Shown: positions 1 through 64,000 of the stretch, piece after piece
How the letters are laid out: each line of letters starts with the position of its first letter
How positions within the stretch are numbered: position 1 is the stretch's first letter
Source: Bradyrhizobium sp. AZCC 1719
Lineage (GTDB): Bacteria; Pseudomonadota; Alphaproteobacteria; Rhizobiales; Xanthobacteraceae
Direction: 5' to 3'
DNA: 64,000 nucleotides
Assembly: GCF_036924525.1 (NCBI RefSeq)
Contig: NZ_JAZHRU010000001.1
Span: 4,059,001-4,123,000 of the forward strand
The notes under the pieces: model-generated
The model's database searches: none
What the model was told of the DNA's origin: nothing
What the model saw: only the letters and a program-made list of their open reading frames with translations
Position numbers and translations under genes: made by a program

Positions 1-206
1 ATGGTCATATCGTCGGGATATTTCGTCTTGAGGCCGATCGATAGTTTCACGCCGTCGGCGCCAGTGCGAAACGTGAGATTGACAGGCCGCTGCTCCGAGG
101 CGAGGCGGAGCGTCTCGGCAATCTTGGAGCGCGCCGTCGGCTTGCTGCACGGCTCGGCGAATGCAGGCGAGGCCGGAATCAGGATCACGAGGAAGAGAAG
201 CAGCAT
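1..206 (-). CDS. Exported SspB-like protein, N-terminal part (runs off window)
   Basis: Only the first 68 codons lie in the window; the gene continues past position 1. The ATG at 206 gives a clear signal peptide (hydrophobic LLLFLVILIP core, then a likely cleavage after AFA). The next 40 residues include TFRTGADGVKLS and, at the window edge, KYPDDMTI. This resembles the SspB family, the ClpXP adaptor that delivers ssrA-tagged proteins, where a similar pattern precedes the VLQHQFWDL core. SspB is normally cytoplasmic and has no signal peptide, so a secreted version would be unusual. The family call rests on a short stretch and the rest of the gene is not visible. The alternative is an unrelated exported protein. 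Confidence 0.45.
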   Translation of the reverse strand, partial: MLLLFLVILIPASPAFAEPCSKPTARSKIAETLRLASEQRPVNLTFRTGADGVKLSIGLKTKYPDDMT

Positions 207-1033
207 GGCCCCACAAGAAATGGTCACACCCCGCACTTGCGGGGTAGCCACTACGCCGCGACCTGTCGTTTCCATCACTGCGGTCTCTGGAATACTCGAG
301 CGCCTGCTTCTCGGGCGAATGACAAATGGGTGTATGCTCGCGTCCCCGCGGCTTGCCGGGTCATGCTAACGGGTTCCCTCAAAAAAGAAAGAGGGCGCGG
401 GAGCGCCAGATGCCCGCAGCACCCGCCGTCCGTGTGTATTGGTAGTAAGGATACGGTAATCATCGCAGTTGTGCCTATCACCGGCGGTGCGCTGCGCAAT
501 GAGCCTAACGGCTTATATCGGGTTTTCCTCGGCCGTCTCCCCGGCCATGAATCCATCTTGCCATCGTCGTCGGCGAATTAATGGTTAATTGAAAACCTTG
601 CCGGGCTCGAAGAACCGTCACCGCTCGTCCGCGCGGTTGCTCGCTCAGTTGATGCCGCCCTGCGACAAACTTGCGCACCCGAGGTGCCGCTACCGGCGGA
701 GTCGCCATGAAGAACGGCGCAACGGGCAACACGACCAGCAATTCCAGGTCTTCATCCAGGACGCCAGCACGCAGGGCGCGGGGACTGCAGGCGCCGTGGA
801 CAAGAAGGGCGATGCTACTTTCTCCCGCAGGAACCATGAAGAAGTAACGTTCGGGCGGGGAACGATTCTTGGTCGGGAAAATTATGCAATCGTGTTTTTG
901 AACACGCGGCTACCCTTCAGGCTCTGGCGCGATCTTGCCCCCGAGAGGCGCCGGGGCCTGCTTTTTGGCTGACCAGTGGCCGATTCCACGCCGGGCGCTG
1001 TTTGATCGAACTGTTTGGCAAGCCGTATCGCTG
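207..1033. other. Non-coding stretch, nothing recognised
   Basis: The open frames here (for example 589-972 on the plus strand and 505-837 on the minus strand) have no recognisable domain, no convincing ribosome binding site and an Arg-rich composition typical of shadow frames in GC-rich DNA. No tRNA-like fold, tandem repeat or mobile-element signature was seen. Confidence 0.5.
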
Positions 1034-1114
1034 TCACAGGCTGATGACGTATGCACTCATCGCCAGCAAAACGGCGACGCTGACAGCGATAATGATCAAG
1101 AAGAATTTTCCCAT
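1034..1114 (-). CDS. 26-residue single-pass membrane peptide
   Basis: A short reading frame of 26 codons plus stop starts at ATG 1114 and is preceded by a strong ribosome binding site (AAAGGCGGAGCA). After MGK the peptide is almost wholly hydrophobic (FFLIIIAVSVAVLLAM) and ends AYVISL, so it would form one membrane helix with a tiny charged N-terminus. Its function is unknown. The good ribosome binding site and the clean transmembrane composition argue that it is translated. The downstream PRC-barrel gene on the same strand has its own ribosome binding site about 140 bases from this gene's upstream side, so the two may be separate units. Confidence 0.5.
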   Translation of the reverse strand: MGKFFLIIIAVSVAVLLAMSAYVISL

Positions 1115-1250
1115 TGCTCCGCCTTTCGCAGATCACAACGCAAGGCAGCAGGAATAGTTCTCTGCTGACAGGCGAACGCAGGCCCTGCGTTCGCGCCTGC
1201 CAGGCAAAGAAAAGCCCGCCACTGCGGCGGACCCCAAGGAGCTACCACGA

Positions 1251-1610
1251 TCAGATCGCGATGCCGTAGTAGTCGTTGATGGCGCGGGTCCGGGTCGGAT
1301 CGCTCCAGTTCCAGGCGTTGTCGTTGCCGTAATGCGGTGCGCTCTTGAGCTGCGCTTCCGTCACGCCGGTGACGTAGCCACCGAGCGAGGTATCGTATTT
1401 CAGCGATTGCCAGGGTAGCGGATAGTGGTCGTCGCCGATGCCGAGAAAGCCGCCGAAGGAGAGCACGGCGTAGGACACCCTACCGCTCTTCTTGTCGATC
1501 ATGACGCGCTCAATCGAGCCGATCTTGTTGCGATCGGCGCCATAGACGGCAGTTCCCTCAACCTTGTCGCTGCCGATCAGGTTGCCGGTTTCGTTTGCGT
1601 CTAGTGCCAT
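1251..1610 (-). CDS. PRC-barrel domain protein
   Basis: This 119-residue soluble protein matches the PRC-barrel pattern: LIGSDKVEGTAVYGAD near residues 11-26, then IGSIERVMIDKKSGRVSYAVLSFGGFLGIGDDHYPLPW around 31-68. PRC-barrels are small beta-barrel folds found in photosynthetic reaction-centre H subunits, in RimM and in many stand-alone rhizobial stress proteins. Stand-alone versions like this are usually uncharacterised, and no partner is evident here. The start is firm because AGGAGGAG lies about six bases before the ATG. The C-terminus ends in a short Trp/Asn-rich tail outside the domain. The next gene on the plus strand is an unrelated sensor kinase. Confidence 0.85.
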   Translation of the reverse strand: MALDANETGNLIGSDKVEGTAVYGADRNKIGSIERVMIDKKSGRVSYAVLSFGGFLGIGDDHYPLPWQSLKYDTSLGGYVTGVTEAQLKSAPHYGNDNAWNWSDPTRTRAINDYYGIAI

Positions 1611-2043
1611 GGGATTCTCCTCCTGCTAGATGGATGAACGAAAACAAGGGGCGGGGGGAGACGTTCCGGAGTGTGGCAGCTACCCATCGACGCATCGATG
1701 TGGATGTGGCGCGTCCAGCCGCATGTCGGTTTGCCCACGATACCGACAACAGTTGGTCTGGTAGACATGTCCGCTAAAAGCCACTGACATCCGAGGCTTG
1801 GCCGGCACACCAGCGGAGGGCCGTTCCTAAAGCCGATGCTAAGCCTCGATGAGCCCTCCGCCTGGTTGTTCCCGGGAATGCAACATGCGGGCTTGATGGC
1901 TCTCGGACGGGCGCAGCAACATTCGCCGAGGCCAGCGCTGCGCTTGTGCGGGTGGCGAAAAACCTGAATAATTTCTGTCGCTCCGACGCACGGATCGGAG
2001 GATTGCGGTTGCATGCTTGCAGCCGCTTGTTGGAGCTATCCAC
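1611..2043. other. Intergenic region between divergent PRC-barrel and sensor kinase genes
   Basis: About 430 bases without a supportable gene. The frames on the minus strand (1601-2014, 1774-2064, 1839-2147) overlap each other and the start of the kinase and show no domain. The region presumably holds the promoters of the two flanking divergent genes, but no sigma-factor motif was convincing enough to report. Confidence 0.5.
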
Positions 2044-3639
2044 ATGTCGACGCTCACCGCGCACGGCGCGTGCTTATTGTGGAAGCCGGAACTGATCTGG
2101 CTGAATGTCATTTCCGACGCGATGCTCGCCGGCGCCTTCTTTGCCACGGCGTTCGTCCTCGCGTTCTTCGCGTGGCGGCGCTACCGCGAGCTTATGTTCC
2201 GGGGCGTATTCTTGACATTCGCGATCTTCGTCGCGGTCTGCGGAGTTACCCGCCTGCTGTCGATCTACACCATGTGGGTGCCGGCTTATGAAATCGAGGC
2301 CCTGACCAAAGCTTTCCTGGCGCTGATCTCGGTCGTGATCGCGGCAGCACTGCTACTGCTGCTGCCGCGGATCCTGGTGCTGCCCACGCGCATCCAGCTT
2401 GCGGGTGCCTATGCGGCACTTGAGGAGGAGGTCAAGCAACGCCGCGAAGCTGAGGCCATGGTCAGGCGTTTTGAGGAGAAAGAGGCCACCGAATCCAAGG
2501 TCCGGCAAGCGCAGAGGATGGAAGCCATCGGCCAGCTCACCGGTGGCGTCGCGCACGACTTCAACAACATTCTGACTGTGATCACCGGGACCATCGAAAT
2601 CCTCAGCGATGCGGTCAAGGATCGTCCACATCTCACTCAGATCACCAATCTGATTAGCGGAGCCGCAGCAAGGGGAGCTGAGCTGACGAAGCATCTGTTG
2701 GCCTTCTCCCGTCGACAGCCGCTGCAGCCGCGCAATACCGATGTCAACGCGTTGGTAATCGATGCAGCGAGTCTGCTACGACCGACCCTCGGCGAACACA
2801 TCGAAATTGAATCGATGCTGGCGCACGATTCCGCGCCGGCTCTGATTGATCCCAGTCAGCTCTCGACCGCGATCCTGAACCTCGCCCTAAATGCGCGCGA
2901 CGCCATGCCTAACGGCGGCAAGCTGACGTTAGAAACCAAGAATGTGGTGCTCGATGAGAACTACGCTCGCCTGAACAGCGAGGTTAGACCGGGCAACTAC
3001 GTCATGATTGCAGTAAGTGACACGGGGGACGGAATTCCCAGCAGCCTGCTCGAAAAGGTGTTTGAACCATTCTTTACCACCAAGGAGGCCGGGAAGGGAT
3101 CGGGGCTCGGCCTCAGCATGGTCTATGGCTTCGTTAAACAGTCGAATGGACACATCAAGATCTACAGCGAAGAGGGCCACGGCACGACCGTGAAGCTATA
3201 CCTGCCGCAGGCCACGGGTGGTGGCCCGGAGGCACCCGCCGGCGAGACTGGCGGGTATGCGGGCGAACACGGCGATGAGTCTATCCTGATTGTCGAGGAC
3301 GACCCGCTGGTTCGGGAATACGTCGTGGCGCAGATCACCCGTTTCGGGTTCCACACGCTCGCCGCCGGCAATGCTGCCGAGGCGCTGGCAATCATCGATG
3401 GACCCGAACGCATTGACCTGCTGTTCACTGACGTAATGCTCCCCGGGGGAATGAATGGCCGCCAGCTCGCGACCGAGGGGGTCAAAAGGCGCCCAGGGCT
3501 CAAAGTGCTTTATACCTCTGGCTATGCGGAGAATGCCCTCGTACATCACGGCCGTCTCGATGCTGGCGTGCTGCTGCTGCCGAAGCCTTACCTCAGCGCC
3601 GATCTCGCGCGGATGCTTCTAACCGCGCTGGCATCGTGA
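2044..3639 (+). CDS. Hybrid histidine kinase with ethylene-receptor-like membrane domain
   Basis: A 531-residue sensor kinase. Residues about 20-115 form three membrane helices matching the ETR1-type N-terminal domain (ISDAMLAGAFF, then CGVTRLLSIYTMW, then LPRILVLPT). In plant ETR1 copper is held by Cys65 and His69; here the equivalents are Cys66 and Arg70, while Asp25 is kept and the position of Tyr32 is Phe. A short coiled coil follows, then the phosphoacceptor box GGVAHDFNN, the ATPase boxes NLALNARDAMPNGG, DTGDGIP and GKGSGLGLS, and a C-terminal receiver with Asp in FTDVMLP and Lys in LPKPY. I chose ATG 2044, with TGGAG upstream, over a TTG at 2017. No separate response regulator is adjacent. 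The ligand is unknown. Confidence 0.9.
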   Translation: MSTLTAHGACLLWKPELIWLNVISDAMLAGAFFATAFVLAFFAWRRYRELMFRGVFLTFAIFVAVCGVTRLLSIYTMWVPAYEIEALTKAFLALISVVIAAALLLLLPRILVLPTRIQLAGAYAALEEEVKQRREAEAMVRRFEEKEATESKVRQAQRMEAIGQLTGGVAHDFNNILTVITGTIEILSDAVKDRPHLTQITNLISGAAARGAELTKHLLAFSRRQPLQPRNTDVNALVIDAASLLRPTLGEHIEIESMLAHDSAPALIDPSQLSTAILNLALNARDAMPNGGKLTLETKNVVLDENYARLNSEVRPGNYVMIAVSDTGDGIPSSLLEKVFEPFFTTKEAGKGSGLGLSMVYGFVKQSNGHIKIYSEEGHGTTVKLYLPQATGGGPEAPAGETGGYAGEHGDESILIVEDDPLVREYVVAQITRFGFHTLAAGNAAEALAIIDGPERIDLLFTDVMLPGGMNGRQLATEGVKRRPGLKVLYTSGYAENALVHHGRLDAGVLLLPKPYLSADLARMLLTALAS

Positions 3640-3681
3640 GTTCTGCTGGACGAGCAGGCGTTTCCTTGACTTCGACGTACG

Positions 3682-3716
3682 CGCGGTCTCCGCCCAAGGA
3701 ACTCACGGAGACCGCG
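3682..3716. repeat. Hairpin repeat, copy A
   Basis: Perfect 11-bp inverted repeat (CGCGGTCTCCG at 3682-3692, CGGAGACCGCG at 3706-3716) with a 13-base loop. A related hairpin sits at 4711-4741 with similar flanks (TCCTTGG or TCCTTGA before, GCGTTGAT after). The two stems differ by a compensated pair (T-A here, C-G there). It lies just after the histidine kinase and may also work as its terminator, although there is no T-run. Confidence 0.65.
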
Positions 3717-3810
3717 TTGATCATCGTCTCGTGCCTGAGTTCGCTAGGGGACGACGGACCGCTCCGCTCATCCACACCCAAGCCTAACGCTGAAACCATC
3801 AGGCCAGTTC

Positions 3811-4074
3811 TTAAATCGATCGCCGTTGCCGGCCGGCGAAGAGGCCGTAGACGAAGAGCACAATGATGGCGCCGACCACCGCACCGATCAGGCCCGCGCC
3901 TTCTCCGGGCCGATACCATCCGAGCGCCTGGCCGAGATAGGTCGACACGAAAGCGCCGACGATGCCCAGTATGGTGGTTAGAATGAAGCCCGAGGGCTCA
4001 TTGTCTCCCGGCATAATGAATTTCGCAATCACGCCGGCAATGAAACCAATGATGATCGTCCAAATTATGCCCAT
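3811..4074 (-). CDS. GlsB/YeaQ/YmgE family membrane stress protein
   Basis: An 87-residue integral membrane protein starting MGIIWTIIIGFIAGVIAKFI, the hallmark of the transglycosylase-associated (GlsB/YeaQ/YmgE) family. Three helices are visible, separated by GDNEPSGF and GWYRPGEGAG loops, with a basic C-terminus. Family members are induced by acid, osmotic or envelope stress, but their biochemical role is not known. I chose ATG 4074, preceded by GGGAG, over a longer frame from 4113. The gene follows yidB on the same strand after 43 bases, so the two may be cotranscribed. Confidence 0.85.
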   Translation of the reverse strand: MGIIWTIIIGFIAGVIAKFIMPGDNEPSGFILTTILGIVGAFVSTYLGQALGWYRPGEGAGLIGAVVGAIIVLFVYGLFAGRQRRSI

Positions 4075-4117
4075 CTCGATGCTCCCTGTTGTTTGCCCCA
4101 ACGTCACGTCCATTGAC

Positions 4118-4570
4118 TCATGCTGTGGGCAAACGGCCGTCCGGCGTGTACCTGTCGACGGCTGCCGGAAGCTCGCGAGACAATCTCGCCAGAATCTCTT
4201 CCTGCGAAAGTCCGGTCTGCTGTTCGAGTTGTGCCAGAACGTCGGACCCGATCGCTTGCTTCAATTCCGGAGGCGAGACATCCTTGTTCGGGCCTTGGTT
4301 GATCCAGGATTCGGCCTTGTCACCCTGGCCGTTTTGCTTGAAACTTTCGAGCAACTCGCCGATCCCGCCGTTGAGCAGGCCGCCAACCCCGGCGCCGCCC
4401 AACATTCCGCTCAAATTACCCAGCAAGCCGCCCGGCGGCTGCTGTCCCCCGCCTGTGTTCGGCTGGCCCCCAACGCCCTTGAGAAGTTCTGCCAGTTTGT
4501 CGCGGTTCTGATATCCCGCAATGGCGAGCAGCCCGAGCAGAGCAGTCATCGATGGCATTCCGCGGCCCAT
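4118..4570 (-). CDS. YidB/DUF937 family protein
   Basis: A 150-residue protein of the YidB (DUF937) family. It starts MTALLGLLAIAGYQN, has a central Gly/Pro-rich low-complexity stretch (GGGQQPPGGLLGNLSG) and ends with the family-typical GDKAESWINQGPNKDVSPPELKQAIG and GLSQEEILARLSRELPAAVD. The function of YidB proteins is unknown; they are widespread small cytoplasmic proteins of proteobacteria. GGAGG six bases before ATG 4570 fixes the start. A small stress-type membrane gene follows on the same strand. Confidence 0.85.
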   Translation of the reverse strand: MGRGMPSMTALLGLLAIAGYQNRDKLAELLKGVGGQPNTGGGQQPPGGLLGNLSGMLGGAGVGGLLNGGIGELLESFKQNGQGDKAESWINQGPNKDVSPPELKQAIGSDVLAQLEQQTGLSQEEILARLSRELPAAVDRYTPDGRLPTA

Positions 4571-4710
4571 GATTAGCCTCCGTGCAGATCGTTGCTGTCA
4601 GGAACGCCGGCGGGTAGGTTCGGTTCCAACTCGGGAAGACGACAAGGGGCAGGCGGCTTGGCTGGAGCAAGCTCCAAGATGATACGGCTCCTTGGATCAC
4701 AAAACGACCA

Positions 4711-4741
4711 CGGCCTCCGCCAGGGGAGCTGACGGAGGCCG
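4711..4741. repeat. Hairpin repeat, copy B
   Basis: Stem CGGCCTCCG (4711-4719) and CGGAGGCCG (4733-4741) with loop CCAGGGGAGCTGA. It is homologous to the hairpin at 3682-3716 in stem, loop length and flanks. The T-A pair of copy A is replaced by C-G, so pairing is kept. It lies immediately beyond the terminator-like hairpin of flgH. Confidence 0.65.
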
Positions 4742-4748
4742 CGTTGAT

Positions 4749-4782
4749 ACACTTCATCGCGCCTAGGTTCGCGATGGAGTGT
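4749..4782 (-). terminator. Hairpin downstream of flgH
   Basis: A 13-bp inverted repeat (4749-4761 with 4770-4782, one G-T wobble) and an 8-base loop, beginning 16 bases after the flgH stop. It is a likely transcript end for the flgF-flgG-flgA-flgH operon. No clear T-run follows, so the terminator call is tentative. Confidence 0.5.
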
Positions 4783-4798
4783 GGGAGCTCGGGAGAAA

Positions 4799-5551
4799 CT
4801 AGAACGGCAGCAGCACGTCCATCACCTGTTGCCCGTAACGGGGTTGCTGCACGTCGGTGATCTGGCCGCGGCCGCCATAGGCGATGCGGGCCTGCGCGAT
4901 CTTGGTGGAATCGATGGTGTTGTCGCTCTGGATGTCTTCGGGGCGGACGATGCCGGCGACGATCAGTTCGCGGATTTCGAAGTTGACGCGAATCTCCTGC
5001 TTGCCTTCGACCACGAGATTGCCGTTCGGCAGCACCTGCGTGACCACGGCTGCGACGTTGGTCTGCAACGCTTCCTGGCGGTTGACCGAGCCCTTGCCGT
5101 CGCTCGACGACGTCGAGTCCGTGGTCAGGATCTTGCCGGGCAGGATCTTGTTTGCCTGCGTGATCGTGCTTGACCCAATGAAATCGGTGATCCCCGAGTC
5201 TTCCTTGGCGGAGCGGCTGCGTTGGGTCTCGTTGGACAGGTTGGCCTTGTCGGTGATGTTGACGGTCACCGTCAGGAGGTCGCCGATACGCGCCGCGCGC
5301 TGATCCTTGAAGAAGGCGCGAGAGCCGTTCCGCCACAGCGAGTTGGCGTTATAGGAGGCCTGCTCCGGCTTCGGCATCGGCATCTGCACCGGCTTGTAGC
5401 CGGGCTGCGTAGTCGGGTTTTCGATCTCCGTCAGCTTCGGCTTTTCGCCGATCTGCGACAGACGGTCGATCGAGGAGCAACCGCTCGCCAAGGCGGCCAG
5501 CGACAGCATGGCGCCGGAGAGAGCGAGGCGGTTGAGACGGGTGACTGACAT
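4799..5551 (-). CDS. flgH: Flagellar L-ring protein FlgH
   Basis: A 250-residue lipoprotein that builds the outer-membrane L-ring around the flagellar rod. It has a signal peptide with lipobox LASGC, a central NANSLWRNGSRAFFKDQRAARIGDLLTVTVNI stretch typical of FlgH, and the conserved end NLVVEGKQEIRVNFEIRELIVAGIVRPEDI ... YGGRGQITDVQQPRYGQQVMDVLLPF. Length is normal for the family. It is the last gene of a leftward operon flgF-flgG-flgA-flgH and starts 5 bases after the flgA stop. The P-ring gene flgI, which often sits here in other species, is not in the window. Confidence 0.96.
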   Translation of the reverse strand: MSVTRLNRLALSGAMLSLAALASGCSSIDRLSQIGEKPKLTEIENPTTQPGYKPVQMPMPKPEQASYNANSLWRNGSRAFFKDQRAARIGDLLTVTVNITDKANLSNETQRSRSAKEDSGITDFIGSSTITQANKILPGKILTTDSTSSSDGKGSVNRQEALQTNVAAVVTQVLPNGNLVVEGKQEIRVNFEIRELIVAGIVRPEDIQSDNTIDSTKIAQARIAYGGRGQITDVQQPRYGQQVMDVLLPF

Positions 5552-5556
5552 TTACA

Positions 5557-6639
5557 TTACTCGGCTTTTGGAGCGACTGGCGAACTGACGGTAGCTACGG
5601 CGACGGGTGCGGGTGCTTTGCCGAGCGAGGAGGTGGCATCGCTGGTCTGTGGCAGGCGAGACGCCGGCGGTGAGATCGAGACCTGCCCACGGCCAGTCAC
5701 GGTGCCGGACACCGTGCGCTTCGACTGCAGGTTCATGACAGTGACGACGTCGCCTTCGGTGCCGCTGTCCAGCGCCTTGCCGCGCATGGTGAGGTAGATT
5801 CCGGGCGTCTCGTAGATCAATATGACGTTCTGGTCGCGCTGTACCAGATCGGGCTTGGCGAGATCTGTGGTCCTGATGGCCTGGCCGGCGCGGAGCTGGC
5901 GGCGGGCCTGCATGCCCACCGTGCGATCGCGCGCAGCGGCATCAGGGCCGACTTCCGTCTTGGGGCGGCGCTCGATCATCACGTCGGACGATTTCAAGAC
6001 CTCATTGCGCTCGACGTTGCGCGCCAGCACCGCGGCCTCGACGGTCTCGATCGCCGTGCCGGCAAAACGCAGCTTGGCAGCAGCGGCGCCGTTCTCGTTG
6101 GCGATCTCAAAGGTGACGTCGAAGCGGCCGTTGCGGTTGTCGTAGCGCACGATGGCCGCCTGCAGGCTGCCGCTGAAGCCGGCATCCAGCCTGACGTCGC
6201 CGGGATCGCGATCGAAGGTCAGCGACAGATTGGCGGCGTCGCCGAGACCATTGCGGCGCTCCAGCGCGCGCGCAACCTGCAGCTCGATGTCCCTGCCTTC
6301 GAGCGTGCGGGCCAGACGCGTTACCGAAATTTCCCTGAGGTCGCGGGTGTCGACGCCGATCACATGATGGGCACGAAGGGTGTTGAGCACCTGCGCTACC
6401 GGCAGCGAGCCGGTGGTGCCGAGATCCGGGGCGCGATAGATCGCGATCTGCGCGGCGCTGCCGGCATTGTCGATCACGTCGCCGATCCGTACGAGATCGC
6501 CCGACACCTGCACGTTGGCACGCAGCATGGGCGTGGCGATCACGTTGCGGTTCGCGAAGCTTTCCTGGGTCTGCGCGACAGCCGCCGTACTCGATGCGGC
6601 GATCAGGGCGGCGGCCAGGAGGAGGGCGCGGGCGATCAT
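5557..6639 (-). CDS. flgA: Flagellar P-ring assembly chaperone FlgA
   Basis: A 360-residue periplasmic protein with a signal peptide (LLLAAALIAASSTAAVA). The C-terminal half is the SAF/FlgA domain: VLARNVERNEVLKSSDVMIERRP, GMQARRQLRAGQAIRTTDLAKPDLVQRDQNVILIYETPGIYLTMRGKALDSG. FlgA helps FlgI subunits assemble into the P-ring. The protein is much longer than the enterobacterial FlgA (about 219 residues) because of an extra N-terminal domain and a Pro/Ala/Val-rich tail. It lies between flgG and flgH, 10 bases after flgG. Confidence 0.94.
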   Translation of the reverse strand: MIARALLLAAALIAASSTAAVAQTQESFANRNVIATPMLRANVQVSGDLVRIGDVIDNAGSAAQIAIYRAPDLGTTGSLPVAQVLNTLRAHHVIGVDTRDLREISVTRLARTLEGRDIELQVARALERRNGLGDAANLSLTFDRDPGDVRLDAGFSGSLQAAIVRYDNRNGRFDVTFEIANENGAAAAKLRFAGTAIETVEAAVLARNVERNEVLKSSDVMIERRPKTEVGPDAAARDRTVGMQARRQLRAGQAIRTTDLAKPDLVQRDQNVILIYETPGIYLTMRGKALDSGTEGDVVTVMNLQSKRTVSGTVTGRGQVSISPPASRLPQTSDATSSLGKAPAPVAVATVSSPVAPKAE

Positions 6640-6649
6640 GACCAGTCCT

Positions 6650-7438
6650 TTAGCGGAACATGTTGGAGGTGGATTGCAGCATCTGGTCGGCCGCGCTGAC
6701 GACCTTGGCGTTCATCTCATAGGCGCGCTGGGCGGCGATCAGGTCGGAGATTTCGGTCACCACCTCGACATTGGCTTGTTCGAGGTTGCCCTGCTGCATG
6801 TCGCCAAAGCCGTCGGTGTTGGCGATGCCGTCCTGCGGCGTGCCGGAGGCCGGGGTGTCGGTGAACAGATTGTCGCCGATCGGATTGAGGCCGGCCTTGT
6901 TGATGAAGCGGGTCAGGCCGATCTGGCCGACCAGCGTCGGCGTGGTCGAGCCCGGCAGCATCACCGTGAGCTGGCCCTGCGCGTTGATGGTGATCTGCGA
7001 GGAATTCTGCGGGATCGTGATCGTCGGCTGCACCGGGTTGCCCTGGGCGGTGACGACGCGGCCTTGCGCGTCCATCATGAACGAGCCATCGCGGGTATAG
7101 GCATAGGTGCCGTCGGGCACCTGGATCTTGAAGAAACCTTCGCCGCGGATCGCGACGTCGAGGTCGTTGCCGGTCGGCGACAATGTGCCCTGGCCCATCA
7201 GCCGCGGCGTGCCGACAGTCTTGACGCCGCCACCGATATCGACGCCGACCGGCAGGATGGTGCCCTGGTCGGAAGCCTGCGCGCCGACGCGGCGCACATG
7301 GTCATAAATCAGGTCCTGGAACGCCGCGCGCTGCTTCTTGTAGCCGGTGGTGCGCATATTGGCGATGTTGTTGGAGATCACCTGAACGTTGAGTTCCTGT
7401 GCCGCCATGCCGGTCGCTGCTGTGTAAAGTGCGCGCAT
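6650..7438 (-). CDS. flgG: Flagellar distal rod protein FlgG
   Basis: A 262-residue rod protein with the flagellar rod/hook N-terminal motif (MRALYTAATGMAAQELNVQVISNNIANMRTTGYK) and the C-terminal helix LEQANVEVVTEISDLIAAQRAYEMNAKVVSAADQMLQ. FlgG forms the distal rod, connecting to the hook and acting as the bushing-supported drive shaft; it is exported through the flagellar type III apparatus without a cleaved signal. Length matches the family (about 260). It is preceded by flgF with an 18-base gap and followed by flgA. Confidence 0.97.
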   Translation of the reverse strand: MRALYTAATGMAAQELNVQVISNNIANMRTTGYKKQRAAFQDLIYDHVRRVGAQASDQGTILPVGVDIGGGVKTVGTPRLMGQGTLSPTGNDLDVAIRGEGFFKIQVPDGTYAYTRDGSFMMDAQGRVVTAQGNPVQPTITIPQNSSQITINAQGQLTVMLPGSTTPTLVGQIGLTRFINKAGLNPIGDNLFTDTPASGTPQDGIANTDGFGDMQQGNLEQANVEVVTEISDLIAAQRAYEMNAKVVSAADQMLQSTSNMFR

Positions 7439-7456
7439 CGATCTATGCCTTAAGCG

Positions 7457-8221
7457 TTATGCCGGAACGTCGGCGAGTTTCTCGACTGCGGTTCGGTGCA
7501 GGTCGTGCTGCTGCTGCAGCATTGCCGAGATCTGCGTGTAGGTGCGCGTGATCTCGATCATGCGGCTCATTTCGTGGACCGAATTGACGTTCGACTTTTC
7601 GATGAAGCCCTGGCGCACCCGCGAAGTGGTGTCGGGCTGGGCGGCGACGCCCTGGCCCGCCGAGTAGAGGTTGCCGCCTTCCTTGACGAGCTTCTGCGGG
7701 TCGGCAAAAGAGACCAGCCGCAGCTTGCCGCGAATGGAGTCGGTGCTGCCGGTGCCCTCGAGAACCGTGATATTGCCGTCGGCTGCGATGTTGATCGCCT
7801 TGTCGGTCGGCTGGAACACGATCGGACCGGAGGTCCCCAGCACCGGATCGCCGCTCGCGGTTACGAGCTGGCCCTGGTTGTTGATCTGCAGGCCGCCGTC
7901 GCGGGTATAGCGCTCGCCGGCGGCCGTCTGCACGACCAGAAAGGCGTTGCCGTCGATTGCGACGTCGAGCGGGTTCTTGGTCTGCTCGGAGGGGCCGGCC
8001 GAGAAATCGTGGAAGGTGGCGCGGTCATGCACGAAGGAGACGCGGCGATCGGCGCGCATGAAATTGTCTTCATGCGCCGGCGAGCGCAGATATTCCTCGA
8101 ACAGCGATCGGTCGGCCTTGAAGCCCGTCGTGTTGATGTTCGCGACATTGTTGGCGACGACGTCCAACTGCCGTTCCAACGTCATCTTTCGCGAAAGTCC
8201 GACGAGAAGCATATTCTCCAT
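7457..8221 (-). CDS. flgF: Flagellar proximal rod protein FlgF
   Basis: A 254-residue rod protein. It begins MENMLLVGLSRKMTLERQLDVVANNVANINTTGFK, the rod-protein N-terminal motif, and ends with the helix IEKSNVNSVHEMSRMIEITRTYTQISAMLQQQ. FlgF is a proximal rod component and paralogue of the adjacent FlgG. A longer frame to 8317 exists, but GGGGAGAA eight bases before ATG 8221 and the family N-terminus fix the start. It is the first gene of the leftward operon and has a sigma-54-like promoter about 110 bases upstream. Confidence 0.95.
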   Translation of the reverse strand: MENMLLVGLSRKMTLERQLDVVANNVANINTTGFKADRSLFEEYLRSPAHEDNFMRADRRVSFVHDRATFHDFSAGPSEQTKNPLDVAIDGNAFLVVQTAAGERYTRDGGLQINNQGQLVTASGDPVLGTSGPIVFQPTDKAINIAADGNITVLEGTGSTDSIRGKLRLVSFADPQKLVKEGGNLYSAGQGVAAQPDTTSRVRQGFIEKSNVNSVHEMSRMIEITRTYTQISAMLQQQHDLHRTAVEKLADVPA

Positions 8222-8606
8222 CGGTGGTTCTCCCCTTGATCGATCCGAAGCAGGCTCTCCCAAGCCCGTAATCCGGATCCGTCGTAACCTTTGGGCTCTC
8301 CCAAGCCGGCGGGTCACGCCGTTTACTCAGCGAAAGCCGTGCCAAGTCCGAAAATGCTGATTTCTTAAAGGGTTAGGCATTTTTCTGCGGGCGGCGGGGG
8401 CGGCAGAAAGGTCTTGTTGACCATGTTTGCCCGGCAGATTTTTCCCAGTTGGGCGCGAATGGAAAGGTTCCGTTAACCATTATTACCCTAGCGTTGCACG
8501 TGTAGAGGGCGCGTGTGCGCTGGCGGCTTTTGTTTCGCGTTGTGGGGGCATTGTTACCCAGGCTGGTGGCAACCGCGTTCGTTCCTAGATGGAAGCGGGC
8601 GGGGCA
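8222..8606. other. Divergent flagellar promoter region (flgF / fliL)
   Basis: 385 bases with no supportable gene separate flgF from fliL. The region contains a sigma-54-like site on the minus strand (8329-8344) and a TTAAC half site at 8473-8477 on the plus strand that falls one base short of the TTAA-N7-TTAA CtrA spacing. No clear promoter for fliL was found. Confidence 0.5.
8329..8344 (-). promoter_or_regulatory. Sigma-54-like promoter for flgF operon
   Basis: On the minus strand the sequence reads TGGCAC-GGCTT-TCGCT, one mismatch from the RpoN consensus TGGCAC-N5-TTGCW with correct spacing. It points toward flgF. Middle and late flagellar operons of polar systems are often RpoN-dependent, which fits, but no enhancer site was identified. 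Confidence 0.5.
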
Positions 8607-9098
8607 ATGGCTGATAACGAGCAGGCGGAAGGCGCAGACGGCGCAGACGCCGCACCGTCGAAAAAGGGCAAGCTCAAGCTGATCATTGCGGTCGCCGGAT
8701 TCGTCGCCATCCTTGGCGCCGGCGCCGGCTGGTTCTTCCTGATGCGCGGCCACGGCGAGGAGAAGCACGCCGAAGCGCCGCCGCCGAAGCCGCCGTCCTT
8801 CATTGAAGTGCCCGATATGATGGTCAACCTGGTCGGCGCCCCGGGCGAGCGGGTGCAATATCTCCGCGTCAAGGTCGTGCTCGAGATCAAGGAAGAGAAG
8901 CAGGTCGAGGCGATCAAGCCGAACCTGCCGCGCGTCACCGACCTGTTCCAGACCTACCTGCGCGAATTGCGTCCCTCCGACATCAACGGTTCGGCGGGCC
9001 TGTTTCGCCTCAAGGAAGAGCTGACCAAGCGTGTCAACAACGCGGTGGCGCCGCAGCAGGTGAGCGCCGTGCTGTTTAAGGAAATCGTCGTGCAGTGA
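8607..9098 (+). CDS. fliL: Flagellar basal body-associated protein FliL
   Basis: A 163-residue single-pass inner-membrane protein. It has an acidic cytoplasmic start (MADNEQAEGADGADA), one transmembrane helix (LIIAVAGFVAILGAGAGWFFLM) and a periplasmic domain with FIEVPDMMVNLVGAPGERVQYLRVKVVLEIKEEKQVEAIK, typical of FliL. FliL surrounds the stator units and supports torque. I chose ATG 8607 with GGGCGGGG upstream; ATG 8589 would add six residues. It starts a rightward operon with fliM 18 bases downstream. Confidence 0.93.
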   Translation: MADNEQAEGADGADAAPSKKGKLKLIIAVAGFVAILGAGAGWFFLMRGHGEEKHAEAPPPKPPSFIEVPDMMVNLVGAPGERVQYLRVKVVLEIKEEKQVEAIKPNLPRVTDLFQTYLRELRPSDINGSAGLFRLKEELTKRVNNAVAPQQVSAVLFKEIVVQ

Positions 9099-9116
9099 TG
9101 GGGCGGATCTAGCATC

Positions 9117-10319
9117 ATGGCCGGCAACCAAGACCAGATGGACCAGGACGCCATTGCCGCGCAATGGGAAGCCTCGCTGGATTCCGAAGATCCCGCGGCG
9201 GCTGCGGAAGAGGCTGCCGCCAATGAACTCTCCGAGAGCATGGCGCTGCAGTGGGCGGCCATGGTCGAGGATGGCGGCCGCGAATTCGGCAACAAGAATT
9301 CCGGCGAGCGGGTTCTGTCGCAGGAAGAAATCGACAATCTGCTCGGCTTCACCGTCGGCGATGTCAATCTCGACGACAATTCCGGCATTCGCGCCATCAT
9401 CGATTCCGCGATGGTGTCCTACGAGCGTCTGCCGATGCTCGAAATCGTGTTCGACCGCCTGGTGCGGCTGATGACCACGAGCTTGCGCAACTTCACCTCC
9501 GACAACGTGGAAGTCTCGCTCGACCGCATCACCTCGGTCCGCTTCGGCGACTACATGAACTCAATTCCCCTGCCGGCCGTGCTCAGCGTGTTCAAGGCCG
9601 AGGAGTGGGAGAATTTCGGCCTTGCGACGGTCGATTCCAGCCTGATCTATTCGATTATCGACGTGCTGCTCGGCGGCCGCCGCGGCCAGACCTCGTTGCG
9701 CATCGAGGGCCGGCCCTACACCACGATCGAAACCAACCTCGTCAAGCGGCTGGTCGAGGTGGTGCTTTCAGACGCCGAGCAGGCGTTCCGGCCGCTGTCG
9801 CCGGTGACGTTCTCGATCGACCGGCTGGAAACCAATCCGCGCTTCGCCGCGATCTCCAGGCCCGCCAACGCCGCGATCCTGGTGCGGCTGCGCATCGACA
9901 TGGAAGACCGCGGCGGCAACATCGAATTGCTGCTGCCCTATGCGACCATCGAGCCGATCCGCCCGGTTCTGCTGCAGATGTTCATGGGCGAAAAATTCGG
10001 CCGCGATCCGATCTGGGAAGGGCACTTTGCCACCGAAGTGGCGCAGGCCGAGATATCGGTCGATGCCGTGCTGTATGAAGCCGACATTCCGCTCAAGCAT
10101 CTGATGAAGCTGAAGGTCGGCGACACGCTGCCGCTGGAGATGCGGCCCGATGCGCTGGTGTCGGTCCGCTGCGGCAACGTCACCCTGACCGAAGGGCGGA
10201 TGGGCCGGGTCGGCGACCGCGTCGCCATCCGCGTCACCAAGCAATTGCGCAAACCGAATACCACCTTCGCGATGTTCGAGAAGGCCGACGAGCAAACCAA
10301 GTTGATGGAGGCACAATGA
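9117..10319 (+). CDS. fliM: Flagellar motor switch protein FliM
   Basis: A 400-residue switch protein of the C-ring. The CheY-binding-like motif LSQEEIDNLLGF is at about residue 67, the FliM core (SYERLPMLEIVFDRLVRLMTTSLRNFTS ... VEVSLDRITSVRFGDYMNSIPLPA) follows, and the C-terminal FliN-like SpoA domain lies near residues 310-385 (IPLKHLMKLKVGDTLPLEM). The N-terminus has about 65 extra acidic residues before the CheY motif, which is common in alphaproteobacteria. The stop overlaps the start of the next gene by four bases (ATGA), so the two are translationally coupled. FliG and FliN are not in the window. Confidence 0.96.
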   Translation: MAGNQDQMDQDAIAAQWEASLDSEDPAAAAEEAAANELSESMALQWAAMVEDGGREFGNKNSGERVLSQEEIDNLLGFTVGDVNLDDNSGIRAIIDSAMVSYERLPMLEIVFDRLVRLMTTSLRNFTSDNVEVSLDRITSVRFGDYMNSIPLPAVLSVFKAEEWENFGLATVDSSLIYSIIDVLLGGRRGQTSLRIEGRPYTTIETNLVKRLVEVVLSDAEQAFRPLSPVTFSIDRLETNPRFAAISRPANAAILVRLRIDMEDRGGNIELLLPYATIEPIRPVLLQMFMGEKFGRDPIWEGHFATEVAQAEISVDAVLYEADIPLKHLMKLKVGDTLPLEMRPDALVSVRCGNVTLTEGRMGRVGDRVAIRVTKQLRKPNTTFAMFEKADEQTKLMEAQ

Positions 10320-10753
10320 GTCATTTCCTTGGCATTGTGATCGAGAGTCTGGTGGCGGTTTTGCTACTGCTCACGATCGGTTACTGCATGCTGCTCAACA
10401 AGCGGCTGAAGCGGCTGAAGGCGGACGAACATTCGCTGAAAGCCACCATCGCGGAACTGATCACGGCAACCGAAATCGCCGAGCGGGCGATCGGCGGCCT
10501 CAAGCACACCGTGCGCGACGTCAACGAGAATCTCGGCAGCCAACTCGCCGCCGCGACTCAGATGGCGGGGCACCTGAAGGGCATGCTCGCCGAAGGCGAC
10601 GGCGTCATTCGACGGCTGTCCAAGATCGCGATCGCGGCGCGGCCCTCGCAAGAAGCCGAACCCGCAGCACCCAGGGTCTCTACGGCCAAGGCGGTAGCCG
10701 CGGCGGCTGAAGCATTCTCCGAACGCCGAAAGGCCAGTGGCCTCGCCGCATGA
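10316..10753 (+). CDS. DUF6468 flagellar-operon membrane protein
   Basis: A 145-residue protein with an N-terminal transmembrane helix (IVIESLVAVLLLLTIGYCMLL), a short basic stretch (NKRLKRLK), then a long amphipathic helical region (residues about 35-100) and an Ala-rich tail. It matches the DUF6468 family known from alphaproteobacterial flagellar operons; its function is not established. Four-base ATGA overlaps couple it both to fliM before it and to the motE-like gene after it. This suggests a stoichiometric role near the switch or stator. Confidence 0.8.
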   Translation: MSHFLGIVIESLVAVLLLLTIGYCMLLNKRLKRLKADEHSLKATIAELITATEIAERAIGGLKHTVRDVNENLGSQLAAATQMAGHLKGMLAEGDGVIRRLSKIAIAARPSQEAEPAAPRVSTAKAVAAAAEAFSERRKASGLAA

Positions 10754-11535
10754 AGTCGTTTCGCGATATCCGTGTCATTCCGGTCGTGCTGGTCGCGATC
10801 TTCGGCCTTGCAGTGCTGAAGGTCGCCGGCCTCGTGATCGATGGCGGATACGTGTTCGATTATCAGGTCAGCCAGCCGGCCAAGCGCTCCTGGGCGCAGG
10901 ACAATCTGGGCTATCCCGGCGCCCGCGGGCCGGACCCCGCCGACATCACCGGTTCGGTCAAGAAGGAGGAGAAAAAGGAAGAGGCGCCGAAGCCGGCAGC
11001 GCCGGCTACCGAGGCACCGAAGCACGACGGCGTCGTGGTGTTTCCCGACCAGAACCCGCAATCGGTGTCGCCGTCGGAGCGCGCCATCCTGGAACGGCTG
11101 CAGGCGCGGCGCCAGGAACTGGAGCAGCGCGCGCGTGAAATCGAAATTCGCGAAAGCCTTCTGAAATCGGCCGAGAAGCGCATCGAGGGCCGCGTCGAGG
11201 AAATGAAGGCCACCGAGGCGCGGATCTCGACAGCGAGCGGGCAAAAGGCCGAACAGGACGCTGCCCGCTTCAAGGGCATCATCACGATGTACGAGGGCAT
11301 GAAGCCGAAGGACGCCGCCAAGGTGTTCGACCGGCTGGAAATGTCCGTGCTCTACGAAATCGCCTCCCAGATTGCGCCGCGGAAGATGTCGGACATTCTG
11401 GGCCTGATGCAGCCGGAAGCGGCCGAACGGCTGACGGTCGAACTGGCCCGCCGCGCTGCCGGCACCGATAAGTCCACGTCCACGGCCGAGTTGCCGAAAA
11501 TCGAAGGCAAGATCCTGCAGCCAAAGCCGAACTGA
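10750..11535 (+). CDS. motE: MotE-like periplasmic motility protein
   Basis: A 261-residue protein with an N-terminal membrane anchor (VIPVVLVAIFGLAVLKVAGLVI), a Lys/Glu/Pro-rich linker, a coiled coil (residues about 110-175, LQARRQELEQRAREIEIRESLLKSAEKR) and an MgtE-N-like domain (FKGIITMYEGMKPKDAAKVFDRLEMSVLYEIASQIAPRKMSDILGLMQPEAAERLT). This layout matches rhizobial MotE, described as a periplasmic chaperone of the motor protein MotC. The symbol is inferred from architecture and operon position. motC itself is not in the window. Confidence 0.75.
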   Translation: MKSFRDIRVIPVVLVAIFGLAVLKVAGLVIDGGYVFDYQVSQPAKRSWAQDNLGYPGARGPDPADITGSVKKEEKKEEAPKPAAPATEAPKHDGVVVFPDQNPQSVSPSERAILERLQARRQELEQRAREIEIRESLLKSAEKRIEGRVEEMKATEARISTASGQKAEQDAARFKGIITMYEGMKPKDAAKVFDRLEMSVLYEIASQIAPRKMSDILGLMQPEAAERLTVELARRAAGTDKSTSTAELPKIEGKILQPKPN

Positions 11536-11574
11536 CGCAGGATGCGCCGCCGGCCACGGTAGTAACACGTCCGG

Positions 11575-12018
11575 TCAGAACCTGCGCGGCCCTGACGAGA
11601 CAAACGAGCGGTGGGCTACGGCGAGCGCGCCGCGCTCGTTGGTTTCAAGGGCGATTTTCTGCGCCAGCATGACATCGCCGGCGACGAGGTCGCCATCGGG
11701 AACGAAGCACCATTTGCAGACATGTTGGCCGGTGCCGCTGATTTCCTCGATGTTCGTCTGCGTCCCATGATGGATGCGGTAGCGCGTCCCGGTGTGGCTG
11801 CCGACGACGTCGAAATACCGGAATCGCTCGTAAGAGGCGCGCTGCTTCGGCGACAGCCAATCCTTCAAGAGCGTAAGGGCTCGCGCCTCAGTCTCGAAGC
11901 GAAACGATTTGCTGCAGGAGCCGGACCGCGCCACTGCCAGCGAAAGCGCCGACAGCAGCACCGTACCGAGCAAGGCCAGCACAAATGAGCAAATCGCAAG
12001 GACGATCTGCTGGGTCAC
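11575..12018 (-). CDS. Hypothetical protein with N-terminal membrane helix
   Basis: A 147-residue protein with a GTG start, one N-terminal membrane helix (IVLAICSFVLALLGTVLLSALSLAVA) and a compact C-terminal part containing LSPKQRASYERFRYFDVVGSHTGTRYRIHHGT and CKWCFVPDGDLVAGDVMLAQKIALETNE. I recognise this as a type of conserved uncharacterised protein common in bradyrhizobia, not as a family with known function. The GTRYRIHHGT and CFVPDG motifs are the conserved core. It follows the small gene at 12024-12245 on the same strand with only 5 bases between, so they form a two-gene unit converging on the fliL operon. Confidence 0.7.
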   Translation of the reverse strand: MTQQIVLAICSFVLALLGTVLLSALSLAVARSGSCSKSFRFETEARALTLLKDWLSPKQRASYERFRYFDVVGSHTGTRYRIHHGTQTNIEEISGTGQHVCKWCFVPDGDLVAGDVMLAQKIALETNERGALAVAHRSFVSSGPRRF

Positions 12019-12023
12019 TGCCG

Positions 12024-12245
12024 TCAGCCGCCAACGAGACGCGGATAAAATAGCGTTTCTTCCGCCGTCGGATCGAAGGAGCGGATAACCCGTTGCTCGC
12101 CGGGTCCCGTTCGAACCGCTGCGGTAAATCCTGCGCCGGTCAATTCCATAAAGCGCCGCTCGGCCTTTTCGACCTCCGCGCGGTCATGGACGTCGAAAGT
12201 ATGCCGGGTGTCGCCAGTACGATCCATCACGATCTGGGTTGCCAT
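12024..12245 (-). CDS. Small hypothetical protein
   Basis: A 73-residue protein (MATQIVMDRTGDTRHTFDVHDR ... AERRFMELTGAGFTAAVRTG ... RSFDPTAEETLFYPRLVGG). It has no signal peptide or membrane segment and no recognised domain. The conserved-looking end with a Phe-Asp-Pro-Thr-Ala-Glu-Glu-Thr-Leu motif resembles small MoxR-like accessory proteins of rhizobia, but this is a weak impression. ATG 12245 was chosen over ATG 12254. It is the upstream member of a two-gene leftward unit. Confidence 0.65.
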   Translation of the reverse strand: MATQIVMDRTGDTRHTFDVHDRAEVEKAERRFMELTGAGFTAAVRTGPGEQRVIRSFDPTAEETLFYPRLVGG

Positions 12246-12643
12246 TTCACGCACTCCGAATTGGCTGCCTGAGGCAGGTTAGCGACCCGGGGAGCATTGG
12301 TTGATCGACTGCCGGCCCCGCTTCCCGGGTCCATTGTTTCCCTAAGACGGAACCGCCGATGTTAGTTCCAACGCTGCGTGAGATAAATAATGCAGATCAA
12401 TCATGGCACGGGCGTGATGGTGATCGCTGCGCCCCGAGGCTCGCGACGTCCGAGCGGTGACCCCGAGAAAGGTCCGGATACCGACCCATTACGATGTGTA
12501 ATTGCTCGAGGCCGCAGCCCATCGTCCCTTCAATGAAATCAATTGGTTGACGTTAACAAAGCCTTAAGCCGGCCAATCCAAGATTCAAACGTGCGGGCGA
12601 GAGCGCTTCGCCGAAGAATTCATCGAGGCACGAGATCTTCTGG
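12246..12643. other. Intergenic region upstream of the large TPR gene
   Basis: About 400 bases with no supportable gene, between divergent genes. The only signal found is a perfect TTAA-N7-TTAA match at 12553-12567, listed separately. Confidence 0.5.
12553..12567 (+). promoter_or_regulatory. CtrA-type box upstream of the TPR gene
   Basis: TTAA-CAAAGCC-TTAA matches the full CtrA consensus TTAA-N7-TTAA. It lies 76 bases before the start of the 1252-residue TPR gene, a sensible operator position. The window also carries cckA, whose phosphorelay activates CtrA. Confidence 0.5.
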
Positions 12644-15600
12644 ATGGGGCAAAGGGCTGCCGCTGAAACTGGGTCGCCGGGCCGCGCATTGGCGCGGGCG
12701 GCGCGGCGTTGCCTTCACAACTATCTCGGCCAGCCCCTTGCTGTTGCTTTGTTATTCGCCGGCCTGACGCTTTCGCAGCCCTGCCGGGCCGACGATCCCG
12801 TGCGGGGGGAGGCCACCTTCACGTCCGGAGGCGGCTTCGCGCGGCTGGTATTGAAACTGGCCGAGGACGTCGAATCCGACGTTTCGACCGCGGGTTCGAT
12901 CATAATCATCCATTTCAAGCGCCCGGTGGATATTCCCGTCGACAAGCTGTCGGACGCCGTCCCCGATTATGTCGGCTCGGCTCGGCGCGATCCCGACGGC
13001 ACCGCGATCCGGCTGTCGCTGGCGCGGCGGGCAACCGTCAACACCATGACGGCGGGGGAGCGGATCTTCGTCGACTTCCTGCCCGATAGCTGGACCGGGC
13101 CGCCGCCCCCGCTTCCTGCCGCGGTCGTTCGCGAACTGGCGGAGCGGGCGCGGGCCGCCGAGCGCGCGCTGCGCGCGCAGCTTGCGGTGGCGTCCGCGAA
13201 AAAGAAGCCCCCGGTGCGTGTCCGCGCCTCGGTGCAGCCGACTTTCGTCCGCTTCGTGTTCGAGATGCCCGACGGCGTCAACGTCTCGTCGGTGCTGAAT
13301 GATCAGAAGCTGACGCTGCAGTTCAACAGCGTGCTCAATTTCGACCTGGCGGATGCGAAGGTGGCGGCGCCGCCGAACATCGCCTCGATCAACCAGCGCG
13401 CCGACGTCGATTCTTCCGCCGTCGACATTCTGCTGATCGGCGAGGTCGACGTGCATTCCTTCCGCGAGGAAAAGAACTATGTGATCGACGTAGCCTTCCA
13501 GCAGCCGGAAAAGCCCGCGCTGGCCGAGCCGCAAGCCGCGGCCAAACCGGTCGTGCCGGCCAAGCCCGGACCCGCCTCGCGGATCGCGCGCGACAAGGCC
13601 CTGAAGGAATCGCCGCCACCACAGCAGCCGGCCGAGATTCCGCCCGTCACATCGGAGATGATTGCCGAACAGGCCAGGATCGAGATCAAGCCCGCGCAGG
13701 TGAACGAAGCACCGGCCGCTGCGGAGGCCGCAATGCCTGGCGTCGAAAAGGCGCCGCCGGCCAATGGCAACGCTATCCCTCCGACCGAGAAGATGGCCGT
13801 TGCACCGGAAAAGACGTCGCCTCCGGCGGAAGTCGCGAAAGCGGCGCACCCCACCGAACCGGTCCAGGCCGCTGCGGCGGAAGCGCCAAAGCCCGTGGCA
13901 TCCAAGCAGACTCAGTCTTCGGCAGAGCCGTCGGAAAGTGGTGCCAAGGACAAGACCCCCGCCGTCGAGGCAAGGCGTGACAGTGACGGCCTGCGCGTGA
14001 CGTTCTCCTTTGCCGCGCCGACCCCGGCTGCGCTGTTTCGCCGTGCCGACACGGTATGGCTGGTATTCGACCAGACCAAGCCGGTCGATATCGAGCCGAT
14101 CCGTAGCAAGGGCGGCGCCATCATCGGCGATGTCAGCCGGCTGCCGCTGGAAAAGGGCCAGGCCGTCCGCATCCGCCTCAACCGGCCGCAGATCCCTTCG
14201 CTCGAAAGCGAAGGCCGCGCCAACGGCGCCGAGTGGACGCTGACCTTCGCCGACCGCGGCCAGACGCCGCCGCTGCCGCTGATGGTGCTGCGGAATATTA
14301 CCGATCCCGCGCTTGCCAATGTCACCGTGCCGCTGGCCAATCCCGGCGCGATGCACCGGCTGGTCGATCCCGACGCAGGCGATACGCTGTGGGTCGTGAC
14401 CGCGCCGCCACCGACCCGCGGCCTCATCAAGCGGCAGGATTTCGTCGAATTGTCGCTATTGGAATCGGTGCATGGCGTGGTGGTGCATCCGAACTCCGAC
14501 GATATCAACGCCGAGGTCGGCGCCGACAAGGTGATGTTCGGCCGGCCCGGCGGATTGACACTGTCGTCCGCCGACGTCGCGGCCGAACGCGCCACCGCGG
14601 CGGTCAGGCCGCTGTTTGACGCCGATGAATGGCGCAAGAACCGGGAAGAAAAATTTCTTGTCCGGCTGGATGCGCTGATCAAGGCCGCGGCCGCCGCGGG
14701 GCCTGAGCAAAAGACGCACGCTCGCCTCGAACTTGCGAACTTCTACATGTCGCGCGGCATGTATCAGGAGGCGAGAGGGGTGACCAACCTCATCCTCTCC
14801 GAAACCAACCCGGGGAACGAAGACGGCGCCGTGCTGATGGTGCATGCGGTCGCCAGCATCTTGATTGGCCATCCCGAGCACGCGCTGAAGGACCTTGCCA
14901 ATCCGGCGATCGGCAACGGCTACGATTCCCAATTGTGGAAAGGGTTCGCGTTCGCCCGCCAAGAAAAATGGGTGGACGCGCGTGAAAAATTCAAGAACGC
15001 CGAATTCTCGATCGCCGCGCTGCCGTTGGAGCTGCAGCGCATCATCATTACCGACGCGATGCGGGCCTCGCTCGAGGTGAAGGATTATGGTGGGGCCTCG
15101 CGGCGGCGCAGCGAACTGGAAGTGATCGGCATTCCCAACGAGATGAAGCCCGAGATCGCCGTGCTGCGCGGGCGTCTTGCCGAGGCATTGGGGCACGACA
15201 AGGACGCGCTCGACGCCTACAGATTCGCGGCGCAGTCCAGCGACCGGGAGGCATCGGCGGAGGCGAGCCTGCTGCAGACCCTGCTGCGGCACCGGCGCGG
15301 CGAACTCGGCCAGGCCGAGTTGATACATGAACTAGAGACCTTGTCGGTGATCTGGCGCGGCGACGCGATCGAGTTGAAGGCATTGAACAAGCTGACGCAG
15401 CTCTATGCCGAAAACGGGCGCTATGCCGAGGCGCTCTCCGCCGCCAAGACCGCGACGAAGCTGCAGCCCAACTCCGAACTGTCGCGGCAGGGCCAGGATG
15501 CGGCGTCCGCGCTGTTCACGGACCTCTATCTCGGCCAGAAGGGCGACGACATGAAGCCGGTCGATGCGCTCGCCATGTTCTATGAGTATCGCGAATTGAC

Positions 15601-16402
15601 GCCGATCGGCCGGCGCGGCGATGAAATGATACGGCGCCTCGCGGACCGGCTGGCCGCCGTCGACCTGCTCGACCAGGCCGCCGAACTGTTGCAGTACCAG
15701 GTCGACAAACGCCTGGAGGGCGCCGCGCGCGCGCAGGTGGCGGCCCGGCTTGCCATGGTCTACCTGGCTAACCGCAAGCCGGACCGGGCGATCATGGCGC
15801 TGCGCCTCACGCGGATCTCCGATCTGTCCGGCGAATTGCGTCAGCAGCGGCTACTCCTGGAGGCACGGGCCCAGAGCGATGTCGGTCGCCACGACCTCGC
15901 GCTCGATATCATCTCCAACCTCACCGGCCGCGAAGCAATCCGGCTGCGCTCCGACATCTATTGGGCATCCCGGCAGTGGCGGGAGGCTTCCGAACAGATC
16001 GAATTGTACTACGCCGACCGCTGGCGGGACTTCAAACCGCTGAATGCCGCCGAGAAGAGCGACATAATCCGTGCCGTGGTTGGCTATGCGCTGGCCGAGG
16101 ACGCGATCGGCCTTGCCCGTTTCCGCGAGAAATACGCGCCCCTGATGATCGGCGAGGCCGACCGGTTCGCGTTCGAGACCGCGAGCAAGCCGGCCGCCTC
16201 CAGCAGCGCCGAGTTCGCTTTGATTGCCAAAATGGCCGCCAGCGTCGACACGCTCGACGGCTTCATCCGTGAAATGAGGATCCGCTTCCCGGATGCCACC
16301 GCCCGCGCGCCGCTGTCGCCGGAAATCTCCAGGGGCGAGCCGGTTCACACCGGCGCCTTGCCGGCGATTGGCCGCATCAGGCGGATCGGCGCGGCAAGAT
16401 AG
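12644..16402 (+). CDS. Large periplasmic TPR protein (1252 residues)
   Basis: The protein has a signal-like N-terminus (PLAVALLFAGLTLSQPCRA, cleavage near residue 49). It has an AMIN-like beta domain at about 55-300 (FARLVLKLAEDVESDV, IIIHFKRPVDIPV, ERIFVDFLPDSW), a Pro/Ala/Lys-rich linker at 305-450, and a second AMIN-like domain at 455-550 (DGLRVTFSFAAPTPAALFRRADTVWLVFDQ). A TPR-like helical region follows from about 690 to 1200 (LELANFYMSRGMYQEARGVTNLIL, LTQLYAENGRYAEALSAAKTA). AMIN domains often target proteins to the envelope. The position after the fliL-fliM-motE block and an upstream CtrA-type box suggest a role in polar envelope or motility. No paralogue with known function is recognised. 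Confidence 0.85.
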   Translation: MGQRAAAETGSPGRALARAARRCLHNYLGQPLAVALLFAGLTLSQPCRADDPVRGEATFTSGGGFARLVLKLAEDVESDVSTAGSIIIIHFKRPVDIPVDKLSDAVPDYVGSARRDPDGTAIRLSLARRATVNTMTAGERIFVDFLPDSWTGPPPPLPAAVVRELAERARAAERALRAQLAVASAKKKPPVRVRASVQPTFVRFVFEMPDGVNVSSVLNDQKLTLQFNSVLNFDLADAKVAAPPNIASINQRADVDSSAVDILLIGEVDVHSFREEKNYVIDVAFQQPEKPALAEPQAAAKPVVPAKPGPASRIARDKALKESPPPQQPAEIPPVTSEMIAEQARIEIKPAQVNEAPAAAEAAMPGVEKAPPANGNAIPPTEKMAVAPEKTSPPAEVAKAAHPTEPVQAAAAEAPKPVASKQTQSSAEPSESGAKDKTPAVEARRDSDGLRVTFSFAAPTPAALFRRADTVWLVFDQTKPVDIEPIRSKGGAIIGDVSRLPLEKGQAVRIRLNRPQIPSLESEGRANGAEWTLTFADRGQTPPLPLMVLRNITDPALANVTVPLANPGAMHRLVDPDAGDTLWVVTAPPPTRGLIKRQDFVELSLLESVHGVVVHPNSDDINAEVGADKVMFGRPGGLTLSSADVAAERATAAVRPLFDADEWRKNREEKFLVRLDALIKAAAAAGPEQKTHARLELANFYMSRGMYQEARGVTNLILSETNPGNEDGAVLMVHAVASILIGHPEHALKDLANPAIGNGYDSQLWKGFAFARQEKWVDAREKFKNAEFSIAALPLELQRIIITDAMRASLEVKDYGGASRRRSELEVIGIPNEMKPEIAVLRGRLAEALGHDKDALDAYRFAAQSSDREASAEASLLQTLLRHRRGELGQAELIHELETLSVIWRGDAIELKALNKLTQLYAENGRYAEALSAAKTATKLQPNSELSRQGQDAASALFTDLYLGQKGDDMKPVDALAMFYEYRELTPIGRRGDEMIRRLADRLAAVDLLDQAAELLQYQVDKRLEGAARAQVAARLAMVYLANRKPDRAIMALRLTRISDLSGELRQQRLLLEARAQSDVGRHDLALDIISNLTGREAIRLRSDIYWASRQWREASEQIELYYADRWRDFKPLNAAEKSDIIRAVVGYALAEDAIGLARFREKYAPLMIGEADRFAFETASKPAASSSAEFALIAKMAASVDTLDGFIREMRIRFPDATARAPLSPEISRGEPVHTGALPAIGRIRRIGAAR

Positions 16403-16525
16403 CGCCAACTCGCAGTTTGAAGTCGGAGACGGTTTGCCCGCCCGAGCACCGATGCATTTTCTATGGCGTGGACCCAAGGCCCTCCCGGCACGTTATCGCA
16501 GGGCAGGGTTGGTCGAAAGCCAGCC

Positions 16526-17860
16526 ATGGAAACACTTGAGGCTTATCTCGACAGGAAATACGAGGAAATCACGTTGCTGAACGGTTTCCTTGAGACTCCT
16601 TTGGCGCTGCAGCGTCCGACCTCGGTGGCCGAGGTGATTGAACAAAAATTTCACATCGCCGCCGCCCTGAAGGCCCAGCATGCGCTGCACGATTGGGCGT
16701 TCACGGAGACAGCTTGGGCACATCCGGGCCGGCTGCGTGCCGGGCCGTTCACGTTCAGCTACGATTATCAGCGTGCAGACCTCGAAGTGCGCGGCCCATC
16801 CTTTTATGACCATTCGACATCGGCGAACCAGACGATCTATACGTCCTCCGGGATGGCGGCGATATCGGCACTGCTGCTGGCCTTCGCACGCTTGGCATCT
16901 GAGGCGGACATCCTGGTTTTGCCTGGCGCCTATGGCGAGACCCTTGAGCTGATCGAAAATCATGCACGTCAGTTTCGCCTGGTCCCGCTGAAAAGCTCTC
17001 CCGACGAGGTCGCCGGCGGTGCGGACCAACCGCGACTTCTTCTGTTCGATTCATGTACGCCCGCTGCCGCATTCGAGGCGACCCTCCGTTGCGCAGGGCC
17101 GCGCCTCGATCTCGTGATTTTCGACACGACCTGCTTCTCGACGGGCTCGGGGCGGATCCGCCGGGTTGTGAGCTGGGCGCGACGTTGGGAAGTCCCGATC
17201 GCGCTGGTGCGCAGCCATACCAAGCTCGACTCCCTCGGGGTGGAGTACGGCCGGCTCGGCTCGGTGGTTTTCGTCGCTTGCGAAAAGCACGTCGTTCCGG
17301 CCAAGCAGGAGCGGCTGGAGGACCTCGCCAACGAAACGCGCAATGCGGTGCGACTGTTCGGCGGCGCGGCGGTGCCTGCGCATTTCCCGCCCTACGTCGG
17401 AACGAAGGCCTATCGGGCTCTGACTGACAGGCGGATGGCGGCCATTTTGCGTAACAGCAGGCGGACGGCGCGCTGTTTTGCATCCGGGCTTGCCGGCTCG
17501 TCGGCGGAGCTGCATTTCGCGCACGGTCTCTATGTCACACTGGCGCCGAAGCAAATGCTCGACGAGAAGCAGACGAAGCAAGTGGCGGCGGATTTGTGCG
17601 ATGACCTGCGAAGAGCCGGATTGCCGCTGCGGCATGCGGGGAGTTTCGGCTTCGATTTCGGCGCAGCGGAATGGTTTCGCGATACCGCACGCAATCGTCA
17701 CGTGGTCAGGATCGCGGTGCCCGATCTTCCGACGCTGCTGTGGGACCAGGTCGCTCGAGCCGTGGTGGAATGGTGGTCGGCGCACGAGGGAGAGCCCCAA
17801 CAGCCATACCGCGCAGACGACCGCGCCTATTCCAATGAGCCCGAGGACGTAGCCAGGTAG
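16526..17860 (+). CDS. PLP-dependent (fold type I) transferase-like protein
   Basis: A 444-residue protein with features of fold type I pyridoxal-phosphate enzymes of the Cys/Met-metabolism type. It has a Ser-Ser-Gly-Met cofactor loop (TSSGMAAISALLLAF, residues about 108-122), LPGAYGETLELI, an aspartate in LVIFDTTCFS, and a candidate Schiff-base lysine at residue 233 in RSHTKLDSLG. The C-terminal domain is less typical. Substrate is unknown. I start at ATG 16526; a frame to 16463 adds 21 residues of unlikely sequence. It is an orphan between the TPR gene and a DUF1488 gene. The last 25 residues (EGEPQQPYRADDRAYSNEPEDVAR) look poorly conserved. Confidence 0.7.
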   Translation: METLEAYLDRKYEEITLLNGFLETPLALQRPTSVAEVIEQKFHIAAALKAQHALHDWAFTETAWAHPGRLRAGPFTFSYDYQRADLEVRGPSFYDHSTSANQTIYTSSGMAAISALLLAFARLASEADILVLPGAYGETLELIENHARQFRLVPLKSSPDEVAGGADQPRLLLFDSCTPAAAFEATLRCAGPRLDLVIFDTTCFSTGSGRIRRVVSWARRWEVPIALVRSHTKLDSLGVEYGRLGSVVFVACEKHVVPAKQERLEDLANETRNAVRLFGGAAVPAHFPPYVGTKAYRALTDRRMAAILRNSRRTARCFASGLAGSSAELHFAHGLYVTLAPKQMLDEKQTKQVAADLCDDLRRAGLPLRHAGSFGFDFGAAEWFRDTARNRHVVRIAVPDLPTLLWDQVARAVVEWWSAHEGEPQQPYRADDRAYSNEPEDVAR

Positions 17861-17970
17861 CGGATTTGGCCGCAGGTCCGGCCAATTTTTGACGTGTTGG
17901 CACATTACGAAAGCTCTGGCGCCCTCTCACCCGCTTCTAGCCACGCCTACCGTTCAAAGCTGATCTTCCG

Positions 17971-18321
17971 ATGCCGTTGACCCGGGACAGAATTGTTGGA
18001 CATGACAGAGAACGCCTTGCGTTCAGGTTCACCATGCTGAACGACGGTGAGACGGTCGAATGCCAGATCAGCGATGCCGCGATGGATGAGCTCGGAGGTG
18101 TCAGGGGCACCGAGAGCATCGCAAGGCAGGCGCAGTTCGTGGCCTTGCGGGACGCCGTGGAGGAGATCGCGTCCGATCTCTTCGACAAGCTGCCGCCCGT
18201 CAAAGGTCGCGTCATCCGGATATTCACCAAGCATATCCCGACACAGCCGGCTCCGGACAACTTGCCGGCCGGGCCGCCACCTGCTTCTGCGGCCGACGAT
18301 CATCTCGGCATCAGTTCGTAG
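17971..18321 (+). CDS. DUF1488 family protein
   Basis: A 116-residue protein matching DUF1488. The core is RLAFRFTMLNDGETVECQISDAAMDELGG, followed by a helical QFVALRDAVEEIASDLFDKLP and a final strand GRVIRIFTKHI. Family members are small cytoplasmic proteins of unknown function, common in Hyphomicrobiales and Burkholderia. The tail after residue 95 is Pro/Ala-rich and not conserved. No strong ribosome binding site is visible before ATG 17971. It stands alone between convergent neighbours. Confidence 0.75.
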   Translation: MPLTRDRIVGHDRERLAFRFTMLNDGETVECQISDAAMDELGGVRGTESIARQAQFVALRDAVEEIASDLFDKLPPVKGRVIRIFTKHIPTQPAPDNLPAGPPPASAADDHLGISS

Positions 18322-18355
18322 AGCTGACGCTCGATATACGATCGCCAAAGCGCCT

Positions 18356-19750
18356 TCACACCGTAAAAATTCGCCCCGGGTTCAGGATGTTCTTCGGGTC
18401 GAGCGCGCGCTTGAGCGTGCGCATGGTTTCGATCTCTTCTTCGGTGCGACTCATTTTCAGATAGGGGCGCCTGAGGATGCCGATGCCGTGTTCGGCCGAG
18501 ATCGAGCCGCCGAACTCGCCCGTGAGGTCGTAGACCAGCTTCTCGAACTCATCGTGCTTGTCAGGCGTATGTTCGTGATACACGCTGGGATGCAAATTGC
18601 CGTCGCCGACGTGTCCCATCACGATGGTGAAGGCTTGCGGATCGATCGCTTTGACGCGTGCATCCAGCGTATCCACATATTCCTCCATCCTGTCGATGGC
18701 CACACTGACATCGAACCCCATCCGTGCCGTGAATGGAAAGCTGCGACCGAGTTCGACGCTGGAATCGCGGATGCGCCAGATCGCAGCCACAGACGCGTTC
18801 GAGGTCGAAAGCGTGGCGTCGAGAATCAAATTATCTCCCATCGCCGTCTCCAGCATCTTCTCGAGGCTGTCCCGAATGCGTTCAGCGTCGCTTCCTGAGG
18901 CCTCCAGCAGCACATAGAAGGGATGGTGGGTCGACAGCGGGCCAACCACCCCCCTCACACGCTCGACGGTCTGGCGGTAGTAGGCATTCCACATCACCTC
19001 GAACGCGGTCAGATCGCCGCCGAGCGATTTTCGCGCCAGCTTCAGGAATGCCATGACCTGGCCGAACGAGGGCAGGGCGCACAGCGCCACCTGCCGCTCC
19101 GCGGGCGCGGGAAACACACGCAGCGCAGCACGCGTTACGACGCCGAGGATGCCTTCGCTGCCGATGAAAAGCTGCTTTAAGTCGATGCCGGTGTTGTTTT
19201 TGATGTATTTGCGGAGGCCCTTCAGCACGGTGCCGTCGGCGGTGACGACCTCAAGACCGAGAATCAGGTCTCGCGTCATGCCGTAACGGATGACGCGGTT
19301 GCCGCCGGCATTGGTCGAGATGTTGCCGCCGATGGTGCAACTGCCGCGCGCGCCGAGGTCTAGCGGAAACATCAGGCCGTCCTGCTCGACACGCTCCTGC
19401 AGTTTTTGCAGTGGCGTGCCGGCCTGCGCGATGACGACCCCGGCGGAGGCATCGACCTCTTCGACGCTGTTCATGCGCTCCATCGACAGCACGATTTCGT
19501 TCGCATTCGGCAGCGCGCCGCGCACCAGCCCGGTCATGCCGCCCTGGGTCGTAACCGGTACGCCCTCGCGGTGACAGAGCCGCAGCAGCAGGGAGACGTC
19601 CTCCGTCGTTCTGGGGCGGACGACTGCGCGCGGTTTGGGCACCGGATTGCCGGCGAGGTCGTGGTGATAGCGCGCGTCGATATCAGCGCCTGACAGCACC
19701 GCGCCCTTGCCGAGCGCGTTGTGCAGTTCGTCAATGAAGCCCTCGGACAT
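18356..19750 (-). CDS. FAD-linked 2-hydroxyacid dehydrogenase (GlcD/DLD type)
   Basis: A 464-residue flavoprotein. The N-terminal FAD-binding domain has PKPRAVVRPRTTEDVSLLLRLCHREGVPVTTQGGMTGLVRGALP and DLGARGSCTIGGNISTNAGGNRVIRYG. The C-terminal FAD-oxidase domain has HVGDGNLHPSVY and GSISAEHGIGILRRPYLKM ... ALDPKNILNPGRIF. The family oxidises D-lactate, glycolate or D-2-hydroxyglutarate and passes electrons to a quinone or cytochrome; which substrate applies cannot be told. AAGAGGCAGGGC before ATG 19750 gives the start, and the longer frame to 20083 is not supported. It is a single gene, without glcE or glcF beside it, which favours the D-lactate or D-2-hydroxyglutarate type. Confidence 0.9.
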   Translation of the reverse strand: MSEGFIDELHNALGKGAVLSGADIDARYHHDLAGNPVPKPRAVVRPRTTEDVSLLLRLCHREGVPVTTQGGMTGLVRGALPNANEIVLSMERMNSVEEVDASAGVVIAQAGTPLQKLQERVEQDGLMFPLDLGARGSCTIGGNISTNAGGNRVIRYGMTRDLILGLEVVTADGTVLKGLRKYIKNNTGIDLKQLFIGSEGILGVVTRAALRVFPAPAERQVALCALPSFGQVMAFLKLARKSLGGDLTAFEVMWNAYYRQTVERVRGVVGPLSTHHPFYVLLEASGSDAERIRDSLEKMLETAMGDNLILDATLSTSNASVAAIWRIRDSSVELGRSFPFTARMGFDVSVAIDRMEEYVDTLDARVKAIDPQAFTIVMGHVGDGNLHPSVYHEHTPDKHDEFEKLVYDLTGEFGGSISAEHGIGILRRPYLKMSRTEEEIETMRTLKRALDPKNILNPGRIFTV

Positions 19751-19877
19751 GCCCTGCCTCTTCTTCATGTGGAGTTTGGCCGAAGCTATACATGCGGCAT
19801 TCCTGAGATGAAACCCGGTCCAGCCGCAATCGCGGCGTTTTCCAGGAATTAGGAAAGTCGCGCTCTGAAGCCGGCGA

Positions 19878-20138
19878 TCAGTGTGGCTGTCGCCGGGGGA
19901 CCCTGTGCGGAGCCTTCTTGCTGCGCGACTTCGGCATCGGCGGGGTGACGGTAGGGCTGATGGTGGGGCTGTCCTGCCGCTCGGGCTCGATCGAAGTGAT
20001 CTGGTTGCAGGTGTCGCACTTATAAACGTAGACGAGAGGACGCAGTCCGATCCGGGGCAGCTTTCCGATCTGGACCGTACCACCGCCGCAGATCTCGCAG
20101 CGCGGCGGCAGACCGGTTTCTGAAGGCTGGGCGGGCAT
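19878..20138 (-). CDS. Small zinc-ribbon-like protein
   Basis: An 86-residue protein with two CxxC motifs (CEICGG at about residue 14 and CDTCNQ at about residue 41), the spacing of a zinc ribbon. The N-terminus is PPRCEICGGGTVQIGKLPRIGLRPLVYVYKCDTCNQI and the C-terminal half is a Pro/Ser/Lys/Arg-rich tail likely to be disordered or nucleic-acid binding. The function is unknown. It may be cotranscribed with the FAD oxidase downstream on the same strand (127 bases away). Confidence 0.65.
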   Translation of the reverse strand: MPAQPSETGLPPRCEICGGGTVQIGKLPRIGLRPLVYVYKCDTCNQITSIEPERQDSPTISPTVTPPMPKSRSKKAPHRVPRRQPH

Positions 20139-20401
20139 ATCGAACTATCGCTGAAGCAACAAACGACTCAATTCAGCAATGCTGGTTGCCGATTGCATCC
20201 TAATCGTGGACAGAAAGTCCGTAAGACTACGAGGTCGTGCCACTCATTCGCCGCCGGCGTCCGTGTTTTGCCACCAAATCGACCCCGGCCGGGCATCCAA
20301 CCAACACACTGTGCGGTGCAAAGTCGGAGCACCAGCGCGCCAGCACAGAAGAGTTCGCCGAATCGAATCCGGCCCGATTGTGCATTTGTGAGGCGTGCAA
20401 A

Positions 20402-20629
20402 ATGTCTTCCACCGACGGTCGCGACACATCGATGCAAGCAGCGCTGGCAACCGCAGAGGCTGCTGCGTCCCGCCCATCGCCCGCCGACAGATTTAATATT
20501 GATCGGGAAGGGCCGGCGAAGCGCGCCGTCAGACTCTTGGCGCTGCAGCAACGATTCCAGAAATTAAGCGAGTATTGCGACGAGGCGGCCGCTGAAATTC
20601 GCGCTTCGCTCGAGCGGTCGCCGCGCTAG
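20402..20629 (+). CDS. Small hypothetical protein
   Basis: A 75-residue frame from ATG 20402 (MSSTDGRDTSMQAALATAEA ... RFNIDREGPAKRAVRLLALQQRFQKLSEYCDEAAAEIRASLERSPR). A GAGG lies 10-13 bases upstream. The second half is a predicted amphipathic helix rich in Arg, Leu and Glu. The frame extends further upstream, but that part (MPLIRRRRPCF ...) looks non-coding. Real coding is plausible but not certain. Confidence 0.45.
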   Translation: MSSTDGRDTSMQAALATAEAAASRPSPADRFNIDREGPAKRAVRLLALQQRFQKLSEYCDEAAAEIRASLERSPR

Positions 20630-20730
20630 TGGGTGATTTGCGGCAGATCAAGGCAACACCGGCCCGATTGCCTTAAGGTGCGTTTGTGCCGAGCGGCTCC
20701 TTGATACGGATGGGGCGGCTCAGGTGACGA

Positions 20731-20803
20731 CGAGGCCCGGACTCCCCAAGCAAAATGACGTTTCGAAGGAAACGTCATTTGCCCTAGGGCACTCCGGGCC
20801 TCG
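20731..20803. repeat. Nested double palindrome
   Basis: The outer arms CGAGGCCCGGA (20731-20741) and TCCGGGCCTCG (20793-20803) are perfect. Inside them is a perfect 12-bp hairpin (20753-20764 with 20769-20780) with loop GAAG, followed by the palindrome GCCCTAGGGC (20781-20790). It lies between convergent genes and could act as a bidirectional terminator or as a structured RNA or repeat element. Confidence 0.7.
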
Positions 20804-20851
20804 CTGTCCTTGATCGAAGCAATGCATCACAAAGTGGGATGCTGCTTCGCC

Positions 20852-21175
20852 TCACTTCTTCTCGATCTTGGTGACCGCGTCCGTCTTGTCGATCTTCGTG
20901 ATGGTCTTGGTCCCCGGCGTGTCGTTCACGGCGAAGGTGACCCTGTCGCCGGCGTGCAGGGCGTTCAGCCGCGCGCCATCCTGGATCTTGAATTCTTCGG
21001 CTGCAGCGCCGGTATTCGCGCCGGTGGTGCCTTCAGGCATATCCTTGATGGTGATGGTGCCGCTGATCCGGTCTATTCTCGTCACCATTCCGGTCCGCGG
21101 TTGCTGGGCAAGAGCCGACGTCCCGGCGATGCTGAGGGCCGCGGTGGCAGCCATAATCATCCCTGCGATTTTCAT
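20852..21175 (-). CDS. Exported CusF-like small protein
   Basis: A 107-residue periplasmic protein starting MKIAGMIMAATAALSIAGTSALAQ, a clear signal peptide cleaved after ALA. The mature part (TGMVTRIDRISGTITIKDM ... EEFKIQDGARLNALHAGDRVTFAV ... GTKTITKID) follows the beta-barrel pattern of CusF copper-binding proteins, but the metal-binding Trp/Met residues of CusF are not visible, so copper binding is doubtful. ATG 21175 with GGGAG upstream is preferred over a longer frame. No copper efflux genes are nearby. Confidence 0.65.
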   Translation of the reverse strand: MKIAGMIMAATAALSIAGTSALAQQPRTGMVTRIDRISGTITIKDMPEGTTGANTGAAAEEFKIQDGARLNALHAGDRVTFAVNDTPGTKTITKIDKTDAVTKIEKK

Positions 21176-21365
21176 GAAACACTCCCGGCTGTAAGGGGGG
21201 TCTACCATAAGCCGGGATTGCGGCGTTTGTTCCACGCCGGAGTGGACTGCCGCCGTTTTGTTTCGCAGGAATTGGGGCAATGATGGCTTACCGAGCGAAG
21301 CCGAAGCAGATCCGCGCAACGAAGATGATGGGCGGCGTTTGTGATGGGTCGGAACGAAGGAGACT

Positions 21366-22418
21366 TTACGCCGCGCCGGCCTCGGGCTCGAGCTCGGTTT
21401 CCGTCACCGTGCGGTTGCGGCCGAGTCGCTTGGCTTGATAAAGCCCGCGGTCGCAGCGCTCGATCATGGCTTCCGCGGATTCGGCGAGGCGGAATTGTGA
21501 CACGCCTATCGATACCGTAATGCTGCCGATCTCCTTGCCCGTCGCACGGCGTGTCAGCTTCGCTTCGGCAATGCGCCGGCGAACGCGTTCGGCAACGGCC
21601 GTGCAAGCCTGCAGATCGGCGCCTGGCAGCACCGCGATCAACTCCTCGCCGCCGTAGCGGGCGGCGAGATCGACTTCGCGAACGCCTTCCTGCAAGACCT
21701 TGGCGACCAGCCGAAGCACCTGATCGCCGACCTGGTGGCCATAATCGTCGTTGAATTTCTTGAAGTGATCGATGTCGATCAGGAAGACGCTGAGCGGCTC
21801 GTCCTTTTCCATCGCTGCGATCTGGGCGAGGCGAAGGAATTCATCCATCGAGTGGCGGTTGGCCAGCCCGGTCAACGCATCGGTGTTGGAGCGTTGCTCG
21901 GCCGCTTTCAGCGAGTCGCGGATGCTGTCCAGTTCCTCCGACGTGGCGGCGAAATTCGCCTCCAGCTTGGCGGCCCGGGCCGTCGCCTTCGACAATTCAT
22001 CAACCAGTTTTGCAATGATCGTCCGGGGATCGCCGGTACCAGCGGCCTCGGAAGACACTTCATCGAGCGCCTCGATGTGGCTGCGGTTGTCGGTGACGGC
22101 AGTGTTGAGGAATTGCTGCGCGGTCTCGATCAGCCCGCTCAATTGATCGGGAAGGTCGCCAAACGGATCGGTACCGGCCTGCGCCACATAGGTGACATAG
22201 AGTTCGTGGTTGGTTGCCGGGTCGAATTTGCGCTTGCCCGCAATCAGAATGTCGATGGTCTTTCGCAGCGCCAGCGAACTGCCCAAGGAATATTCGAACC
22301 AGACGGCGAAATTGGTTGGGGTGGGAGGGACCGACTGCTGCGACATCAACCGCATAGCGCGGTCGGCAATCGTCGTGGCGTATTCGACGTCCATGTCGCC
22401 GATCGGCTGGCCTGCCAT
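21366..22418 (-). CDS. Diguanylate cyclase (GGDEF) with RxxD inhibition site
   Basis: A 350-residue soluble protein with no membrane helix. Residues 1-170 are a helical sensory or dimerisation region ending in a coiled coil (LEANFAATSEELDSIRDSLKAAEQRS). The GGDEF domain starts NTDALTGLANRHSMDEFL, carries DIDHFKKFNDDYGHQVGDQVL and the active site GGEEL, and has an RxxD inhibitory site (REVD) five residues before it. It should therefore make cyclic di-GMP with product inhibition. It resembles Caulobacter DgcB-type soluble cyclases. It sits beside the fliO-fliP unit and has a near-consensus CtrA-type box upstream, which suggests a link to motility control. Confidence 0.92.
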   Translation of the reverse strand: MAGQPIGDMDVEYATTIADRAMRLMSQQSVPPTPTNFAVWFEYSLGSSLALRKTIDILIAGKRKFDPATNHELYVTYVAQAGTDPFGDLPDQLSGLIETAQQFLNTAVTDNRSHIEALDEVSSEAAGTGDPRTIIAKLVDELSKATARAAKLEANFAATSEELDSIRDSLKAAEQRSNTDALTGLANRHSMDEFLRLAQIAAMEKDEPLSVFLIDIDHFKKFNDDYGHQVGDQVLRLVAKVLQEGVREVDLAARYGGEELIAVLPGADLQACTAVAERVRRRIAEAKLTRRATGKEIGSITVSIGVSQFRLAESAEAMIERCDRGLYQAKRLGRNRTVTETELEPEAGAA

Positions 22419-22477
22419 CTTTAATCCGGTGATGCGTTTGGTAAGTCAGTTCTTGGCATCCATTGTGCACGAAGGAA

Positions 22478-22492
22478 CTAATCTCACCTTAA
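22478..22492 (-). promoter_or_regulatory. CtrA-like box upstream of the diguanylate cyclase
   Basis: On the minus strand this reads TTAA-GGTGAGA-TTAG, seven of eight fixed positions of TTAA-N7-TTAA. It is about 60 bases upstream of the cyclase start. It is weaker than the perfect matches at 12553 and 24701. Confidence 0.35.
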
Positions 22493-22568
22493 ATTCCCTG
22501 CGAAACTCCGCTGCAAATACGTAACCAATATTGACCTATTTGCGCGCGGAACCGGCGGGAACCGGGCG

Positions 22569-23324
22569 CTAACTCCCGCCGTAGCTCTGCACCAGGCTTC
22601 CTGCCACCAGCGACCAGCCGTCCACCAGCACGAAAAAGATCAACTTAAACGGCAGCGACACCACGACCGGCGGCAGCATCATCATACCCATCGACATCAG
22701 CACGGATGCGACCACAAGGTCGATAATCAGGAAGGGGAGGAACAGCAGGAAGCCAATCTCAAAGGCGCGTTTCAGTTCGGAGATCATGAAGGCCGGGACC
22801 AGAATCCGCAGCGACAGGTCTTCCGGCGTCGCCGGCGGCGGCTCGCCGGAGAGGTCCACAAACAGCTTCAGATCCTTTTCGCGGACATTCTTCTGCATGA
22901 AGCCGCGCAGCGGCACAGAGGCCTTTTGCAGCGCTTCCTCGACGCCGAGTTCGTTGGCGACCAGCGGCTTGATGCCGTCGTCATAGGACCTCTGAAGGAC
23001 GGGGCCCATCACGAAAGCGGTCAGGAACATTGCAAGCGCGATAATCACGGAGTTGGGCGGGGCGGTCGCGGTGCCCAGCGCCGTGCGCAGCAGCGACAGC
23101 ACGACGACGATCCGTGTGAACGACGTCATCATGATCAGGATCGAGGGCGCGATCGACAGCACCGTCAACAGCGCGATCAACTGGATCGCGCGCTCAGTCA
23201 CCCCGCCGCCGCCCTGGCCGAGATTGATGCTGATGTCCTGCGCCAGCGCCGGATCGGCGAGCGATCCGGCGACGGTCAGGATTAAGAAAAATAAAACTCT
23301 ACGCGGAGAAGTCGCCGGCCTCAC
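22569..23324 (-). CDS. fliP: Flagellar export apparatus protein FliP
   Basis: A 251-residue membrane protein of the flagellar type III export gate (FliPQR core). It has a cleavable signal (LFFLILTVAGSLADPALA) and the family blocks IQLIALLTVLSIAPSILIMMTSFTRIVVVLSLLRTALGT, PPNSVIIALAMFLTAFVMGP, LVPAFMISELKRAFEIGFLLFLPFLIIDLVVASVLMSMGMMMLPP. The start is a GTG overlapping the fliO stop by four bases (GTGA), so translation is coupled. FliQ and FliR are encoded on the other strand 2.8 kb away. Confidence 0.97.
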   Translation of the reverse strand: MRPATSPRRVLFFLILTVAGSLADPALAQDISINLGQGGGGVTERAIQLIALLTVLSIAPSILIMMTSFTRIVVVLSLLRTALGTATAPPNSVIIALAMFLTAFVMGPVLQRSYDDGIKPLVANELGVEEALQKASVPLRGFMQKNVREKDLKLFVDLSGEPPPATPEDLSLRILVPAFMISELKRAFEIGFLLFLPFLIIDLVVASVLMSMGMMMLPPVVVSLPFKLIFFVLVDGWSLVAGSLVQSYGGS

Positions 23325-24346
23325 GAAGGGTTCTTCGGACGGCCCAGCAATGACGCCATCTCGTCTTCGAGATTCTCGAAGCCGCTCTTCTGCGGAGCGG
23401 GTGTGGGAGGAGCGGGGGGTTCGCTGCGGGAGGTACGGGCAGGCGGCGTTTCCGGCGCTACCGGCGGCGCCACGGGTTCGGCCGGCCGGCGCAGGGCGGC
23501 TTCCAGCCGCTGCGCCATCTCGGCGAGATTTTGGTCGGCACTCGACGGTGCGGGGGGTGGAGGGGGTGGCGGCGGCGCCGCGGCCGCACGTTCCGGCGCT
23601 CGGGTCGGCGCCTCGCGGACGGGCGGCACCTCACGGATAGGCGGCGCTTCGCGGGCTATCGGTGCCTCGCGGACCGACGCTGCCTCACGAACTGGCGGCG
23701 CCTCACGGACCACCGGCGGTGCCTTGGGCAACTCACGCTGCGGCAACTCGCGCTGCGGCCGCGGCATCAGCGGTTCGTTGCGGGTCAGGCGCGGCGGGGC
23801 CGCTTCGGGACGACCGGTGATCGATTCCGGCGCAAAGCCCGTCAAAGGATCGCTGCGACGCTCCGGCGGCGGCGCGGGCCGGCGGAGATCGTCTGCGAAG
23901 GAGGGACGTGCGGGGCGCGGCGGCGGCTCCGGCATTTGCGGTTCGGCGTGATGATCGAAGCCGTCCGTCGGCCGCAAATCGGCTCTTGCCGCTTCCTCGC
24001 TCCAAGCAGCATCGGGCAGCGGGGCAATCCGCGGCGGCTGCTCGCCGACCGCCGGGCGAGGCGCCATCTGATCGCGATTGGGCATTGCGCGCACGATGTT
24101 GGGTTCGACCACGATGTCGCTTGGACCGCCGATCATCAGGAGATGCTCGACATTGTCGCGCCGTACCAGCACGAGGCGCCGGCGGCCGTCCACGGCGGCG
24201 GCGTCGATCACGGCAAGCCGCGGCATCCGCCCGCGCTGGGTGTTGGCGCCGAGGCGGTTGTTGGCGAAGCGGCGGACCAGCCATGCGGCCACGCCGATCA
24301 GCGCCAGAACGGCGATGAATGCGAAGAGGAATGTCAGTGTCTGCAT
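23321..24346 (-). CDS. fliO: FliO-type flagellar biosynthesis protein with long proline-rich tail
   Basis: A 341-residue protein. The N-terminus has one membrane helix (LTFLFAFIAVLALIGVAAWLV), followed by the FliO-type cytoplasmic domain (GRMPRLAVIDAAAVDGRRRLVLVRRDNVEHLLMIGGPSDIVVEPNI). The remaining 230 residues are a Pro/Arg/Ala-rich tail with repeated REAPP units at about 210-250 and a run of prolines near 260. FliO helps stabilise the FliP ring. The enterobacterial protein is only about 120 residues, so the tail is a large extension. It directly precedes fliP. Confidence 0.85.
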   Translation of the reverse strand: MQTLTFLFAFIAVLALIGVAAWLVRRFANNRLGANTQRGRMPRLAVIDAAAVDGRRRLVLVRRDNVEHLLMIGGPSDIVVEPNIVRAMPNRDQMAPRPAVGEQPPRIAPLPDAAWSEEAARADLRPTDGFDHHAEPQMPEPPPRPARPSFADDLRRPAPPPERRSDPLTGFAPESITGRPEAAPPRLTRNEPLMPRPQRELPQRELPKAPPVVREAPPVREAASVREAPIAREAPPIREVPPVREAPTRAPERAAAAPPPPPPPPAPSSADQNLAEMAQRLEAALRRPAEPVAPPVAPETPPARTSRSEPPAPPTPAPQKSGFENLEDEMASLLGRPKNPS

Positions 24347-24417
24347 TCTTTAGTCCCCGGCCACGGGCCGTTCTCTTGCTGCTGGCTTCGACGAGTGCGG
24401 TCTAGGTCTTCCTGTCC

Positions 24418-24465
24418 GGGCATGTTCCCTTTGGGAAAGCGGTTCCCGTTTGCCGGATCATGCCC
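24418..24465. repeat. GAGCATGATC-type palindromic element, diverged copy
   Basis: A 48-base imperfect palindrome beginning GGGCATG and ending GGATCATGCCC. It is related in length and sequence to the elements at 27128-27176 and 33675-33723. It lies in the fliO leader region. Confidence 0.5.
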
Positions 24466-24700
24466 GGAACGATCCGCAACCGGCGAATCATGCCCGAGAT
24501 CAGCCATATTTCTTAATCCCCACGGCGAACGCCGCCATCCGGGTTAATTAATAGACCAAGAATCGTTTGACCCAAAACGACTTCTGAGCGCCCCACGCCG
24601 GGTTGGTTGCTGCTGGTTAACGCAGTTTTCGTGGCGAAAATGCGCTCGTTTCGTCGCTGTCAGCGGGCATTGGCCGACGTCCACGGCCGCAGGCGTGACT

Positions 24701-24716
24701 TTAACCAGCCGTTAAC
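24701..24716 (+). promoter_or_regulatory. CtrA-type box upstream of flgB
   Basis: TTAA-CCAGCCG-TTAAC is a perfect match to the CtrA consensus including the trailing C. It ends 63 bases before the flgB start. In Caulobacter CtrA activates early flagellar operons directly, so this is a strong candidate for cell-cycle control of the flgB-flhB operon. Confidence 0.6.
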
Positions 24717-24779
24717 CATACACCGGGCAAATTCTGCCTACCTCGCGGCGTCTGCCAGAGGTTAACGGGGAACAGCTCG

Positions 24780-25190
24780 ATGGCCATCAACGATCTTCCG
24801 ATCCTGTCGGCGCTGCGTACCAAGATGCAGTGGCACCAGGAACGCCAGCGGGTGCTCGCCGAAAACGTATCCAACGCCAACACCCCGAATTTCAGGCCGA
24901 GCGACCTGGTTGAGCCGAAATTCGACAACAAGGGCACAGATGTCGGCGGCGCGATGGGCTCGCTCGCCATGCTGCGCACCAGCGCCACCCATATCGGCGT
25001 CTCCGGCGGCCGCCAGAGCTTCAGGGGGGACGGCGGCAGGAGCGGCTTCCTGACCAAGCCTGCCGGCAACTCGGTCAATCTGGAAGACCAGATGTTGAAG
25101 GTCTCGGCCAACCAGATGGATTACGCGGCCGCCACTTCGCTCTACAGCCGCAGCCTCGGCCTGCTCAAAACCGCCATCGGAAAGCGCTGA
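24780..25190 (+). CDS. flgB: Flagellar proximal rod protein FlgB
   Basis: A 136-residue rod protein. It has the motif LRTKMQWHQERQRVLAENVSNANTPNFRPSDL at residues 10-42 and the C-terminal helix NLEDQMLKVSANQMDYAAATSLYSRSLGLLKTAIGK. FlgB forms part of the proximal rod on the MS-ring and is exported by the flagellar apparatus. Length is normal. It is the first gene of the rightward operon flgB-flgC-fliE-fliQ-fliR-flhB, behind a CtrA-type box. Confidence 0.96.
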   Translation: MAINDLPILSALRTKMQWHQERQRVLAENVSNANTPNFRPSDLVEPKFDNKGTDVGGAMGSLAMLRTSATHIGVSGGRQSFRGDGGRSGFLTKPAGNSVNLEDQMLKVSANQMDYAAATSLYSRSLGLLKTAIGKR

Positions 25191-25216
25191 CGCGGCGCGA
25201 TTAGGAGAACCGGATC

Positions 25217-25642
25217 ATGGCAGATGATGGAAGCGATTTCGCCCGCTCGATGAGCATCGCGACCTCCGGCCTGCGCGCGCAGGCGGGGCGGATGCGAGTG
25301 ATCTCGGAAAACATCGCCAATGCGGAATCCACCGCGCCATCGGCGGGCGGCGATCCCTATCGCCGCAAGGTGCCGACATTTTCCTCGGCGCTCGACCGCA
25401 CGCTGGACGCCCGCGTGGTGACGCTCGGCAAGGTCAGGGCTGACCAGTCGGCGTTTCGCGTCAAGCACGAGCCGAGCAATCCGGCGGCGGATGCTGCCGG
25501 CAACGTCAAATATCCGAACGTCAATCCGCTGGTCGAAATGACCGACATGCGCGAGGCGCAGCGGTCCTATGAGGCCAACCTCAACATCATCAGCGCCACG
25601 CGCCGCATGATTCAACGCACCCTCGACATCCTCAAGGCCTGA
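25217..25642 (+). CDS. flgC: Flagellar proximal rod protein FlgC
   Basis: A 141-residue rod protein with N-terminal motif MSIATSGLRAQAGRMRVISENIANAEST and C-terminal NPLVEMTDMREAQRSYEANLNIISATRRMIQRTLDIL, diagnostic of FlgC. It assembles with FlgB and FlgF in the proximal rod. TTAGGAGAACC precedes the ATG. It follows flgB by 26 bases and precedes fliE by 16. Confidence 0.97.
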   Translation: MADDGSDFARSMSIATSGLRAQAGRMRVISENIANAESTAPSAGGDPYRRKVPTFSSALDRTLDARVVTLGKVRADQSAFRVKHEPSNPAADAAGNVKYPNVNPLVEMTDMREAQRSYEANLNIISATRRMIQRTLDILKA

Positions 25643-25658
25643 ACAGGAACCATAGAAA

Positions 25659-25970
25659 ATGGCTTCACCGACCGTTGCAGCAAACGCCTACGCCGCGCTT
25701 TCGCGCATCATGGAATCCGGCGGCGCCGAGAAGGGCGGCCAATCCACCGGCGGCCCGTCCTTCAGCGCGCTGCTCAAGGACGCGGTGGGAAGCGTGCTGG
25801 ATGCCGGCAAGAAATCCGACGCCCAGACCATGGCTATGACCGCGGGCAAAGCCAATGTCATGGACGTGGTGACGGCGGTGGCGGAGACTGACGTCGCGGT
25901 CTCGACGCTGGTGTCGGTGCGCGACCGGGTGATCCAGTCCTACGAAGACATCATGAAGATGCCGATTTGA
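25659..25970 (+). CDS. fliE: Flagellar MS-ring/rod adaptor FliE
   Basis: A 103-residue protein. The C-terminal half has KSDAQTMAMTAGKANVMDVVTAVAETDVAVSTLVSVRDRVIQSYEDIMKMPI, the conserved FliE helices that join the MS-ring to the rod. The N-terminal part is Gly/Ser-rich. FliE is among the first exported subunits. It sits in the canonical flgB-flgC-fliE order. A palindromic repeat lies in the 109-base gap before fliQ. Confidence 0.95.
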   Translation: MASPTVAANAYAALSRIMESGGAEKGGQSTGGPSFSALLKDAVGSVLDAGKKSDAQTMAMTAGKANVMDVVTAVAETDVAVSTLVSVRDRVIQSYEDIMKMPI

Positions 25971-25979
25971 TTGATGCTG

Positions 25980-26051
25980 TCATTCCGGGGCGCGAAGCGA
26001 ACCCGGAATCTCGAGGTTCCGGGTTCGATGCTTCGCATCGCCCCGGAACGA
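25980..26051. repeat. TCATTCCGG-type palindromic repeat in the fliE-fliQ gap
   Basis: Imperfect inverted repeat with outer arms TCATTCCGGGGCG and CGCCCCGGAACGA and an inner palindrome around ACCCGGAATCTCGAGGTTCCGGGT. It shares its ends and the AATCTCGAG core with the elements at 34452 and 48713. It lies inside an operon and could form a strong mRNA hairpin between fliE and fliQ. Confidence 0.65.
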
Positions 26052-26079
26052 CGTAGCAGGCGAAGCGAGAGAGCAAACA

Positions 26080-26343
26080 ATGACCGGTGCCGAAACCCTC
26101 GACGTGGCGCGCGATGCGATCTGGACCATCGTGGTGGTGTCGTCGCCCTTGATGGTGATTGGCCTGGTGGTCGGCGTCGTGGTGTCGCTGTTCCAGGCAC
26201 TGACGCAGATTCAGGAACAGACGCTGATCTTCGTACCGAAGATCCTCGCGATCTTCGTGACGTTATTGCTGGCGTTACCGTTCATGGCCGATTCGATGCA
26301 CAGTCACATGATGCGGATATCGTCGCGAATCATAGGCGGTTGA
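26080..26343 (+). CDS. fliQ: Flagellar export apparatus protein FliQ
   Basis: An 87-residue protein with two membrane helices: LDVARDAIWTIVVVSSPLMVIGLVVGVVVSLFQALTQIQEQTLIFVPKILAIFVTLLLALPFM. The QALTQIQEQTL loop is the FliQ signature. It is part of the FliPQR export gate. The start is ATG 26080 with GAGAG upstream. fliR begins 14 bases later. Confidence 0.97.
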   Translation: MTGAETLDVARDAIWTIVVVSSPLMVIGLVVGVVVSLFQALTQIQEQTLIFVPKILAIFVTLLLALPFMADSMHSHMMRISSRIIGG

Positions 26344-26357
26344 TGCATTGTGGATAA

Positions 26358-27128
26358 ATGCGCGTCGACATATCGCTGCTGCCGGCCCTTGCCGCCACCT
26401 TCATGCTGGTGTTCGCTCGCGTTGGGGCCATGGTGATGCTGTTGCCGGGGTTTGGCGAGAGCAACATCCCGGTGCGCATCAAGCTCGCGATCGCGTTGCT
26501 GTTGACGTTGATCATTCTGCCGCTCCACCGCACCGCTTACCAAGTCGATCTGACCTCGATGACGGCGATCGGGGTGCTGCTGGTGCACGAGATCGCCATC
26601 GGCATCGTGCTCGGCGCCACGGCGCGCGTGACGCTGGCGGCGCTTGCGGTGGCGGGCTCGGTAATCGCCCAGCAGCTCGGCCTCGGCTTCGTCACCGCCG
26701 TCGATCCGACGCAAGGGCAGCAGGGCGTGCTGATCGGCAACTTCCTCTCCATTCTCGGCATGACGCTGCTGTTTGCGACCGACACCCATCACCTCGTCAT
26801 CGCGGCGCTGAACGAGAGCTACCGGATCTTCTCGCCGGGCGAGCTGATGCCGAGCGGTGACGTGGCGGCGCTTGCCACGCGCGCCTTCGCGACCGCCTTC
26901 AAGATCGGCATACAGCTCTCCGCGCCGTTCCTGGTGTTCGGCCTCGTCTTCAATATCGGCCTCGGCGTGCTGGCGCGGCTGATGCCGGCGATGCAGGTCT
27001 ATTTCGTCGGCGTGCCGCTGTCGATCATGGTGGGCTTTCTGATCTTCGCCCTCGTACTCACCGGAATGATGGCGACTTATCTCAACTACTTCATCGGCGT
27101 GATGCACGAATTGACGCCGCTGAAATAG
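26358..27128 (+). CDS. fliR: Flagellar export apparatus protein FliR
   Basis: A 256-residue protein with about six membrane helices (LLPALAATFMLVFARVGAMVMLLPGFGESNIPVRIKLAIALLLTLIIL ... EIAIGIVLGATARVTLAALAVAGSVIAQQLGLGF). It is the FliR component of the export gate and pairs with FlhB. The stop overlaps a 49-base palindromic repeat by one base; flhB begins after that repeat. Confidence 0.96.
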   Translation: MRVDISLLPALAATFMLVFARVGAMVMLLPGFGESNIPVRIKLAIALLLTLIILPLHRTAYQVDLTSMTAIGVLLVHEIAIGIVLGATARVTLAALAVAGSVIAQQLGLGFVTAVDPTQGQQGVLIGNFLSILGMTLLFATDTHHLVIAALNESYRIFSPGELMPSGDVAALATRAFATAFKIGIQLSAPFLVFGLVFNIGLGVLARLMPAMQVYFVGVPLSIMVGFLIFALVLTGMMATYLNYFIGVMHELTPLK

Positions 27129-27176
27129 AGCATGATCCGGAAAAGTGGGTACCGGTTTTCCGAGAAGATCATGCTC
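27128..27176. repeat. GAGCATGATC-type palindromic element, copy in the fliR-flhB gap
   Basis: A 49-base imperfect palindrome: arms GAGCATGATC (27128-27137) and GATCATGCTC (27167-27176), with inner CGGAAAA and TTTTCCG. A second copy of the same length is at 33675-33723 and a diverged one is at 24418-24465. It starts on the last base of fliR and ends 22 bases before flhB. Confidence 0.75.
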
Positions 27177-27198
27177 AAACGAAAACTAGAGCGCCGCG

Positions 27199-28272
27199 AT
27201 GGCCGACGATACCGACGACAAAACAGAAGACCCTACGCAAAAACGTCTCGACGATGCGCTTGCCAAGGGCGACGTTGCCAAGAGCCAGGAGGTCAACACC
27301 TGGTTCATCATCGCGGGCGGCACACTGATATTATCGACGTTCGCGGGATCGATCGGCGGCGGCATTTTGATGCCGCTGCGCAACCTGATCGCCAATGCAG
27401 GCCAGCTTCGCGCCGACGGCGCGGCGCTGCTCGCGCTTGGCAACACGCTGGGCTACGCCGTGCTCGGCGCGATCGGCGTGCCGCTGCTGATGCTGGCGCT
27501 TGCCGCGATCGCCGGCAACATGATCCAGCACCGGCTGGTGTGGTCTTCGGAATCGCTGAAACCGAAATTCAGCAAGGTATCGCCCGGCGCGGGACTGAAA
27601 CGCATCTTCGGCAAACAGGCGGTGGCGAACTTCGCCAAAGGACTGTTCAAACTGATCGCGCTCGGCTCCGTCATGATGGCGGTGCTGTGGCCCGAGCGTC
27701 ATCGGCTGGAATCGTTCCTGATGTTCGATCCTTCGGCGATCCTCGACGTTACCACCAACCTGACGCTGCAGTTGATGGGTGCGGTGGTGGCGATGCTGGC
27801 GGCCGTCGCGATTGCCGATTACTTCTTTCAGTACCGGCAATGGTACACGCGGCAGAAGATGTCGCTGCAGGAGATCAAGGACGAGTTCAAGCAGTCGGAA
27901 GGCGACCCCCACATCAAGGGCAAGATCCGACAGTTGCGCCAGCAGCGCATGAAGAAGCGCATGATGGCTGCCGTTCCCAACGCCAGCGTGATCATCACCA
28001 ACCCGACCCACTATTCGGTGGCGCTGTCCTACGATCGCGGCATGTCGGCGCCGGTCTGCGTGGCCAAGGGCGTGGACAACGTCGCGTTCAAGATCCGGGA
28101 GATCGCCAAGAAGCACGACATACCGATCGTGGAGAATGTGCCGTTGGCGCGCGCGCTTTATGCCACCGTCGATATCGACGAGGAGATTCCGGTCGAGCAC
28201 TATCACGCGGTGGCCGAGATCATCGGCTATGTCATGCGCCTCAAGAACGGGTTTGCTGGCCGGGGAAGGTGA
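27199..28272 (+). CDS. flhB: Flagellar export switch protein FlhB
   Basis: A 357-residue protein with four membrane helices (residues about 35-210) and the autocleavable cytoplasmic domain containing the NPTH motif (SVIITNPTHYSVALSYDR). Cleavage between Asn and Pro switches export from rod/hook to filament substrates. The N-terminus TDDKTEDPTQKRLDDALAKGDVAKSQEVNTWFI is typical. It closes the flagellar operon. The 28273-28419 gap before cckA shows no obvious terminator. Confidence 0.97.
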   Translation: MADDTDDKTEDPTQKRLDDALAKGDVAKSQEVNTWFIIAGGTLILSTFAGSIGGGILMPLRNLIANAGQLRADGAALLALGNTLGYAVLGAIGVPLLMLALAAIAGNMIQHRLVWSSESLKPKFSKVSPGAGLKRIFGKQAVANFAKGLFKLIALGSVMMAVLWPERHRLESFLMFDPSAILDVTTNLTLQLMGAVVAMLAAVAIADYFFQYRQWYTRQKMSLQEIKDEFKQSEGDPHIKGKIRQLRQQRMKKRMMAAVPNASVIITNPTHYSVALSYDRGMSAPVCVAKGVDNVAFKIREIAKKHDIPIVENVPLARALYATVDIDEEIPVEHYHAVAEIIGYVMRLKNGFAGRGR

Positions 28273-28419
28273 GGGGAACCGCTGGAAAACGCCTTGAAAT
28301 GCCTTCAAGCTGTCAAATAACCGCCTGATGGACTTGCGCTTGCGGGTCCGATTCAGGCACTCAGAAGCGGCGCGCGACCCCGCGCGTCACCTCCTTGCCG
28401 ACGGGCAGTGCCTCTTCAG

Positions 28420-30984
28420 ATGACCGCCGAAACCGATAGCCATCCGCCCACCGAGCCCTTCGCGGCCCACGAGCCGGCGCGGCGGGGCGGTAGCATCGTG
28501 CTGGTGTTGCTGGTGGCCGCGGGCATCGTCGCGGTGGCGGTGGCCCTGATGACCATCGGCCGCGCCCAGGCCCAACCTTATATCCTCGGCGTGTTGGCCC
28601 TTTTGGCCATGGTCGGCCTGTTCAATCTGTTCGCTTTTGCCGCCGGTATCATCCGCTTCACCGACCGCGGCGCCGACGATCCGGTAATGGGCCGCATCGC
28701 CGATCACGCCTATGACGGGCTGGCGGTGACCGACCCCAAAGGCCACGTGGTCTATTCCAACGCCGCCTATCAGGCGCTGACCGGAGCTGCCACCGCGCAG
28801 GACGTGCGGCCGGTCGAGCGCGTCTTCATCGGTAATCCCGACGTCTCCGAAGCCGTGTTCCGCCTGCTCAAGGCCGCCCGTGAAGGCAAGCGGCAGCAGG
28901 AGGAGGTCCGTATCGCCGGCTCTGACGGCGCGCAGGGCCGCTGGCTGCGAATGCGGGTTCGCCCGCTTGGCCAGAGCAAGCGCGAAGCAAAATACGCGGT
29001 GTGGTCGATCGCTGACATCACGCGGGACCGCGAGCGTCAGGAAGATGTGTTCCGGGAACTGCAGCACGCGATCGAATATCTCGATCATGCGCCATGCGGC
29101 TTCTTCTCGGTCGATCCGGCCGGCGACGTCATCTATGTCAACGCCACGCTGGCGAACTGGCTCGATCACGATCTCGCCGAGATTGGTTCCGGCGGGTTGA
29201 AGCTAACCGATATCGTCTCCGGCGATGGCGCCTCGCTCCTGACCTCGATCGTAGCGGTACCCGGCGAGGTCAAAACCGAAGTGTTCGACATCGACCTGCG
29301 CATGCGCGGCGGCAAGACCATGCCGGTGCGGCTCTACCACAAGCTCGCCTTCGGCGCCGACGGCTCGCCGGGTTCGTCGCGCACGCTCGTGATCAGCCGC
29401 GCGCGCGACGAGCATTCCGACCCCGAACGCGCCGCCGAAGTCCGCTTCATGCGGTTCTTCGACCATACGCCGATGGCGATTGCGACGGTGGACCGCGGCG
29501 GCACGGTGGTGCGCGCCAACGCCCGCTTCGCCAAGCTCGCGCAAAGCCTGAGCTCGGACGGCGCGGCCAACAAGTCGATCTTCCGCACGGTAAATGCGCG
29601 CGACCGCAGCCTTCTGATCTCGGCGATCAACCAGGCGGCCGAAGGGCAGGGCGACATCGCACCGGTGGAAGTCATGCTCGACGGCGCCAAGGAGCGCTGG
29701 GGACAGTTCTTCGTCACCGCTGTCGAGGAAGACGAGCGCGACACCGAAGCTGCCATCGTCTATCTGCTCGAGACCACTGAGCGGCGCACGCTGGAAAACC
29801 AGATCAATCAGTCGCAGAAGATGGACATGGTCGGCCAGCTCGCCGGGGGCATCGCGCACGACTTCAACAACGTGCTCTCAGCCATCATGATGGCGAACGA
29901 CTTCCTCTTGAACGCGCACAAGCCGACTGATCCGTCGTTCCAGGACATTATGCAGATCAAGCAGAACGCGACCCGCGCGGCGACGCTGGTGCGGCAACTG
30001 CTCGCGTTCTCGCGCCGCCAGACGCTGCGGCCGCAGGTACTCGACCTCGGCGATGCGCTTTCCGATCTCACCATGCTGCTGCGCCGCCTGATCGGCGAGA
30101 AGGTCAAGCTCGACCTCGTGCACGGCCGCGATCTCTGGCCAGTCAAGGTCGACGTCTCGCAGTTCGAGCAGGTGGTCGTCAATCTCGCGGTCAACGCGCG
30201 CGACGCGATGCCCGATGGCGGCAAACTGACGGTGAGGACCGCCAACGTGACGGTAGACGAGGCAGCGCAGCTTTCGCACAAGGGCATGCCGGCCGCCGAT
30301 TACGTGCGGATCGACATTTCCGATACCGGCACCGGTATCCCGGCCGAGATCGTCGACAAGATCTTCGAGCCGTTCTTCTCGACCAAGGAGGTCGGCAAGG
30401 GCACCGGGCTCGGCCTCTCCACGGTGTACGGCATCGTCAAGCAAACCGGTGGCTTCGTCTATGTCGACTCCACGCCCGGCGAAGGCACCACGTTCCGCAT
30501 CTTCCTGCCGCGTCATCGGCCCGAACTGGAAGCGCAGCCGGAGGCGCACGCCGCCAATGGCGCGGCCAGGGAAGGGGCGGCCGAGCCGCCGAAGCCGCGG
30601 CCCGACCTGACCGGGCAGGGCACCATCCTGCTGGTGGAAGACGAGGACGGCTTGCGCTCGCTGAACGCGCGGGGCCTGCGTTCGCGCGGCTACAGCGTGA
30701 TCGAGGCCTCCAACGGCATCGAGGCGATGGAGGCGCTGGACGAAAAGGACGGCGCGGTGGATCTCGTCGTTTCCGACGTGGTGATGCCGGAAATGGACGG
30801 CCCGACGCTGTTGCGCGAAATGCGCAAGCGCAATCCGAATCTGAAGATCATCTTCGTCTCAGGTTACGCTGAAGAGGCTTTCGACAAGAGCCTGCCGGAG
30901 AACGAACAATTCGCCTTCCTGCCGAAGCCGTTTGCGCTCTCCGCTCTGGTCGAGAAGGTCAAGGAGACGATGACGGCCTCATAA
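28420..30984 (+). CDS. cckA: Cell-cycle hybrid histidine kinase CckA
   Basis: An 854-residue kinase-phosphatase that feeds the ChpT-CtrA phosphorelay. It has two N-terminal membrane helices (residues about 22-75) and PAS domains at about 90-200, 215-320 and 340-450. The dimerisation box [18 protein letters not shown] and ATPase boxes [21 protein letters not shown] and [20 protein letters not shown] follow, then a receiver with [12 protein letters not shown] and LPKPF. Length and layout fit Bradyrhizobium CckA; Caulobacter CckA is about 690 residues. ATG 28420 or the in-frame GTG 28408 could be the start. Its position after flhB is consistent with the joint control of motility and cell cycle. 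Confidence 0.93.
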
Positions 30985-31152
30985 AATCCTGCCCGAAAGC
31001 CTGCTGCGCATGGTGAATGCGGAGTTTACGGCCAAATCGTCACATCCCCGCGACTGAGGGCCGCAGCCGCCGTTCCCGATATTTGCTTCACTTTTGGCTG
31101 GCTCTGCCCATCTTAGGGGCACTTCCCCATGGAGGGGAATGAGGAAAAAGAT

Positions 31153-32139
31153 ATGAATTTCACGCAGACTGCGCGCGGAATTGTACGTGCCATGGCCATC
31201 GTCCTGTCGGTGGCGGTTCCACTGGCGATCACAATCGAAGCGGCTGATGCCCGCGTTGGCGGCGGCGGCAGTTCCGGTTCGCGGGGATCGCGGACCTATT
31301 CGGCGCCCCCGAGCACGACCACCGCTCCGGGCACGGCGCAACCCATGAACCGAAGCTTTACCCAGCCGGGCACCCCCGCAGCGGGTAATCCGGCCGCGGG
31401 CGCAGCCAACAAGGGCGGCTTCTTCAACCGGCCCGGCATGGGCATGCTCGGCGGCCTTGCCGCCGGCTTCCTCGGTGCCGGCCTGCTCGGCATGCTGTTC
31501 GGCGGCGGATTGTTCTCCGGCCTCGGCGGCCTGTCCTCGATCATCGGCCTGCTGCTGCAGATCGCGCTGATCGTCATCGTGGTGCGTCTGGCAATGTCGT
31601 GGTGGCAGCGCCGCCATACGCCGGCCTCCGCCTATGCCAACGCGCCTGCCGCCAGTGGGCCTGCTGAAGGCCCCGGCGCCCAGACCAGCTTCCGCTCCGG
31701 ACTGGGTGGCTTTGGGCTGGGTTCGAGCCAGCCGGCGCTGGAAATCCAGCCGGCCGACTATGAGGCGTTCGAGCGGCTGCTTGGCGAGGTTCAGGCCGCC
31801 TGGTCGAACGAGGACGTCGCCAAATTGCATACGCTGGCGACGCCCGAGATGGTGTCCTACTTCTCCAAGGATCTCGAGGAGAACAAGGCCCGCAACGACG
31901 TCAACAAGGTGTCCGACGTCAAGCTGCTGCAGGGCGACCTCGCGGAAGCCTGGCGCGAAGGCGAAACCGATTATGCCAGCGTGGCGATGCGGTTCTCGCT
32001 GGTCGACAAGACACTTGAGCGCAACACCGGCCGTTTGGTCGCGGGCAGCGAAACCCCGATCGAGGCCACCGAAGTCTGGACCTTCGCTCGTCGCCGCGGC
32101 GGCGACTGGGAACTCTCGGCGATCCAGCAGACGAGCTGA
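31153..32139 (+). CDS. Tim44-domain membrane protein
   Basis: A 328-residue protein with a signal or anchor (IVRAMAIVLSVAVPLAITIEAADA), a Gly/Ser/Pro-rich stretch, a hydrophobic Gly-rich segment (MLGGLAAGFLGAGLLGMLFGGGLFSGLGGLSSIIGLLLQIALIVIVVRLAM) and a C-terminal Tim44-like domain (YEAFERLLGEVQAAWSNEDVAKLHTLATPEMVSYFSKDLEEN ... ATEVWTFARRRGGDWELSAIQQ). Bacterial Tim44-like proteins lack an established function; mitochondrial Tim44 links Hsp70 to the import channel. GAGG before ATG 31153 favours this start over ATG 31129. A strong terminator follows. Confidence 0.88.
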   Translation: MNFTQTARGIVRAMAIVLSVAVPLAITIEAADARVGGGGSSGSRGSRTYSAPPSTTTAPGTAQPMNRSFTQPGTPAAGNPAAGAANKGGFFNRPGMGMLGGLAAGFLGAGLLGMLFGGGLFSGLGGLSSIIGLLLQIALIVIVVRLAMSWWQRRHTPASAYANAPAASGPAEGPGAQTSFRSGLGGFGLGSSQPALEIQPADYEAFERLLGEVQAAWSNEDVAKLHTLATPEMVSYFSKDLEENKARNDVNKVSDVKLLQGDLAEAWREGETDYASVAMRFSLVDKTLERNTGRLVAGSETPIEATEVWTFARRRGGDWELSAIQQTS

Positions 32140-32159
32140 TCGCCTGCACCAACACGAAG

Positions 32160-32193
32160 AAGGCGCTGCGGCTTGTTCCGCGGCGCCTTTTTC
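32160..32193 (+). terminator. Rho-independent terminator after the Tim44-like gene
   Basis: A 12-bp stem (AAGGCGCTGCGG / CCGCGGCGCCTT, one G-T wobble) with loop CTTGTT, followed by TTTTTC. It begins 20 bases after the stop codon. Confidence 0.85.
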
Positions 32194-32291
32194 TTTGCGG
32201 GAATGCATGCTCCATTTCGGACTTCGCCCTGCAGGAATAATGATTGCGGCCGCGTGTTGATGAGACATGGCCCACAACAGGGAGGTCTTCA

Positions 32292-32972
32292 ATGAACGGC
32301 TTCGCCCGGATCATCTCGCCGGCGTGCTTCGCCCTCGCCGCCATGTCGATTCTCGCAAGCGTGCCTGCGCATGCTCAATCCGCCAATGCCAGCTTCTTCG
32401 TGACCAGCAACGGCATCGGCAATGGCGGCAATCTCGGTGGTCTTGCCGGCGCCGACAATCATTGCCAGACGCTGGCGCAGGCCGCCGGTGCCGGAGGCAA
32501 AACCTGGCGCGCCTATCTCTCAACGCAAGGCGCCGACGGTGCGCCCGCGGTGAACGCGCGCGACCGTATCGGCAAGGGGCCGTGGCAGAACGCCAAGGGC
32601 GCCGTGGTTGCCAAGGATGTCGCCGAACTGCACGGCACCAACGGCCTCACCAAGCAGACCGCCTTGAGCGAGAAGGGTGAGGTCATCAATGGCCGCGGCG
32701 ATACGCCCAATCGCCACGACGTGCTGACGGGATCGCAGCCCGACGGCACCGCGTTTACCGCCGGCGAAGATCGCACCTGCAGGAACTGGACGAGTTCGAC
32801 GCAAGGCTCCGCCATGGTCGGACATTCCGATCGCGTGGGACTGCGCGACGACGACGCCTCGAAATCCTGGAATTCGTCGCATCCCTCGCGCGGGCCCGAC
32901 GGCGGCTGTTCGCAGGCCGACCTGAAGAGCACCGGCGGCGACGGGCTGTTCTATTGCTTCGCGGCGAATTGA
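32292..32972 (+). CDS. Exported DUF1554 (lectin-like) protein
   Basis: A 226-residue secreted protein. The signal peptide is MNGFARIISPACFALAAMSILASVPAHA. The mature part begins SANASFFVTSNGIGNGGNLGGLAGADNHCQTLAQAAGAGGKTWRAYLS, the pattern of DUF1554, a fold related to C-type lectin and endostatin domains. It contains CRNWTSS and ends GDGLFYCFAAN, also family-typical. Conserved Cys positions suggest disulfides in the periplasm or outside. GGGAGG before ATG 32292 fixes the start. Its role is unknown; sugar or surface binding is possible. Confidence 0.8.
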   Translation: MNGFARIISPACFALAAMSILASVPAHAQSANASFFVTSNGIGNGGNLGGLAGADNHCQTLAQAAGAGGKTWRAYLSTQGADGAPAVNARDRIGKGPWQNAKGAVVAKDVAELHGTNGLTKQTALSEKGEVINGRGDTPNRHDVLTGSQPDGTAFTAGEDRTCRNWTSSTQGSAMVGHSDRVGLRDDDASKSWNSSHPSRGPDGGCSQADLKSTGGDGLFYCFAAN

Positions 32973-33198
32973 CGGGCGATCGGTCTTGAGCTCGCCCGGC
33001 GAGTGACGCAACAGGATCGACCAATCGAAGTCCTTCGCACGAGCGTGCGTCCAATGACAGCTCCGCAACATCGGCATGCTGCTCTTTCGATGTAGCGGAA
33101 CCTATTCAGCGTATTTTCTTGCTCGTGCAATCCGGCAGACGATTGCGGAACTCCAGAGTGTTTGGCGAGTTGCCAATCGGAATCCCGGAGGCCTTGCA

Positions 33199-33474
33199 AT
33201 GAAACGAGTCCTTTTCGCGTTGGCTTTTACCGTCTTGGCAACGCCGCTGGCGCTGGCGGGCAACACGTCGTCGAACTCCAGCTCTAACTCGTCGAATGGC
33301 GTGCACACCCGCGTCGATACGATCACCACCGACGACGGCCGTGGACGGACATTTTATCAGCGGCGCAGCGTCCGGATCGACGCTGATCGCGGGCGACCGG
33401 CATACATGCGCAACTCCGTTCGCGAACGCTACGGCCCTGCGCGCCGCTGGCACCGTGACGATGATGATGACTGA
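33199..33474 (+). CDS. Small exported hypothetical protein, Ser/Asn and Arg/Asp rich
   Basis: A 91-residue protein with signal peptide MKRVLFALAFTVLATPLALA. The mature region starts with a short Ser/Asn repeat (SSNSSSNSSN), continues HTRVDTITTDDGRGRTFYQRRSVRIDADRG and ends in a run of acidic residues (HRDDDDD). No family was recognised. CGGAGG lies upstream of ATG 33199. A clear terminator is about 100 bases downstream. Confidence 0.65.
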   Translation: MKRVLFALAFTVLATPLALAGNTSSNSSSNSSNGVHTRVDTITTDDGRGRTFYQRRSVRIDADRGRPAYMRNSVRERYGPARRWHRDDDDD

Positions 33475-33580
33475 AACCATTTGCGGCCGATCCGGCACCT
33501 GACGAGGAGGGCGTGGCTCGGGTCGACAACGTTCCCCGGCACGCGGCGCTGAAGCCGTCAATTTTCAAGTTTTGTCGATC

Positions 33581-33606
33581 AAAGCCGCCCCAGAGGCGGC
33601 TTTTTC
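33581..33606 (+). terminator. Rho-independent terminator
   Basis: A perfect 9-bp stem AAAGCCGCC (33581-33589) and GGCGGCTTT (33595-33603) with loop CCAGA, followed by a T-run. It probably ends the transcript of the small exported gene. Confidence 0.85.
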
Positions 33607-33674
33607 TATTTGCGCCGCTCTCGGGAGCGTGATGACTTGTCGTCGAATCGTCATCCCGCTTTATCTCTTTGTTT

Positions 33675-33723
33675 GAGCATGATCTTTTCGGAAAGCCGCT
33701 TCTCACTTTTCCGGATCATGCTC
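33675..33723. repeat. GAGCATGATC-type palindromic element
   Basis: A 49-base element with arms GAGCATGATC (33675-33684) and GATCATGCTC (33714-33723). Read on the minus strand it has the same length and inner CGGAAAAGTG as the copy at 27128-27176. It ends 15 bases before the glutathione transferase start, leaving room only for the ribosome binding site. Confidence 0.75.
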
Positions 33724-33738
33724 TAGGAGGCGCCTTCG

Positions 33739-34446
33739 ATGCATTACGAGCTTTATTACTGGCCGACCATTCAGGGTCGCGGCGAGTATGTGCGTCTCGC
33801 GCTGGAAGAGGCGGGCGCTGGCTATACCGACGTGGCGCGCCACGGCAACGGCATGGCGGCGATGACGCGCATGATGGAAGTCGGGAAGGGAACGCCGCCC
33901 TTCGCGCCGCCGTTCCTGAAAGCCGGGAAGCTCGTGATCGGGCAGACGGCCAACATCCTGCTCTATCTCGGATCACGGCATGGGCTGGCGCCGAAGACGG
34001 AAGCCGGCAGACTACGGGTGCACCAGCTACAGCTCACGATTGCGGATCTGGTGCTGGAAGTTCACGACACCCATCATCCGCTCGGGCCGTCACTGTACTA
34101 TGAGGAGCAGAAAGCGCCGGCAAAAAAACGCACCGATGAGTTCTGGAAGGCGCGCGTGCCGAAATATCTCGGCTATTTCGAAGATCTCCTGCAGGCCAAT
34201 GGCGGGACATATGTCACCGGCCGCCGCCTGACCTATGTCGACCTGTCGCTGTTTCAGATCGTCGAAGGCCTTCGCTATGCATTTCCGAAACGGATGAAGG
34301 CCTTCGAGAGCGACATTCCCGGTCTCGTCGAACTGCGTGACCGCGTCGCGGAGCGGCCAAACATCAAGGCTTATCTTGCGAGCGATCGAAGGATTGCTTT
34401 CAACGAGGACGGGATTTTCCGAAGGTACAACGTGCTGGATGGCTGA
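33739..34446 (+). CDS. Glutathione S-transferase
   Basis: A 235-residue cytosolic enzyme. The thioredoxin-like N-terminal domain is HYELYYWPTIQGRGEYVRLALEEAGAGYTDV with the glutathione-loop segment GQTANILLYLG. The C-terminal all-helical domain contains YVTGRRLTYVDLSLFQIVEGLRYAFP, the usual N-capping box region. Tyr at position 6 or 7 could be the catalytic residue. It would conjugate glutathione to electrophiles, but the substrate is unknown. AGGAGG precedes ATG 33739, immediately after a palindromic repeat. Confidence 0.9.
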   Translation: MHYELYYWPTIQGRGEYVRLALEEAGAGYTDVARHGNGMAAMTRMMEVGKGTPPFAPPFLKAGKLVIGQTANILLYLGSRHGLAPKTEAGRLRVHQLQLTIADLVLEVHDTHHPLGPSLYYEEQKAPAKKRTDEFWKARVPKYLGYFEDLLQANGGTYVTGRRLTYVDLSLFQIVEGLRYAFPKRMKAFESDIPGLVELRDRVAERPNIKAYLASDRRIAFNEDGIFRRYNVLDG

Positions 34447-34451
34447 TGTTG

Positions 34452-34573
34452 TCATTCCGGGGCGATGCGTAGCATCGAACTATGGGGCGCCCCTTGCGCC
34501 CCTGAGAATCTCGAGATTCCCCGATGCGCAATTGCGCATCTGAGATCTGGTCCTTACGGACCATTCCGGAATC
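34452..34573. repeat. TCATTCCGG-type composite repeat, long copy
   Basis: It begins TCATTCCGGGGCGATGCG and contains AGCATCGAACTATGGGGCGC, GCGCCCCTGAGAATCTCGAG and an end ACCATTCCGGAAT. Nearly the same sequence occurs at 48713-48813, and a shorter relative is at 25980-26051. This copy has an extra 17-20 bases (GATGCGCAATTGCGCATC palindrome) inserted near its 3' part. Confidence 0.75.
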
Positions 34574-34585
34574 ACCGCTCCGCCG

Positions 34586-34945
34586 TCACATGTTCCTCCC
34601 ATCCACCGGCGTCATCTTCAACTTCGACAGCTCGATGCCATCGAAGCAGCTCACATTGACCGCCACCACGTCGGTGCCGTCGGGCTTCTTGCCGCGTGCG
34701 AAGACGTCGACGCCGCAATCGATGCAGAGCTGGTGGTGGATCGCGTGCTTGTTGAAGAGATACTCTTTCAGGTTTTCCTCGCCGGCGCGGAGATGAAAAC
34801 TCTTCGGGTCGAGGAAGGTGAAATGCAGCCCCTTCTTGGTGCAGATCGAACAGTTGCAAGCAGTGACCATTGCGAGATCGGTGGTGCACTCGAAGCGTAC
34901 CTGCCCGCAATGGCAGCCGCCGGTATAGGTCTTGCTGTCGGGCAT
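34586..34945 (-). CDS. GFA family (glutathione-dependent formaldehyde-activating) protein
   Basis: A 119-residue zinc protein of the GFA fold. It starts TYTGGCHCGQVRFEC, then CNCSICTKKGLHFTF and CIDCGVDVFARGKKPDG, giving the typical CxC, CxxC and CxxCG zinc ligands. Some members bind glutathione-formaldehyde adducts, but most are uncharacterised. GGAGAG before ATG 34945 fixes the start; the longer frame to 35131 overlaps the next gene. It follows the ICMT-like gene on the same strand with 13 bases between, so they are probably cotranscribed. Confidence 0.9.
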   Translation of the reverse strand: MPDSKTYTGGCHCGQVRFECTTDLAMVTACNCSICTKKGLHFTFLDPKSFHLRAGEENLKEYLFNKHAIHHQLCIDCGVDVFARGKKPDGTDVVAVNVSCFDGIELSKLKMTPVDGRNM

Positions 34946-34958
34946 CTCTCCGTCATCC

Positions 34959-35633
34959 TTACCAAATTCCAGGCACCAGACGATAGCGCACGCGGGCGGC
35001 GTAGTCAGCATAGCCCGGAAGCCCCTCGACCAATGCGCGCTCCTCGATGCGGGCGCGAATGGCGAACAGCACGGCGAATACCGGCACGAACGCCACACCC
35101 CACCACGATCCGAGGAGCAGCGGTATTCCAATGAAGTACAGCATGACGGCGCTATACATGGGATGGCGGATGAAGGCGTAGGGCCCGCTCGAGATCACGC
35201 GTTGGTGGCGCGCGGCCTGCACCTTCACGACCGGCGCGGCGAACGAATTTTCGCGGAACACCCACATGATGAACGCGATCGAGAGTAAAAACATCGCAAG
35301 GCCGAGCGCCTGCAGCAGCAGCGGAACATCGGAGGCGTCGGCCCGCCGGTCGAGGCCGATCGCGACGAGCCAGATCAGCAGCACTGCGACAAATATCAGC
35401 ATGAATATCTTGTCGGCGGCGGGCTGGTCGGCCTGAAATTTCGGCCGCATACGCTCGGCGAGCAGCGCCGGATCGGTCTTCGCAAGCCACAATCCGCAGG
35501 CAGGACCGAGGATCGCACTGACGATCAACATCACCCACGCGCCCGGCCAGTCCAGCGAACCCGCAGCGGCGAACAATAATGCGCCCATGCCGACGACGAC
35601 GATGGTGTTCTGCAGCAGAAGCTTTGCGATCAT
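34959..35633 (-). CDS. Isoprenylcysteine carboxyl methyltransferase-family membrane protein
   Basis: A 224-residue protein with five or more membrane helices. The C-terminal region RHQRVISSGPYAFIRHPMYSAVMLYFIGIPLLLGSWWG and ERALVEGLPGYADYAARVRYRLVPGIW is the ICMT/PEMT fold with the S-adenosylmethionine-binding RHPMY motif. Bacterial members methylate lipids or small hydrophobic substrates; the actual substrate here is unknown. It is the upstream gene of a pair with the GFA protein. Confidence 0.85.
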   Translation of the reverse strand: MIAKLLLQNTIVVVGMGALLFAAAGSLDWPGAWVMLIVSAILGPACGLWLAKTDPALLAERMRPKFQADQPAADKIFMLIFVAVLLIWLVAIGLDRRADASDVPLLLQALGLAMFLLSIAFIMWVFRENSFAAPVVKVQAARHQRVISSGPYAFIRHPMYSAVMLYFIGIPLLLGSWWGVAFVPVFAVLFAIRARIEERALVEGLPGYADYAARVRYRLVPGIW

Positions 35634-35730
35634 GCGCGGGTTCCATTGACCCCACGCGCAACAGGATCGCGCATTTTTTCGGCAAACTTGCGGCGCTGAG
35701 GTGGGGAAGGGTACCCGCTTCCTTCGCCTG

Positions 35731-35863
35731 TCATAGCCGCGAAGGCAGGTATCCAGTACGCCGCGGCCTATCGGCCCAAGGCGACGTTTCTGGAATACTG
35801 GTTCACCCGCTGGAGCCTGTCATCGGGCGGCTCTGAGCGCCGACCCGTTGGCGGGTGACGACA
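35731..35863. repeat. Bradyrhizobial intergenic repeat (TATCCAGTACGCCGCGGC type)
   Basis: It contains GGTATCCAGTACGCCGCGGC, then TTCTGGAATACTGG, then CCCGCTGG, giving inverted CCAGTA / TACTGG arms about 40 bases apart. From memory, this arrangement is common between genes in bradyrhizobial genomes. Only one copy is in the window, so repeat status rests on that memory. Confidence 0.45.
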
Positions 35864-35877
35864 ACCGGATGGTTGGC

Positions 35878-36063
35878 TCAAGCCAGTTGGTCGATCCGCG
35901 TTCCCTGACCCGGCGGCAGGGGAGCGACCAGCGTCGGCTGCGGCGTGCGGGTGCCGTCGGCGGCACCGCCGTTCTGCACGTCGGGGGTCTTGTCGGGAGC
36001 CTTGAACACGGGGACTTCAGGCGCTTTGACCACCACCGTTGCGGGGACAGCAGAGACATTCAT
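35878..36063 (-). CDS. Small hypothetical protein, Pro/Val rich
   Basis: A 61-residue frame (MNVSAVPATVVVKAPEVPVFKAPDKTPDVQNGG ... PTLVAPLPPGQGTRIDQLA). It has no signal peptide or membrane segment; the composition suggests disorder. AAGAGG lies about 9 bases before ATG 36063, so I prefer this to ATG 36093. It resembles small Pro/Lys-rich proteins annotated as hypothetical in bradyrhizobia. Function unknown. Confidence 0.5.
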   Translation of the reverse strand: MNVSAVPATVVVKAPEVPVFKAPDKTPDVQNGGAADGTRTPQPTLVAPLPPGQGTRIDQLA

Positions 36064-36222
36064 CGGAAGCATCCTCTTGGTTGCCTCCGACATGGCCGGG
36101 CTGAAACGAACGATTGGTGAATACGGCGCGGCAATCCCGCATCGATGCCGTCAATTCCGTCCAATGGTGAACGGACGGCTCGCGGAATCGTTAGAATGCG
36201 ACGGATCGGGAGCGGCTTGGGC

Positions 36223-36699
36223 CTATTCGTCCTTGCCGCGGGTCACCACGATCGAGGCTTCGGTCTTGGTGCGCGTGCATTCCATGTTGAGCCGGCGGAA
36301 GCGCATGGAAACCTTGTCGCCGCGCAGGATGCCCATGCGCTTGATGCAGCGCGAGGAGCCGGTCGCAACGTCGGGCTTCGGAATCGTGAAAATGATGGCG
36401 CCGGCCGAGGCGACCAGTTCGAAGAATTGCGGCTTCGGTTTGCGGTCCGTCTTGGCGTAGAGCTCGTTGGAGTAATTGCGGCCGCGGCAGCCGAGCGACA
36501 GCTCTTTCGCCGCCGGATGCGTCAGATAGATCATGTTGCCGGTATTGACGCTGATCTTGAGGCCGTCGATCTGGTTCTTCAATTCCTTGGCGATGTCGTC
36601 GCAGCGGTCGGCCCGCGCCGGCGATGCGTCGACCGTCGCAACCAGCGCCAGCGTGGCGGCAAGCAAGGTCGATCGGCGAAATTGTGATCCCAAAGCCAT
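36223..36699 (-). CDS. Exported hypothetical protein
   Basis: A 158-residue protein with signal peptide (RRSTLLAATLALVATVDASPARA) and mature sequence DRCDDIAKELKNQIDGLKISVNTGNMIYLTHPAAKELSLGCRGRNYSNELYAK ... CIKRMGILRGDKVSMRFRRLNMECTRTKTEASIVVTRGKDE. Four cysteines in the mature part could form two disulfides. No family with known function was recognised. AAGGGGCA precedes ATG 36699. It probably acts in the periplasm. Confidence 0.7.
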   Translation of the reverse strand: MALGSQFRRSTLLAATLALVATVDASPARADRCDDIAKELKNQIDGLKISVNTGNMIYLTHPAAKELSLGCRGRNYSNELYAKTDRKPKPQFFELVASAGAIIFTIPKPDVATGSSRCIKRMGILRGDKVSMRFRRLNMECTRTKTEASIVVTRGKDE

Positions 36700-36778
36700 C
36701 TGAAATGCCCCTTTTGCGCATATTGAAGCCCGCGCGCGGATTTCCTGCAAGGGTCGCGCGCCGAAGTCAACTTGCTTG

Positions 36779-37309
36779 TCAGAAACCGTAGAGGAAGACG
36801 CTGATGCCGAAGGCGATTACGGCGATCACATCGAACAGCGTGGGAATGCTGACCAGCAGCGTGGCAAGCCCAAGCCGCTCCTCGCGTGCGGCGAGCGCGA
36901 TGGCGCAAGCGCCCATCAGCGGAAACGCGATGATCTGGACGGGGGTCTGGAGGATGGAGAGGCCGCCGAAATCGAGGCCGTGCCGCACCACTGAGGGCAT
37001 GTAGTTCAGCCAGTTCATCAGCACGAGGGCGCCGAGCGCCATGACCGCGTAGCGCAGCCTGCCGACGGTGGCAAACGCCAGCGCCGCCAGCGCCAACACG
37101 GGATGCGCAGCGACATAGGCCTTGATGATCGCGCCGCCGATGCCAGGGCCCGGAATTTCCGACGTGTCGCCGAACAGCATCGGCGCATGCGAGAGCCCTT
37201 CGAAGGCTTCGATCGCGGCAATGATGATCAGAAGCAGATAATACCCGAGCAGACGCGGAGGACGCGCTGGGACAGAAGCTGCGTCAGGCAATGTGGTGGC
37301 GGAGTTCAT
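36779..37309 (-). CDS. Hypothetical integral membrane protein
   Basis: A 176-residue protein with four or five predicted helices: LLGYYLLLIIIAAIEAFEGLSHA, AAHPVLALAALAFATVGRLRYAVMALGALVLMNWLNYM, LQTPVQIIAFPLMGACAIALAA and LATLLVSIPTLFDVIAVIAFGISVFLYGF. No family was recognised. ATG 37309 was chosen because the sequence before it in the longer frame (to 37540) is not protein-like. It lies on the same strand as the exported protein gene, 79 bases upstream of it. Confidence 0.7.
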   Translation of the reverse strand: MNSATTLPDAASVPARPPRLLGYYLLLIIIAAIEAFEGLSHAPMLFGDTSEIPGPGIGGAIIKAYVAAHPVLALAALAFATVGRLRYAVMALGALVLMNWLNYMPSVVRHGLDFGGLSILQTPVQIIAFPLMGACAIALAAREERLGLATLLVSIPTLFDVIAVIAFGISVFLYGF

Positions 37310-37583
37310 TACAGTCGCAATCGGTTGAGAGGATATCGGCAATTTCCGTTTTTGTCTGGAGAGAGCTCCATGGGGTTCAATCAGGATCGGCAGTATCCTT
37401 GCCACGCGCGAAGGAGAGCCCCGCCTTAGCGGTTGTTTCGAGCGCTGTTTGGAATTGCAATCAAAGATTGCGTCTGCCGGAAGTCTCGGCGATAATTGCT
37501 GCAGTCCGCGGGCCAAAACCGAGGTCCTATCGCTGTGCATTCCGCACAGTGATTTATTGCGTCAGGTGTGTTAGGTTACCCTC

Positions 37584-37805
37584 ATGACAAAACTACTCGA
37601 ACAAGCCTTGAGACAGGTCGAGCAATTGCCGGAAGGTGAGCAGGACGCTGCGGCGGGCGCGCTGCTCGACTATGTCAAACATATGCGGGACATGCGCTTG
37701 ACCGACGCACAAGCGGCCGAGGTTCGCCGTCGCCGGGCCGATCCGAACCGCAAACTGCTATCCCACGCCGAAGCGCGGGAACGTATTGGACGGCTGGGCT
37801 CATAG
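37584..37805 (+). CDS. ParD-like antitoxin
   Basis: A 73-residue protein (MTKLLEQALRQVEQLPEGEQDAAAGALLDYV ... RLTDAQAAEVRRRRADPNRKLLSHAEARERIGRLG). The pattern of an N-terminal helical region with a C-terminal DPNRKLLSHAEARERI is typical of small antitoxins found beside RelE/ParE toxins. The downstream partner begins six bases after the stop but is frameshifted. If the toxin is dead, this antitoxin may persist as a relic or act on other toxins. Confidence 0.75.
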   Translation: MTKLLEQALRQVEQLPEGEQDAAAGALLDYVKHMRDMRLTDAQAAEVRRRRADPNRKLLSHAEARERIGRLGS

Positions 37806-37811
37806 CTGCGT

Positions 37812-38107
37812 ATGAAACCCGTATTCGATGATCAGGCGATCGCCGATCTCGAAAACATCTTTGGCTGGATTGCTCAGGATAGTCCGCGATTGCGAGGACT
37901 GTAACAGACCGGCTGTTTAGTAGCATAGAACTGCTCATCTCATTTCCCTTTATCGGCCATGTGGGTCGCGATCCCGATACGTTCGAATGGGTAGTTCCGC
38001 GACTGCCTTATGTTGTGGTGTACGAAGTCGACCGGGTGCAAGAGCGAGTCGTCGTAACGGGCGTATTTCACGGGGCTCAGGATCGCGAGGGTGGACGGGA
38101 TCCATGA
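37812..38107 (+). pseudogene. parE-like toxin gene with a one-base deletion
   Basis: Starting at ATG 37812, frame 1 encodes MKPVFDDQAIADLENIFGWIAQDSPR and stops at TAA 37902. From 37889 another frame continues naturally as IARTVTDRLFSSIELLISFPFIG ... VVPRLPYVVVYEVDRVQERVVVTGVFHGAQD and ends at 38107. Joined, they give a full RelE/ParE toxin of about 98 residues (normal length). A single missing base near 37887-37889 explains the break. The toxin is probably inactive unless the deletion is a sequencing error. Confidence 0.85.
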
Positions 38108-38279
38108 AAAAGCGAGTAAAGCGAGGAGTGAGATCGATGTGCCGAGCATTTCCGTGATGTCGCCCGACACGCCCTACCCCTGTTTTTCGGAACCTTCCAT
38201 TTAGCCCAAAAATGCTTAGAACGGGTCTATCGTCGCGGCGCCGTTCTGGCCGCCGTCGGCTCCAACCCGAGATATCGAC

Positions 38280-39932
38280 ATGAACGCCCCGACCGCCTTT
38301 CCCGACCAGAAACCCGTTCCGCCCTACAAGCATACGCCGCTGTTTCCGCTGGGGCCGGACACCACGCCCTACAAGAAGATCACGACCGAGGGCGTGCGGG
38401 TCGAGAAGGTGCTTGGCAAGGACATGCTGGTGGTGTCGCGCGAGGCGTTGCGGGCGCTGTCGGAGGCTGCCTTCGGCGATATCAACCACTACCTGCGGCC
38501 CGGCCACCTGAAGCAGCTCCGCTCGATCCTGGAAGACAAGGAGGCCAGCGACAACGACAAGTTCGTCGCCTTCGACTTCCTGAAGAACGCCAACATCGCC
38601 GCCGGCGGCGTGCTGCCCATGTGCCAGGATACCGGCACCGCGATCATCATGGGCAAGAAGGGCTGCAACGTCATCACCGATGGCGACGACGAGGCGGCGC
38701 TGTCGGAAGGCGCGCGCGATGCCTACCTGCGCCGTAACCTGCGCTATTCGCAGGTCGCACCCTTGTCGATGTATGAGGAAAAGAACACCGCCAACAACAT
38801 GCCGGCGCAGTGCGAGATCTACGCCGAGGGTGACGACGCCTACAAATTCATGTTTATGGCCAAGGGCGGCGGCTCCGCCAACAAGAGCTTTCTGTTTCAG
38901 GCGACGCCCTCCGTTCTGACCAAAGATCGTCTGCTGGCGTTTCTGAAGGAGAAGGTGCTCACCCTCGGCACCGCGGCGTGTCCGCCGTATCACCTCGCCA
39001 TCGTCATCGGCGGTACCTCGGCCGAGCTTTGCATGAAGACGGTGAAGCTCGCTTCCGCGCGCTATCTCGATGCGCTGCCGACCCACGGCTCGGCCGACGG
39101 CAACGCGTTCCGTGATGTCGAAATGGAGCAGGAAATCCTGAAGATGACGCAGTCGCTCGGCGTCGGCGCGCAGTTCGGCGGCAAGTATTTCTGCCACGAC
39201 GTACGCGTGATCCGGATGCCGCGCCATGGCGCCTCGCTCCCGATCGGGCTCGGCGTCTCCTGTTCGGCCGACCGCCAGGTGCTCGGCAAGATCACCAGGG
39301 ATGGCGTCTACCTCGAAGAGCTCGAGCACAATCCGGCGCAGTATCTGCCGGCGGTCGAGCAGTCGCTCGGCGGCGAGGTCGTCAAGATCGACCTCAACCA
39401 GCCGATGAAGGAGATCCTGGCGACGCTGTCGAATTATCCGATCAAGACGCGGGTCTCGATGACCGGCACCATGATCGTTGCGCGCGATTCCGCGCACGCC
39501 AAATTGCGCGAGCGGCTGGAGAAGGGTGAGCCGCTGCCGGACTATTTCAAGAATCATCCAGTGTATTACGCCGGCCCCGCCAAGACGCCCGATGGTTACG
39601 CGTCCGGAGCGTTCGGCCCGACCACGGCGGGGCGGATGGATTCTTTCGTCGACCAGTTCCAGGCGGCGGGAGGCTCGATGGTGATGGTCGCCAAGGGCAA
39701 CCGCGCGGTCGCGGTGCGCGAGGCCTGCAAGAAGCATGGCGGCTTCTATCTCGGTTCGATCGGCGGAGCTGCGGCAAACCTCGCCGAGCACTGCATCAAG
39801 AAGGTCGAGGTGGTGGAATATCCCGAACTCGGCATGGAAGCGATCTGGCGCATCGAAGTGGTGGATTTCCCGGCCTTCATCATCATCGACGACAAGGGCA
39901 ACGACTTCTTCAAGGAATTGAATCTGGGGTGA
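38280..39932 (+). CDS. Class I fumarate hydratase (4Fe-4S)
   Basis: A 550-residue iron-sulfur fumarase of the FumA/FumB type that interconverts fumarate and malate in the TCA cycle. Diagnostic blocks are [61 protein letters not shown] and [20 protein letters not shown], with cysteines for the cluster. The C-terminal beta domain includes [66 protein letters not shown]. Length fits the family (about 540-550). It is oxygen-sensitive in other species. A MaoC-fold gene follows after 38 bases. Confidence 0.96.
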
Positions 39933-39970
39933 CCTGTTCGCATTCGGCGTGAAATGTGAGCGAGGACGCG

Positions 39971-40414
39971 ATGATCGAGTGGTTCGACGACCTGAAGATC
40001 GGGATGCGCTTCAAGAGTGAGGCGGCGACGGTGTCGAAGGAGGACATCATCCGCTTCGCCAAAGAGTACGATCCGCAGCCGTTTCATCTCGATGAGGAGG
40101 CGGCCAAGAAGTCCATTCTCGGGGGCCTCGCCGCTTCCGGATGGCAGACGGCAGCGATCGCCATGCGGCTCGCCGCGAGCGCGCGCCCGTTCGGGCCGCA
40201 TCCGCTGTTCGGCGCCGGCGTCGACGATCTGCGCTGGCTGAAGCCGGTGCGGCCCGGCGACACCATTTTTCTCGAAGGGGAGGTGGTGGAATTGGCGGCG
40301 TCGCGCACGAAGCCGCAAGGCATCGCCCGGGTCAGGTGGACCGCCTACAACCAGCATGGCGAAGCGGTCTATACCTTCAATCCGATTGCGATCGTGCCCA
40401 GCCGGCCGAAGTGA
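39971..40414 (+). CDS. MaoC-family hotdog dehydratase
   Basis: A 147-residue single-hotdog protein. EDIIRFAKEYDPQPFHLDEEAAKKSILGGLAASGWQTAAIAMRL carries the (R)-hydratase motif with catalytic Asp and His. It continues RWLKPVRPGDTIFLEGEVVE and ends YTFNPIAIVPSRPK. Such enzymes hydrate enoyl-CoA or act on related thioesters. GAGGAC before ATG 39971 supports this start over the GTG 39956. It follows fumarase by 38 bases and overlaps the DUF429 gene by four bases (GTGA). Confidence 0.9.
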   Translation: MIEWFDDLKIGMRFKSEAATVSKEDIIRFAKEYDPQPFHLDEEAAKKSILGGLAASGWQTAAIAMRLAASARPFGPHPLFGAGVDDLRWLKPVRPGDTIFLEGEVVELAASRTKPQGIARVRWTAYNQHGEAVYTFNPIAIVPSRPK

Positions 40415-41097
40415 GCAAGAGGTCGGGCTGCAGGGCGCTTGGCCTCGACGGGTTCAGCAAAGGCTGGGTCGCCGTTCTCCTCGACGGTGACGTGCAGGAA
40501 ATCTCCTTTCATCGCGACATCACGGACGCGCTGTCGCGTTCTTGCGACAGAGCGGGGATAGATATCCCGATCGGGATGAGCGATCACGGCGAACGCGACT
40601 GCGACCTGCTGGCTCGAGCAAAATTGCGGCCGCACGCGTCGCGCGTCTTTGCCGGCGCTCGCCGCTGGCTGTGGTCGGAGTTCAGCGATCCCAATGATGC
40701 CAACCGGGAGGCGCAGCGGCGCGGGCAGAAGCGGGTGTCCCGCCAGCTCTGGCATCTGGGTGCGAAGATCATGGAGGTCGACGCGTTCGTGCGCGCGAAT
40801 CCATCTCGTGATATTCGCGAGGTGCATCCCGAACTGGTGTTTCTGCGATTGAACGACAACGAGCCCTTGCCGTCGAAGAAATCCGCCGGGGGAGTTGCTC
40901 TGCGCCGCGCGCTGCTCAAGCAATCAGGCTTTCGGCAGATAGATCGCTGGCTGACCCATGAACGTAGCGGTGCAAAGCCTGACGATGTGCTGGATGCCTG
41001 CGCGGTTGCGATTGCGGCCCGCGAGCCTGCGGGCAGCGTCCCCGAGGGGGCGCCGCCCGTTGATGCGCACGGCTTGCCGATGCGGATCTGGTTTTAG
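40411..41097 (+). CDS. DUF429 family protein
   Basis: A 228-residue protein with a GTG start overlapping the maoC-like stop, so translation is coupled. It begins CRALGLDGFSKGWVAVLLDG, continues CDRAGIDIPIGMSDHGERDCDLLARAKLRPHASRVFAG, has a central REVHPELVFLRLNDNEPL and ends DVLDACAVAIAARE. This is the DUF429 pattern, an RNase H-like fold with acidic residues in GLDG and IDIPIG. The function is unknown, though a nuclease-like activity has been suggested from the fold. A long frame to 40141 is not supported. Confidence 0.85.
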   Translation: MSKRSGCRALGLDGFSKGWVAVLLDGDVQEISFHRDITDALSRSCDRAGIDIPIGMSDHGERDCDLLARAKLRPHASRVFAGARRWLWSEFSDPNDANREAQRRGQKRVSRQLWHLGAKIMEVDAFVRANPSRDIREVHPELVFLRLNDNEPLPSKKSAGGVALRRALLKQSGFRQIDRWLTHERSGAKPDDVLDACAVAIAAREPAGSVPEGAPPVDAHGLPMRIWF

Positions 41098-41104
41098 GGA
41101 GAAC

Positions 41105-41401
41105 CTACGCCCGCGAACCCGTGAACGGGAAGCTGCCCATCGGGCCGATGCCCATTTCGCCGGACATGCTGTCGCCGGAAACCTTGCCGGTGAAGGCAAG
41201 CGTGAGCGGCATCGGGTTGGTGATGGAGATCTTCCAGGCGACGTCATCGCCGTTGACGGTGCCGTCAAAAATGTCGCCGGAATTGCCGTCCGCTCCTTGC
41301 GTGCCCGTCAGCGCGCCGCCCGCGCTTTGCAGCGACAGCGTTGCCTTGCGCTCGCCCATCGGCGTGCTCATGGTGATATTCCAGTTTCCGTCCACGGCCA
41401 T
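41105..41401 (-). CDS. Small hypothetical protein
   Basis: A 98-residue protein MAVDGNWNITMSTPMGERKATLSLQSAGGALTGTQGADG ... VNGDDVAWKISITNPMPLTLAFTGKVSGDSMSGEMGIGPMGSFPFTGSRA. The repeated strand-turn pattern (GTQGA, GDIFDG, GKVSGD, GEMG) suggests a small beta-barrel, lipocalin- or calycin-like, which could bind a small ligand. GGGGAGAC precedes ATG 41401. It is convergent with the DUF429 gene and lies 129 bases downstream of the IspZ-like gene on the same strand. Confidence 0.7.
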   Translation of the reverse strand: MAVDGNWNITMSTPMGERKATLSLQSAGGALTGTQGADGNSGDIFDGTVNGDDVAWKISITNPMPLTLAFTGKVSGDSMSGEMGIGPMGSFPFTGSRA

Positions 41402-41530
41402 CTTTGTCTCCCCGACGTTTCTTCCCGCCAAACCGGAATGGCTTGCGAGATCCGTTAAACTCGATCGGCGGTATAGCCTATCTCGCCACACAAGCCCAAT
41501 CGTCTCAAGCGCCTTTTTGGCGCGTATTTT

Positions 41531-42088
41531 TCAGGCTTGCTGGGCGGCGGCGCGAAGCCGGCTGCCGACCAAAACACGAAACGCGACGTATTGAATTGCA
41601 AAGGCGGCAATCTTGGCGCCGACCAGCACGACGGTCACGTAGAACGTCCACAGCTTCATGTCGCCGGTCATCGCGACACCGATGGTGCCGGCGGCGAGTC
41701 CGAAGCACAGTGCGGCCCAGGCGTAGCCCGCAAAAGTGACATATTCGGGAATGGTCTGGGTCACGATGGGGGGCATGTAGCGCAACATCCAGCCCCGCTT
41801 GAGCATGATGACGCCGATCGCGAAATGCCCAATTGCGGGTTTCGCCAGCACGAAGCGCGGGTCGTGGGTCAGAAGCGTCGCGCTGCCGAGCACGATGACG
41901 AGCCCAAGGCTGGCCCATGTCATGTAACCGAGCTCTTTGCCCTTGATGCGAAAGTAGATCACCTGCGCAATGGCGCCAGCGATCGCGACGGCAGTCGCCA
42001 GTAGCACGTTGTCAGTCGTCAGGTAGATCGCGATGAACAGGATGGTGGAGAAAAAATCGGCGCCCAGTCTGGCGAATACGTCCTTCAT
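41531..42088 (-). CDS. YciB/IspZ (septation protein A) family membrane protein
   Basis: A 185-residue protein with about five membrane helices. LATAVAIAGAIAQVIYFRIKGKELGYMTWASLGLVIVLGSATLLTHDPRFVLAKPAIGHFAIGVIMLKRGWML carries the family motif ATLLxHDPRFxxxKP. YciB proteins affect cell-envelope synthesis and septation, but this one differs from the usual housekeeping copy in its N-terminus and may be a specialised paralogue. It follows an unknown membrane protein gene by 42 bases and shares its TetR-type operators. Confidence 0.8.
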   Translation of the reverse strand: MKDVFARLGADFFSTILFIAIYLTTDNVLLATAVAIAGAIAQVIYFRIKGKELGYMTWASLGLVIVLGSATLLTHDPRFVLAKPAIGHFAIGVIMLKRGWMLRYMPPIVTQTIPEYVTFAGYAWAALCFGLAAGTIGVAMTGDMKLWTFYVTVVLVGAKIAAFAIQYVAFRVLVGSRLRAAAQQA

Positions 42089-42130
42089 CGGTTTGCTCTC
42101 TGCTGATGGGTTTCGGTTGGAAGCGTATCT

Positions 42131-42709
42131 TTAGTTGGCGCCGGGTAGGGCGTTCGCCGGCGGGACACCATGCTTCGCCCTGCGATATTGTGGATACCAT
42201 GTCGTGAAATAGGCGGCACTGTTGCGGGCGGCGAAGGCGATGGCGAGTCCGATCCAGAGTGGGAAGCCCGGCACATAGATCGTCAGCACGTTGCCGACGA
42301 TCATCAGGACGAATGCGCCGGTCCAGGCCCACGTGATGATATAGATCGCCTTCATGAAGCCGGGCAGCTTGGTCGTCTCGTTATCGACGGCTTCCAGCGC
42401 GTATTGCAGCACGAACGGCTTGCGGATGATCAGCGATGCCAGCGAGATCGCCAGCACGCCGACATCGGTTGCCAGCTTGACGGCCGAGTTGTTCAGGTTC
42501 GGGTCGATCAGCGTGACCCAAGCGCCTATCCCGGCGAAAACGACGACGCAACCCGCGCCGAGCATCTTGATCGAACGGCCGCGAGCGACGTCGATGGCAA
42601 CGACAGCAAGGCAGATCGCGGCCGAAGCGAACAGGCTGACCTGGGCCGACGTCACCAGCATCAGCAGGGCGAAGGAGCCGAAGGGAGCAAGGATCAGGAA
42701 GATTGTCAT
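42131..42709 (-). CDS. Hypothetical membrane protein of the TetR-regulated module
   Basis: A 192-residue protein with about six hydrophobic helices (FLILAPFGSFALLMLVTSAQVSLFASAAICLAVVAIDV, LGAGCVVVFAGIGAWVTLI, LATDVGVLAISLASLII, IYIITWAWTGAFVLMIVGNVLTI). The loop RKPFVLQYALEAVDNETTKLPGFMKA is charged. No family was recognised, though its general layout resembles septation-protein-A relatives. GAGAGGC precedes ATG 42709, and a palindromic operator ends 17 bases upstream. It is the first gene of the pair with the YciB-like protein. Confidence 0.75.
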   Translation of the reverse strand: MTIFLILAPFGSFALLMLVTSAQVSLFASAAICLAVVAIDVARGRSIKMLGAGCVVVFAGIGAWVTLIDPNLNNSAVKLATDVGVLAISLASLIIRKPFVLQYALEAVDNETTKLPGFMKAIYIITWAWTGAFVLMIVGNVLTIYVPGFPLWIGLAIAFAARNSAAYFTTWYPQYRRAKHGVPPANALPGAN

Positions 42710-42726
42710 GGCAGCCTCTCGGGCTA

Positions 42727-42798
42727 ATCTTTACAGCGTAAAGATACACTAGGAGCCGGTCCGGGACTCGTCAAGAAAAATCTTTACAGTGTCTAAAT
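42727..42798 (-). promoter_or_regulatory. Promoter with paired TetR-type operators for the membrane-protein operon
   Basis: The downstream operator is ATCTTTAC-AGC-GTAAAGAT at 42727-42745, with perfect 8-bp arms; it lies 17 bases before the ATG at 42709. The upstream operator is ATCTTTAC-AGT-GTCTAAAT at 42780-42798 (right arm 5 of 8). On the minus strand a promoter TTGACG (42769-42774) with 17-base spacer and TAGTGT (42746-42751) lies between them. The layout equals that at 44422-44494. Confidence 0.75.
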
Positions 42799-42847
42799 TC
42801 GACGACGCGACGATCTGTGATTATCTTTGCAACGGTTTGCCGGCGCT

Positions 42848-42976
42848 TCAGGCGCCCAATATCGCGACCGAGAGAAACATGAGGGCACAGGCGAGCAGCA
42901 AAACGAGCGTGATCGTGATGCCGCCGACCCGGCCGACGCTTGCAACGTGGGGCGCGACAACGTCGCGCCCCGGCAT
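42848..42976 (-). CDS. 42-residue single-pass membrane protein
   Basis: A short frame of 42 codons plus stop from ATG 42976: MPGRDVVAPHVASVGRVGG, then a hydrophobic helix ITITLVLLLACALMFLSVAILGA. It follows the carotenoid oxygenase stop (42995) by 18 bases on the same strand, so it could be the second gene of that transcript. No strong ribosome binding site is visible. Function unknown. Confidence 0.5.
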   Translation of the reverse strand: MPGRDVVAPHVASVGRVGGITITLVLLLACALMFLSVAILGA

Positions 42977-42994
42977 CGTGGACGTATAGCGCGC

Positions 42995-44404
42995 TCAGGC
43001 CGCGCCAACCCAATTGCCGTGGATGCCGTCGGGGACACGATGTCCGAGCTTCACCAGCGCCACCGGTCCGGCGTCGACATCGGTGGCATTGAATACCGCG
43101 AGGTCGCTGCGGTTTTCGCGGGCTCGCCAGACCACCGACATCAGCCAGCCGTCACCCTCGCTGGCGTCATCGCCGCGTGGAACGAACACTGCTTCCGAGA
43201 TCGTATCGCCGGCGGGCAGCAGGTACTGGCCAAGCCGCGATCCATTGCCGTCGACATGTACCAGGCCCGACAATCCGCCTGAAGTCGGCAGGTCGGGATT
43301 GGCGCAGGCGTACCATCCATGCCGGTTGGCTGAACCGACGCTTCGATCGCAGACGCGGGGGAATTCTCCGGTAATGTCGTCGAGCCAGGTTTGCGTGAAT
43401 CGATCGGTATTGCCTGCGAGATCGAAGGTCCAGCGGCACAGCCGGGCGCGCGACTTGGCGGGATTGGTGGGCGTGCCGTCGGGATGGGTGAACAGCGGCG
43501 GCTCCTCGTACTGCATGACGTCGGCAATGATGCGGTCGCCGTCCTCCCACGCGTTCATGACGTGGAAGACGTAGCAGCACTCGGCGCGAAACCAGACGAT
43601 GTCCTTGGCGGAGCCGTCGCGCTTCATGACGCCGACATAGGCGCCCTTGTCCGGCTCCCAAGCATAGGGCGGCCGACCCGTCATGGCGCGCTCGATGCTG
43701 CCGGTGAGCGGCAGGATCGGAAACAGCAGATGATTTTTGGTGACGATGAAGTCGTGCACCATGCTCGCATAGGGGGCCTCGAAGCGATCGAAGCGCGTTA
43801 CTACGCCGGCGGCATTGACGGAGCCGAAGGAGAGGGCGGGGGTGAGGCGGCCTGCGGCGTTGTAGCCGAAGAACACCATCTCGCCGGTGACGGGATCGAT
43901 CTTGGGATGCGCCGTGAACGGTCCAGAAATGCCTTTGCCATAATCGCAATAGCCGAGCCGGTTGAGGGTGCCAGGCTCGATCTCGGTCGGCAAATGGCCT
44001 TCCTCAAGGGCCAGCAGGCGGCCGCCATGAAAGATGATGTTGGTATTGGCGACGCCGCCGTCTTGCGTAACCGAGGCGGGCGTACCCGGCAGCCTGCGGC
44101 CGAAGCCGCCGAACAGCGCTCGGCCGGCATCGTGCTCGGCCAGCCATTTCGGGGTGCGGACCCAGCGATTGCGATAGCTGGCGCGGCCGTTCTCCAGACG
44201 GAAGGCGTGCAGCATGCCGTCGCCCACGAACCAGTGGGCGCCGGGCGCGTCGAATTGCGGGTTGGGGCCGTTGCGATAAAGCGTGCCGTTAAGCTCGCGC
44301 GGTAATTCACCAGTCACCTTGAGGTGTGCCGCGTCGCATTCCATCGGGATCGGCGCCAGATTGTCCCGCGTCGCATTGGTCGTCGCCAATTGGTCGAGCA
44401 TCAT
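42995..44404 (-). CDS. Carotenoid oxygenase (RPE65/CCD/lignostilbene dioxygenase family)
   Basis: A 469-residue non-haem iron dioxygenase. The N-terminal GELPRELNGTLYRNGPNPQFDAPGAHWFVGDGMLHAFRLENG is the family hallmark, and further blocks include FTAHPKIDPVTGEMVFFGYN, ASMVHDFIVTKNHLLFP, YVFHVMNAWEDGD and the final PDGIHGNWV, supplying the four iron-binding histidines (in TAHPK, VHDF, FHVMN and GIHGNW). It cleaves conjugated double bases of carotenoids, apocarotenoids or stilbenes; the actual substrate is unknown. GGAGG precedes ATG 44404. It is divergent from tetR with shared operators. Confidence 0.93.
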   Translation of the reverse strand: MMLDQLATTNATRDNLAPIPMECDAAHLKVTGELPRELNGTLYRNGPNPQFDAPGAHWFVGDGMLHAFRLENGRASYRNRWVRTPKWLAEHDAGRALFGGFGRRLPGTPASVTQDGGVANTNIIFHGGRLLALEEGHLPTEIEPGTLNRLGYCDYGKGISGPFTAHPKIDPVTGEMVFFGYNAAGRLTPALSFGSVNAAGVVTRFDRFEAPYASMVHDFIVTKNHLLFPILPLTGSIERAMTGRPPYAWEPDKGAYVGVMKRDGSAKDIVWFRAECCYVFHVMNAWEDGDRIIADVMQYEEPPLFTHPDGTPTNPAKSRARLCRWTFDLAGNTDRFTQTWLDDITGEFPRVCDRSVGSANRHGWYACANPDLPTSGGLSGLVHVDGNGSRLGQYLLPAGDTISEAVFVPRGDDASEGDGWLMSVVWRARENRSDLAVFNATDVDAGPVALVKLGHRVPDGIHGNWVGAA

Positions 44405-44421
44405 ACGTTCCCTCCGGTTGT

Positions 44422-44494
44422 ATCTTTACATCGTAAAGATGTCAGTAGGCGCGTTGCCATGGGTCGTCAAGCAAAATCTTTACAGTGTAAAAAT
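44422..44494. promoter_or_regulatory. Divergent promoter with paired TetR-type operators
   Basis: Operator 1 is ATCTTTAC-ATC-GTAAAGAT at 44422-44440, perfect arms, 17 bases before the carotenoid oxygenase ATG. Operator 2 is ATCTTTAC-AGT-GTAAAAAT at 44476-44494 (7 of 8). Between them on the minus strand lie TTGACG (44465-44470) and TACTGA (44442-44447) with a 17-base spacer. For tetR on the plus strand, TTTACA (44479-44484) and TATAAA (44501-44506) are possible promoter boxes. Confidence 0.8.
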
Positions 44495-44513
44495 TGTGGT
44501 TATAAAGATTCGC

Positions 44514-45248
44514 ATGGCAAGATTATCGAGAGCAACCAAAACGAACCGCCCGGCCGCGAAGCGCAGGCCCGTGAAGACTGTAGCCGAAAGGCCGGCCAGC
44601 CGGCGTCGTCGTCCGGCCGGCGAGACGCCCTATCATCACGGCGATCTGCACGACGCCTTGCTCGCCGCGGCGGAGCGGGTGCTGGAACGCGACGGGCTGT
44701 CGGGCCTGACGCTGCGGGCGGTTGCGCGCGAGGCCGGCGTGTCGCATGCGGCACCGACCCATCATTTCGGCGATCTCACCGGGCTGCTGAGCGAGCTTGC
44801 CGCCATCGGATTCCGGCGCTTCAACGCGGCGATGACCGCGGCGGGCAACACCGAAACGCTTCCGCTCATGAAGTCGTTGGCGCGCGCCAAGGCTTATGTC
44901 GCCTATGCGCAGGCGCGCCCCGGCATGTACGGGCTGATGTTCCGGACCGAGCGGCTCGACATGACGCGGCCCTCGCTGCACGAGGCGGCGACCGCCTCCT
45001 TCGAAGGACTGGCGACCGCGGTGAGCCTCAGCCGCAACGAAAAACTCACCGGCGAAGCGCTCGAGGCTTTGTCGCTCGACCAGGCTGCCGCGATTGCCCG
45101 TGCGTGGTCGCTGGTGCACGGCTTCACCACGCTGCTGCTTGATGGAAGGCTCAAGGACATTCTGCACCGGCTGCCCGAGGGGACCGGCGTCGACCAGCTT
45201 CTGGATGCAATGCTGCGTTCGACAGTGCCACGACCGCCGGGGGCGTAA
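44514..45248 (+). CDS. TetR/AcrR family regulator
   Basis: A 244-residue regulator. After a basic N-terminal extension (residues 1-40, many Arg/Lys) comes the helix-turn-helix YHHGDLHDALLAAAERVLERDGLSGLTLRAVAREAGVSHAAPTHHFGDLTGLLSELAAIGFRRF. The C-terminal domain (AKAYVAYAQARPGMYGLMFRTERLD ... IARAWSLVHGFTTLLLDGRL) is the WHG-type ligand-binding fold. It probably represses itself, the carotenoid oxygenase and the membrane-protein operon through ATCTTTAC-N3-GTAAAGAT sites. The promoter boxes leave almost no 5' leader before the ATG. No ribosome binding site is seen. Confidence 0.92.
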   Translation: MARLSRATKTNRPAAKRRPVKTVAERPASRRRRPAGETPYHHGDLHDALLAAAERVLERDGLSGLTLRAVAREAGVSHAAPTHHFGDLTGLLSELAAIGFRRFNAAMTAAGNTETLPLMKSLARAKAYVAYAQARPGMYGLMFRTERLDMTRPSLHEAATASFEGLATAVSLSRNEKLTGEALEALSLDQAAAIARAWSLVHGFTTLLLDGRLKDILHRLPEGTGVDQLLDAMLRSTVPRPPGA

Positions 45249-45320
45249 GACGGCCGCCGCTCTGCGCGAGTTCGCAGGTGGGATGAGGCTGCGCGGTGAC
45301 GGTTGCGGCTGGCGTCCCGC

Positions 45321-45668
45321 TCAGCAACCCCTGCAAATCTTGGTTTGCCGCGCGAGCCTTGCGTCAGCTTCCGCGTCTTCGTTGGGCTGCCGTGTCCAAT
45401 CTTCGTATGCCGCTTTGACGCCCGATCCGGCTGACCTGTCCCTGGAAGACGCTTCGTTCAGCGGACCCAGGATGATCTCGCGGTTGCGCGCCGTCCTCCG
45501 CTTTGGCTTGGCCACCCCGGCTTGTTCGCCATCTGCGGTCGGCGGTTCACCCAAGCCGTCCCAGGCGATCGGCGCGCCCGCTGTCTGCGTCGAGCAGCCA
45601 GTTCCGGAGGCACAGCAGCCGGAGAGGGCGATGCCGGCGATGAGGAGTGCCAGGAGTTTTATGTGCAT
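45321..45668 (-). CDS. Hypothetical lipoprotein
   Basis: A 115-residue protein with signal peptide and lipobox (LLALLIAGIALSGCC, acylated Cys at about residue 18). The mature part is charged and probably disordered (GEQAGVAKPKRRTARNREIILGPLNEASSRDRSAGSGVKAAYEDWTRQPNEDAEADARLARQTKICRGC), ending in Cys-x-x-Cys. No family was recognised. It stands alone between convergent tetR and another exported protein gene. Confidence 0.65.
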   Translation of the reverse strand: MHIKLLALLIAGIALSGCCASGTGCSTQTAGAPIAWDGLGEPPTADGEQAGVAKPKRRTARNREIILGPLNEASSRDRSAGSGVKAAYEDWTRQPNEDAEADARLARQTKICRGC

Positions 45669-45775
45669 GGTGCCCCGGGGTGATGGCGTGAATAACTAGG
45701 TTTGACAAGGTTCAAGCACTCAAGCCCGAAGCTTTGACGTTAATGCGGCAAGAAAGCGCCGGACTGCGTCTACCA

Positions 45776-46396
45776 TCACCGCTTTGCCAATTCCACCGCG
45801 CGGCCGCGCTCGCCAATCACCTTCACTCCGTCCTTGCCGCACTTGAAATCACGCGCAAATTCGTCCGCGGCCTGGCGCGCGAGCTCGTTGGCATTGCGGT
45901 TGGCCTGGCCGTCGACATAGGCGACGTGGCAGACCGGCCCGGGCGGCAGCCGCGTCACCGCGAGCATCGGTTTCGTGATGGGGTTTCCGGTCTTGTCCGG
46001 GTCGTTGTTATCGGCGATCAGCCAGCGCTGAATGATCGCGAACGGCCTGCCGTCGACCGCCCGCCATTCGACGGTGTGGCCGGTCGAATTGAAGGGGCCG
46101 AACCAGGCCTCCGCGGCCGGCTCCTTGGCGGCGGCCTCGCGGTTTCGTCCCACCGAGACGGTTTCACGCAGGTCGCCCTCGCTGATCAGTACCACCAGCC
46201 CCGATTTACCGGGGCAGACCTGCGTCGTGCTGCCGTCGGATTCGGGCTTGCCGACCGTGTGGCAGTCCTTTGGCGCGGTCGACGTGTAGCTGCTGCTGAA
46301 AGTTTGGGCGTTCGCCGGTGACATCAGGCCAAATGCAACGGCGAACAGCGTCATGGCGGCCGACACGGCGAGCTGCCGATGGGAGACGCGTTTCAT
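45776..46396 (-). CDS. Exported hypothetical protein
   Basis: A 206-residue protein with signal peptide MKRVSHRQLAVSAAMTLFAVAFGLMSPANA. The mature part TFSSSYTSTAPKDCHTVGKPESDGSTTQVCPGKSGLVVLISEGDLRETVSVGRN and PVCHVAYVDGQANRNANELARQAADEFARDFKCGKDGV has four cysteines suited to two disulfides. No family with known function was recognised, though similar proteins occur in bradyrhizobia. GAGAAGG precedes ATG 46396. It likely acts in the periplasm. Confidence 0.7.
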   Translation of the reverse strand: MKRVSHRQLAVSAAMTLFAVAFGLMSPANAQTFSSSYTSTAPKDCHTVGKPESDGSTTQVCPGKSGLVVLISEGDLRETVSVGRNREAAAKEPAAEAWFGPFNSTGHTVEWRAVDGRPFAIIQRWLIADNNDPDKTGNPITKPMLAVTRLPPGPVCHVAYVDGQANRNANELARQAADEFARDFKCGKDGVKVIGERGRAVELAKR

Positions 46397-46550
46397 CTGA
46401 ACCTTCTCGCGTGGAACCTTTGGGGGTAGACGGTGCAATCTGGGGAAGGTTCAAGGCGAATGTGCGAAACACCTGACAATGCCGCGGAATCGTCCTAGAA
46501 GGACGGCTTCGCAATTCCTCGCTTTTTGAGCGCGCAGTTATCCAATCGTC

Positions 46551-47258
46551 ATGCCCTCCATTCCTTCGAATAAACCCTATCGCGTCGGCCGCTCCCGCAC
46601 CGGACTTGGCCTTTTCGCCACCAAGCCGATCAAGAAGGGCACCAAGATTATCCGCTATTTCGGGCCGCTTCTTGATTCGAAGAAGAAAGAAGAAGACGCG
46701 ATCGAGAACAAATATTTGTTCGAACTGAACGACCGCTGGACCATCGACGGCTCGGTGCGCAAGAACATCGCCCGCTATATCAACCATTCCTGCCGGCCGA
46801 ACGCCGAATCCGATGTCAAACCCCGTAAGCGCAGGGTGTTCATCCGCGCCATCAAGAACATCGAGCCGGGCGAGGAGATCAACTACGATTACGGCACCGA
46901 TTATTTCAAAGCCTATCTGAAGCCGATCGGCTGCAAATGCGCAGCCTGCGAGAAGAAACGCAAGAAGAAGCGTGCCGAGGCGCGGGCGGAGAAGGCGCGG
47001 CTGAAGGCCAAGGCCGAGCGGAAGGCGCTGAAGAAGGCGGAAAAGTTGGCCAAGGCCGACGCGAAGCTGAAGGATAAATTGAAGGCAGAGGCCGAGCGTA
47101 CGTCGAAGAAGAAGCTCAAGCTGAACGGCCATTCGCCCAATGGCATGTCACTGAATGGGACATCGCTGAACGGCAACAGCGGTGTCAGAGCGTCCGGCAA
47201 GAAATCGGCTGCCAGGAAACAGCCGGTTTCCGCGCCGGCGCCGGCCCTTCAGGCATAG
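46551..47258 (+). CDS. SET-domain protein lysine methyltransferase with basic tail
   Basis: A 235-residue protein. Residues about 8-125 form a SET domain: YRVGRSRTGLGLFATKPIKKGTKIIRYFG, RYINHSCRPNAESDV (the pseudoknot NHSC motif) and GEEINYDYG. A post-SET zinc motif CKCAAC follows. The last 100 residues are extremely rich in Lys and Ala and resemble eukaryotic histone H1 tails, with a short NG repeat (SLNGTSLNGNS). SET enzymes methylate lysines with S-adenosylmethionine; the bacterial target could be a nucleoid or ribosomal protein, or its own tail. It is convergent with the DUF6522 gene, with three bases between the stops. Confidence 0.88.
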   Translation: MPSIPSNKPYRVGRSRTGLGLFATKPIKKGTKIIRYFGPLLDSKKKEEDAIENKYLFELNDRWTIDGSVRKNIARYINHSCRPNAESDVKPRKRRVFIRAIKNIEPGEEINYDYGTDYFKAYLKPIGCKCAACEKKRKKKRAEARAEKARLKAKAERKALKKAEKLAKADAKLKDKLKAEAERTSKKKLKLNGHSPNGMSLNGTSLNGNSGVRASGKKSAARKQPVSAPAPALQA

Positions 47259-47261
47259 GGC

Positions 47262-47552
47262 TCATCCGCCGGATTTGCGTACCGACTTCGGCAGCAGCGA
47301 ATTGCCGTAGTCCACCGCGGAGCGCTTAATGATCACGCCCTTCTCGTCGACCACAACGCGAAACCGCCGATGTGCGGACAGGAAGGTCAGCCGATGCCGG
47401 CCGGAATCGGCATCGACCCCGCGCTCGGCAAAGCTCGTGATCTTGCCCGCCCGCATCTCCTTCTGAAGGAGCGGCAGCGCAAGGCCGAGGCCTTCGGCAA
47501 CGATCGCGGCATCGATCTGCACGATTCCATTCTCGAACTCGATCGGTTTCAT
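47262..47552 (-). CDS. DUF6522 family protein
   Basis: A 96-residue protein (MKPIEFENGIVQIDAAIVAEGLGLALPLLQKEMRAGKITSFAERGVDADSGRHRLTFLSAHRRFRVVVDEKGVIIKRSAVDYG). It matches the small DUF6522 type, whose core is MRAGKITSFAERGVDADSGRHRLTF. I recall such proteins near NsrR or NO-related genes, and here it follows nsrR on the same strand after 29 bases. The function is unknown. ATG 47552 is chosen over the longer frame to 47720, which would overlap nsrR. Confidence 0.75.
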   Translation of the reverse strand: MKPIEFENGIVQIDAAIVAEGLGLALPLLQKEMRAGKITSFAERGVDADSGRHRLTFLSAHRRFRVVVDEKGVIIKRSAVDYGNSLLPKSVRKSGG

Positions 47553-47581
47553 GTTCAAGTCCTGATGCTTCGGTGTGGGCC

Positions 47582-48010
47582 TCACGCGGTCACCGGACTG
47601 CGTCTGGGCTGCGCGGGGTAGGCGCATTCCGCCAGCGTCGTGGCATCGAGCTCGCGCATGAAGGCTTCGCGCGCGGCGGCCAGCTTCGCTTTCAGCCGGC
47701 AACGCGGCTTCAGCACGCAACTACCGCCATCCTCACGAAAACACTCGACCAGCGGCGGCCCTTCCAGCGCGCGCACCACCTCGCCGATGGTGATCGACTG
47801 GGCCGGGCGGGCCAGCATGAAGCCGCCGCCGACGCCGCGTTGGGTCGAAATGAAGCCGCTATCGGCGAGGTCGCGCACCACCTTGGCCAGATGGTTGCGG
47901 GAAATGCCGAACTCGGCCGCAATTTCATTGGTGGCGAAAGAACGGCCGGGTTCGCCCGCCAGCCGCATCAGGGCGCGCAAGGCAAAATCCGTGAATGACG
48001 TCAGCCGCAT
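47582..48010 (-). CDS. nsrR: NsrR-type Rrf2 repressor
   Basis: A 142-residue Rrf2-family regulator. The winged helix MRLTSFTDFALRALMRLAGEPGRSFATNEIAAEFGISRNHLAKVVRDLADSGFISTQRGVGGGFMLARP is typical of NsrR. Three cysteines (Cys90, Cys98, Cys104 in CFREDGGSCVLKPRC) can hold an iron-sulfur cluster that NO destroys. The palindrome TAGGTATTT-G-AAATACCTA lies in the divergent region between it and a truncated haemoglobin gene. IscR-type regulators have a different cysteine pattern and binding site. Confidence 0.9.
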   Translation of the reverse strand: MRLTSFTDFALRALMRLAGEPGRSFATNEIAAEFGISRNHLAKVVRDLADSGFISTQRGVGGGFMLARPAQSITIGEVVRALEGPPLVECFREDGGSCVLKPRCRLKAKLAAAREAFMRELDATTLAECAYPAQPRRSPVTA

Positions 48011-48058
48011 AGGGCCCTCTCAAAAGATCTGCTTGCAAATCATCTATAGCCGTCTAAT

Positions 48059-48077
48059 TAGGTATTTGAAATACCTA
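48059..48077. promoter_or_regulatory. NsrR operator palindrome
   Basis: TAGGTATTT-G-AAATACCTA, 9-bp perfect arms with one central base. It fits the alphaproteobacterial NsrR type (RATGYATTT-N-AAATRCATY) except at two positions in each arm. It is 16 bases upstream of the haemoglobin start and 48 bases from the nsrR start. Confidence 0.75.
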
Positions 48078-48093
48078 TTTAAGGGCAGGCGGA

Positions 48094-48564
48094 ATGGAAG
48101 CGATCGTGGCAGGGCCGGAGCGGCGCGAACGGCTCACAGCCGAGATCATGCAACGAACCGGAATTGACGAGACGATGATCGAGCGCCTGGTGCGCGGCTT
48201 CTATGCCAAGGTCCGCGAGGACGCGGTGCTGGGGCCGATCTTCGACGTGCGCATCAAGGACTGGGAGCCGCATCTGAAGCAGATGTGCGCATTCTGGTCG
48301 TCCGTCGCGCTGATGACCGGCCGCTACCACGGTACGCCAATGGCCAAACATCTGCCATTGCCGGTCGATGCCGCGCATTTCGACCGCTGGCTCGCGCTGT
48401 TCGAGGCCACCGCACGCGAGGTCTGCCCTCCGGAGGCGGAAGCGCATTTCGTGGAACGGGCGCGGCGGATTGCGGCGAGCCTCGAGCTTGGCATCGCCGG
48501 CGCCAACGGCGTGATGCTCGCAAACGGTGAAAGATTTCGATGCAATCAGGCAGGAGCAGTGTGA
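48094..48564 (+). CDS. Group III truncated haemoglobin
   Basis: A 156-residue globin of the 2-on-2, group III class. FYAKVREDAVLGPIFDVRIKDWEPHLKQMCAFWSSVALMTGRYHGTPMAKHLPLP carries the class motifs, and His86 in PMAKHL is the likely haem ligand; the FW pair and Trp58 are also conserved. The C-terminus is longer than usual (GIAGANGVMLANGERFRCNQAGAV). Group III globins detoxify NO or act in microaerobic respiration. It is directly downstream of an NsrR-type operator and overlaps the next small gene by TGATG. Confidence 0.92.
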   Translation: MEAIVAGPERRERLTAEIMQRTGIDETMIERLVRGFYAKVREDAVLGPIFDVRIKDWEPHLKQMCAFWSSVALMTGRYHGTPMAKHLPLPVDAAHFDRWLALFEATAREVCPPEAEAHFVERARRIAASLELGIAGANGVMLANGERFRCNQAGAV

Positions 48565-48698
48565 TGGCTTATCGTGCACATATCGTGACGAACAAGGAGC
48601 AGGCCGATCCGTATTCGGGCAGCAGCCTGGTGCCGATGCTGGTCATCGGGCTGGTGCTGACTTTTGCGGGAATGATTGCGGCGGTGGTATTGACCTGA
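48564..48698 (+). CDS. 44-residue membrane protein coupled to the globin
   Basis: ATG 48564 overlaps the globin stop (TGATG), so translation is coupled. The protein MAYRAHIVTNKEQADPYSGS, then SLVPMLVIGLVLTFAGMIAAVVLT, is a short soluble N-terminus plus one membrane helix. CAGGAGCAG lies 6-14 bases before the ATG. No family was recognised. The operon position suggests a role in NO defence or in anchoring the globin or its electron donor at the membrane. Confidence 0.65.
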   Translation: MAYRAHIVTNKEQADPYSGSSLVPMLVIGLVLTFAGMIAAVVLT

Positions 48699-48712
48699 CG
48701 CGCTCTCGCGCG

Positions 48713-48813
48713 TCATTCCGGGGCGATGCGGAGCATCGAACTATGGGGCGCCCTTGCGCCCCTGAGAATCTCGAGATTCCGGGTCTGGTGCTTACGCACC
48801 ATCCCGGAATGAC
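48713..48813. repeat. TCATTCCGG-type composite repeat, short copy
   Basis: It starts TCATTCCGGGGCGATGCG and ends ATCCCGGAATGA, containing AGCATCGAACTATGGGGCGC and GAGAATCTCGAGATTC. It is nearly identical to the element at 34452-34573 except for the missing GATGCGCAATTGCGCATC insert. It lies after the NO-module small gene, at a convergent site. Confidence 0.75.
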
Positions 48814-48822
48814 GGGTGTGGC

Positions 48823-49221
48823 CTAAGCGGCGACCACACCGCCGCTCTTCCGCAGGCCGATATACTGCAGCTCGGCAAACACGCCGGTTGCAATCGCCTG
48901 CGCCACGATGAAGACCTGACCGAGCAGGTTCGGCGACACCGCGCCCGAGAACAGCAGCGCGATGCTGCCCAGCGTCCAGGCGGCATTGCCTATGATCACG
49001 AACAACACCAGCGCCTTCATCACCGTCGACCTCGTCGCCAGCCAGCCGACCAGCGCGGTATAGGCGATCAGGAACAGGCCGGTTTCGCGCAACAAGACGT
49101 CCGGCAAATTGAGGAACGGCGCGAGCGCGCCGGCGCCGAGCGTTAGCGCCACAGCGGCGACGCCGCTGAAGATGGCGTCGGCGAGCAGGGCGCGGCTCAG
49201 GAAGGTGGACGGATGGATCAT
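48823..49221 (-). CDS. Hypothetical membrane protein
   Basis: A 132-residue protein with four helices (ADAIFSGVAAVALTLGAGALAPFLNL, ETGLFLIAYTALVGWLAT, VMKALVLFVIIGNAAWTLGSIALLFSG, LLGQVFIVAQAIATGVFAELQYIGL). No family was recognised; the layout resembles small four-helix membrane proteins of bradyrhizobia. AGGAGAAC precedes ATG 49221. The larger frame to 49503 covers the next gene and is not supported. It lies downstream of the 73-residue protein gene on the same strand. Confidence 0.75.
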   Translation of the reverse strand: MIHPSTFLSRALLADAIFSGVAAVALTLGAGALAPFLNLPDVLLRETGLFLIAYTALVGWLATRSTVMKALVLFVIIGNAAWTLGSIALLFSGAVSPNLLGQVFIVAQAIATGVFAELQYIGLRKSGGVVAA

Positions 49222-49259
49222 GACGTTCTCCTGTGCTTGGGAATGACCGGGGGCAGGGA

Positions 49260-49481
49260 TCAGCGTTGCAGCAGCGACCGGAGCTGACGCATCAGCCGCA
49301 CCGGGCAGAGCGCCTTGCCGACCCTGTTCTCGATCGTCTGCACCTGCACGAACACGAACACACCGGTGTCGTGCACCAGGGGCTCGGGCATGTTCAGGGA
49401 GCGTGCCACGAGCCAGGTGACCAGATTGCGCACCCAGGGGATCATGGCGGCGACGAAGCGGAACAGTGAAAGCATCAGCAT
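49260..49481 (-). CDS. Small hypothetical protein
   Basis: A 73-residue protein MLMLSLFRFVAAMIPWVRNLVTWLVARSLNMPEPLVHDTGVFVFVQVQTIENRVGKALCPVRLMRQLRSLLQR with a hydrophobic N-terminal half and a basic C-terminus. AGGAGA lies about 7 bases before ATG 49481. No family was recognised. It is divergent from the MmyB-type regulator gene and precedes a small membrane protein gene, so the three may be linked. Confidence 0.6.
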   Translation of the reverse strand: MLMLSLFRFVAAMIPWVRNLVTWLVARSLNMPEPLVHDTGVFVFVQVQTIENRVGKALCPVRLMRQLRSLLQR

Positions 49482-49581
49482 GGGTCATCTCCTGTGCTGC
49501 CAAGATGACTCGACCTGCGACCCGTTTCGATTACCTTGGACGTAATGGAATGGATGAAATTCGCATGGTAGGTTTTCCACC

Positions 49582-50400
49582 ATGAACGCACATGCTGCCA
49601 CGGCGCGAGCCGAACGAACCCAGCCCCTCCACATTGGCGATCACCTGCGCGAATGGCGCCAACGGCGACATCTGAGCCAGCTCGATTTGGCGAGCGATGC
49701 CGAAATATCCGCGCGTCACCTCAGTTTTGTCGAAACCGGCCGCGCCGCGCCATCGCGGGAAATGGTGCTCAAGCTTGCCGAGCGATTGGAGGTCCCCTTG
49801 CGTGAACGCAACGTGCTCCTGGTCGCAGCGGGTTTTGCCCCGGCCTTTCCGAAACGCTCGCTGGATGATCCGGCGCTGAAGTCGGCCCGGCAGGCGATCG
49901 ATCTGGTGCTCAAAGCCCACGAGCCCAATCCGGCGTTGGCCTATGACCGGCACTGGAATCTGGTGACGGCCAACCGCATGGTGGCGCCGTTGCTCGAAGG
50001 TTTGCCGCCGCATCTGCTCCGGCACCCCATCAACATCATGCGGCTCGCCTTTCATCCCGAAGGGCTCGCGCCGCGCACGGTCAATCTTGCCGAATGGAGC
50101 GCGCATCTTCTGGAACGGCTGCATCGCCAGTGCGAGGCAACGGCCGATCCCGAACTGCTCAAACTGTATCAGGAGCTCAAAGCCTATCGTATGCCGGCGC
50201 GCTCGGGGCCGATCTCGGCCGACAATGTCGCGATCCCGTTAAAGCTGCGCCACAATGGCGATGTGTTGAGTTTCATCTCCACCACCATGGTGTTCGGCAC
50301 GCCCGTCGACATCACGTTGCAGGAGCTTGCGCTGGAAACTTTCTTTCCCGCCGACGATCTGACCGCCGATCGCATGCGGCAGATGGCGGCAGCTTTGTAG
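49582..50400 (+). CDS. XRE-family regulator with MmyB-like ligand domain
   Basis: A 272-residue regulator. The N-terminal helix-turn-helix is LHIGDHLREWRQRRHLSQLDLASDAEISARHLSFVETGRAAPSREMVLKLAERLEVPLRERNVLLVAAGFAP. The C-terminal MmyB-like domain (PALAYDRHWNLVTANRMVAPLLEGLPPHLL, NIMRLAFHPEGLAPRTVNLAEWSAHLLERLHRQ) is related to PAS folds and is thought to bind a small hydrophobic ligand such as a fatty acid. It is divergent from the two small genes at 48823-49481, which are candidate targets. A repeat follows it. Confidence 0.9.
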   Translation: MNAHAATARAERTQPLHIGDHLREWRQRRHLSQLDLASDAEISARHLSFVETGRAAPSREMVLKLAERLEVPLRERNVLLVAAGFAPAFPKRSLDDPALKSARQAIDLVLKAHEPNPALAYDRHWNLVTANRMVAPLLEGLPPHLLRHPINIMRLAFHPEGLAPRTVNLAEWSAHLLERLHRQCEATADPELLKLYQELKAYRMPARSGPISADNVAIPLKLRHNGDVLSFISTTMVFGTPVDITLQELALETFFPADDLTADRMRQMAAAL

Positions 50401-50406
50401 TTTGAA

Positions 50407-50481
50407 GGATGGGTGGAGCGAAGCGATACCCATCATGTGAGGGTCGCACGGTTGATGGGTTTCGCTTGCGCTCTACCATCC
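50407..50481. repeat. GGATGGGT inverted repeat
   Basis: A 75-base imperfect palindrome: GGATGGGTGGAGCGAAGCGA and its counterpart CGCTTGCGCTCTACCATCC. It sits six bases after the MmyB-type regulator and probably belongs to the widespread bradyrhizobial class of such elements; it may also end its transcript. Confidence 0.6.
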
Positions 50482-50660
50482 TACATTGTGCGGTCGCCGG
50501 GGGAGTCGCCGACTAGCGACAAGGCCGTGGTCGCGCTGCCCTGCAGCATATCAGTGAGCACGGCCCCGCCGGTGAAGTGATACGAGACATGCGGCGATCG
50601 CCCTTGTCTCCTTGTCCGATCGGATTACCTTCCGGGACATCATTCAGCGAGGACGTTCCG

Positions 50661-51326
50661 ATGAGCACCCTAAAACCCCTCAAGATCGACATCGTCTCCG
50701 ACGTGGTCTGCCCCTGGTGCTACATCGGCAAACGCCGGATCGAGAACGCCTTGGCGCTGGTGCCCGATGTTCCCGTCGAAGTGCGCTGGCGGCCGTTCTT
50801 CCTCAATTCCTGGGTGCCGCGCGAGGGCATCAGCCGCGACGAATATCTCACCGCAAAATTCGGTTCGGTCGAGGCTTACAAGGGCATCGCCGGGCGCGTC
50901 GTGGCGGCTGCGGGGGAGGAGGGGCTGACCTACCGGCCCGAACTCGTGAAGCGCCAGCCCAACACCATCGATTGCCATCGCCTGATCAATTGGGCGGAAG
51001 CTCAGGGCAAGGCCGCTGAGATGAAGCAGCGCCTGATGGAATTGTACTTTCGCGATGGCGGCGATCTGACCGATATCAACGTGCTGGTGCAGGCCGCGGC
51101 CGATGTTGGCCTCGACGCCGACGATGTGCGCAAGCGTCTTGCCACCGATGAGGACGTCGCACTGATCTCCGGCCAGGCGCAGGAAGCTTCCGACAAAGGC
51201 ATCTCGGGCGTTCCTACTTTCGTCTTCGCGCAGAAATATGCCGTGTCCGGCGCCCAGCCGGCCGAGCAACTCGCCCGCGCGATCCGGCAAGTTTCCGGCG
51301 AAATCAACGCGCAGGCCGCGGAGTGA
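50661..51326 (+). CDS. FrnE-type DsbA-family oxidoreductase
   Basis: A 221-residue protein with a thioredoxin fold and a CPWC active site at residues 17-20 (DIVSDVVCPWCYIGKRRIENAL), followed by the FrnE/HCCA-isomerase type KRQPNTIDCHRLINWAEAQGKAAEMKQRLMELYFRDGGDLTD and SDKGISGVPTFVFAQKYAVSGAQPAEQL. It lacks a signal peptide, so it is cytoplasmic. FrnE-like proteins act as polyketide or disulfide isomerases; the substrate is not known. ATG 50661 fits the conserved N-terminus better than the 50577 start. Confidence 0.9.
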   Translation: MSTLKPLKIDIVSDVVCPWCYIGKRRIENALALVPDVPVEVRWRPFFLNSWVPREGISRDEYLTAKFGSVEAYKGIAGRVVAAAGEEGLTYRPELVKRQPNTIDCHRLINWAEAQGKAAEMKQRLMELYFRDGGDLTDINVLVQAAADVGLDADDVRKRLATDEDVALISGQAQEASDKGISGVPTFVFAQKYAVSGAQPAEQLARAIRQVSGEINAQAAE

Positions 51327-51333
51327 CCTTGCG

Positions 51334-51482
51334 TGTCCCGGACGCGGTGCGGCGCGCAGCGCTGCGCCGCGGAGCCGGGACCCAGGCTGCAGGGGAGACC
51401 CCAGAGCAGCAGCGCACCGCCATAGCGCGTCGAAGACGCGCGTAAACGCGCTTATGGCGCTGCGCAGCATCCGGGGAACGCG
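51334..51482. repeat. GTCCCGGACGCGG-type intergenic repeat
   Basis: It contains an inverted TGTCCCGG ... CCGGGACCCA stem of about 50 bases and a second palindromic part (AAGACGCGCGTAAACGCGCTT) and ends ATCCGGGGAACGCGG. This composition is common between bradyrhizobial genes. Only one copy is seen in the window. Confidence 0.5.
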
Positions 51483-51516
51483 GCGATGAAACTAGAATAA
51501 ACTTGGGGAGGCAATC

Positions 51517-52155
51517 ATGATCTACGAACTGCGCACCTACACCTTAAGACCCGGCACGCTCGGCGACATGATCAAGGCCGCGAGTACGATATCGCGCGAG
51601 ATCCGCAAGGACGATTACGGCAAGCTCGAAGGCTACTGGTCGACCGAGATCGGCCCGCTTAACCAGGTCCTGCACATGTGGAGCTACAACAGTTTCGAGG
51701 AGCGCGCCCGGTTGCGCGCCGAGCTTGCGAAAAGCCCGCGCTGGACCGGCGAGTATGTGCCGCTGATCCGCCCCTGGTTGGTCCGTCAGGACGTCCGCCT
51801 GATGAACGCGGTGAGGCCGCCGGTTGCCCCGGCATCGACGGGCAATGTCTACGAACTCCGCAACTACCGCGCCAAGCCGGCCGGCGGCCTCAAACAATGG
51901 CTCGATGCGTTCACCGCCGTACTGCCGGAGCGGGAAAAGTATTCAAAGATCGTCGGCCTCTGGACCACCGAAGCGGGCCAACCGAACGAAGCCTGCCACA
52001 TCTGGGCCTATCCCAGCCTGAACGCCCGCGCCGAAGCGCGCGGGAACGCGATGAAGGATCCGGCCTGGCAGGAATTTCTCGGGAAGGGTCCCGGATTTCT
52101 CGACGAGATGCACTCGACCATCATGCTGCCGGCGCCGCATTCGCCGCTGCAGTGA
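51517..52155 (+). CDS. NIPSNAP family protein, two repeats
   Basis: A 212-residue protein made of two NIPSNAP (dimeric alpha-beta barrel) repeats. The first begins MIYELRTYTLRPGTLGDMIK and contains GKLEGYWSTEIGPLNQVLHMWSYNSFEER; the second begins YELRNYRAKPAGGLKQWLDAF and contains KIVGLWTTEAGQPNEACHIWAYPSLNAR. The function in bacteria is not established. GGGGAGG precedes ATG 51517. It is convergent with the cupin-like gene, with six bases between the two stops. Confidence 0.88.
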   Translation: MIYELRTYTLRPGTLGDMIKAASTISREIRKDDYGKLEGYWSTEIGPLNQVLHMWSYNSFEERARLRAELAKSPRWTGEYVPLIRPWLVRQDVRLMNAVRPPVAPASTGNVYELRNYRAKPAGGLKQWLDAFTAVLPEREKYSKIVGLWTTEAGQPNEACHIWAYPSLNARAEARGNAMKDPAWQEFLGKGPGFLDEMHSTIMLPAPHSPLQ

Positions 52156-52161
52156 GGCTGG

Positions 52162-53106
52162 TTACGCGCCCTTCAAATAATAGTTCGCGCGTTTCCCGAG
52201 CGCGATCCGCCGCAGCACGCGGCGCATCGCCATCGAGGCGCGCAGCGGCTTTATCGCGGTCGTCACGGTGCGATAGAACGCCAGCTTGAGTGCATCGAGC
52301 ACCGGCTGTTTGCCCGGCGGCTGCTGCGGCAGGCCGATGCTGCGCAGCATCGAATTGAAGAAGTGCAGATCGTTCATCCGCCGCACTTCGCGCGTCTTCC
52401 AGGTGATCGCCATCGAGATCGAGAACGAGCCTGCGGTGCGCACCCAGTGCGGCCATTGATACGGCACATAGCAGCCGTCGCCTGCGAACAGGTGGAATTC
52501 CTTGCCCAACGGCGCAATGCTCTCGTCATATTTCAGGTTGCGATGCTTGGTCATCGAGCGCTCGATCTCGTCGTCGGAGACGATCGAACGGTCGGTATTG
52601 TCGAAGATCGTGAAGAATTTTTCGCCGTGGATGTGCACGAAGAAATTGTCTTCGCTGTCGAGATGAAATGGCGTGGTCGAGTTCGGCGAGGACACGAACA
52701 GGAAACCTTCGACCTGCTCGAAGCCGGCGTCAGCCAAGCTGTTGAAGCCGCGGGCGCGGGCGACGGACAGCAGCGTATCCTCCAGCAACACCCGATATTC
52801 CGGCGAATTCTCGATGCGCTTGAGCACCATCCAGGCGCCGGCGGTCTCAATGCTCTTCACGACTTCGACGGGGTCGAGGTCGACGGAGGGAATCGCATCC
52901 GGATCCTGGCTGATCGCGACCTTGCCGGAATTATATTCGATCAGGTCGCGCGGCAGCTCGGAAGCCAATTGCGCGATGCGTGGCAGCGTCAGCAGCGGAT
53001 GGCCGCCGAGCTTGTGGCGGATCGCAAACGGCTTTAGCGGAAAGTCGCGGCGGAGCGCGTCATGGTCGGCCGTAATGACGGGCGCTACGGCGGTGAGCGT
53101 ATTCAT
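52162..53106 (-). CDS. Cupin-like (JmjC-type) protein
   Basis: A 314-residue protein of the cupin_8/JmjC-like superfamily. TTPFHLDSEDNFFVHIHGEKFFTIFDNTDRS supplies a candidate HxD pair, and VPYQWPHWVRTAGSFSISMAITWKT a candidate His for a mononuclear Fe(II) site as in 2-oxoglutarate hydroxylases. Substrate is unknown; the family includes protein and peptide hydroxylases. It starts directly after the GNAT gene stop (zero spacing), so translation is likely coupled. Confidence 0.85.
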   Translation of the reverse strand: MNTLTAVAPVITADHDALRRDFPLKPFAIRHKLGGHPLLTLPRIAQLASELPRDLIEYNSGKVAISQDPDAIPSVDLDPVEVVKSIETAGAWMVLKRIENSPEYRVLLEDTLLSVARARGFNSLADAGFEQVEGFLFVSSPNSTTPFHLDSEDNFFVHIHGEKFFTIFDNTDRSIVSDDEIERSMTKHRNLKYDESIAPLGKEFHLFAGDGCYVPYQWPHWVRTAGSFSISMAITWKTREVRRMNDLHFFNSMLRSIGLPQQPPGKQPVLDALKLAFYRTVTTAIKPLRASMAMRRVLRRIALGKRANYYLKGA

Positions 53107-54297
53107 TTAGGATTTCTCCCGACTCTTTCTGACGAAATGGACGAGACGCCGCGCCGGCTCGCGGATTGCGGACCGCAAGGGGAGCGCGGCGCGAATCAAC
53201 GCCACCACCGGATCGTTCCGCCGCAGCGGAATCAACACGTCGCCGATCGCAAGGCGTCCGCGCCAGATCGGGTTGATCATGGGATGGTCGGGATTTGCGG
53301 TGGAATCCACCATGGCAATGGCTGGATCGGCGCAAAGATGCTGCGTTAGCTCCAGCGTCAGTTGCACGCCCGGCGAAAACTTCGCAAAGCGCTCGTCGAC
53401 GCCGAGCTTGAAGTAGAAGGCGCGATCCTGATGGCGCAGCACGATCGCTGCCGCCACGGGTGTTTCGCCGGCGCGCAAGGTCACGATCTCGCATTGGCCG
53501 GTCTCTGCCAGCGCAGAAGTGGCGCGGCGGACGAATGCCGCATCGCCCTCGTGCTGGCCGAGGGCCGTGCCGCGCTGGCCCTTCCAGCCGCTGGCTTCCA
53601 GCACCAGGAAGGTTTCGACAGCGGCAGCAATCTCGCCGGGCGTCCGCGCCACGTCGAAATGGACGGCGCCGTGTTCGGCGAGGCGATTGCGCTGACGGCG
53701 CAGTTCTTTCAGTTTCTTTGCGCCGAGCGCGTCGCGCAGCACTGTATCGGCGTCGGCCGTGGCATCGAGGCAGGCGCGGACATGCGACTGCAGCACCAGC
53801 GGCTGCATGCCGCCGCGATGCAGCACATTGGTGAAGGCCTTCATGGCTGCGCCATCGAGCGGGGTGGCGCGGAAAATCAGCGCATGCGCGCCGGCCCGCC
53901 TGGCCCGGCGCAGGATGCTCGTGACGGCTTCCTCAGCCATGTCACGATCGAGCAGCGGCGTGCAAAGCGTGCCGTAGGGATCGGCGCTGACCAGAGCGGG
54001 CAGCGGGATCTTGTAGGCGCGCCACATCGAGATCACGGGCACAAGGCCGATCAAGGTGGATGCATCGTGCCACGCGCCGAGCGCGGCGGCATTCGAGCGG
54101 CCCCGCGCCGAAGCATTCACCGCCAATTCCCATTCGGGCAAGTAATAGCCGTTCGGCTCGGCGGCGCCATCGGTGAGTGCGCGCCATTGGGGTGCGGAGA
54201 TGTCGGTAAGCGGCGTCAGCGCCTCGCCGATGGCTGGCGCATTCGCCTCCTTGCTCGATGCCCGGCGCACCGTCGATGTATCGGTAATATCGACCAC
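53107..54297 (-). CDS. GNAT acyltransferase of the BioF2/CelD (FemAB-like) type
   Basis: A 396-residue protein with a GTG start. SAPQWRALTDGAAEPNGYYLPEWELAVNA and the C-terminal LKELRRQRNRLAEHGAVHFDVARTPGEIAAAVETFLVLEASGWKGQRGTAL, then YFKLGVDERFAKFSPGVQLTLELTQHL, define the Acetyltransf_6 domain found in CelD/BioF2-like proteins that act in polysaccharide or peptidoglycan-type assembly. The substrate is unknown. It is immediately upstream of the cupin gene. A TTAAC-containing near-CtrA motif is about 130 bases upstream. Confidence 0.85.
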   Translation of the reverse strand: MVDITDTSTVRRASSKEANAPAIGEALTPLTDISAPQWRALTDGAAEPNGYYLPEWELAVNASARGRSNAAALGAWHDASTLIGLVPVISMWRAYKIPLPALVSADPYGTLCTPLLDRDMAEEAVTSILRRARRAGAHALIFRATPLDGAAMKAFTNVLHRGGMQPLVLQSHVRACLDATADADTVLRDALGAKKLKELRRQRNRLAEHGAVHFDVARTPGEIAAAVETFLVLEASGWKGQRGTALGQHEGDAAFVRRATSALAETGQCEIVTLRAGETPVAAAIVLRHQDRAFYFKLGVDERFAKFSPGVQLTLELTQHLCADPAIAMVDSTANPDHPMINPIWRGRLAIGDVLIPLRRNDPVVALIRAALPLRSAIREPARRLVHFVRKSREKS

Positions 54298-54469
54298 TTC
54301 CCCGAATCCCCGTTCGCGTTTTTTATGCCGGCAACACCTTGAGGCGCCGCCGGCTCATCGCGTTCACAGGGTGACCCTAGCGAAAAGAGTTGGAAAATAG
54401 CGTTGCTGCGATGCTCGGATTTGAGGTGTCGCGTTAACCGATCGTTCAGGCTGATCAAACCGCTCGGCG

Positions 54470-57196
54470 TCACGCCACCTCGGCGGCTGCGGGAGCGGTC
54501 AGGAATTTGGCTTCAAGATCCCGAGCCGGCATCGGCTTGCCGAAGAAATAACCCTGTCCCTCTTCGCAGCCCATCCTGACCAGGCAGTCGGCCGTGGCGC
54601 GGTCCTCGACGCCTTCGGCGATGACGGACAGGCCGAGCTGCTTGCTCAGTCCGATGGTCGAACTAACGATCGCCGCGTCGTCGGGATTGGTCAGCAAGCC
54701 CAACACGAACGAGCGGTCGATCTTCAGCCCGTCGAGTGGGAATTTCTTCAGATAGCTCAAGCTGGCAAAGCCAGTGCCGAAATCGTCGAAGGACAGGCGA
54801 ACGCCAAGCTCCTGAATCTCGAGGAACGTATTCAGCGCGCCCTGCTCATCGTGGAGCAGGATGTCTTCGGTGACCTCGAGCTCGAGGCTGGTTGGACTCA
54901 AGCCGGTGCTGGCGAGCACCTGCGCGACCGAGACCGCGAGGTCACCGGACTCCAACTGGGACGGCGAAAGGTTGACGCCGATGCGGAGCTTGTGTCCCGC
55001 CCGTTCCCAGGCGGCTCCCTGGGTGCAGGCGGTTTGGAGAACCCATTCGGCGATCCGCTCGGAAATCGGGGAGGTGTTGACGACCGGCATGAATTCGCCC
55101 GGCGAAACCAGGCCCCGCACGGGATGACGCCAGCGGATCAGGGCTTCGGCGCCGATCAATCGGCCGTCGGCCAGATGAAATTGTGGTTGGTAGAACAATT
55201 CGAACTGATTGCGTTCCGCGGCCAGCGCCAGCTCTGCTTCCAGCGTCAGGCGCGTCTCCAGCTCGCGGCGGATCGAGTCTTCGAACAGCACGTGGCCGCC
55301 GCGGTTGGTCGCCTTGGCGCGGCTCAGCGCCAGATGGGCGTTGCTGAGGAGTTCGTCCGCTGTTCGTCCATCGCCCGGGCAAGCGGCGGCTCCAATGCTG
55401 ACCTTGACGCGGAGGTGGCGGTTTCCGGCCAGCAGCGGCGCATCGAAGCCGTCGCCGATCTGTTCGGCGAAGCGGCTGAGGTTTTCTCCGATGTCGCTGG
55501 TCGGAACGGCGATGGCGAATTCGTCTCCGCTCAAGCGGGCGACCAGACCCGCCGGCGGGATAGCCGCCGTCAGTCGCTGCGAAATGGCGCGAAGCACGAG
55601 ATCGCCACAGGTGTTGCCGAGCATGTCGTTGATCTGCTGGAAGCCGTCGATGCCGATCACCAGCAGTGCCACCTTGCGGCCGTCCGTCTCGGCCGCGGAA
55701 ATTTTGGCCTCGAGCTGGACGTGAAGCGTGTTGCGGTTGATGAGCCCCGTCAGCGTGTCGTGTTCCGCAAGATATCTGACTCTCTCGGCTTCACGCTTGC
55801 GTACCGAGATGTCGCGCAGGATCGCGCCGAACTGAAGCCCGTCGGTGCCTTGCCAGCCGGAGAAGGAAGCCTCGACCGGAAACACCTCGCCATTGCTGCG
55901 GCGTCCGTCGAACTCGACCACCGATCCGGCAGCCAGACGAGCAGCGTTCTTGATGGAGAAGGCGGATGTGGCGAGGGTTTCCTCACGTGCGCAAATCTCG
56001 TCGAACGGCCGACCGATCATTTCTTCGGGCAGATAGCCGAAGATCGCGGTCGCGCCCGGATTCCACACCGTGATCAAATAGTTGGAGTCGGTACAGATCA
56101 GGCCGTCGCCGAGCGACATCGCCACGCGCTGAAAGCGGCTCTCGGCGACCCGGCCGAGCAGATCCCTGATGTCGATTTCGTCGAGTGCGATGGCCGCGAC
56201 GTAGATGACGATGGCGATGTGAAGCAGAGACGTATCCGGAATGAGCGGGAACGCCGCCTGCAGGGCAAACGCGCCTGCCTCGAGCGTGAACGCCGTTGCG
56301 CCGAGCAGCGCGACCCGCTTGCCGGCGGTGAGGCGGCGCCACGAGAACAGCATCAGCAAGGCGAGCAACGCCAGGCCGGCCGCCGTGACGACGCCTGAGG
56401 TCCATTGCAGCGCGCGGTTCTGCAGCAGCGATTCCGCAGCCAGCGTCTGCAGCACCGGGCCGGACAGGATCACACCGTTCGGCACGCTGAAGCGGTCACC
56501 AAGTTCGAGCGCCGTGCCGCCGATGACAACTTTCTTGCCCTGAAGCTTTTGCAGTGTCGCCGGGTCACCGCTCAGAACGTCGGCAAAGGACACTTTGGTG
56601 ATTCCGGCCGTTCGGATGCTGAAGTCGATCAAAAAGGGCGTGCGCTTTTCGTCGTACTGGCCGGCGAGCACGGCAGCCATCGAGGGTACGAATTTGCCGT
56701 CCAGCTTCTCACCGAACGGATAACGCCGGACGAGGCCATCGGGCCCGACCTCGACGTTGACGATCGCCGACCACGAATGTTCGGCGAATTGCTGCAGCGG
56801 GCGATTGATGTGAAGCGTCGTCCTGTCGGTGCGGGGCTGCTGGAAGGAGGGCAGCACCACCGATCCGCCGGCGCGCTCGAGGGCTTCGGCAAAGTTTCGG
56901 TCCGACGACGCATCGGAAGGCGTCGAGAAGTCGACGTCGAGTGCGATGTCCTGGACGTGCGCCTTCTGAAGCTGCCGGATCAGCTCGGCGTGGAGCAGGC
57001 GCGGCCATGGCCAGACGCCGATCCTGTCGATCGACGATGCGTCGATCGCGATCACCACGATGTCGCCGCTGACTTGTCGCGACTGCCAGGCGAACCGCAG
57101 GTCGGCCAGGGTGTTGCGAAGCGAGCTATGCCAGCCGCCCACCAGGACGATTGCCAGCGCAATCGTCACGAAAATATGCGGCCGATATCGTTTCAC
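54470..57196 (-). CDS. CHASE2-PAS-GGDEF-EAL signalling protein
   Basis: A protein of about 908 residues. One membrane helix (residues about 7-25), a periplasmic CHASE2 domain (about 30-280), three helices (about 285-360), a PAS domain (about 375-480), GGDEF (about 490-645) and EAL (about 660-905). The GGDEF motif is SGDEF, so cyclase activity may be weak or absent. The EAL residues are all kept (EALIRWRHP, NLSPSQLE, EVTEDIL, DDFGTG, KIDRSF, EGVED), so cyclic di-GMP hydrolysis is expected. GTG 57196 is my preferred start; a TTG at 57259 would extend it by 21 residues. It follows the FecR-like gene on the same strand. Confidence 0.88.
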   Translation of the reverse strand: MKRYRPHIFVTIALAIVLVGGWHSSLRNTLADLRFAWQSRQVSGDIVVIAIDASSIDRIGVWPWPRLLHAELIRQLQKAHVQDIALDVDFSTPSDASSDRNFAEALERAGGSVVLPSFQQPRTDRTTLHINRPLQQFAEHSWSAIVNVEVGPDGLVRRYPFGEKLDGKFVPSMAAVLAGQYDEKRTPFLIDFSIRTAGITKVSFADVLSGDPATLQKLQGKKVVIGGTALELGDRFSVPNGVILSGPVLQTLAAESLLQNRALQWTSGVVTAAGLALLALLMLFSWRRLTAGKRVALLGATAFTLEAGAFALQAAFPLIPDTSLLHIAIVIYVAAIALDEIDIRDLLGRVAESRFQRVAMSLGDGLICTDSNYLITVWNPGATAIFGYLPEEMIGRPFDEICAREETLATSAFSIKNAARLAAGSVVEFDGRRSNGEVFPVEASFSGWQGTDGLQFGAILRDISVRKREAERVRYLAEHDTLTGLINRNTLHVQLEAKISAAETDGRKVALLVIGIDGFQQINDMLGNTCGDLVLRAISQRLTAAIPPAGLVARLSGDEFAIAVPTSDIGENLSRFAEQIGDGFDAPLLAGNRHLRVKVSIGAAACPGDGRTADELLSNAHLALSRAKATNRGGHVLFEDSIRRELETRLTLEAELALAAERNQFELFYQPQFHLADGRLIGAEALIRWRHPVRGLVSPGEFMPVVNTSPISERIAEWVLQTACTQGAAWERAGHKLRIGVNLSPSQLESGDLAVSVAQVLASTGLSPTSLELEVTEDILLHDEQGALNTFLEIQELGVRLSFDDFGTGFASLSYLKKFPLDGLKIDRSFVLGLLTNPDDAAIVSSTIGLSKQLGLSVIAEGVEDRATADCLVRMGCEEGQGYFFGKPMPARDLEAKFLTAPAAAEVA

Positions 57197-57277
57197 TTGG
57201 TCACCATTCTGGTGGGTCGAATGCAGCGTCGTTGCTTGATGGCCTTCAGCCTCGTGCAATTGCGTCAGCCCGCAGGT

Positions 57278-58417
57278 TCAGTTCCTGCCCCGGCCATTGC
57301 CGTTACCATTTCCGTTGCCATTGCCATTGCCATTGCCGTTGCCATTCCCATTCCCATTCCCGTTGCTTTTGCCGTTGCCATTGGCTCCGTTCCCGTTCCC
57401 GCCATTCCCATTGCCGTTGTTGCCATTGCCGTTTCCGCCGCCGCTCGATGCAGCTATCGTGGTACCGACGCTGGAAGCGCTGCTCGAGATGGCTGCGCCG
57501 TTGGCGCCATTGCTCTGGCTGTTGTTCGCTACGTTTGAACCTGTCCCGACATCGGACGAGCTCCAGATCGTGTCGTTCCGCGCAGCGTTGCGCGATCCGC
57601 CATGCGCAGCCGACTTGTCGCGTGCGAGCCCATGCGTGACTCGATGGACGTTGAGGCGGACTTCACCGATCGACGACGAGATGCGGGTCACGCCCGGCTT
57701 TGCGAGGTGCACGCCCGGCTGGCGGGACGGTTGGACGCTCTGTCCATTGGCGGCATTGCGGATCGCCGTAAAGCCGCCGCGCGGAACCGGCACGCGCTCG
57801 ATCGAAGGTGCGCGCGGCTTGCCGCGTTCGATAGGGCTGAATGTGCCGACTCCGCCCAGCGACAGCCCGGTCTTGCCGCTCGCGAACGCGGTCGCGTGCT
57901 GCCCGGCCATCACTTGCGCGATCTGCCCCGACTTGAAATCGGCGACTTCGACCTGACCGCGGATCACGTCTACAGTGGTCTTGCCGGCGTTTACGGTGAC
58001 ACGGAATTGCGTGCCCTTCACCACGGCGGCGAGGTAGGGCGTTTCGACCTCGAAATGCTTGACGTTGCGTTTTTCGACGTCGAGCAGGATCGAACCCGCC
58101 TGCTGCACGATCGTGGTCGACAGCCCTTCCTTCTTCCGGGCGGGGACGCCGACCACGGAATTCGGCGCGACCATGATCATTTCCTCGCCGCGCTTCAACA
58201 GGACGCGACCGGTGCGGCCGGTGCGAACCGTATCGCCCGGCTTCAACACGTCTTCCTGTTTGATCGATGCCTGCTGCACGCCGCTGCCGGCGACCCAGAC
58301 CTCGCCGGAGGATCTGCTGACCGTCCACTCGCCGCCGTCGGCGGCGTTGGCGATCGAAGCCGTCGCCAGGAAGAGCATCGTCGCGAGTGTTCTCGAGACG
58401 TGAGGGATCGCACGCAT
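57278..58417 (-). CDS. Exported FecR-domain protein with Gly/Asn-repeat tail
   Basis: A 379-residue protein with signal peptide (RTLATMLFLATASIANA). FecR domain at about residues 35-165: VLKPGDTVRTGRTGRVLLKRGEEMIMVAPNSVVGVP and HFEVETPYLAAVVKGTQFRVTVNAGKTTVDVIRGQVEVAD. A linker is followed by a tail of about 60 residues almost entirely of Gly-Asn dipeptide repeats, ending GRGRN. There is no membrane anchor, so unlike classical FecR it is not a sigma-factor regulator; it is a secreted or periplasmic protein. It lies 18 bases before the preferred upstream side of the CHASE2 gene and is divergent from the TpsB gene. Confidence 0.85.
   Translation of the reverse strand: MRAIPHVSRTLATMLFLATASIANAADGGEWTVSRSSGEVWVAGSGVQQASIKQEDVLKPGDTVRTGRTGRVLLKRGEEMIMVAPNSVVGVPARKKEGLSTTIVQQAGSILLDVEKRNVKHFEVETPYLAAVVKGTQFRVTVNAGKTTVDVIRGQVEVADFKSGQIAQVMAGQHATAFASGKTGLSLGGVGTFSPIERGKPRAPSIERVPVPRGGFTAIRNAANGQSVQPSRQPGVHLAKPGVTRISSSIGEVRLNVHRVTHGLARDKSAAHGGSRNAARNDTIWSSSDVGTGSNVANNSQSNGANGAAISSSASSVGTTIAASSGGGNGNGNNGNGNGGNGNGANGNGKSNGNGNGNGNGNGNGNGNGNGNGNGRGRN
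57290..57440. repeat. Hexanucleotide-type low-complexity repeat encoding the (Gly-Asn) tail
   Basis: A tandem array of six-base units of the type TTGCCA / TTGCCG / TTCCCA on the plus strand, coding for Gly-Asn pairs on the minus strand. The unit sequence varies only at synonymous positions. Such arrays can change length by slippage. Confidence 0.7.
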
Positions 58418-58505
58418 GAAATGCTCCGATTGCCGCTTTGTCCCGCAAGCTATGGGAAATGTTTCAAGATTGGGTGAGCGAAAGCCGCCGACTGCGAGGG
58501 ACTTA

Positions 58506-58520
58506 TTAACCATTCGTTGA
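58506..58520. promoter_or_regulatory. CtrA-like box between fecR-like and tpsB genes
   Basis: TTAA-CCATTCG-TTGA matches seven of eight fixed positions of the CtrA consensus. It lies 24 bases before the TpsB start and 88 bases from the FecR-like start. The match is imperfect and the motif is short. Confidence 0.3.
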
Positions 58521-58544
58521 CCATGATTTTCTATTAAAAATCAG

Positions 58545-60332
58545 ATGGCTAGCCGTTCCGCCGACGATCTTTGTTCCATATCCGTAGAATTACGGCGGCG
58601 GGCCTGTTCAGCTTTATCCCGCGCGGTGATGGTTGGCGTCGGGCTGTGGACTTCGCTCCTCTGTTTGCCGGCGCACGCGCAGCAAGCGCATCAGTCTGGT
58701 TACGATCCGCGGCAGACCGAAAAACGTTTCGAGGACCAGCAATCCAGCCAGGGCGCGAACGGGCGGCCCCGATTGCCGTCGCCGCGATTCGCCGGGCCGG
58801 AGGGGCAGGGAGACACCAAGCCGTTGTTCCTGCTTCGGCGCGTCTCGATCAGCGGCGCCGTTGCGATACCGCAGGACCGGCTGGTGACGGCATATCAACC
58901 CTACATCGGAAAAAGGGTGTCGCAGGCCGATCTGGCGGCGATCGCCAGCGCGGTCAGCGAAATCTATCGCGCCGCCGGCTTTCACCTCAGCCGGGCGATC
59001 ATCCCGCCGCAGGATATCCAGAGCGGCGAGCTTCGCATTCAGGTCGTCGAAGGCAGCATCACGGAGCTGACGCTGAAGGGGGACGGCGCCGACGAATTCG
59101 GCGTCCGGCCGATGCTCGATGCCGTGTTGGCCGAACGGCCCTCGCGGCTTGCAACGCTGGAACGGCAATTGCTGCTGATCAACGGCCGCCCCGGCGTGCG
59201 GATCATGGACACCGCGATCGATGAGATCGGCACGACAACCGGCCATTTCCGCCTGATCGTCTCCGTGAAAACCTGGCACGTCTTCACCTCGTTCGGCATC
59301 GACAATCTCGGATCGTCGTCGGTCGGACCGTGGCAGAGCTACGGGACGGCGGCGTTCAATTCCTATCTCGCACCCGGCGATTCGCTGGTGTTCAACCTTT
59401 CGACCACGCCCGGCGATCCGAGGCAGCTCGCGTTCGGCCGCCTGTCCTACGAAGTGCCTGTCGGCAGCGATGGCGCCCGCATTGGTGCGTCGGGTTACTA
59501 CAGCGAAGTCTGGCCCGGTGACTACCGCCGTCTTTACAACGACAACATCAAGACCGAGTCGTTCGAAATTCGCGGCAGCATTGCTCCGCTGCAATCGCAG
59601 AAGTCCAGCCTGACGCTGACCGCGGCTGCCGGATTCACCAACGCCACCGAAAACGATGTGTTCGGCCCGATCTACGCCGATCGCATCCGCACCGTGAGCC
59701 TCACGTCGGACTACCGCCTGCAGGACCATTTCGGCGGCACCAATTATCTGACGGTGAACTATCGCCAGGGCCTCGAAATTCTCGGTGCCTCGCACCGTGG
59801 CGATGACTATCTGTCGCGTGTCGGCGCGTCCGGCACATTCTCCGCGCTGAATTTCTGGTTCACGCGCTATCAGAAGCTGTCGGACGCATGGTCGGTGAAG
59901 CTCGCCGCTGCCGGCCAGGCCGCGTCCGGCCCGCTGTTCGTGTCGCAACAATTCTATCTCGGCGGCATTGCGTTTGGCCGCGGCTATGGCAGCGCCGAGA
60001 TCAGCGGCGACAACGGTGTTGCTGGTACGGTCGAACTGCGCTTCGACCAGAAGACGAACCTGCAATATCTGAGCGGCTACCAGCTCTACGGCTTCGTCGA
60101 CAGCGGCGTGGCCTGGAATGACGGCTACCAGCTCAGCGACGGCCTCTCGCTGACCTCGGCCGGCGGCGGCGTTCGCTTCTTCCTCAAGGAAGGCCTGCAA
60201 GCCGACCTCGGCGCCGCCGCGCCGCTCAGCTATCGCGCGCCTGACAACCCCACCCACGGCGCGCGCGTACTGTTCTCGCTGACCAGCGCGCTGAAGCTCT
60301 GTCCGGTGCGGGCGACGACGCGGTGTTTGTAG
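58545..60332 (+). CDS. Two-partner secretion transporter (TpsB, ShlB/FhaC/HecB family)
   Basis: A 595-residue outer-membrane beta-barrel protein. Signal peptide ends near residue 46 (LLCLPAHA). POTRA domains lie at about residues 90-250: LFLLRRVSISGAVAIPQDRLVTAYQPYIGKRVSQADLAAIASAVSEIYRAAGFHLSRAIIPPQDI with the ShlB-type end GELRIQVVEGSITELTL. The barrel begins near 260 (YGTAAFNSYLAPGDSLVF) and contains the FGRGYG motif near 480, the counterpart of VRGY in FhaC. It should export a TpsA protein, but no TpsA with a haemagglutinin-type N-terminus is in the window. The divergent FecR-like protein with its repetitive tail is a candidate neighbour. Confidence 0.92.
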   Translation: MASRSADDLCSISVELRRRACSALSRAVMVGVGLWTSLLCLPAHAQQAHQSGYDPRQTEKRFEDQQSSQGANGRPRLPSPRFAGPEGQGDTKPLFLLRRVSISGAVAIPQDRLVTAYQPYIGKRVSQADLAAIASAVSEIYRAAGFHLSRAIIPPQDIQSGELRIQVVEGSITELTLKGDGADEFGVRPMLDAVLAERPSRLATLERQLLLINGRPGVRIMDTAIDEIGTTTGHFRLIVSVKTWHVFTSFGIDNLGSSSVGPWQSYGTAAFNSYLAPGDSLVFNLSTTPGDPRQLAFGRLSYEVPVGSDGARIGASGYYSEVWPGDYRRLYNDNIKTESFEIRGSIAPLQSQKSSLTLTAAAGFTNATENDVFGPIYADRIRTVSLTSDYRLQDHFGGTNYLTVNYRQGLEILGASHRGDDYLSRVGASGTFSALNFWFTRYQKLSDAWSVKLAAAGQAASGPLFVSQQFYLGGIAFGRGYGSAEISGDNGVAGTVELRFDQKTNLQYLSGYQLYGFVDSGVAWNDGYQLSDGLSLTSAGGGVRFFLKEGLQADLGAAAPLSYRAPDNPTHGARVLFSLTSALKLCPVRATTRCL

Positions 60333-60334
60333 GG

Positions 60335-60742
60335 CTAGACCGGCTCGTAGCTCTCGGTCGCGCAGGTATCCTCGGCTTCGACCTTTTGGCGATCGGCGAT
60401 CGCGCCGTCGGATATTTCGATCCGATAGGTCTGCGTGCCCAGCGGCTTGCCGGTCACCGAAACCACTTCGGCCTTGACGCAGGCGGTCCAGCCCGGTCCG
60501 CGGAGGTTGGGGCGCGGCTCGGAGACGCGGACCTGGGTTGGTTGCGAGGCCGCCACGAACACCGAATCCAGTTTTTGCCGCAGCAGCAGCTTGACGTCCG
60601 GCGGCGTCCCCAGCACGGGCGGGTCGGGCGCCTTGCCGCGCATGAAGTCGGGCACCGGCGCGCGGACGTCGGCAAAACCGCAACCCGCAAGCGTCAGCGC
60701 TGCGCCCGCTACCAGCGCTATGTGAATCACGATCCGCCGCAT
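60335..60742 (-). CDS. Hypothetical lipoprotein
   Basis: A 135-residue protein with lipobox (LVAGAALTLAGCG, Cys at about residue 20). The mature part is DVRAPVPDFMRGKAPDPPVLGTPPDVKLLLRQKLDSVFVAASQPTQVRVSEPRPNLRGPGWTACVKAEVVSVTGKPLGTQTYRIEISDGAI ... CATESYEPV. I recall proteins of this kind in bradyrhizobia as conserved lipoproteins of unknown function. ATG 60742 is chosen over the longer frame to 60880. It is convergent with the TpsB gene, with two bases between stops. Confidence 0.75.
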   Translation of the reverse strand: MRRIVIHIALVAGAALTLAGCGFADVRAPVPDFMRGKAPDPPVLGTPPDVKLLLRQKLDSVFVAASQPTQVRVSEPRPNLRGPGWTACVKAEVVSVTGKPLGTQTYRIEISDGAIADRQKVEAEDTCATESYEPV

Positions 60743-60962
60743 CGGAGGTTGTTTTACCCCGGCGGCGCCATTTCGGACAGGGGATTGCCGTGCACATAAC
60801 GATCTCGCGACTGTGATTTGGATCACTGCGCGGGATTCTGGGCCTGCGACAAGGTCGCCGTCGAATGGGGCCGCCATCACCTCTCACAGGGCGCGGCCGG
60901 CTTGAACCTTTGGCTTCGAGGCCGTGACCAATCCGAAGCCTGCATTGCCGGGAGGTGCCATC

Positions 60963-62408
60963 ATGTTCCGTCACGCGCTGCTCAAGCTGATGATTCCTGC
61001 GGCGGTTCTGCTGGGCGCCCATTCGGCCTCCGCCGAAAGTCGCCTCGCACTGGTGATCGGCCAATCGGCCTATCGTTCGGTGCCCGCGCTGCCCAATCCG
61101 GCCAATGACGCCAAGGCGGTCACGCAATTGCTGACCGATTCCGGCTTCGAGGTTTCGACCGCGGCCGATCTTTCGCAGAATCAAATGCGGGAGGTGGTCA
61201 GCGAATTCGCCGGCAAGGTGGCCGCGAAAGGCGCCGATACGGTCGCCCTGGTGTTTTACGCCGGCCATGGGCTGCAGATCGACGGCGAGAATTTTCTGGT
61301 CCCGGTCGATATCGATCCCAAGCGGGAAGCCGACATTCCGATCCAGGCGGTGCGCCTCAACGACATCCTGAACACGTTGACATCGGTGCCGAGCAGGATG
61401 CGCATCCTGATGCTCGATGCCTGCCGCAACAATCCGTTCCCCGATCTCAAGACCGCCGGCAGCGGCCTTGCGCTGGTCGACGCCAAGGTCGGCTCGCCCG
61501 GCACGTTCCTCTCGTTCTCGACTTCGCCCGGCGCGGTCGCGGAAGACGGCTCGGGCTCCAACAGCCCGTATACGACCGCGCTGCTCGCGGCCGGCAAGGA
61601 GCAGGGGATTCCGATCGAGGAGACCTTCAAGCGGGTGCGGCTTGCGGTGAACAAGGTCACCGAAGGGCGGCAGACGCCGTGGGACAGCTCTTCGCTGACC
61701 GAGGATTTCCGCTTTTCCGGCGCGTCGGTCGCCGGACCCAAGCCTGCCGCAGCTCCGAAGAAGACGGTTGCCGAATGGACGCGCGATCTGAAAGGCAAGC
61801 CGGTCGAGGCGGCGAACGAGTTGATCGTGGCTGACGGTACCGATGAAGCCTATGAGGCCTTCGCCGGCCTCTACCCGCAAACCTCGCTCGGGCGACTGGC
61901 GCGGGACTGGCTGGTCCGTCACCGGCGCATGGTGGCGTGGAATAACGCCGTGCTGATCAATACTGCGTCCGGATATCGCTCGTTCCTGACCCGATTCCCC
62001 GACAGCGATCTGTCCGCGACCGCGCGCAAGCTGGAGGAACGGCTGCGCAACCGTCCCGACTTCACGCCGGCTGTTTCGGCCGCCAACGCAGCCGTGCCGC
62101 AGAACGTCGCGCTCGCCGCGCCGATGTGCCCCTGCAACGTCCAGCCGCCGCAGCAGCCGATCAAGGTCAATGCGCCGGTCCGGCGCGTCGAGCCCGATCC
62201 GCCGAAGCGGGTCGATCGCAAGCCGCCGCGGCGCGTGCGTGAGCCGGACGACGACGTCGTGGTCGTTCGCCGTCCGCCGCCGCGCGTCGTCTACGAGCAG
62301 CCGCCACCGCCGCCGCCGGTCAGCATCGGCATCGGGATCGGTCTCGGCGGGTTTGGCGGCGGCCGCGGCGGCAACTATGGCGACCATGGCGGCCGGGGTA
62401 GATACTGA
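60963..62408 (+). CDS. Exported caspase-like (peptidase C14) protein
   Basis: A 481-residue protein with signal peptide (LLKLMIPAAVLLGAHSASA). The caspase domain covers residues about 25-260: SRLALVIGQSAYRSVPALPNPANDAKAVTQLL, the His box YAGHG (His102) and the Cys box DACRNN (Cys154), giving an intact catalytic dyad. A helical region follows, then a Pro/Arg-rich tail and a final Gly-rich end (GIGIGLGGFGGGRGGNYGDHGGRG). GGGAGG precedes ATG 60963. Secreted caspase-like proteins of this sort are common in bradyrhizobia; targets are unknown. Confidence 0.92.
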   Translation: MFRHALLKLMIPAAVLLGAHSASAESRLALVIGQSAYRSVPALPNPANDAKAVTQLLTDSGFEVSTAADLSQNQMREVVSEFAGKVAAKGADTVALVFYAGHGLQIDGENFLVPVDIDPKREADIPIQAVRLNDILNTLTSVPSRMRILMLDACRNNPFPDLKTAGSGLALVDAKVGSPGTFLSFSTSPGAVAEDGSGSNSPYTTALLAAGKEQGIPIEETFKRVRLAVNKVTEGRQTPWDSSSLTEDFRFSGASVAGPKPAAAPKKTVAEWTRDLKGKPVEAANELIVADGTDEAYEAFAGLYPQTSLGRLARDWLVRHRRMVAWNNAVLINTASGYRSFLTRFPDSDLSATARKLEERLRNRPDFTPAVSAANAAVPQNVALAAPMCPCNVQPPQQPIKVNAPVRRVEPDPPKRVDRKPPRRVREPDDDVVVVRRPPPRVVYEQPPPPPPVSIGIGIGLGGFGGGRGGNYGDHGGRGRY

Positions 62409-62462
62409 AGTGCCAATAGGGTAATCGATCCCGCAAGCGTGGGTTGCGCTTGCGGGGGCAGG

Positions 62463-64000
62463 ATGCGAAATCCGGTTTGTCTGTTCGCTTTCGTCGTTGC
62501 CATCTTCTGTGCGGCTAATCCGCTTCCTGCTTCCGCCTGGGAGCATTGGGGCGGCGATCGCGGCGGATCGCGGTTTTCGCCGCTCAAGCAGATCACGCCC
62601 GACAATGTCGGCAATCTCGTCCGCGCCTGGGAGTTTCGTACCGGCGATCTCGATCGCAGGCCGGTCGAGGCGATGAAGCGGACCAAGTTTCAGGCCACCC
62701 CGCTGCTTGTCGAGGACAGCCTGATCTTCTGCTCGCCCTTCAACGAGGTCATCGCGCTCGACCCCGGCAGCGGCGTGCCGAAGTGGCGGTACGATCCTGA
62801 CATCTCGACCGCGCAACGCCCGGCCAACCGCTACACTTGCCGTGGTGTCGCCTATTGGCTCGACGAGCGCGCCGCTGAAAATGCCGCCTGTCGCGCACGG
62901 ATATTCATGGGCACCAACGACGTGCGCCTGATCGCGCTCGACGCCAGGACCGGCGTCCCCTGCGCCGATTTCGGCAACAATGGCGAGATCAAGTTCGCAC
63001 TCGGTCCATTGGAGTGGCCCGGCGAATTCCAGATCACGTCGGCGCCCGTCATTATCAGCGACACCGTCATCGTCGGCTCTGCAATTGCAGATAATCGCCG
63101 CGTCGACGCGCCGCCAGGCACGGTGCGCGCTTTCGATGCGCGGACCGGGCAACCGCGCTGGAGCTTCGATCCGCTGGTGCATGATGGCGTGATTGCCGGC
63201 CACGCCAATGTCTGGGCGCCGATGTCGGTGGACGAGGAGCGCGGCCTGGTATTCTTGCCGACGTCCTCGCCGAGCCCGGATTTCTGGGGCGGCAAGCGGC
63301 CCGGCAACAACGACTACGCCAATTCGGTGGTGGCGCTGCGCGCCGAAACCGGCGAACGGGTCTGGTCGTTTCAGACCGTGCATCACGATGTCTGGGATTA
63401 CGACCTGCCGGCGCAGCCGACATTGGCGCGCATCGATACCGGCGAGGGCGAGCGCGACGTCGTGATCCAGCCCACCAAACAAGGCTTTGTGTTCGTGCTC
63501 GACCGCGATACCGGCGAGCCGGTGTGGCCGGTGGAGGAACGCGCGGTGCCGCAGGGCGGCGCCGAAGGCGAGCAGCTCTCGCCGACGCAGCCGTTCCCGA
63601 CCCACGTGCCGGCGCTGCTGCCACAACAGATCTCGGCCGACGACGTGTTCGGCCTGATTCCGTTCTTGGACAGCGGGGCCTGCCGCGCGCAGGTTGCCTC
63701 TGCCCGCAACGAAGGCCTCTACACGCCGCCGTCCACGCAGGGCACCGTGGTGTTTCCAATGACCGGCGGCGGCGTGAACTGGGGCGGCGCCGCGTTCGAT
63801 CCGGTCAACCAGATCCTTTACGCCAATACGACGCGGGCAATTCACATTATCAAATTGCTTCCACGTGCCGCTATGGCCGATGGCTTTAGCCCGCCGCCCG
63901 GTCACGACTTCGGACGGCAACACGGCACGCCGTTTGCGATGACCCGCGCCGTTGCACTGTCGCCGCTGGGGCTGTTGTGCAACAGGCCGCCTTGGGGCGA
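62463..64000 (+). CDS. PQQ-dependent dehydrogenase (runs off window)
   Basis: A frame open from ATG 62463 to the end of the window, at least 512 residues. Signal peptide ends near residue 25 (NPLPASA). WEHWGGDRGGSRFSPLKQITPDNVGNLVRAWEFRTGD and the repeated beta-propeller (tryptophan-docking) motifs, plus FQTVHHDVWDYDLPAQPTL and KQGFVFVLDRDTGEPVWPVEERAVPQG, fit soluble or periplasmic quinoprotein dehydrogenases related to glucose dehydrogenase but without the membrane N-terminal domain. It would oxidise a sugar or alcohol in the periplasm. GGGGGCAGG precedes the ATG. No stop codon is reached. Confidence 0.9.
   Translation, partial: MRNPVCLFAFVVAIFCAANPLPASAWEHWGGDRGGSRFSPLKQITPDNVGNLVRAWEFRTGDLDRRPVEAMKRTKFQATPLLVEDSLIFCSPFNEVIALDPGSGVPKWRYDPDISTAQRPANRYTCRGVAYWLDERAAENAACRARIFMGTNDVRLIALDARTGVPCADFGNNGEIKFALGPLEWPGEFQITSAPVIISDTVIVGSAIADNRRVDAPPGTVRAFDARTGQPRWSFDPLVHDGVIAGHANVWAPMSVDEERGLVFLPTSSPSPDFWGGKRPGNNDYANSVVALRAETGERVWSFQTVHHDVWDYDLPAQPTLARIDTGEGERDVVIQPTKQGFVFVLDRDTGEPVWPVEERAVPQGGAEGEQLSPTQPFPTHVPALLPQQISADDVFGLIPFLDSGACRAQVASARNEGLYTPPSTQGTVVFPMTGGGVNWGGAAFDPVNQILYANTTRAIHIIKLLPRAAMADGFSPPPGHDFGRQHGTPFAMTRAVALSPLGLLCNRPPWG

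Follow-up and report, generated by a model that had tools for sequence, protein, structure and literature searches.

Why does one stretch of a Bradyrhizobium genome carry matching pairs of palindromes at two separate promoters, and which protein reads them? The question arises in a 64,000-nucleotide segment of Bradyrhizobium sp. AZCC 1719 (hereafter the window), in which a tetR gene lies divergent to a carotenoid oxygenase gene, and genes for two membrane proteins, M1 and M2, lie on the same strand as the oxygenase gene. Because matching palindrome pairs lie beside tetR and the layout is kept in most of the genus genomes that were searched, a single repressor likely switches both promoters. 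An earlier note on this DNA had proposed such a small regulon, with the divergent TetR as its likely reader. The proposal is now backed, at the level of sequence comparison, by the co-occurrence of sites and regulator and by covariation between one residue of the regulator and one base of the sites.

Paired operators and twin promoters

Two of the four sites, at 42727-42745 and 44422-44440 on the minus strand, are exact matches to ATCTTTAC-N3-GTAAAGAT, and are the proximal operators of the M1 and oxygenase promoters, respectively. The distal operator of the oxygenase promoter (44476-44494, minus strand) has one mismatch. That of the M1 promoter (42780-42798, minus strand) has three, with the half adjoining the promoter exact. 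Start-to-start distances within the pairs are 53 bp at the M1 promoter and 54 bp at the oxygenase promoter. The earlier description of two pairs thus holds in its coordinates and spacings; its wording of four ATCTTTAC-N3-GTAAAGAT sites is overstated for two of them, because these have one and three mismatches. At both promoters, 17 bases separate the end of the proximal operator from an ATG (at 42709 and 44404 on the minus strand), as had been observed. This exact distance varies between loci, and elsewhere the first in-frame start is found at differing distances.

With up to three mismatches allowed, the window contains four matches, against 0.03 expected from the shuffled window. In the 7.2 Mb of the organism's own genome, just three sites have zero or one mismatch, all within this locus. 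Sites with three mismatches occur at four other places, none with a partner site at 45-60 bp; these places are at control level, since the motif gives 8 matches overall and a reversed-pattern control gives 7. The earlier note had recommended a genus-wide search, and here a site with at most one mismatch is present in 260 of 265 genus genomes, with 0 in each for the reversed control. A strict pair pattern is found in 72 of 75 genus genomes, with at most two pairs per genome and two always on one contig. Frequent occurrence of the motif away from linked genes, which the note had named as damaging to its proposal, is absent from the organism's own genome, and the strict pair is not frequent in the 75 genus genomes. 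A few genomes do carry unlinked sites.

Between the operators lie TTGACG-N17-TAGTGT and TTGACG-N17-TACTGA, just as had been reported. On the minus strand, the predicted -35 and -10 elements are TTGACG (42769-42774) and TAGTGT (42746-42751) for M1, and TTGACG (44465-44470) and TACTGA (44442-44447) for the oxygenase. TTGA of each -35 and TA of each -10 are conserved. Our promoter survey covered the window, 80 named loci and 40 loci beside TetR matches in family genomes, one of the 40 (L199) being a second TetR inside the genus. An operator pair is present at 84 of 87 oxygenase promoters and 95 of 101 M1 promoters, mostly at a spacing of 52-54 bp (range 52-55 bp at oxygenase promoters, with two at 42, and 51-56 bp at M1 promoters); these promoter and spacing counts lean towards pairs, because the script keeps the best site of up to four mismatches near each gene. 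The exact-pattern pair search is free of that lean, and promoter elements are not part of its pattern. TTGA follows the distal operator by 5 bp at 81 of 84 oxygenase and 89 of 95 M1 promoters, and TA lies 17 bp farther on at 77 of 84 and 87 of 95. In the two 42-bp pairs, the position 17 bp past the -35 lands within the proximal operator. Pairwise identity between loci is 0.93-0.97 for operators (distal 0.93-0.94, proximal 0.94-0.97) versus 0.36-0.37 for the 17-bp spacer. The two promoters of the window had been read as a promoter duplication. We find no likeness beyond the shared elements: the 17-bp spacers are 0.30 identical within a locus and 0.29 between loci. Recent copying of the promoter is not supported, on the same ground.

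The tetR gene is predicted to have a promoter of its own that has its -35 inside an operator. Its putative -35, TTTACA (44479-44484, plus strand), falls within the distal operator of the oxygenase promoter, and its putative -10, TATAAA (44501-44506, plus strand), lies 16 bp from that -35, with the ATG 7 bases farther on. Of 108 tetR-adjacent distal operators, 105 have a TATAAT-like hexamer (4 or more of 6 bases matching) at 16-18 bp, versus 7 of 71 others, and in 96 of the 108 the first ATG is 6-7 bases past that hexamer. From these sequences we predict that the tetR message is leaderless, with its -35 inside the operator. We take 44514 as the tetR start by assumption, and the window also has GTG codons in frame farther upstream.

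Across loci, the gene served by the tetR-adjacent pair is variable. M1 replaces the oxygenase in 25 of 108 such pairs (e.g. L067, L084, L163 and L169), so the oxygenase is not a fixed member of the regulon. M1 homologues located 5-14 kb from tetR keep their own operator pair (L242, 66% identity; L234, 40%), and L166 has kept both operator pairs with the oxygenase reduced to a 56-residue match. A search for unlinked sites with the K/M pattern defined below, in seven genomes of which four were chosen for high site counts, found unlinked pairs in three. These precede genes for an M20 peptidase (L224), an MFS_2 transporter (L225) and a 724-aa fusion protein (L226:751-2925, G153) that joins an M1-like front (hhalign probability 91%) to an FAD amine-oxidase back. 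The predicted gene starts in L224 and L226 are 80-100 bp past the proximal operator, which exceeds the distance at the main locus. Unlinked sites also occur singly, with no partner, in G117, G170 and G289.

Some loci contain additional genes. In L242 (G139, 9700-12490), about 4 kb with response regulator- and sensor kinase-like genes separates the oxygenase from M1, and both operator pairs are retained. Short extra genes with weak, sub-cut-off IspA matches lie within the locus at L161:8455-8778 and L187:4825-5202; the one in L161 starts about 110 bp past a further operator pair at 8268/8323.

The TetR regulator and its probable link to the sites

The tetR gene (44514-45248, plus strand) encodes 244 aa from the ATG at 44514. 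The protein belongs to the TetR family by its Pfam matches: TetR_N scores 37.6 bits against a cut-off of 24, and TetR_C_33 scores 48.1 against 26.8. Its nearest relatives are encoded at Bradyrhizobium loci (97% identity), and homologues adjoin the sites elsewhere. We counted the exact pattern ATCTTKAC-N3-GTMAAGAT, which allows K/M at one position per half, and TetR matches at E <=1e-30 across 295 family genomes; the plain ATCTTTAC form was counted in the genus only. The exact motif is present in 75 genomes, all 75 of which have a TetR match, and in 0 of the 206 without one. With the organism's own genus excluded, 50 genomes have both, 13 have only the TetR, 0 have only the motif and 206 have neither. 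Among the 14 genomes with a TetR match and no exact motif, seven have TetR matches of just 40-43% identity. Two loci, L175 and L179 (G445 and G350), encode a TetR of 58-63% identity with His at residue 83 and an adjacent oxygenase of 70% identity, and have no site at up to three mismatches; their palindromes have diverged (AACTAGAC...GTCAAGAT in L175). Five genus genomes are without the motif. Four of these have only a distant TetR (best 36-43% identity), and in the fifth tetR sits at a contig end.

The recognition helix provides another tie. The TetR of the window has His at residue 83, and we scanned upstream of TetR genes with base 3 of the half-site (tetR strand) left free, which found a site in 139 of 163 TetR loci. 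When residue 83 is His, base 3 is C at 244 of 248 sites (the other four are not C); when it is Asn, base 3 is A at 12 of 14 and G at 2; and when it is Arg, base 3 is G at 4 of 4. In one row gapped at residue 83, base 3 is C at 2 sites. The other half-site is looser, with C 117, T 76, A 27 and G 10 for His (n = 230) and A 6 and G 5 for Asn (n = 11), in counts made before the class-wide loci joined the set. The same script applied to control blocks elsewhere in the loci returned 146 sites in 4552 blocks; this set is unsorted, and most of it presumably represents M1 promoters. Rows with stop codons or short matches (below about 140-150 residues) were dropped from the tree and covariation sets, and the duplicates L252 and L254 (from G025 and the window's own genome) were removed before the covariation count.

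On the best tree of 93 rows, residue 83 changes six times, and well-supported branches force two of these changes. The switch at this residue thus reflects more than one event, though not many. The Arg rows and one Asn row fall within a well-supported clade other than that of the remaining Asn rows. Taken with the co-occurrence, these sequence patterns make the link between TetR and the sites well supported.

In L181, L183, L187-L190, L193 and L195, a second TetR (28-34% identity) and an oxygenase (37-41%) are encoded a few kb from the locus. This second TetR has a different recognition helix, GAAYKHF.

The oxygenase and the membrane proteins

The oxygenase gene (42995-44404, minus strand) encodes a 469-aa member of the RPE65/carotenoid oxygenase superfamily, with a Pfam RPE65 score of 445 bits and iron-ligand histidines at 166, 217, 281 and 462. 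Its best NCBIfam match, LigStilDioxAlpha, scores 414 bits against an equivalog cut-off of 800, and its best solved relative is 6xm6, one of the LSD4 entries. Residues were assigned by alignment to this LSD4 structure. Tyr-101 and Lys-134 are reported to bind the 4-hydroxyl group in lignostilbene dioxygenases (PMC8191317). The enzyme of the window shares with LSD4 of Sphingobium SYK-6 the superfamily, the four iron-ligand histidines and Phe-59, and differs in having Phe and Glu in place of Tyr-101 and Lys-134, besides scoring below the NCBIfam cut-off. Of 94 homologues, 85 have Phe at position 101 and 6 have Ala (3 are gapped or unaligned there); at position 134, 79 have Glu, 13 have Val and 1 has Asn (1 is unaligned). 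Tyr at 101 or Lys at 134 occurs in none of those that align. Stilbene cleavage, which the earlier note had offered alongside apocarotenoid cleavage, is weakened because the residues assigned to phenol binding are replaced here and in these homologues, and identity as a lignostilbene dioxygenase is likewise disfavoured.

A home-made C40 carotenoid is also an unlikely substrate, since a search of the organism's own genome for the crtI family returned nothing over the cut-off (best 117.6 bits versus 238.1). An outside polyene or other alkene may be the better guess. The oxygenase genes of L058, L113 and L070 gave tblastn matches in two pieces, which may reflect frame breaks or sequencing errors.

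M1 (42131-42709, minus strand; 192 aa) is a predicted membrane protein that matches no Pfam family. Its score against the VC0807 family, 25.3, is below the NCBIfam subfamily cut-off of 65, and we found no paper on VC0807 in the open-licence literature searched. AlphaFold2 predicts an all-helical fold for M1 (mean pLDDT 77.5), and the model has no match in the PDB at E <=0.001. M2 (41531-42088, minus strand; 185 aa) has the Pfam IspA domain of the IspA/YciB family (PF04279, 57 bits, cut-off 28.7). Its scores against the NCBIfam IspZ equivalogs, 68.4 versus a cut-off of 180 and 50.8 versus 165.2, are far too low for an IspZ assignment. With respect to the IspZ/YciB septation family, then, M2 qualifies at the level of the Pfam domain and falls well short of the equivalogs, while M1 has no Pfam match at all. 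The earlier description of a membrane-protein pair with a YciB-like gene is borne out for M2, just one of the two. Mutual homology of M1 and M2 was considered and set aside, as their profile comparison is not significant.

A proposed repressor circuit, its alternatives and its relatives

The sites, their layout and conservation, their co-occurrence with the regulator and the covariation are direct observations; from them we infer binding, direction of control, transcript starts, a ligand and a physiological role. In our proposal, which we hold with good confidence, TetR binds all four palindromes and represses the oxygenase, M1-M2 and its own gene until a small molecule releases it. Occupancy of the four sites is very likely, and would shut the oxygenase, M1-M2 and tetR promoters. 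At each target promoter the proximal operator spans the predicted start of transcription, from about -5 to +14, and the distal operator, from about -59 to -41, lies immediately upstream of the -35; bound repressor would therefore flank the polymerase site. On the tetR-adjacent distal operator, TetR would also cover the predicted tetR -35, which would make the putatively leaderless message autorepressed. A small-molecule ligand is predicted to release TetR from the DNA, upon which the regulator, the oxygenase and the membrane proteins would rise together. The oxygenase might then remove the ligand or a relative of it.

Other accounts of the locus can be weighed against this repressor circuit. 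The palindromes could belong to another regulator, with tetR a mere neighbour, and L175 and L179, which have TetR without the motif, would fit such a case. We consider it very improbable, given that the motif is found in none of the 206 family genomes without a TetR match, that residue 83 follows base 3, and that the five motif-less genus genomes lack either a close TetR or its upstream DNA. TetR might instead be partly an activator, recruiting polymerase from the site near -50 and repressing through the start-site operator alone. The location of the distal operators, which are nearly as conserved as the proximal ones, would suit this arrangement. Activation nevertheless seems improbable to us: the promoter cores look complete, and a tetR-adjacent distal operator that holds the predicted tetR -35 is in keeping with repression.

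The remaining alternatives concern what the regulon is for. Stilbene catabolism by a lignostilbene-type dioxygenase would explain why the closest NCBIfam and structural matches of the oxygenase are LigStilDioxAlpha and LSD4; the large shortfall from the family cut-off and the absence of Tyr-101 and Lys-134, here and in the aligned homologues, make it quite unlikely. Envelope homeostasis, with M1-M2 as the core and the oxygenase as an incidental passenger, we regard as doubtful. It would accommodate the 25 of 108 tetR-adjacent pairs that serve M1, and the IspA/YciB membership of M2. It would not lead one to expect that TetR relatives in other families again adjoin RPE65-family oxygenases (5 of 20 scanned), or that a second TetR in a genus genome (L199) heads DUF6790 and oxygenase genes.

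Autorepressing divergent TetR systems are well known. In Tn10, TetR and tetA are a divergent regulator and target with two operators and autorepression. The locus in the window shares the divergent arrangement, the two operators and, by prediction, the autorepression. Unlike Tn10, it has a second, separate promoter with the same operator pair, and each pair brackets a single promoter core. In addition, the predicted -35 of the tetR gene, whose message appears to be leaderless, lies within an operator, and there is no efflux pump. Within the genus, FrrA of Bradyrhizobium japonicum is likewise a regulator of the TetR type that has a local target. Its gene adjoins that of the RND efflux pump FreCAB, and FrrA is reported to act with genistein (PMC4070704). 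The targets in the window differ in being an oxygenase and membrane proteins rather than an RND pump. The terms septation, carotenoid, palindrom and dioxygenase are all absent from the portion of the blr7984 text examined (PMC5017801). We found no paper on a regulon of this kind in the open-licence literature searched, subscription papers being mostly outside that search. What is new here is the twin promoters kept in most searched genus genomes, the operator with a predicted tetR -35, the tracking of base by residue, and the theme that recurs in the wider clade.

That theme comes from a class-wide search queried with the second, Asn-type TetR of one genus genome. At L199, the Asn-type TetR heads genes for a DUF6790 membrane protein and an RPE65 oxygenase, and has variant paired operators. 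For 20 of 27 relatives we scanned the divergent gene, taken to be the best-coding of the frames that begin no more than about 250 bp from where tetR starts. Ten of these genes are ABA4-like (PF14108), five encode RPE65 oxygenases, two are DUF2306, and the others are one DoxX-like gene, one aminotransferase and one without a family. Because TetRs of the clade repeatedly adjoin oxygenases or small membrane proteins, the pairing suggests one class of ligand.

ABA4-like proteins and carotenoid oxygenases both belong to the plant abscisic-acid pathway; elsewhere in the class, TetR relatives adjoin ABA4-like or RPE65 genes. Unlike the loci of these relatives, the organism's own genome has no ABA4-like gene. 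Among the distant relatives (L253-L281), operator-like pairs with sites of up to two mismatches have a spacing of 26-27 bp next to oxygenases and of 32-34 bp next to several ABA4-like genes.

We tentatively suggest a clade of alphaproteobacterial repressors that may share a ligand class (an apocarotenoid or similar polyene) and a DNA code, in which one recognition-helix residue would select one base of ATNTTKAC half-sites: C for His, A for Asn and G for Arg. Its members might guard carotenoid oxygenases and, alongside them or in their place, small polytopic membrane proteins (M1-M2, ABA4-like, DUF2306, DUF6790) whose role would be to deal with these molecules inside the membrane.

If the proposed circuit is correct, a conserved locus undescribed in the open-licence literature searched would become a defined regulon with testable sites. 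Its inducer would open a way to the substrate of a carotenoid oxygenase found across the genus, and to M1 and M2. In the correspondence between residue 83 and base 3, nature would offer a TetR specificity switch that needs one residue and one base, and the ABA4-like neighbours elsewhere in the class point to a wider polyene or lipid response.
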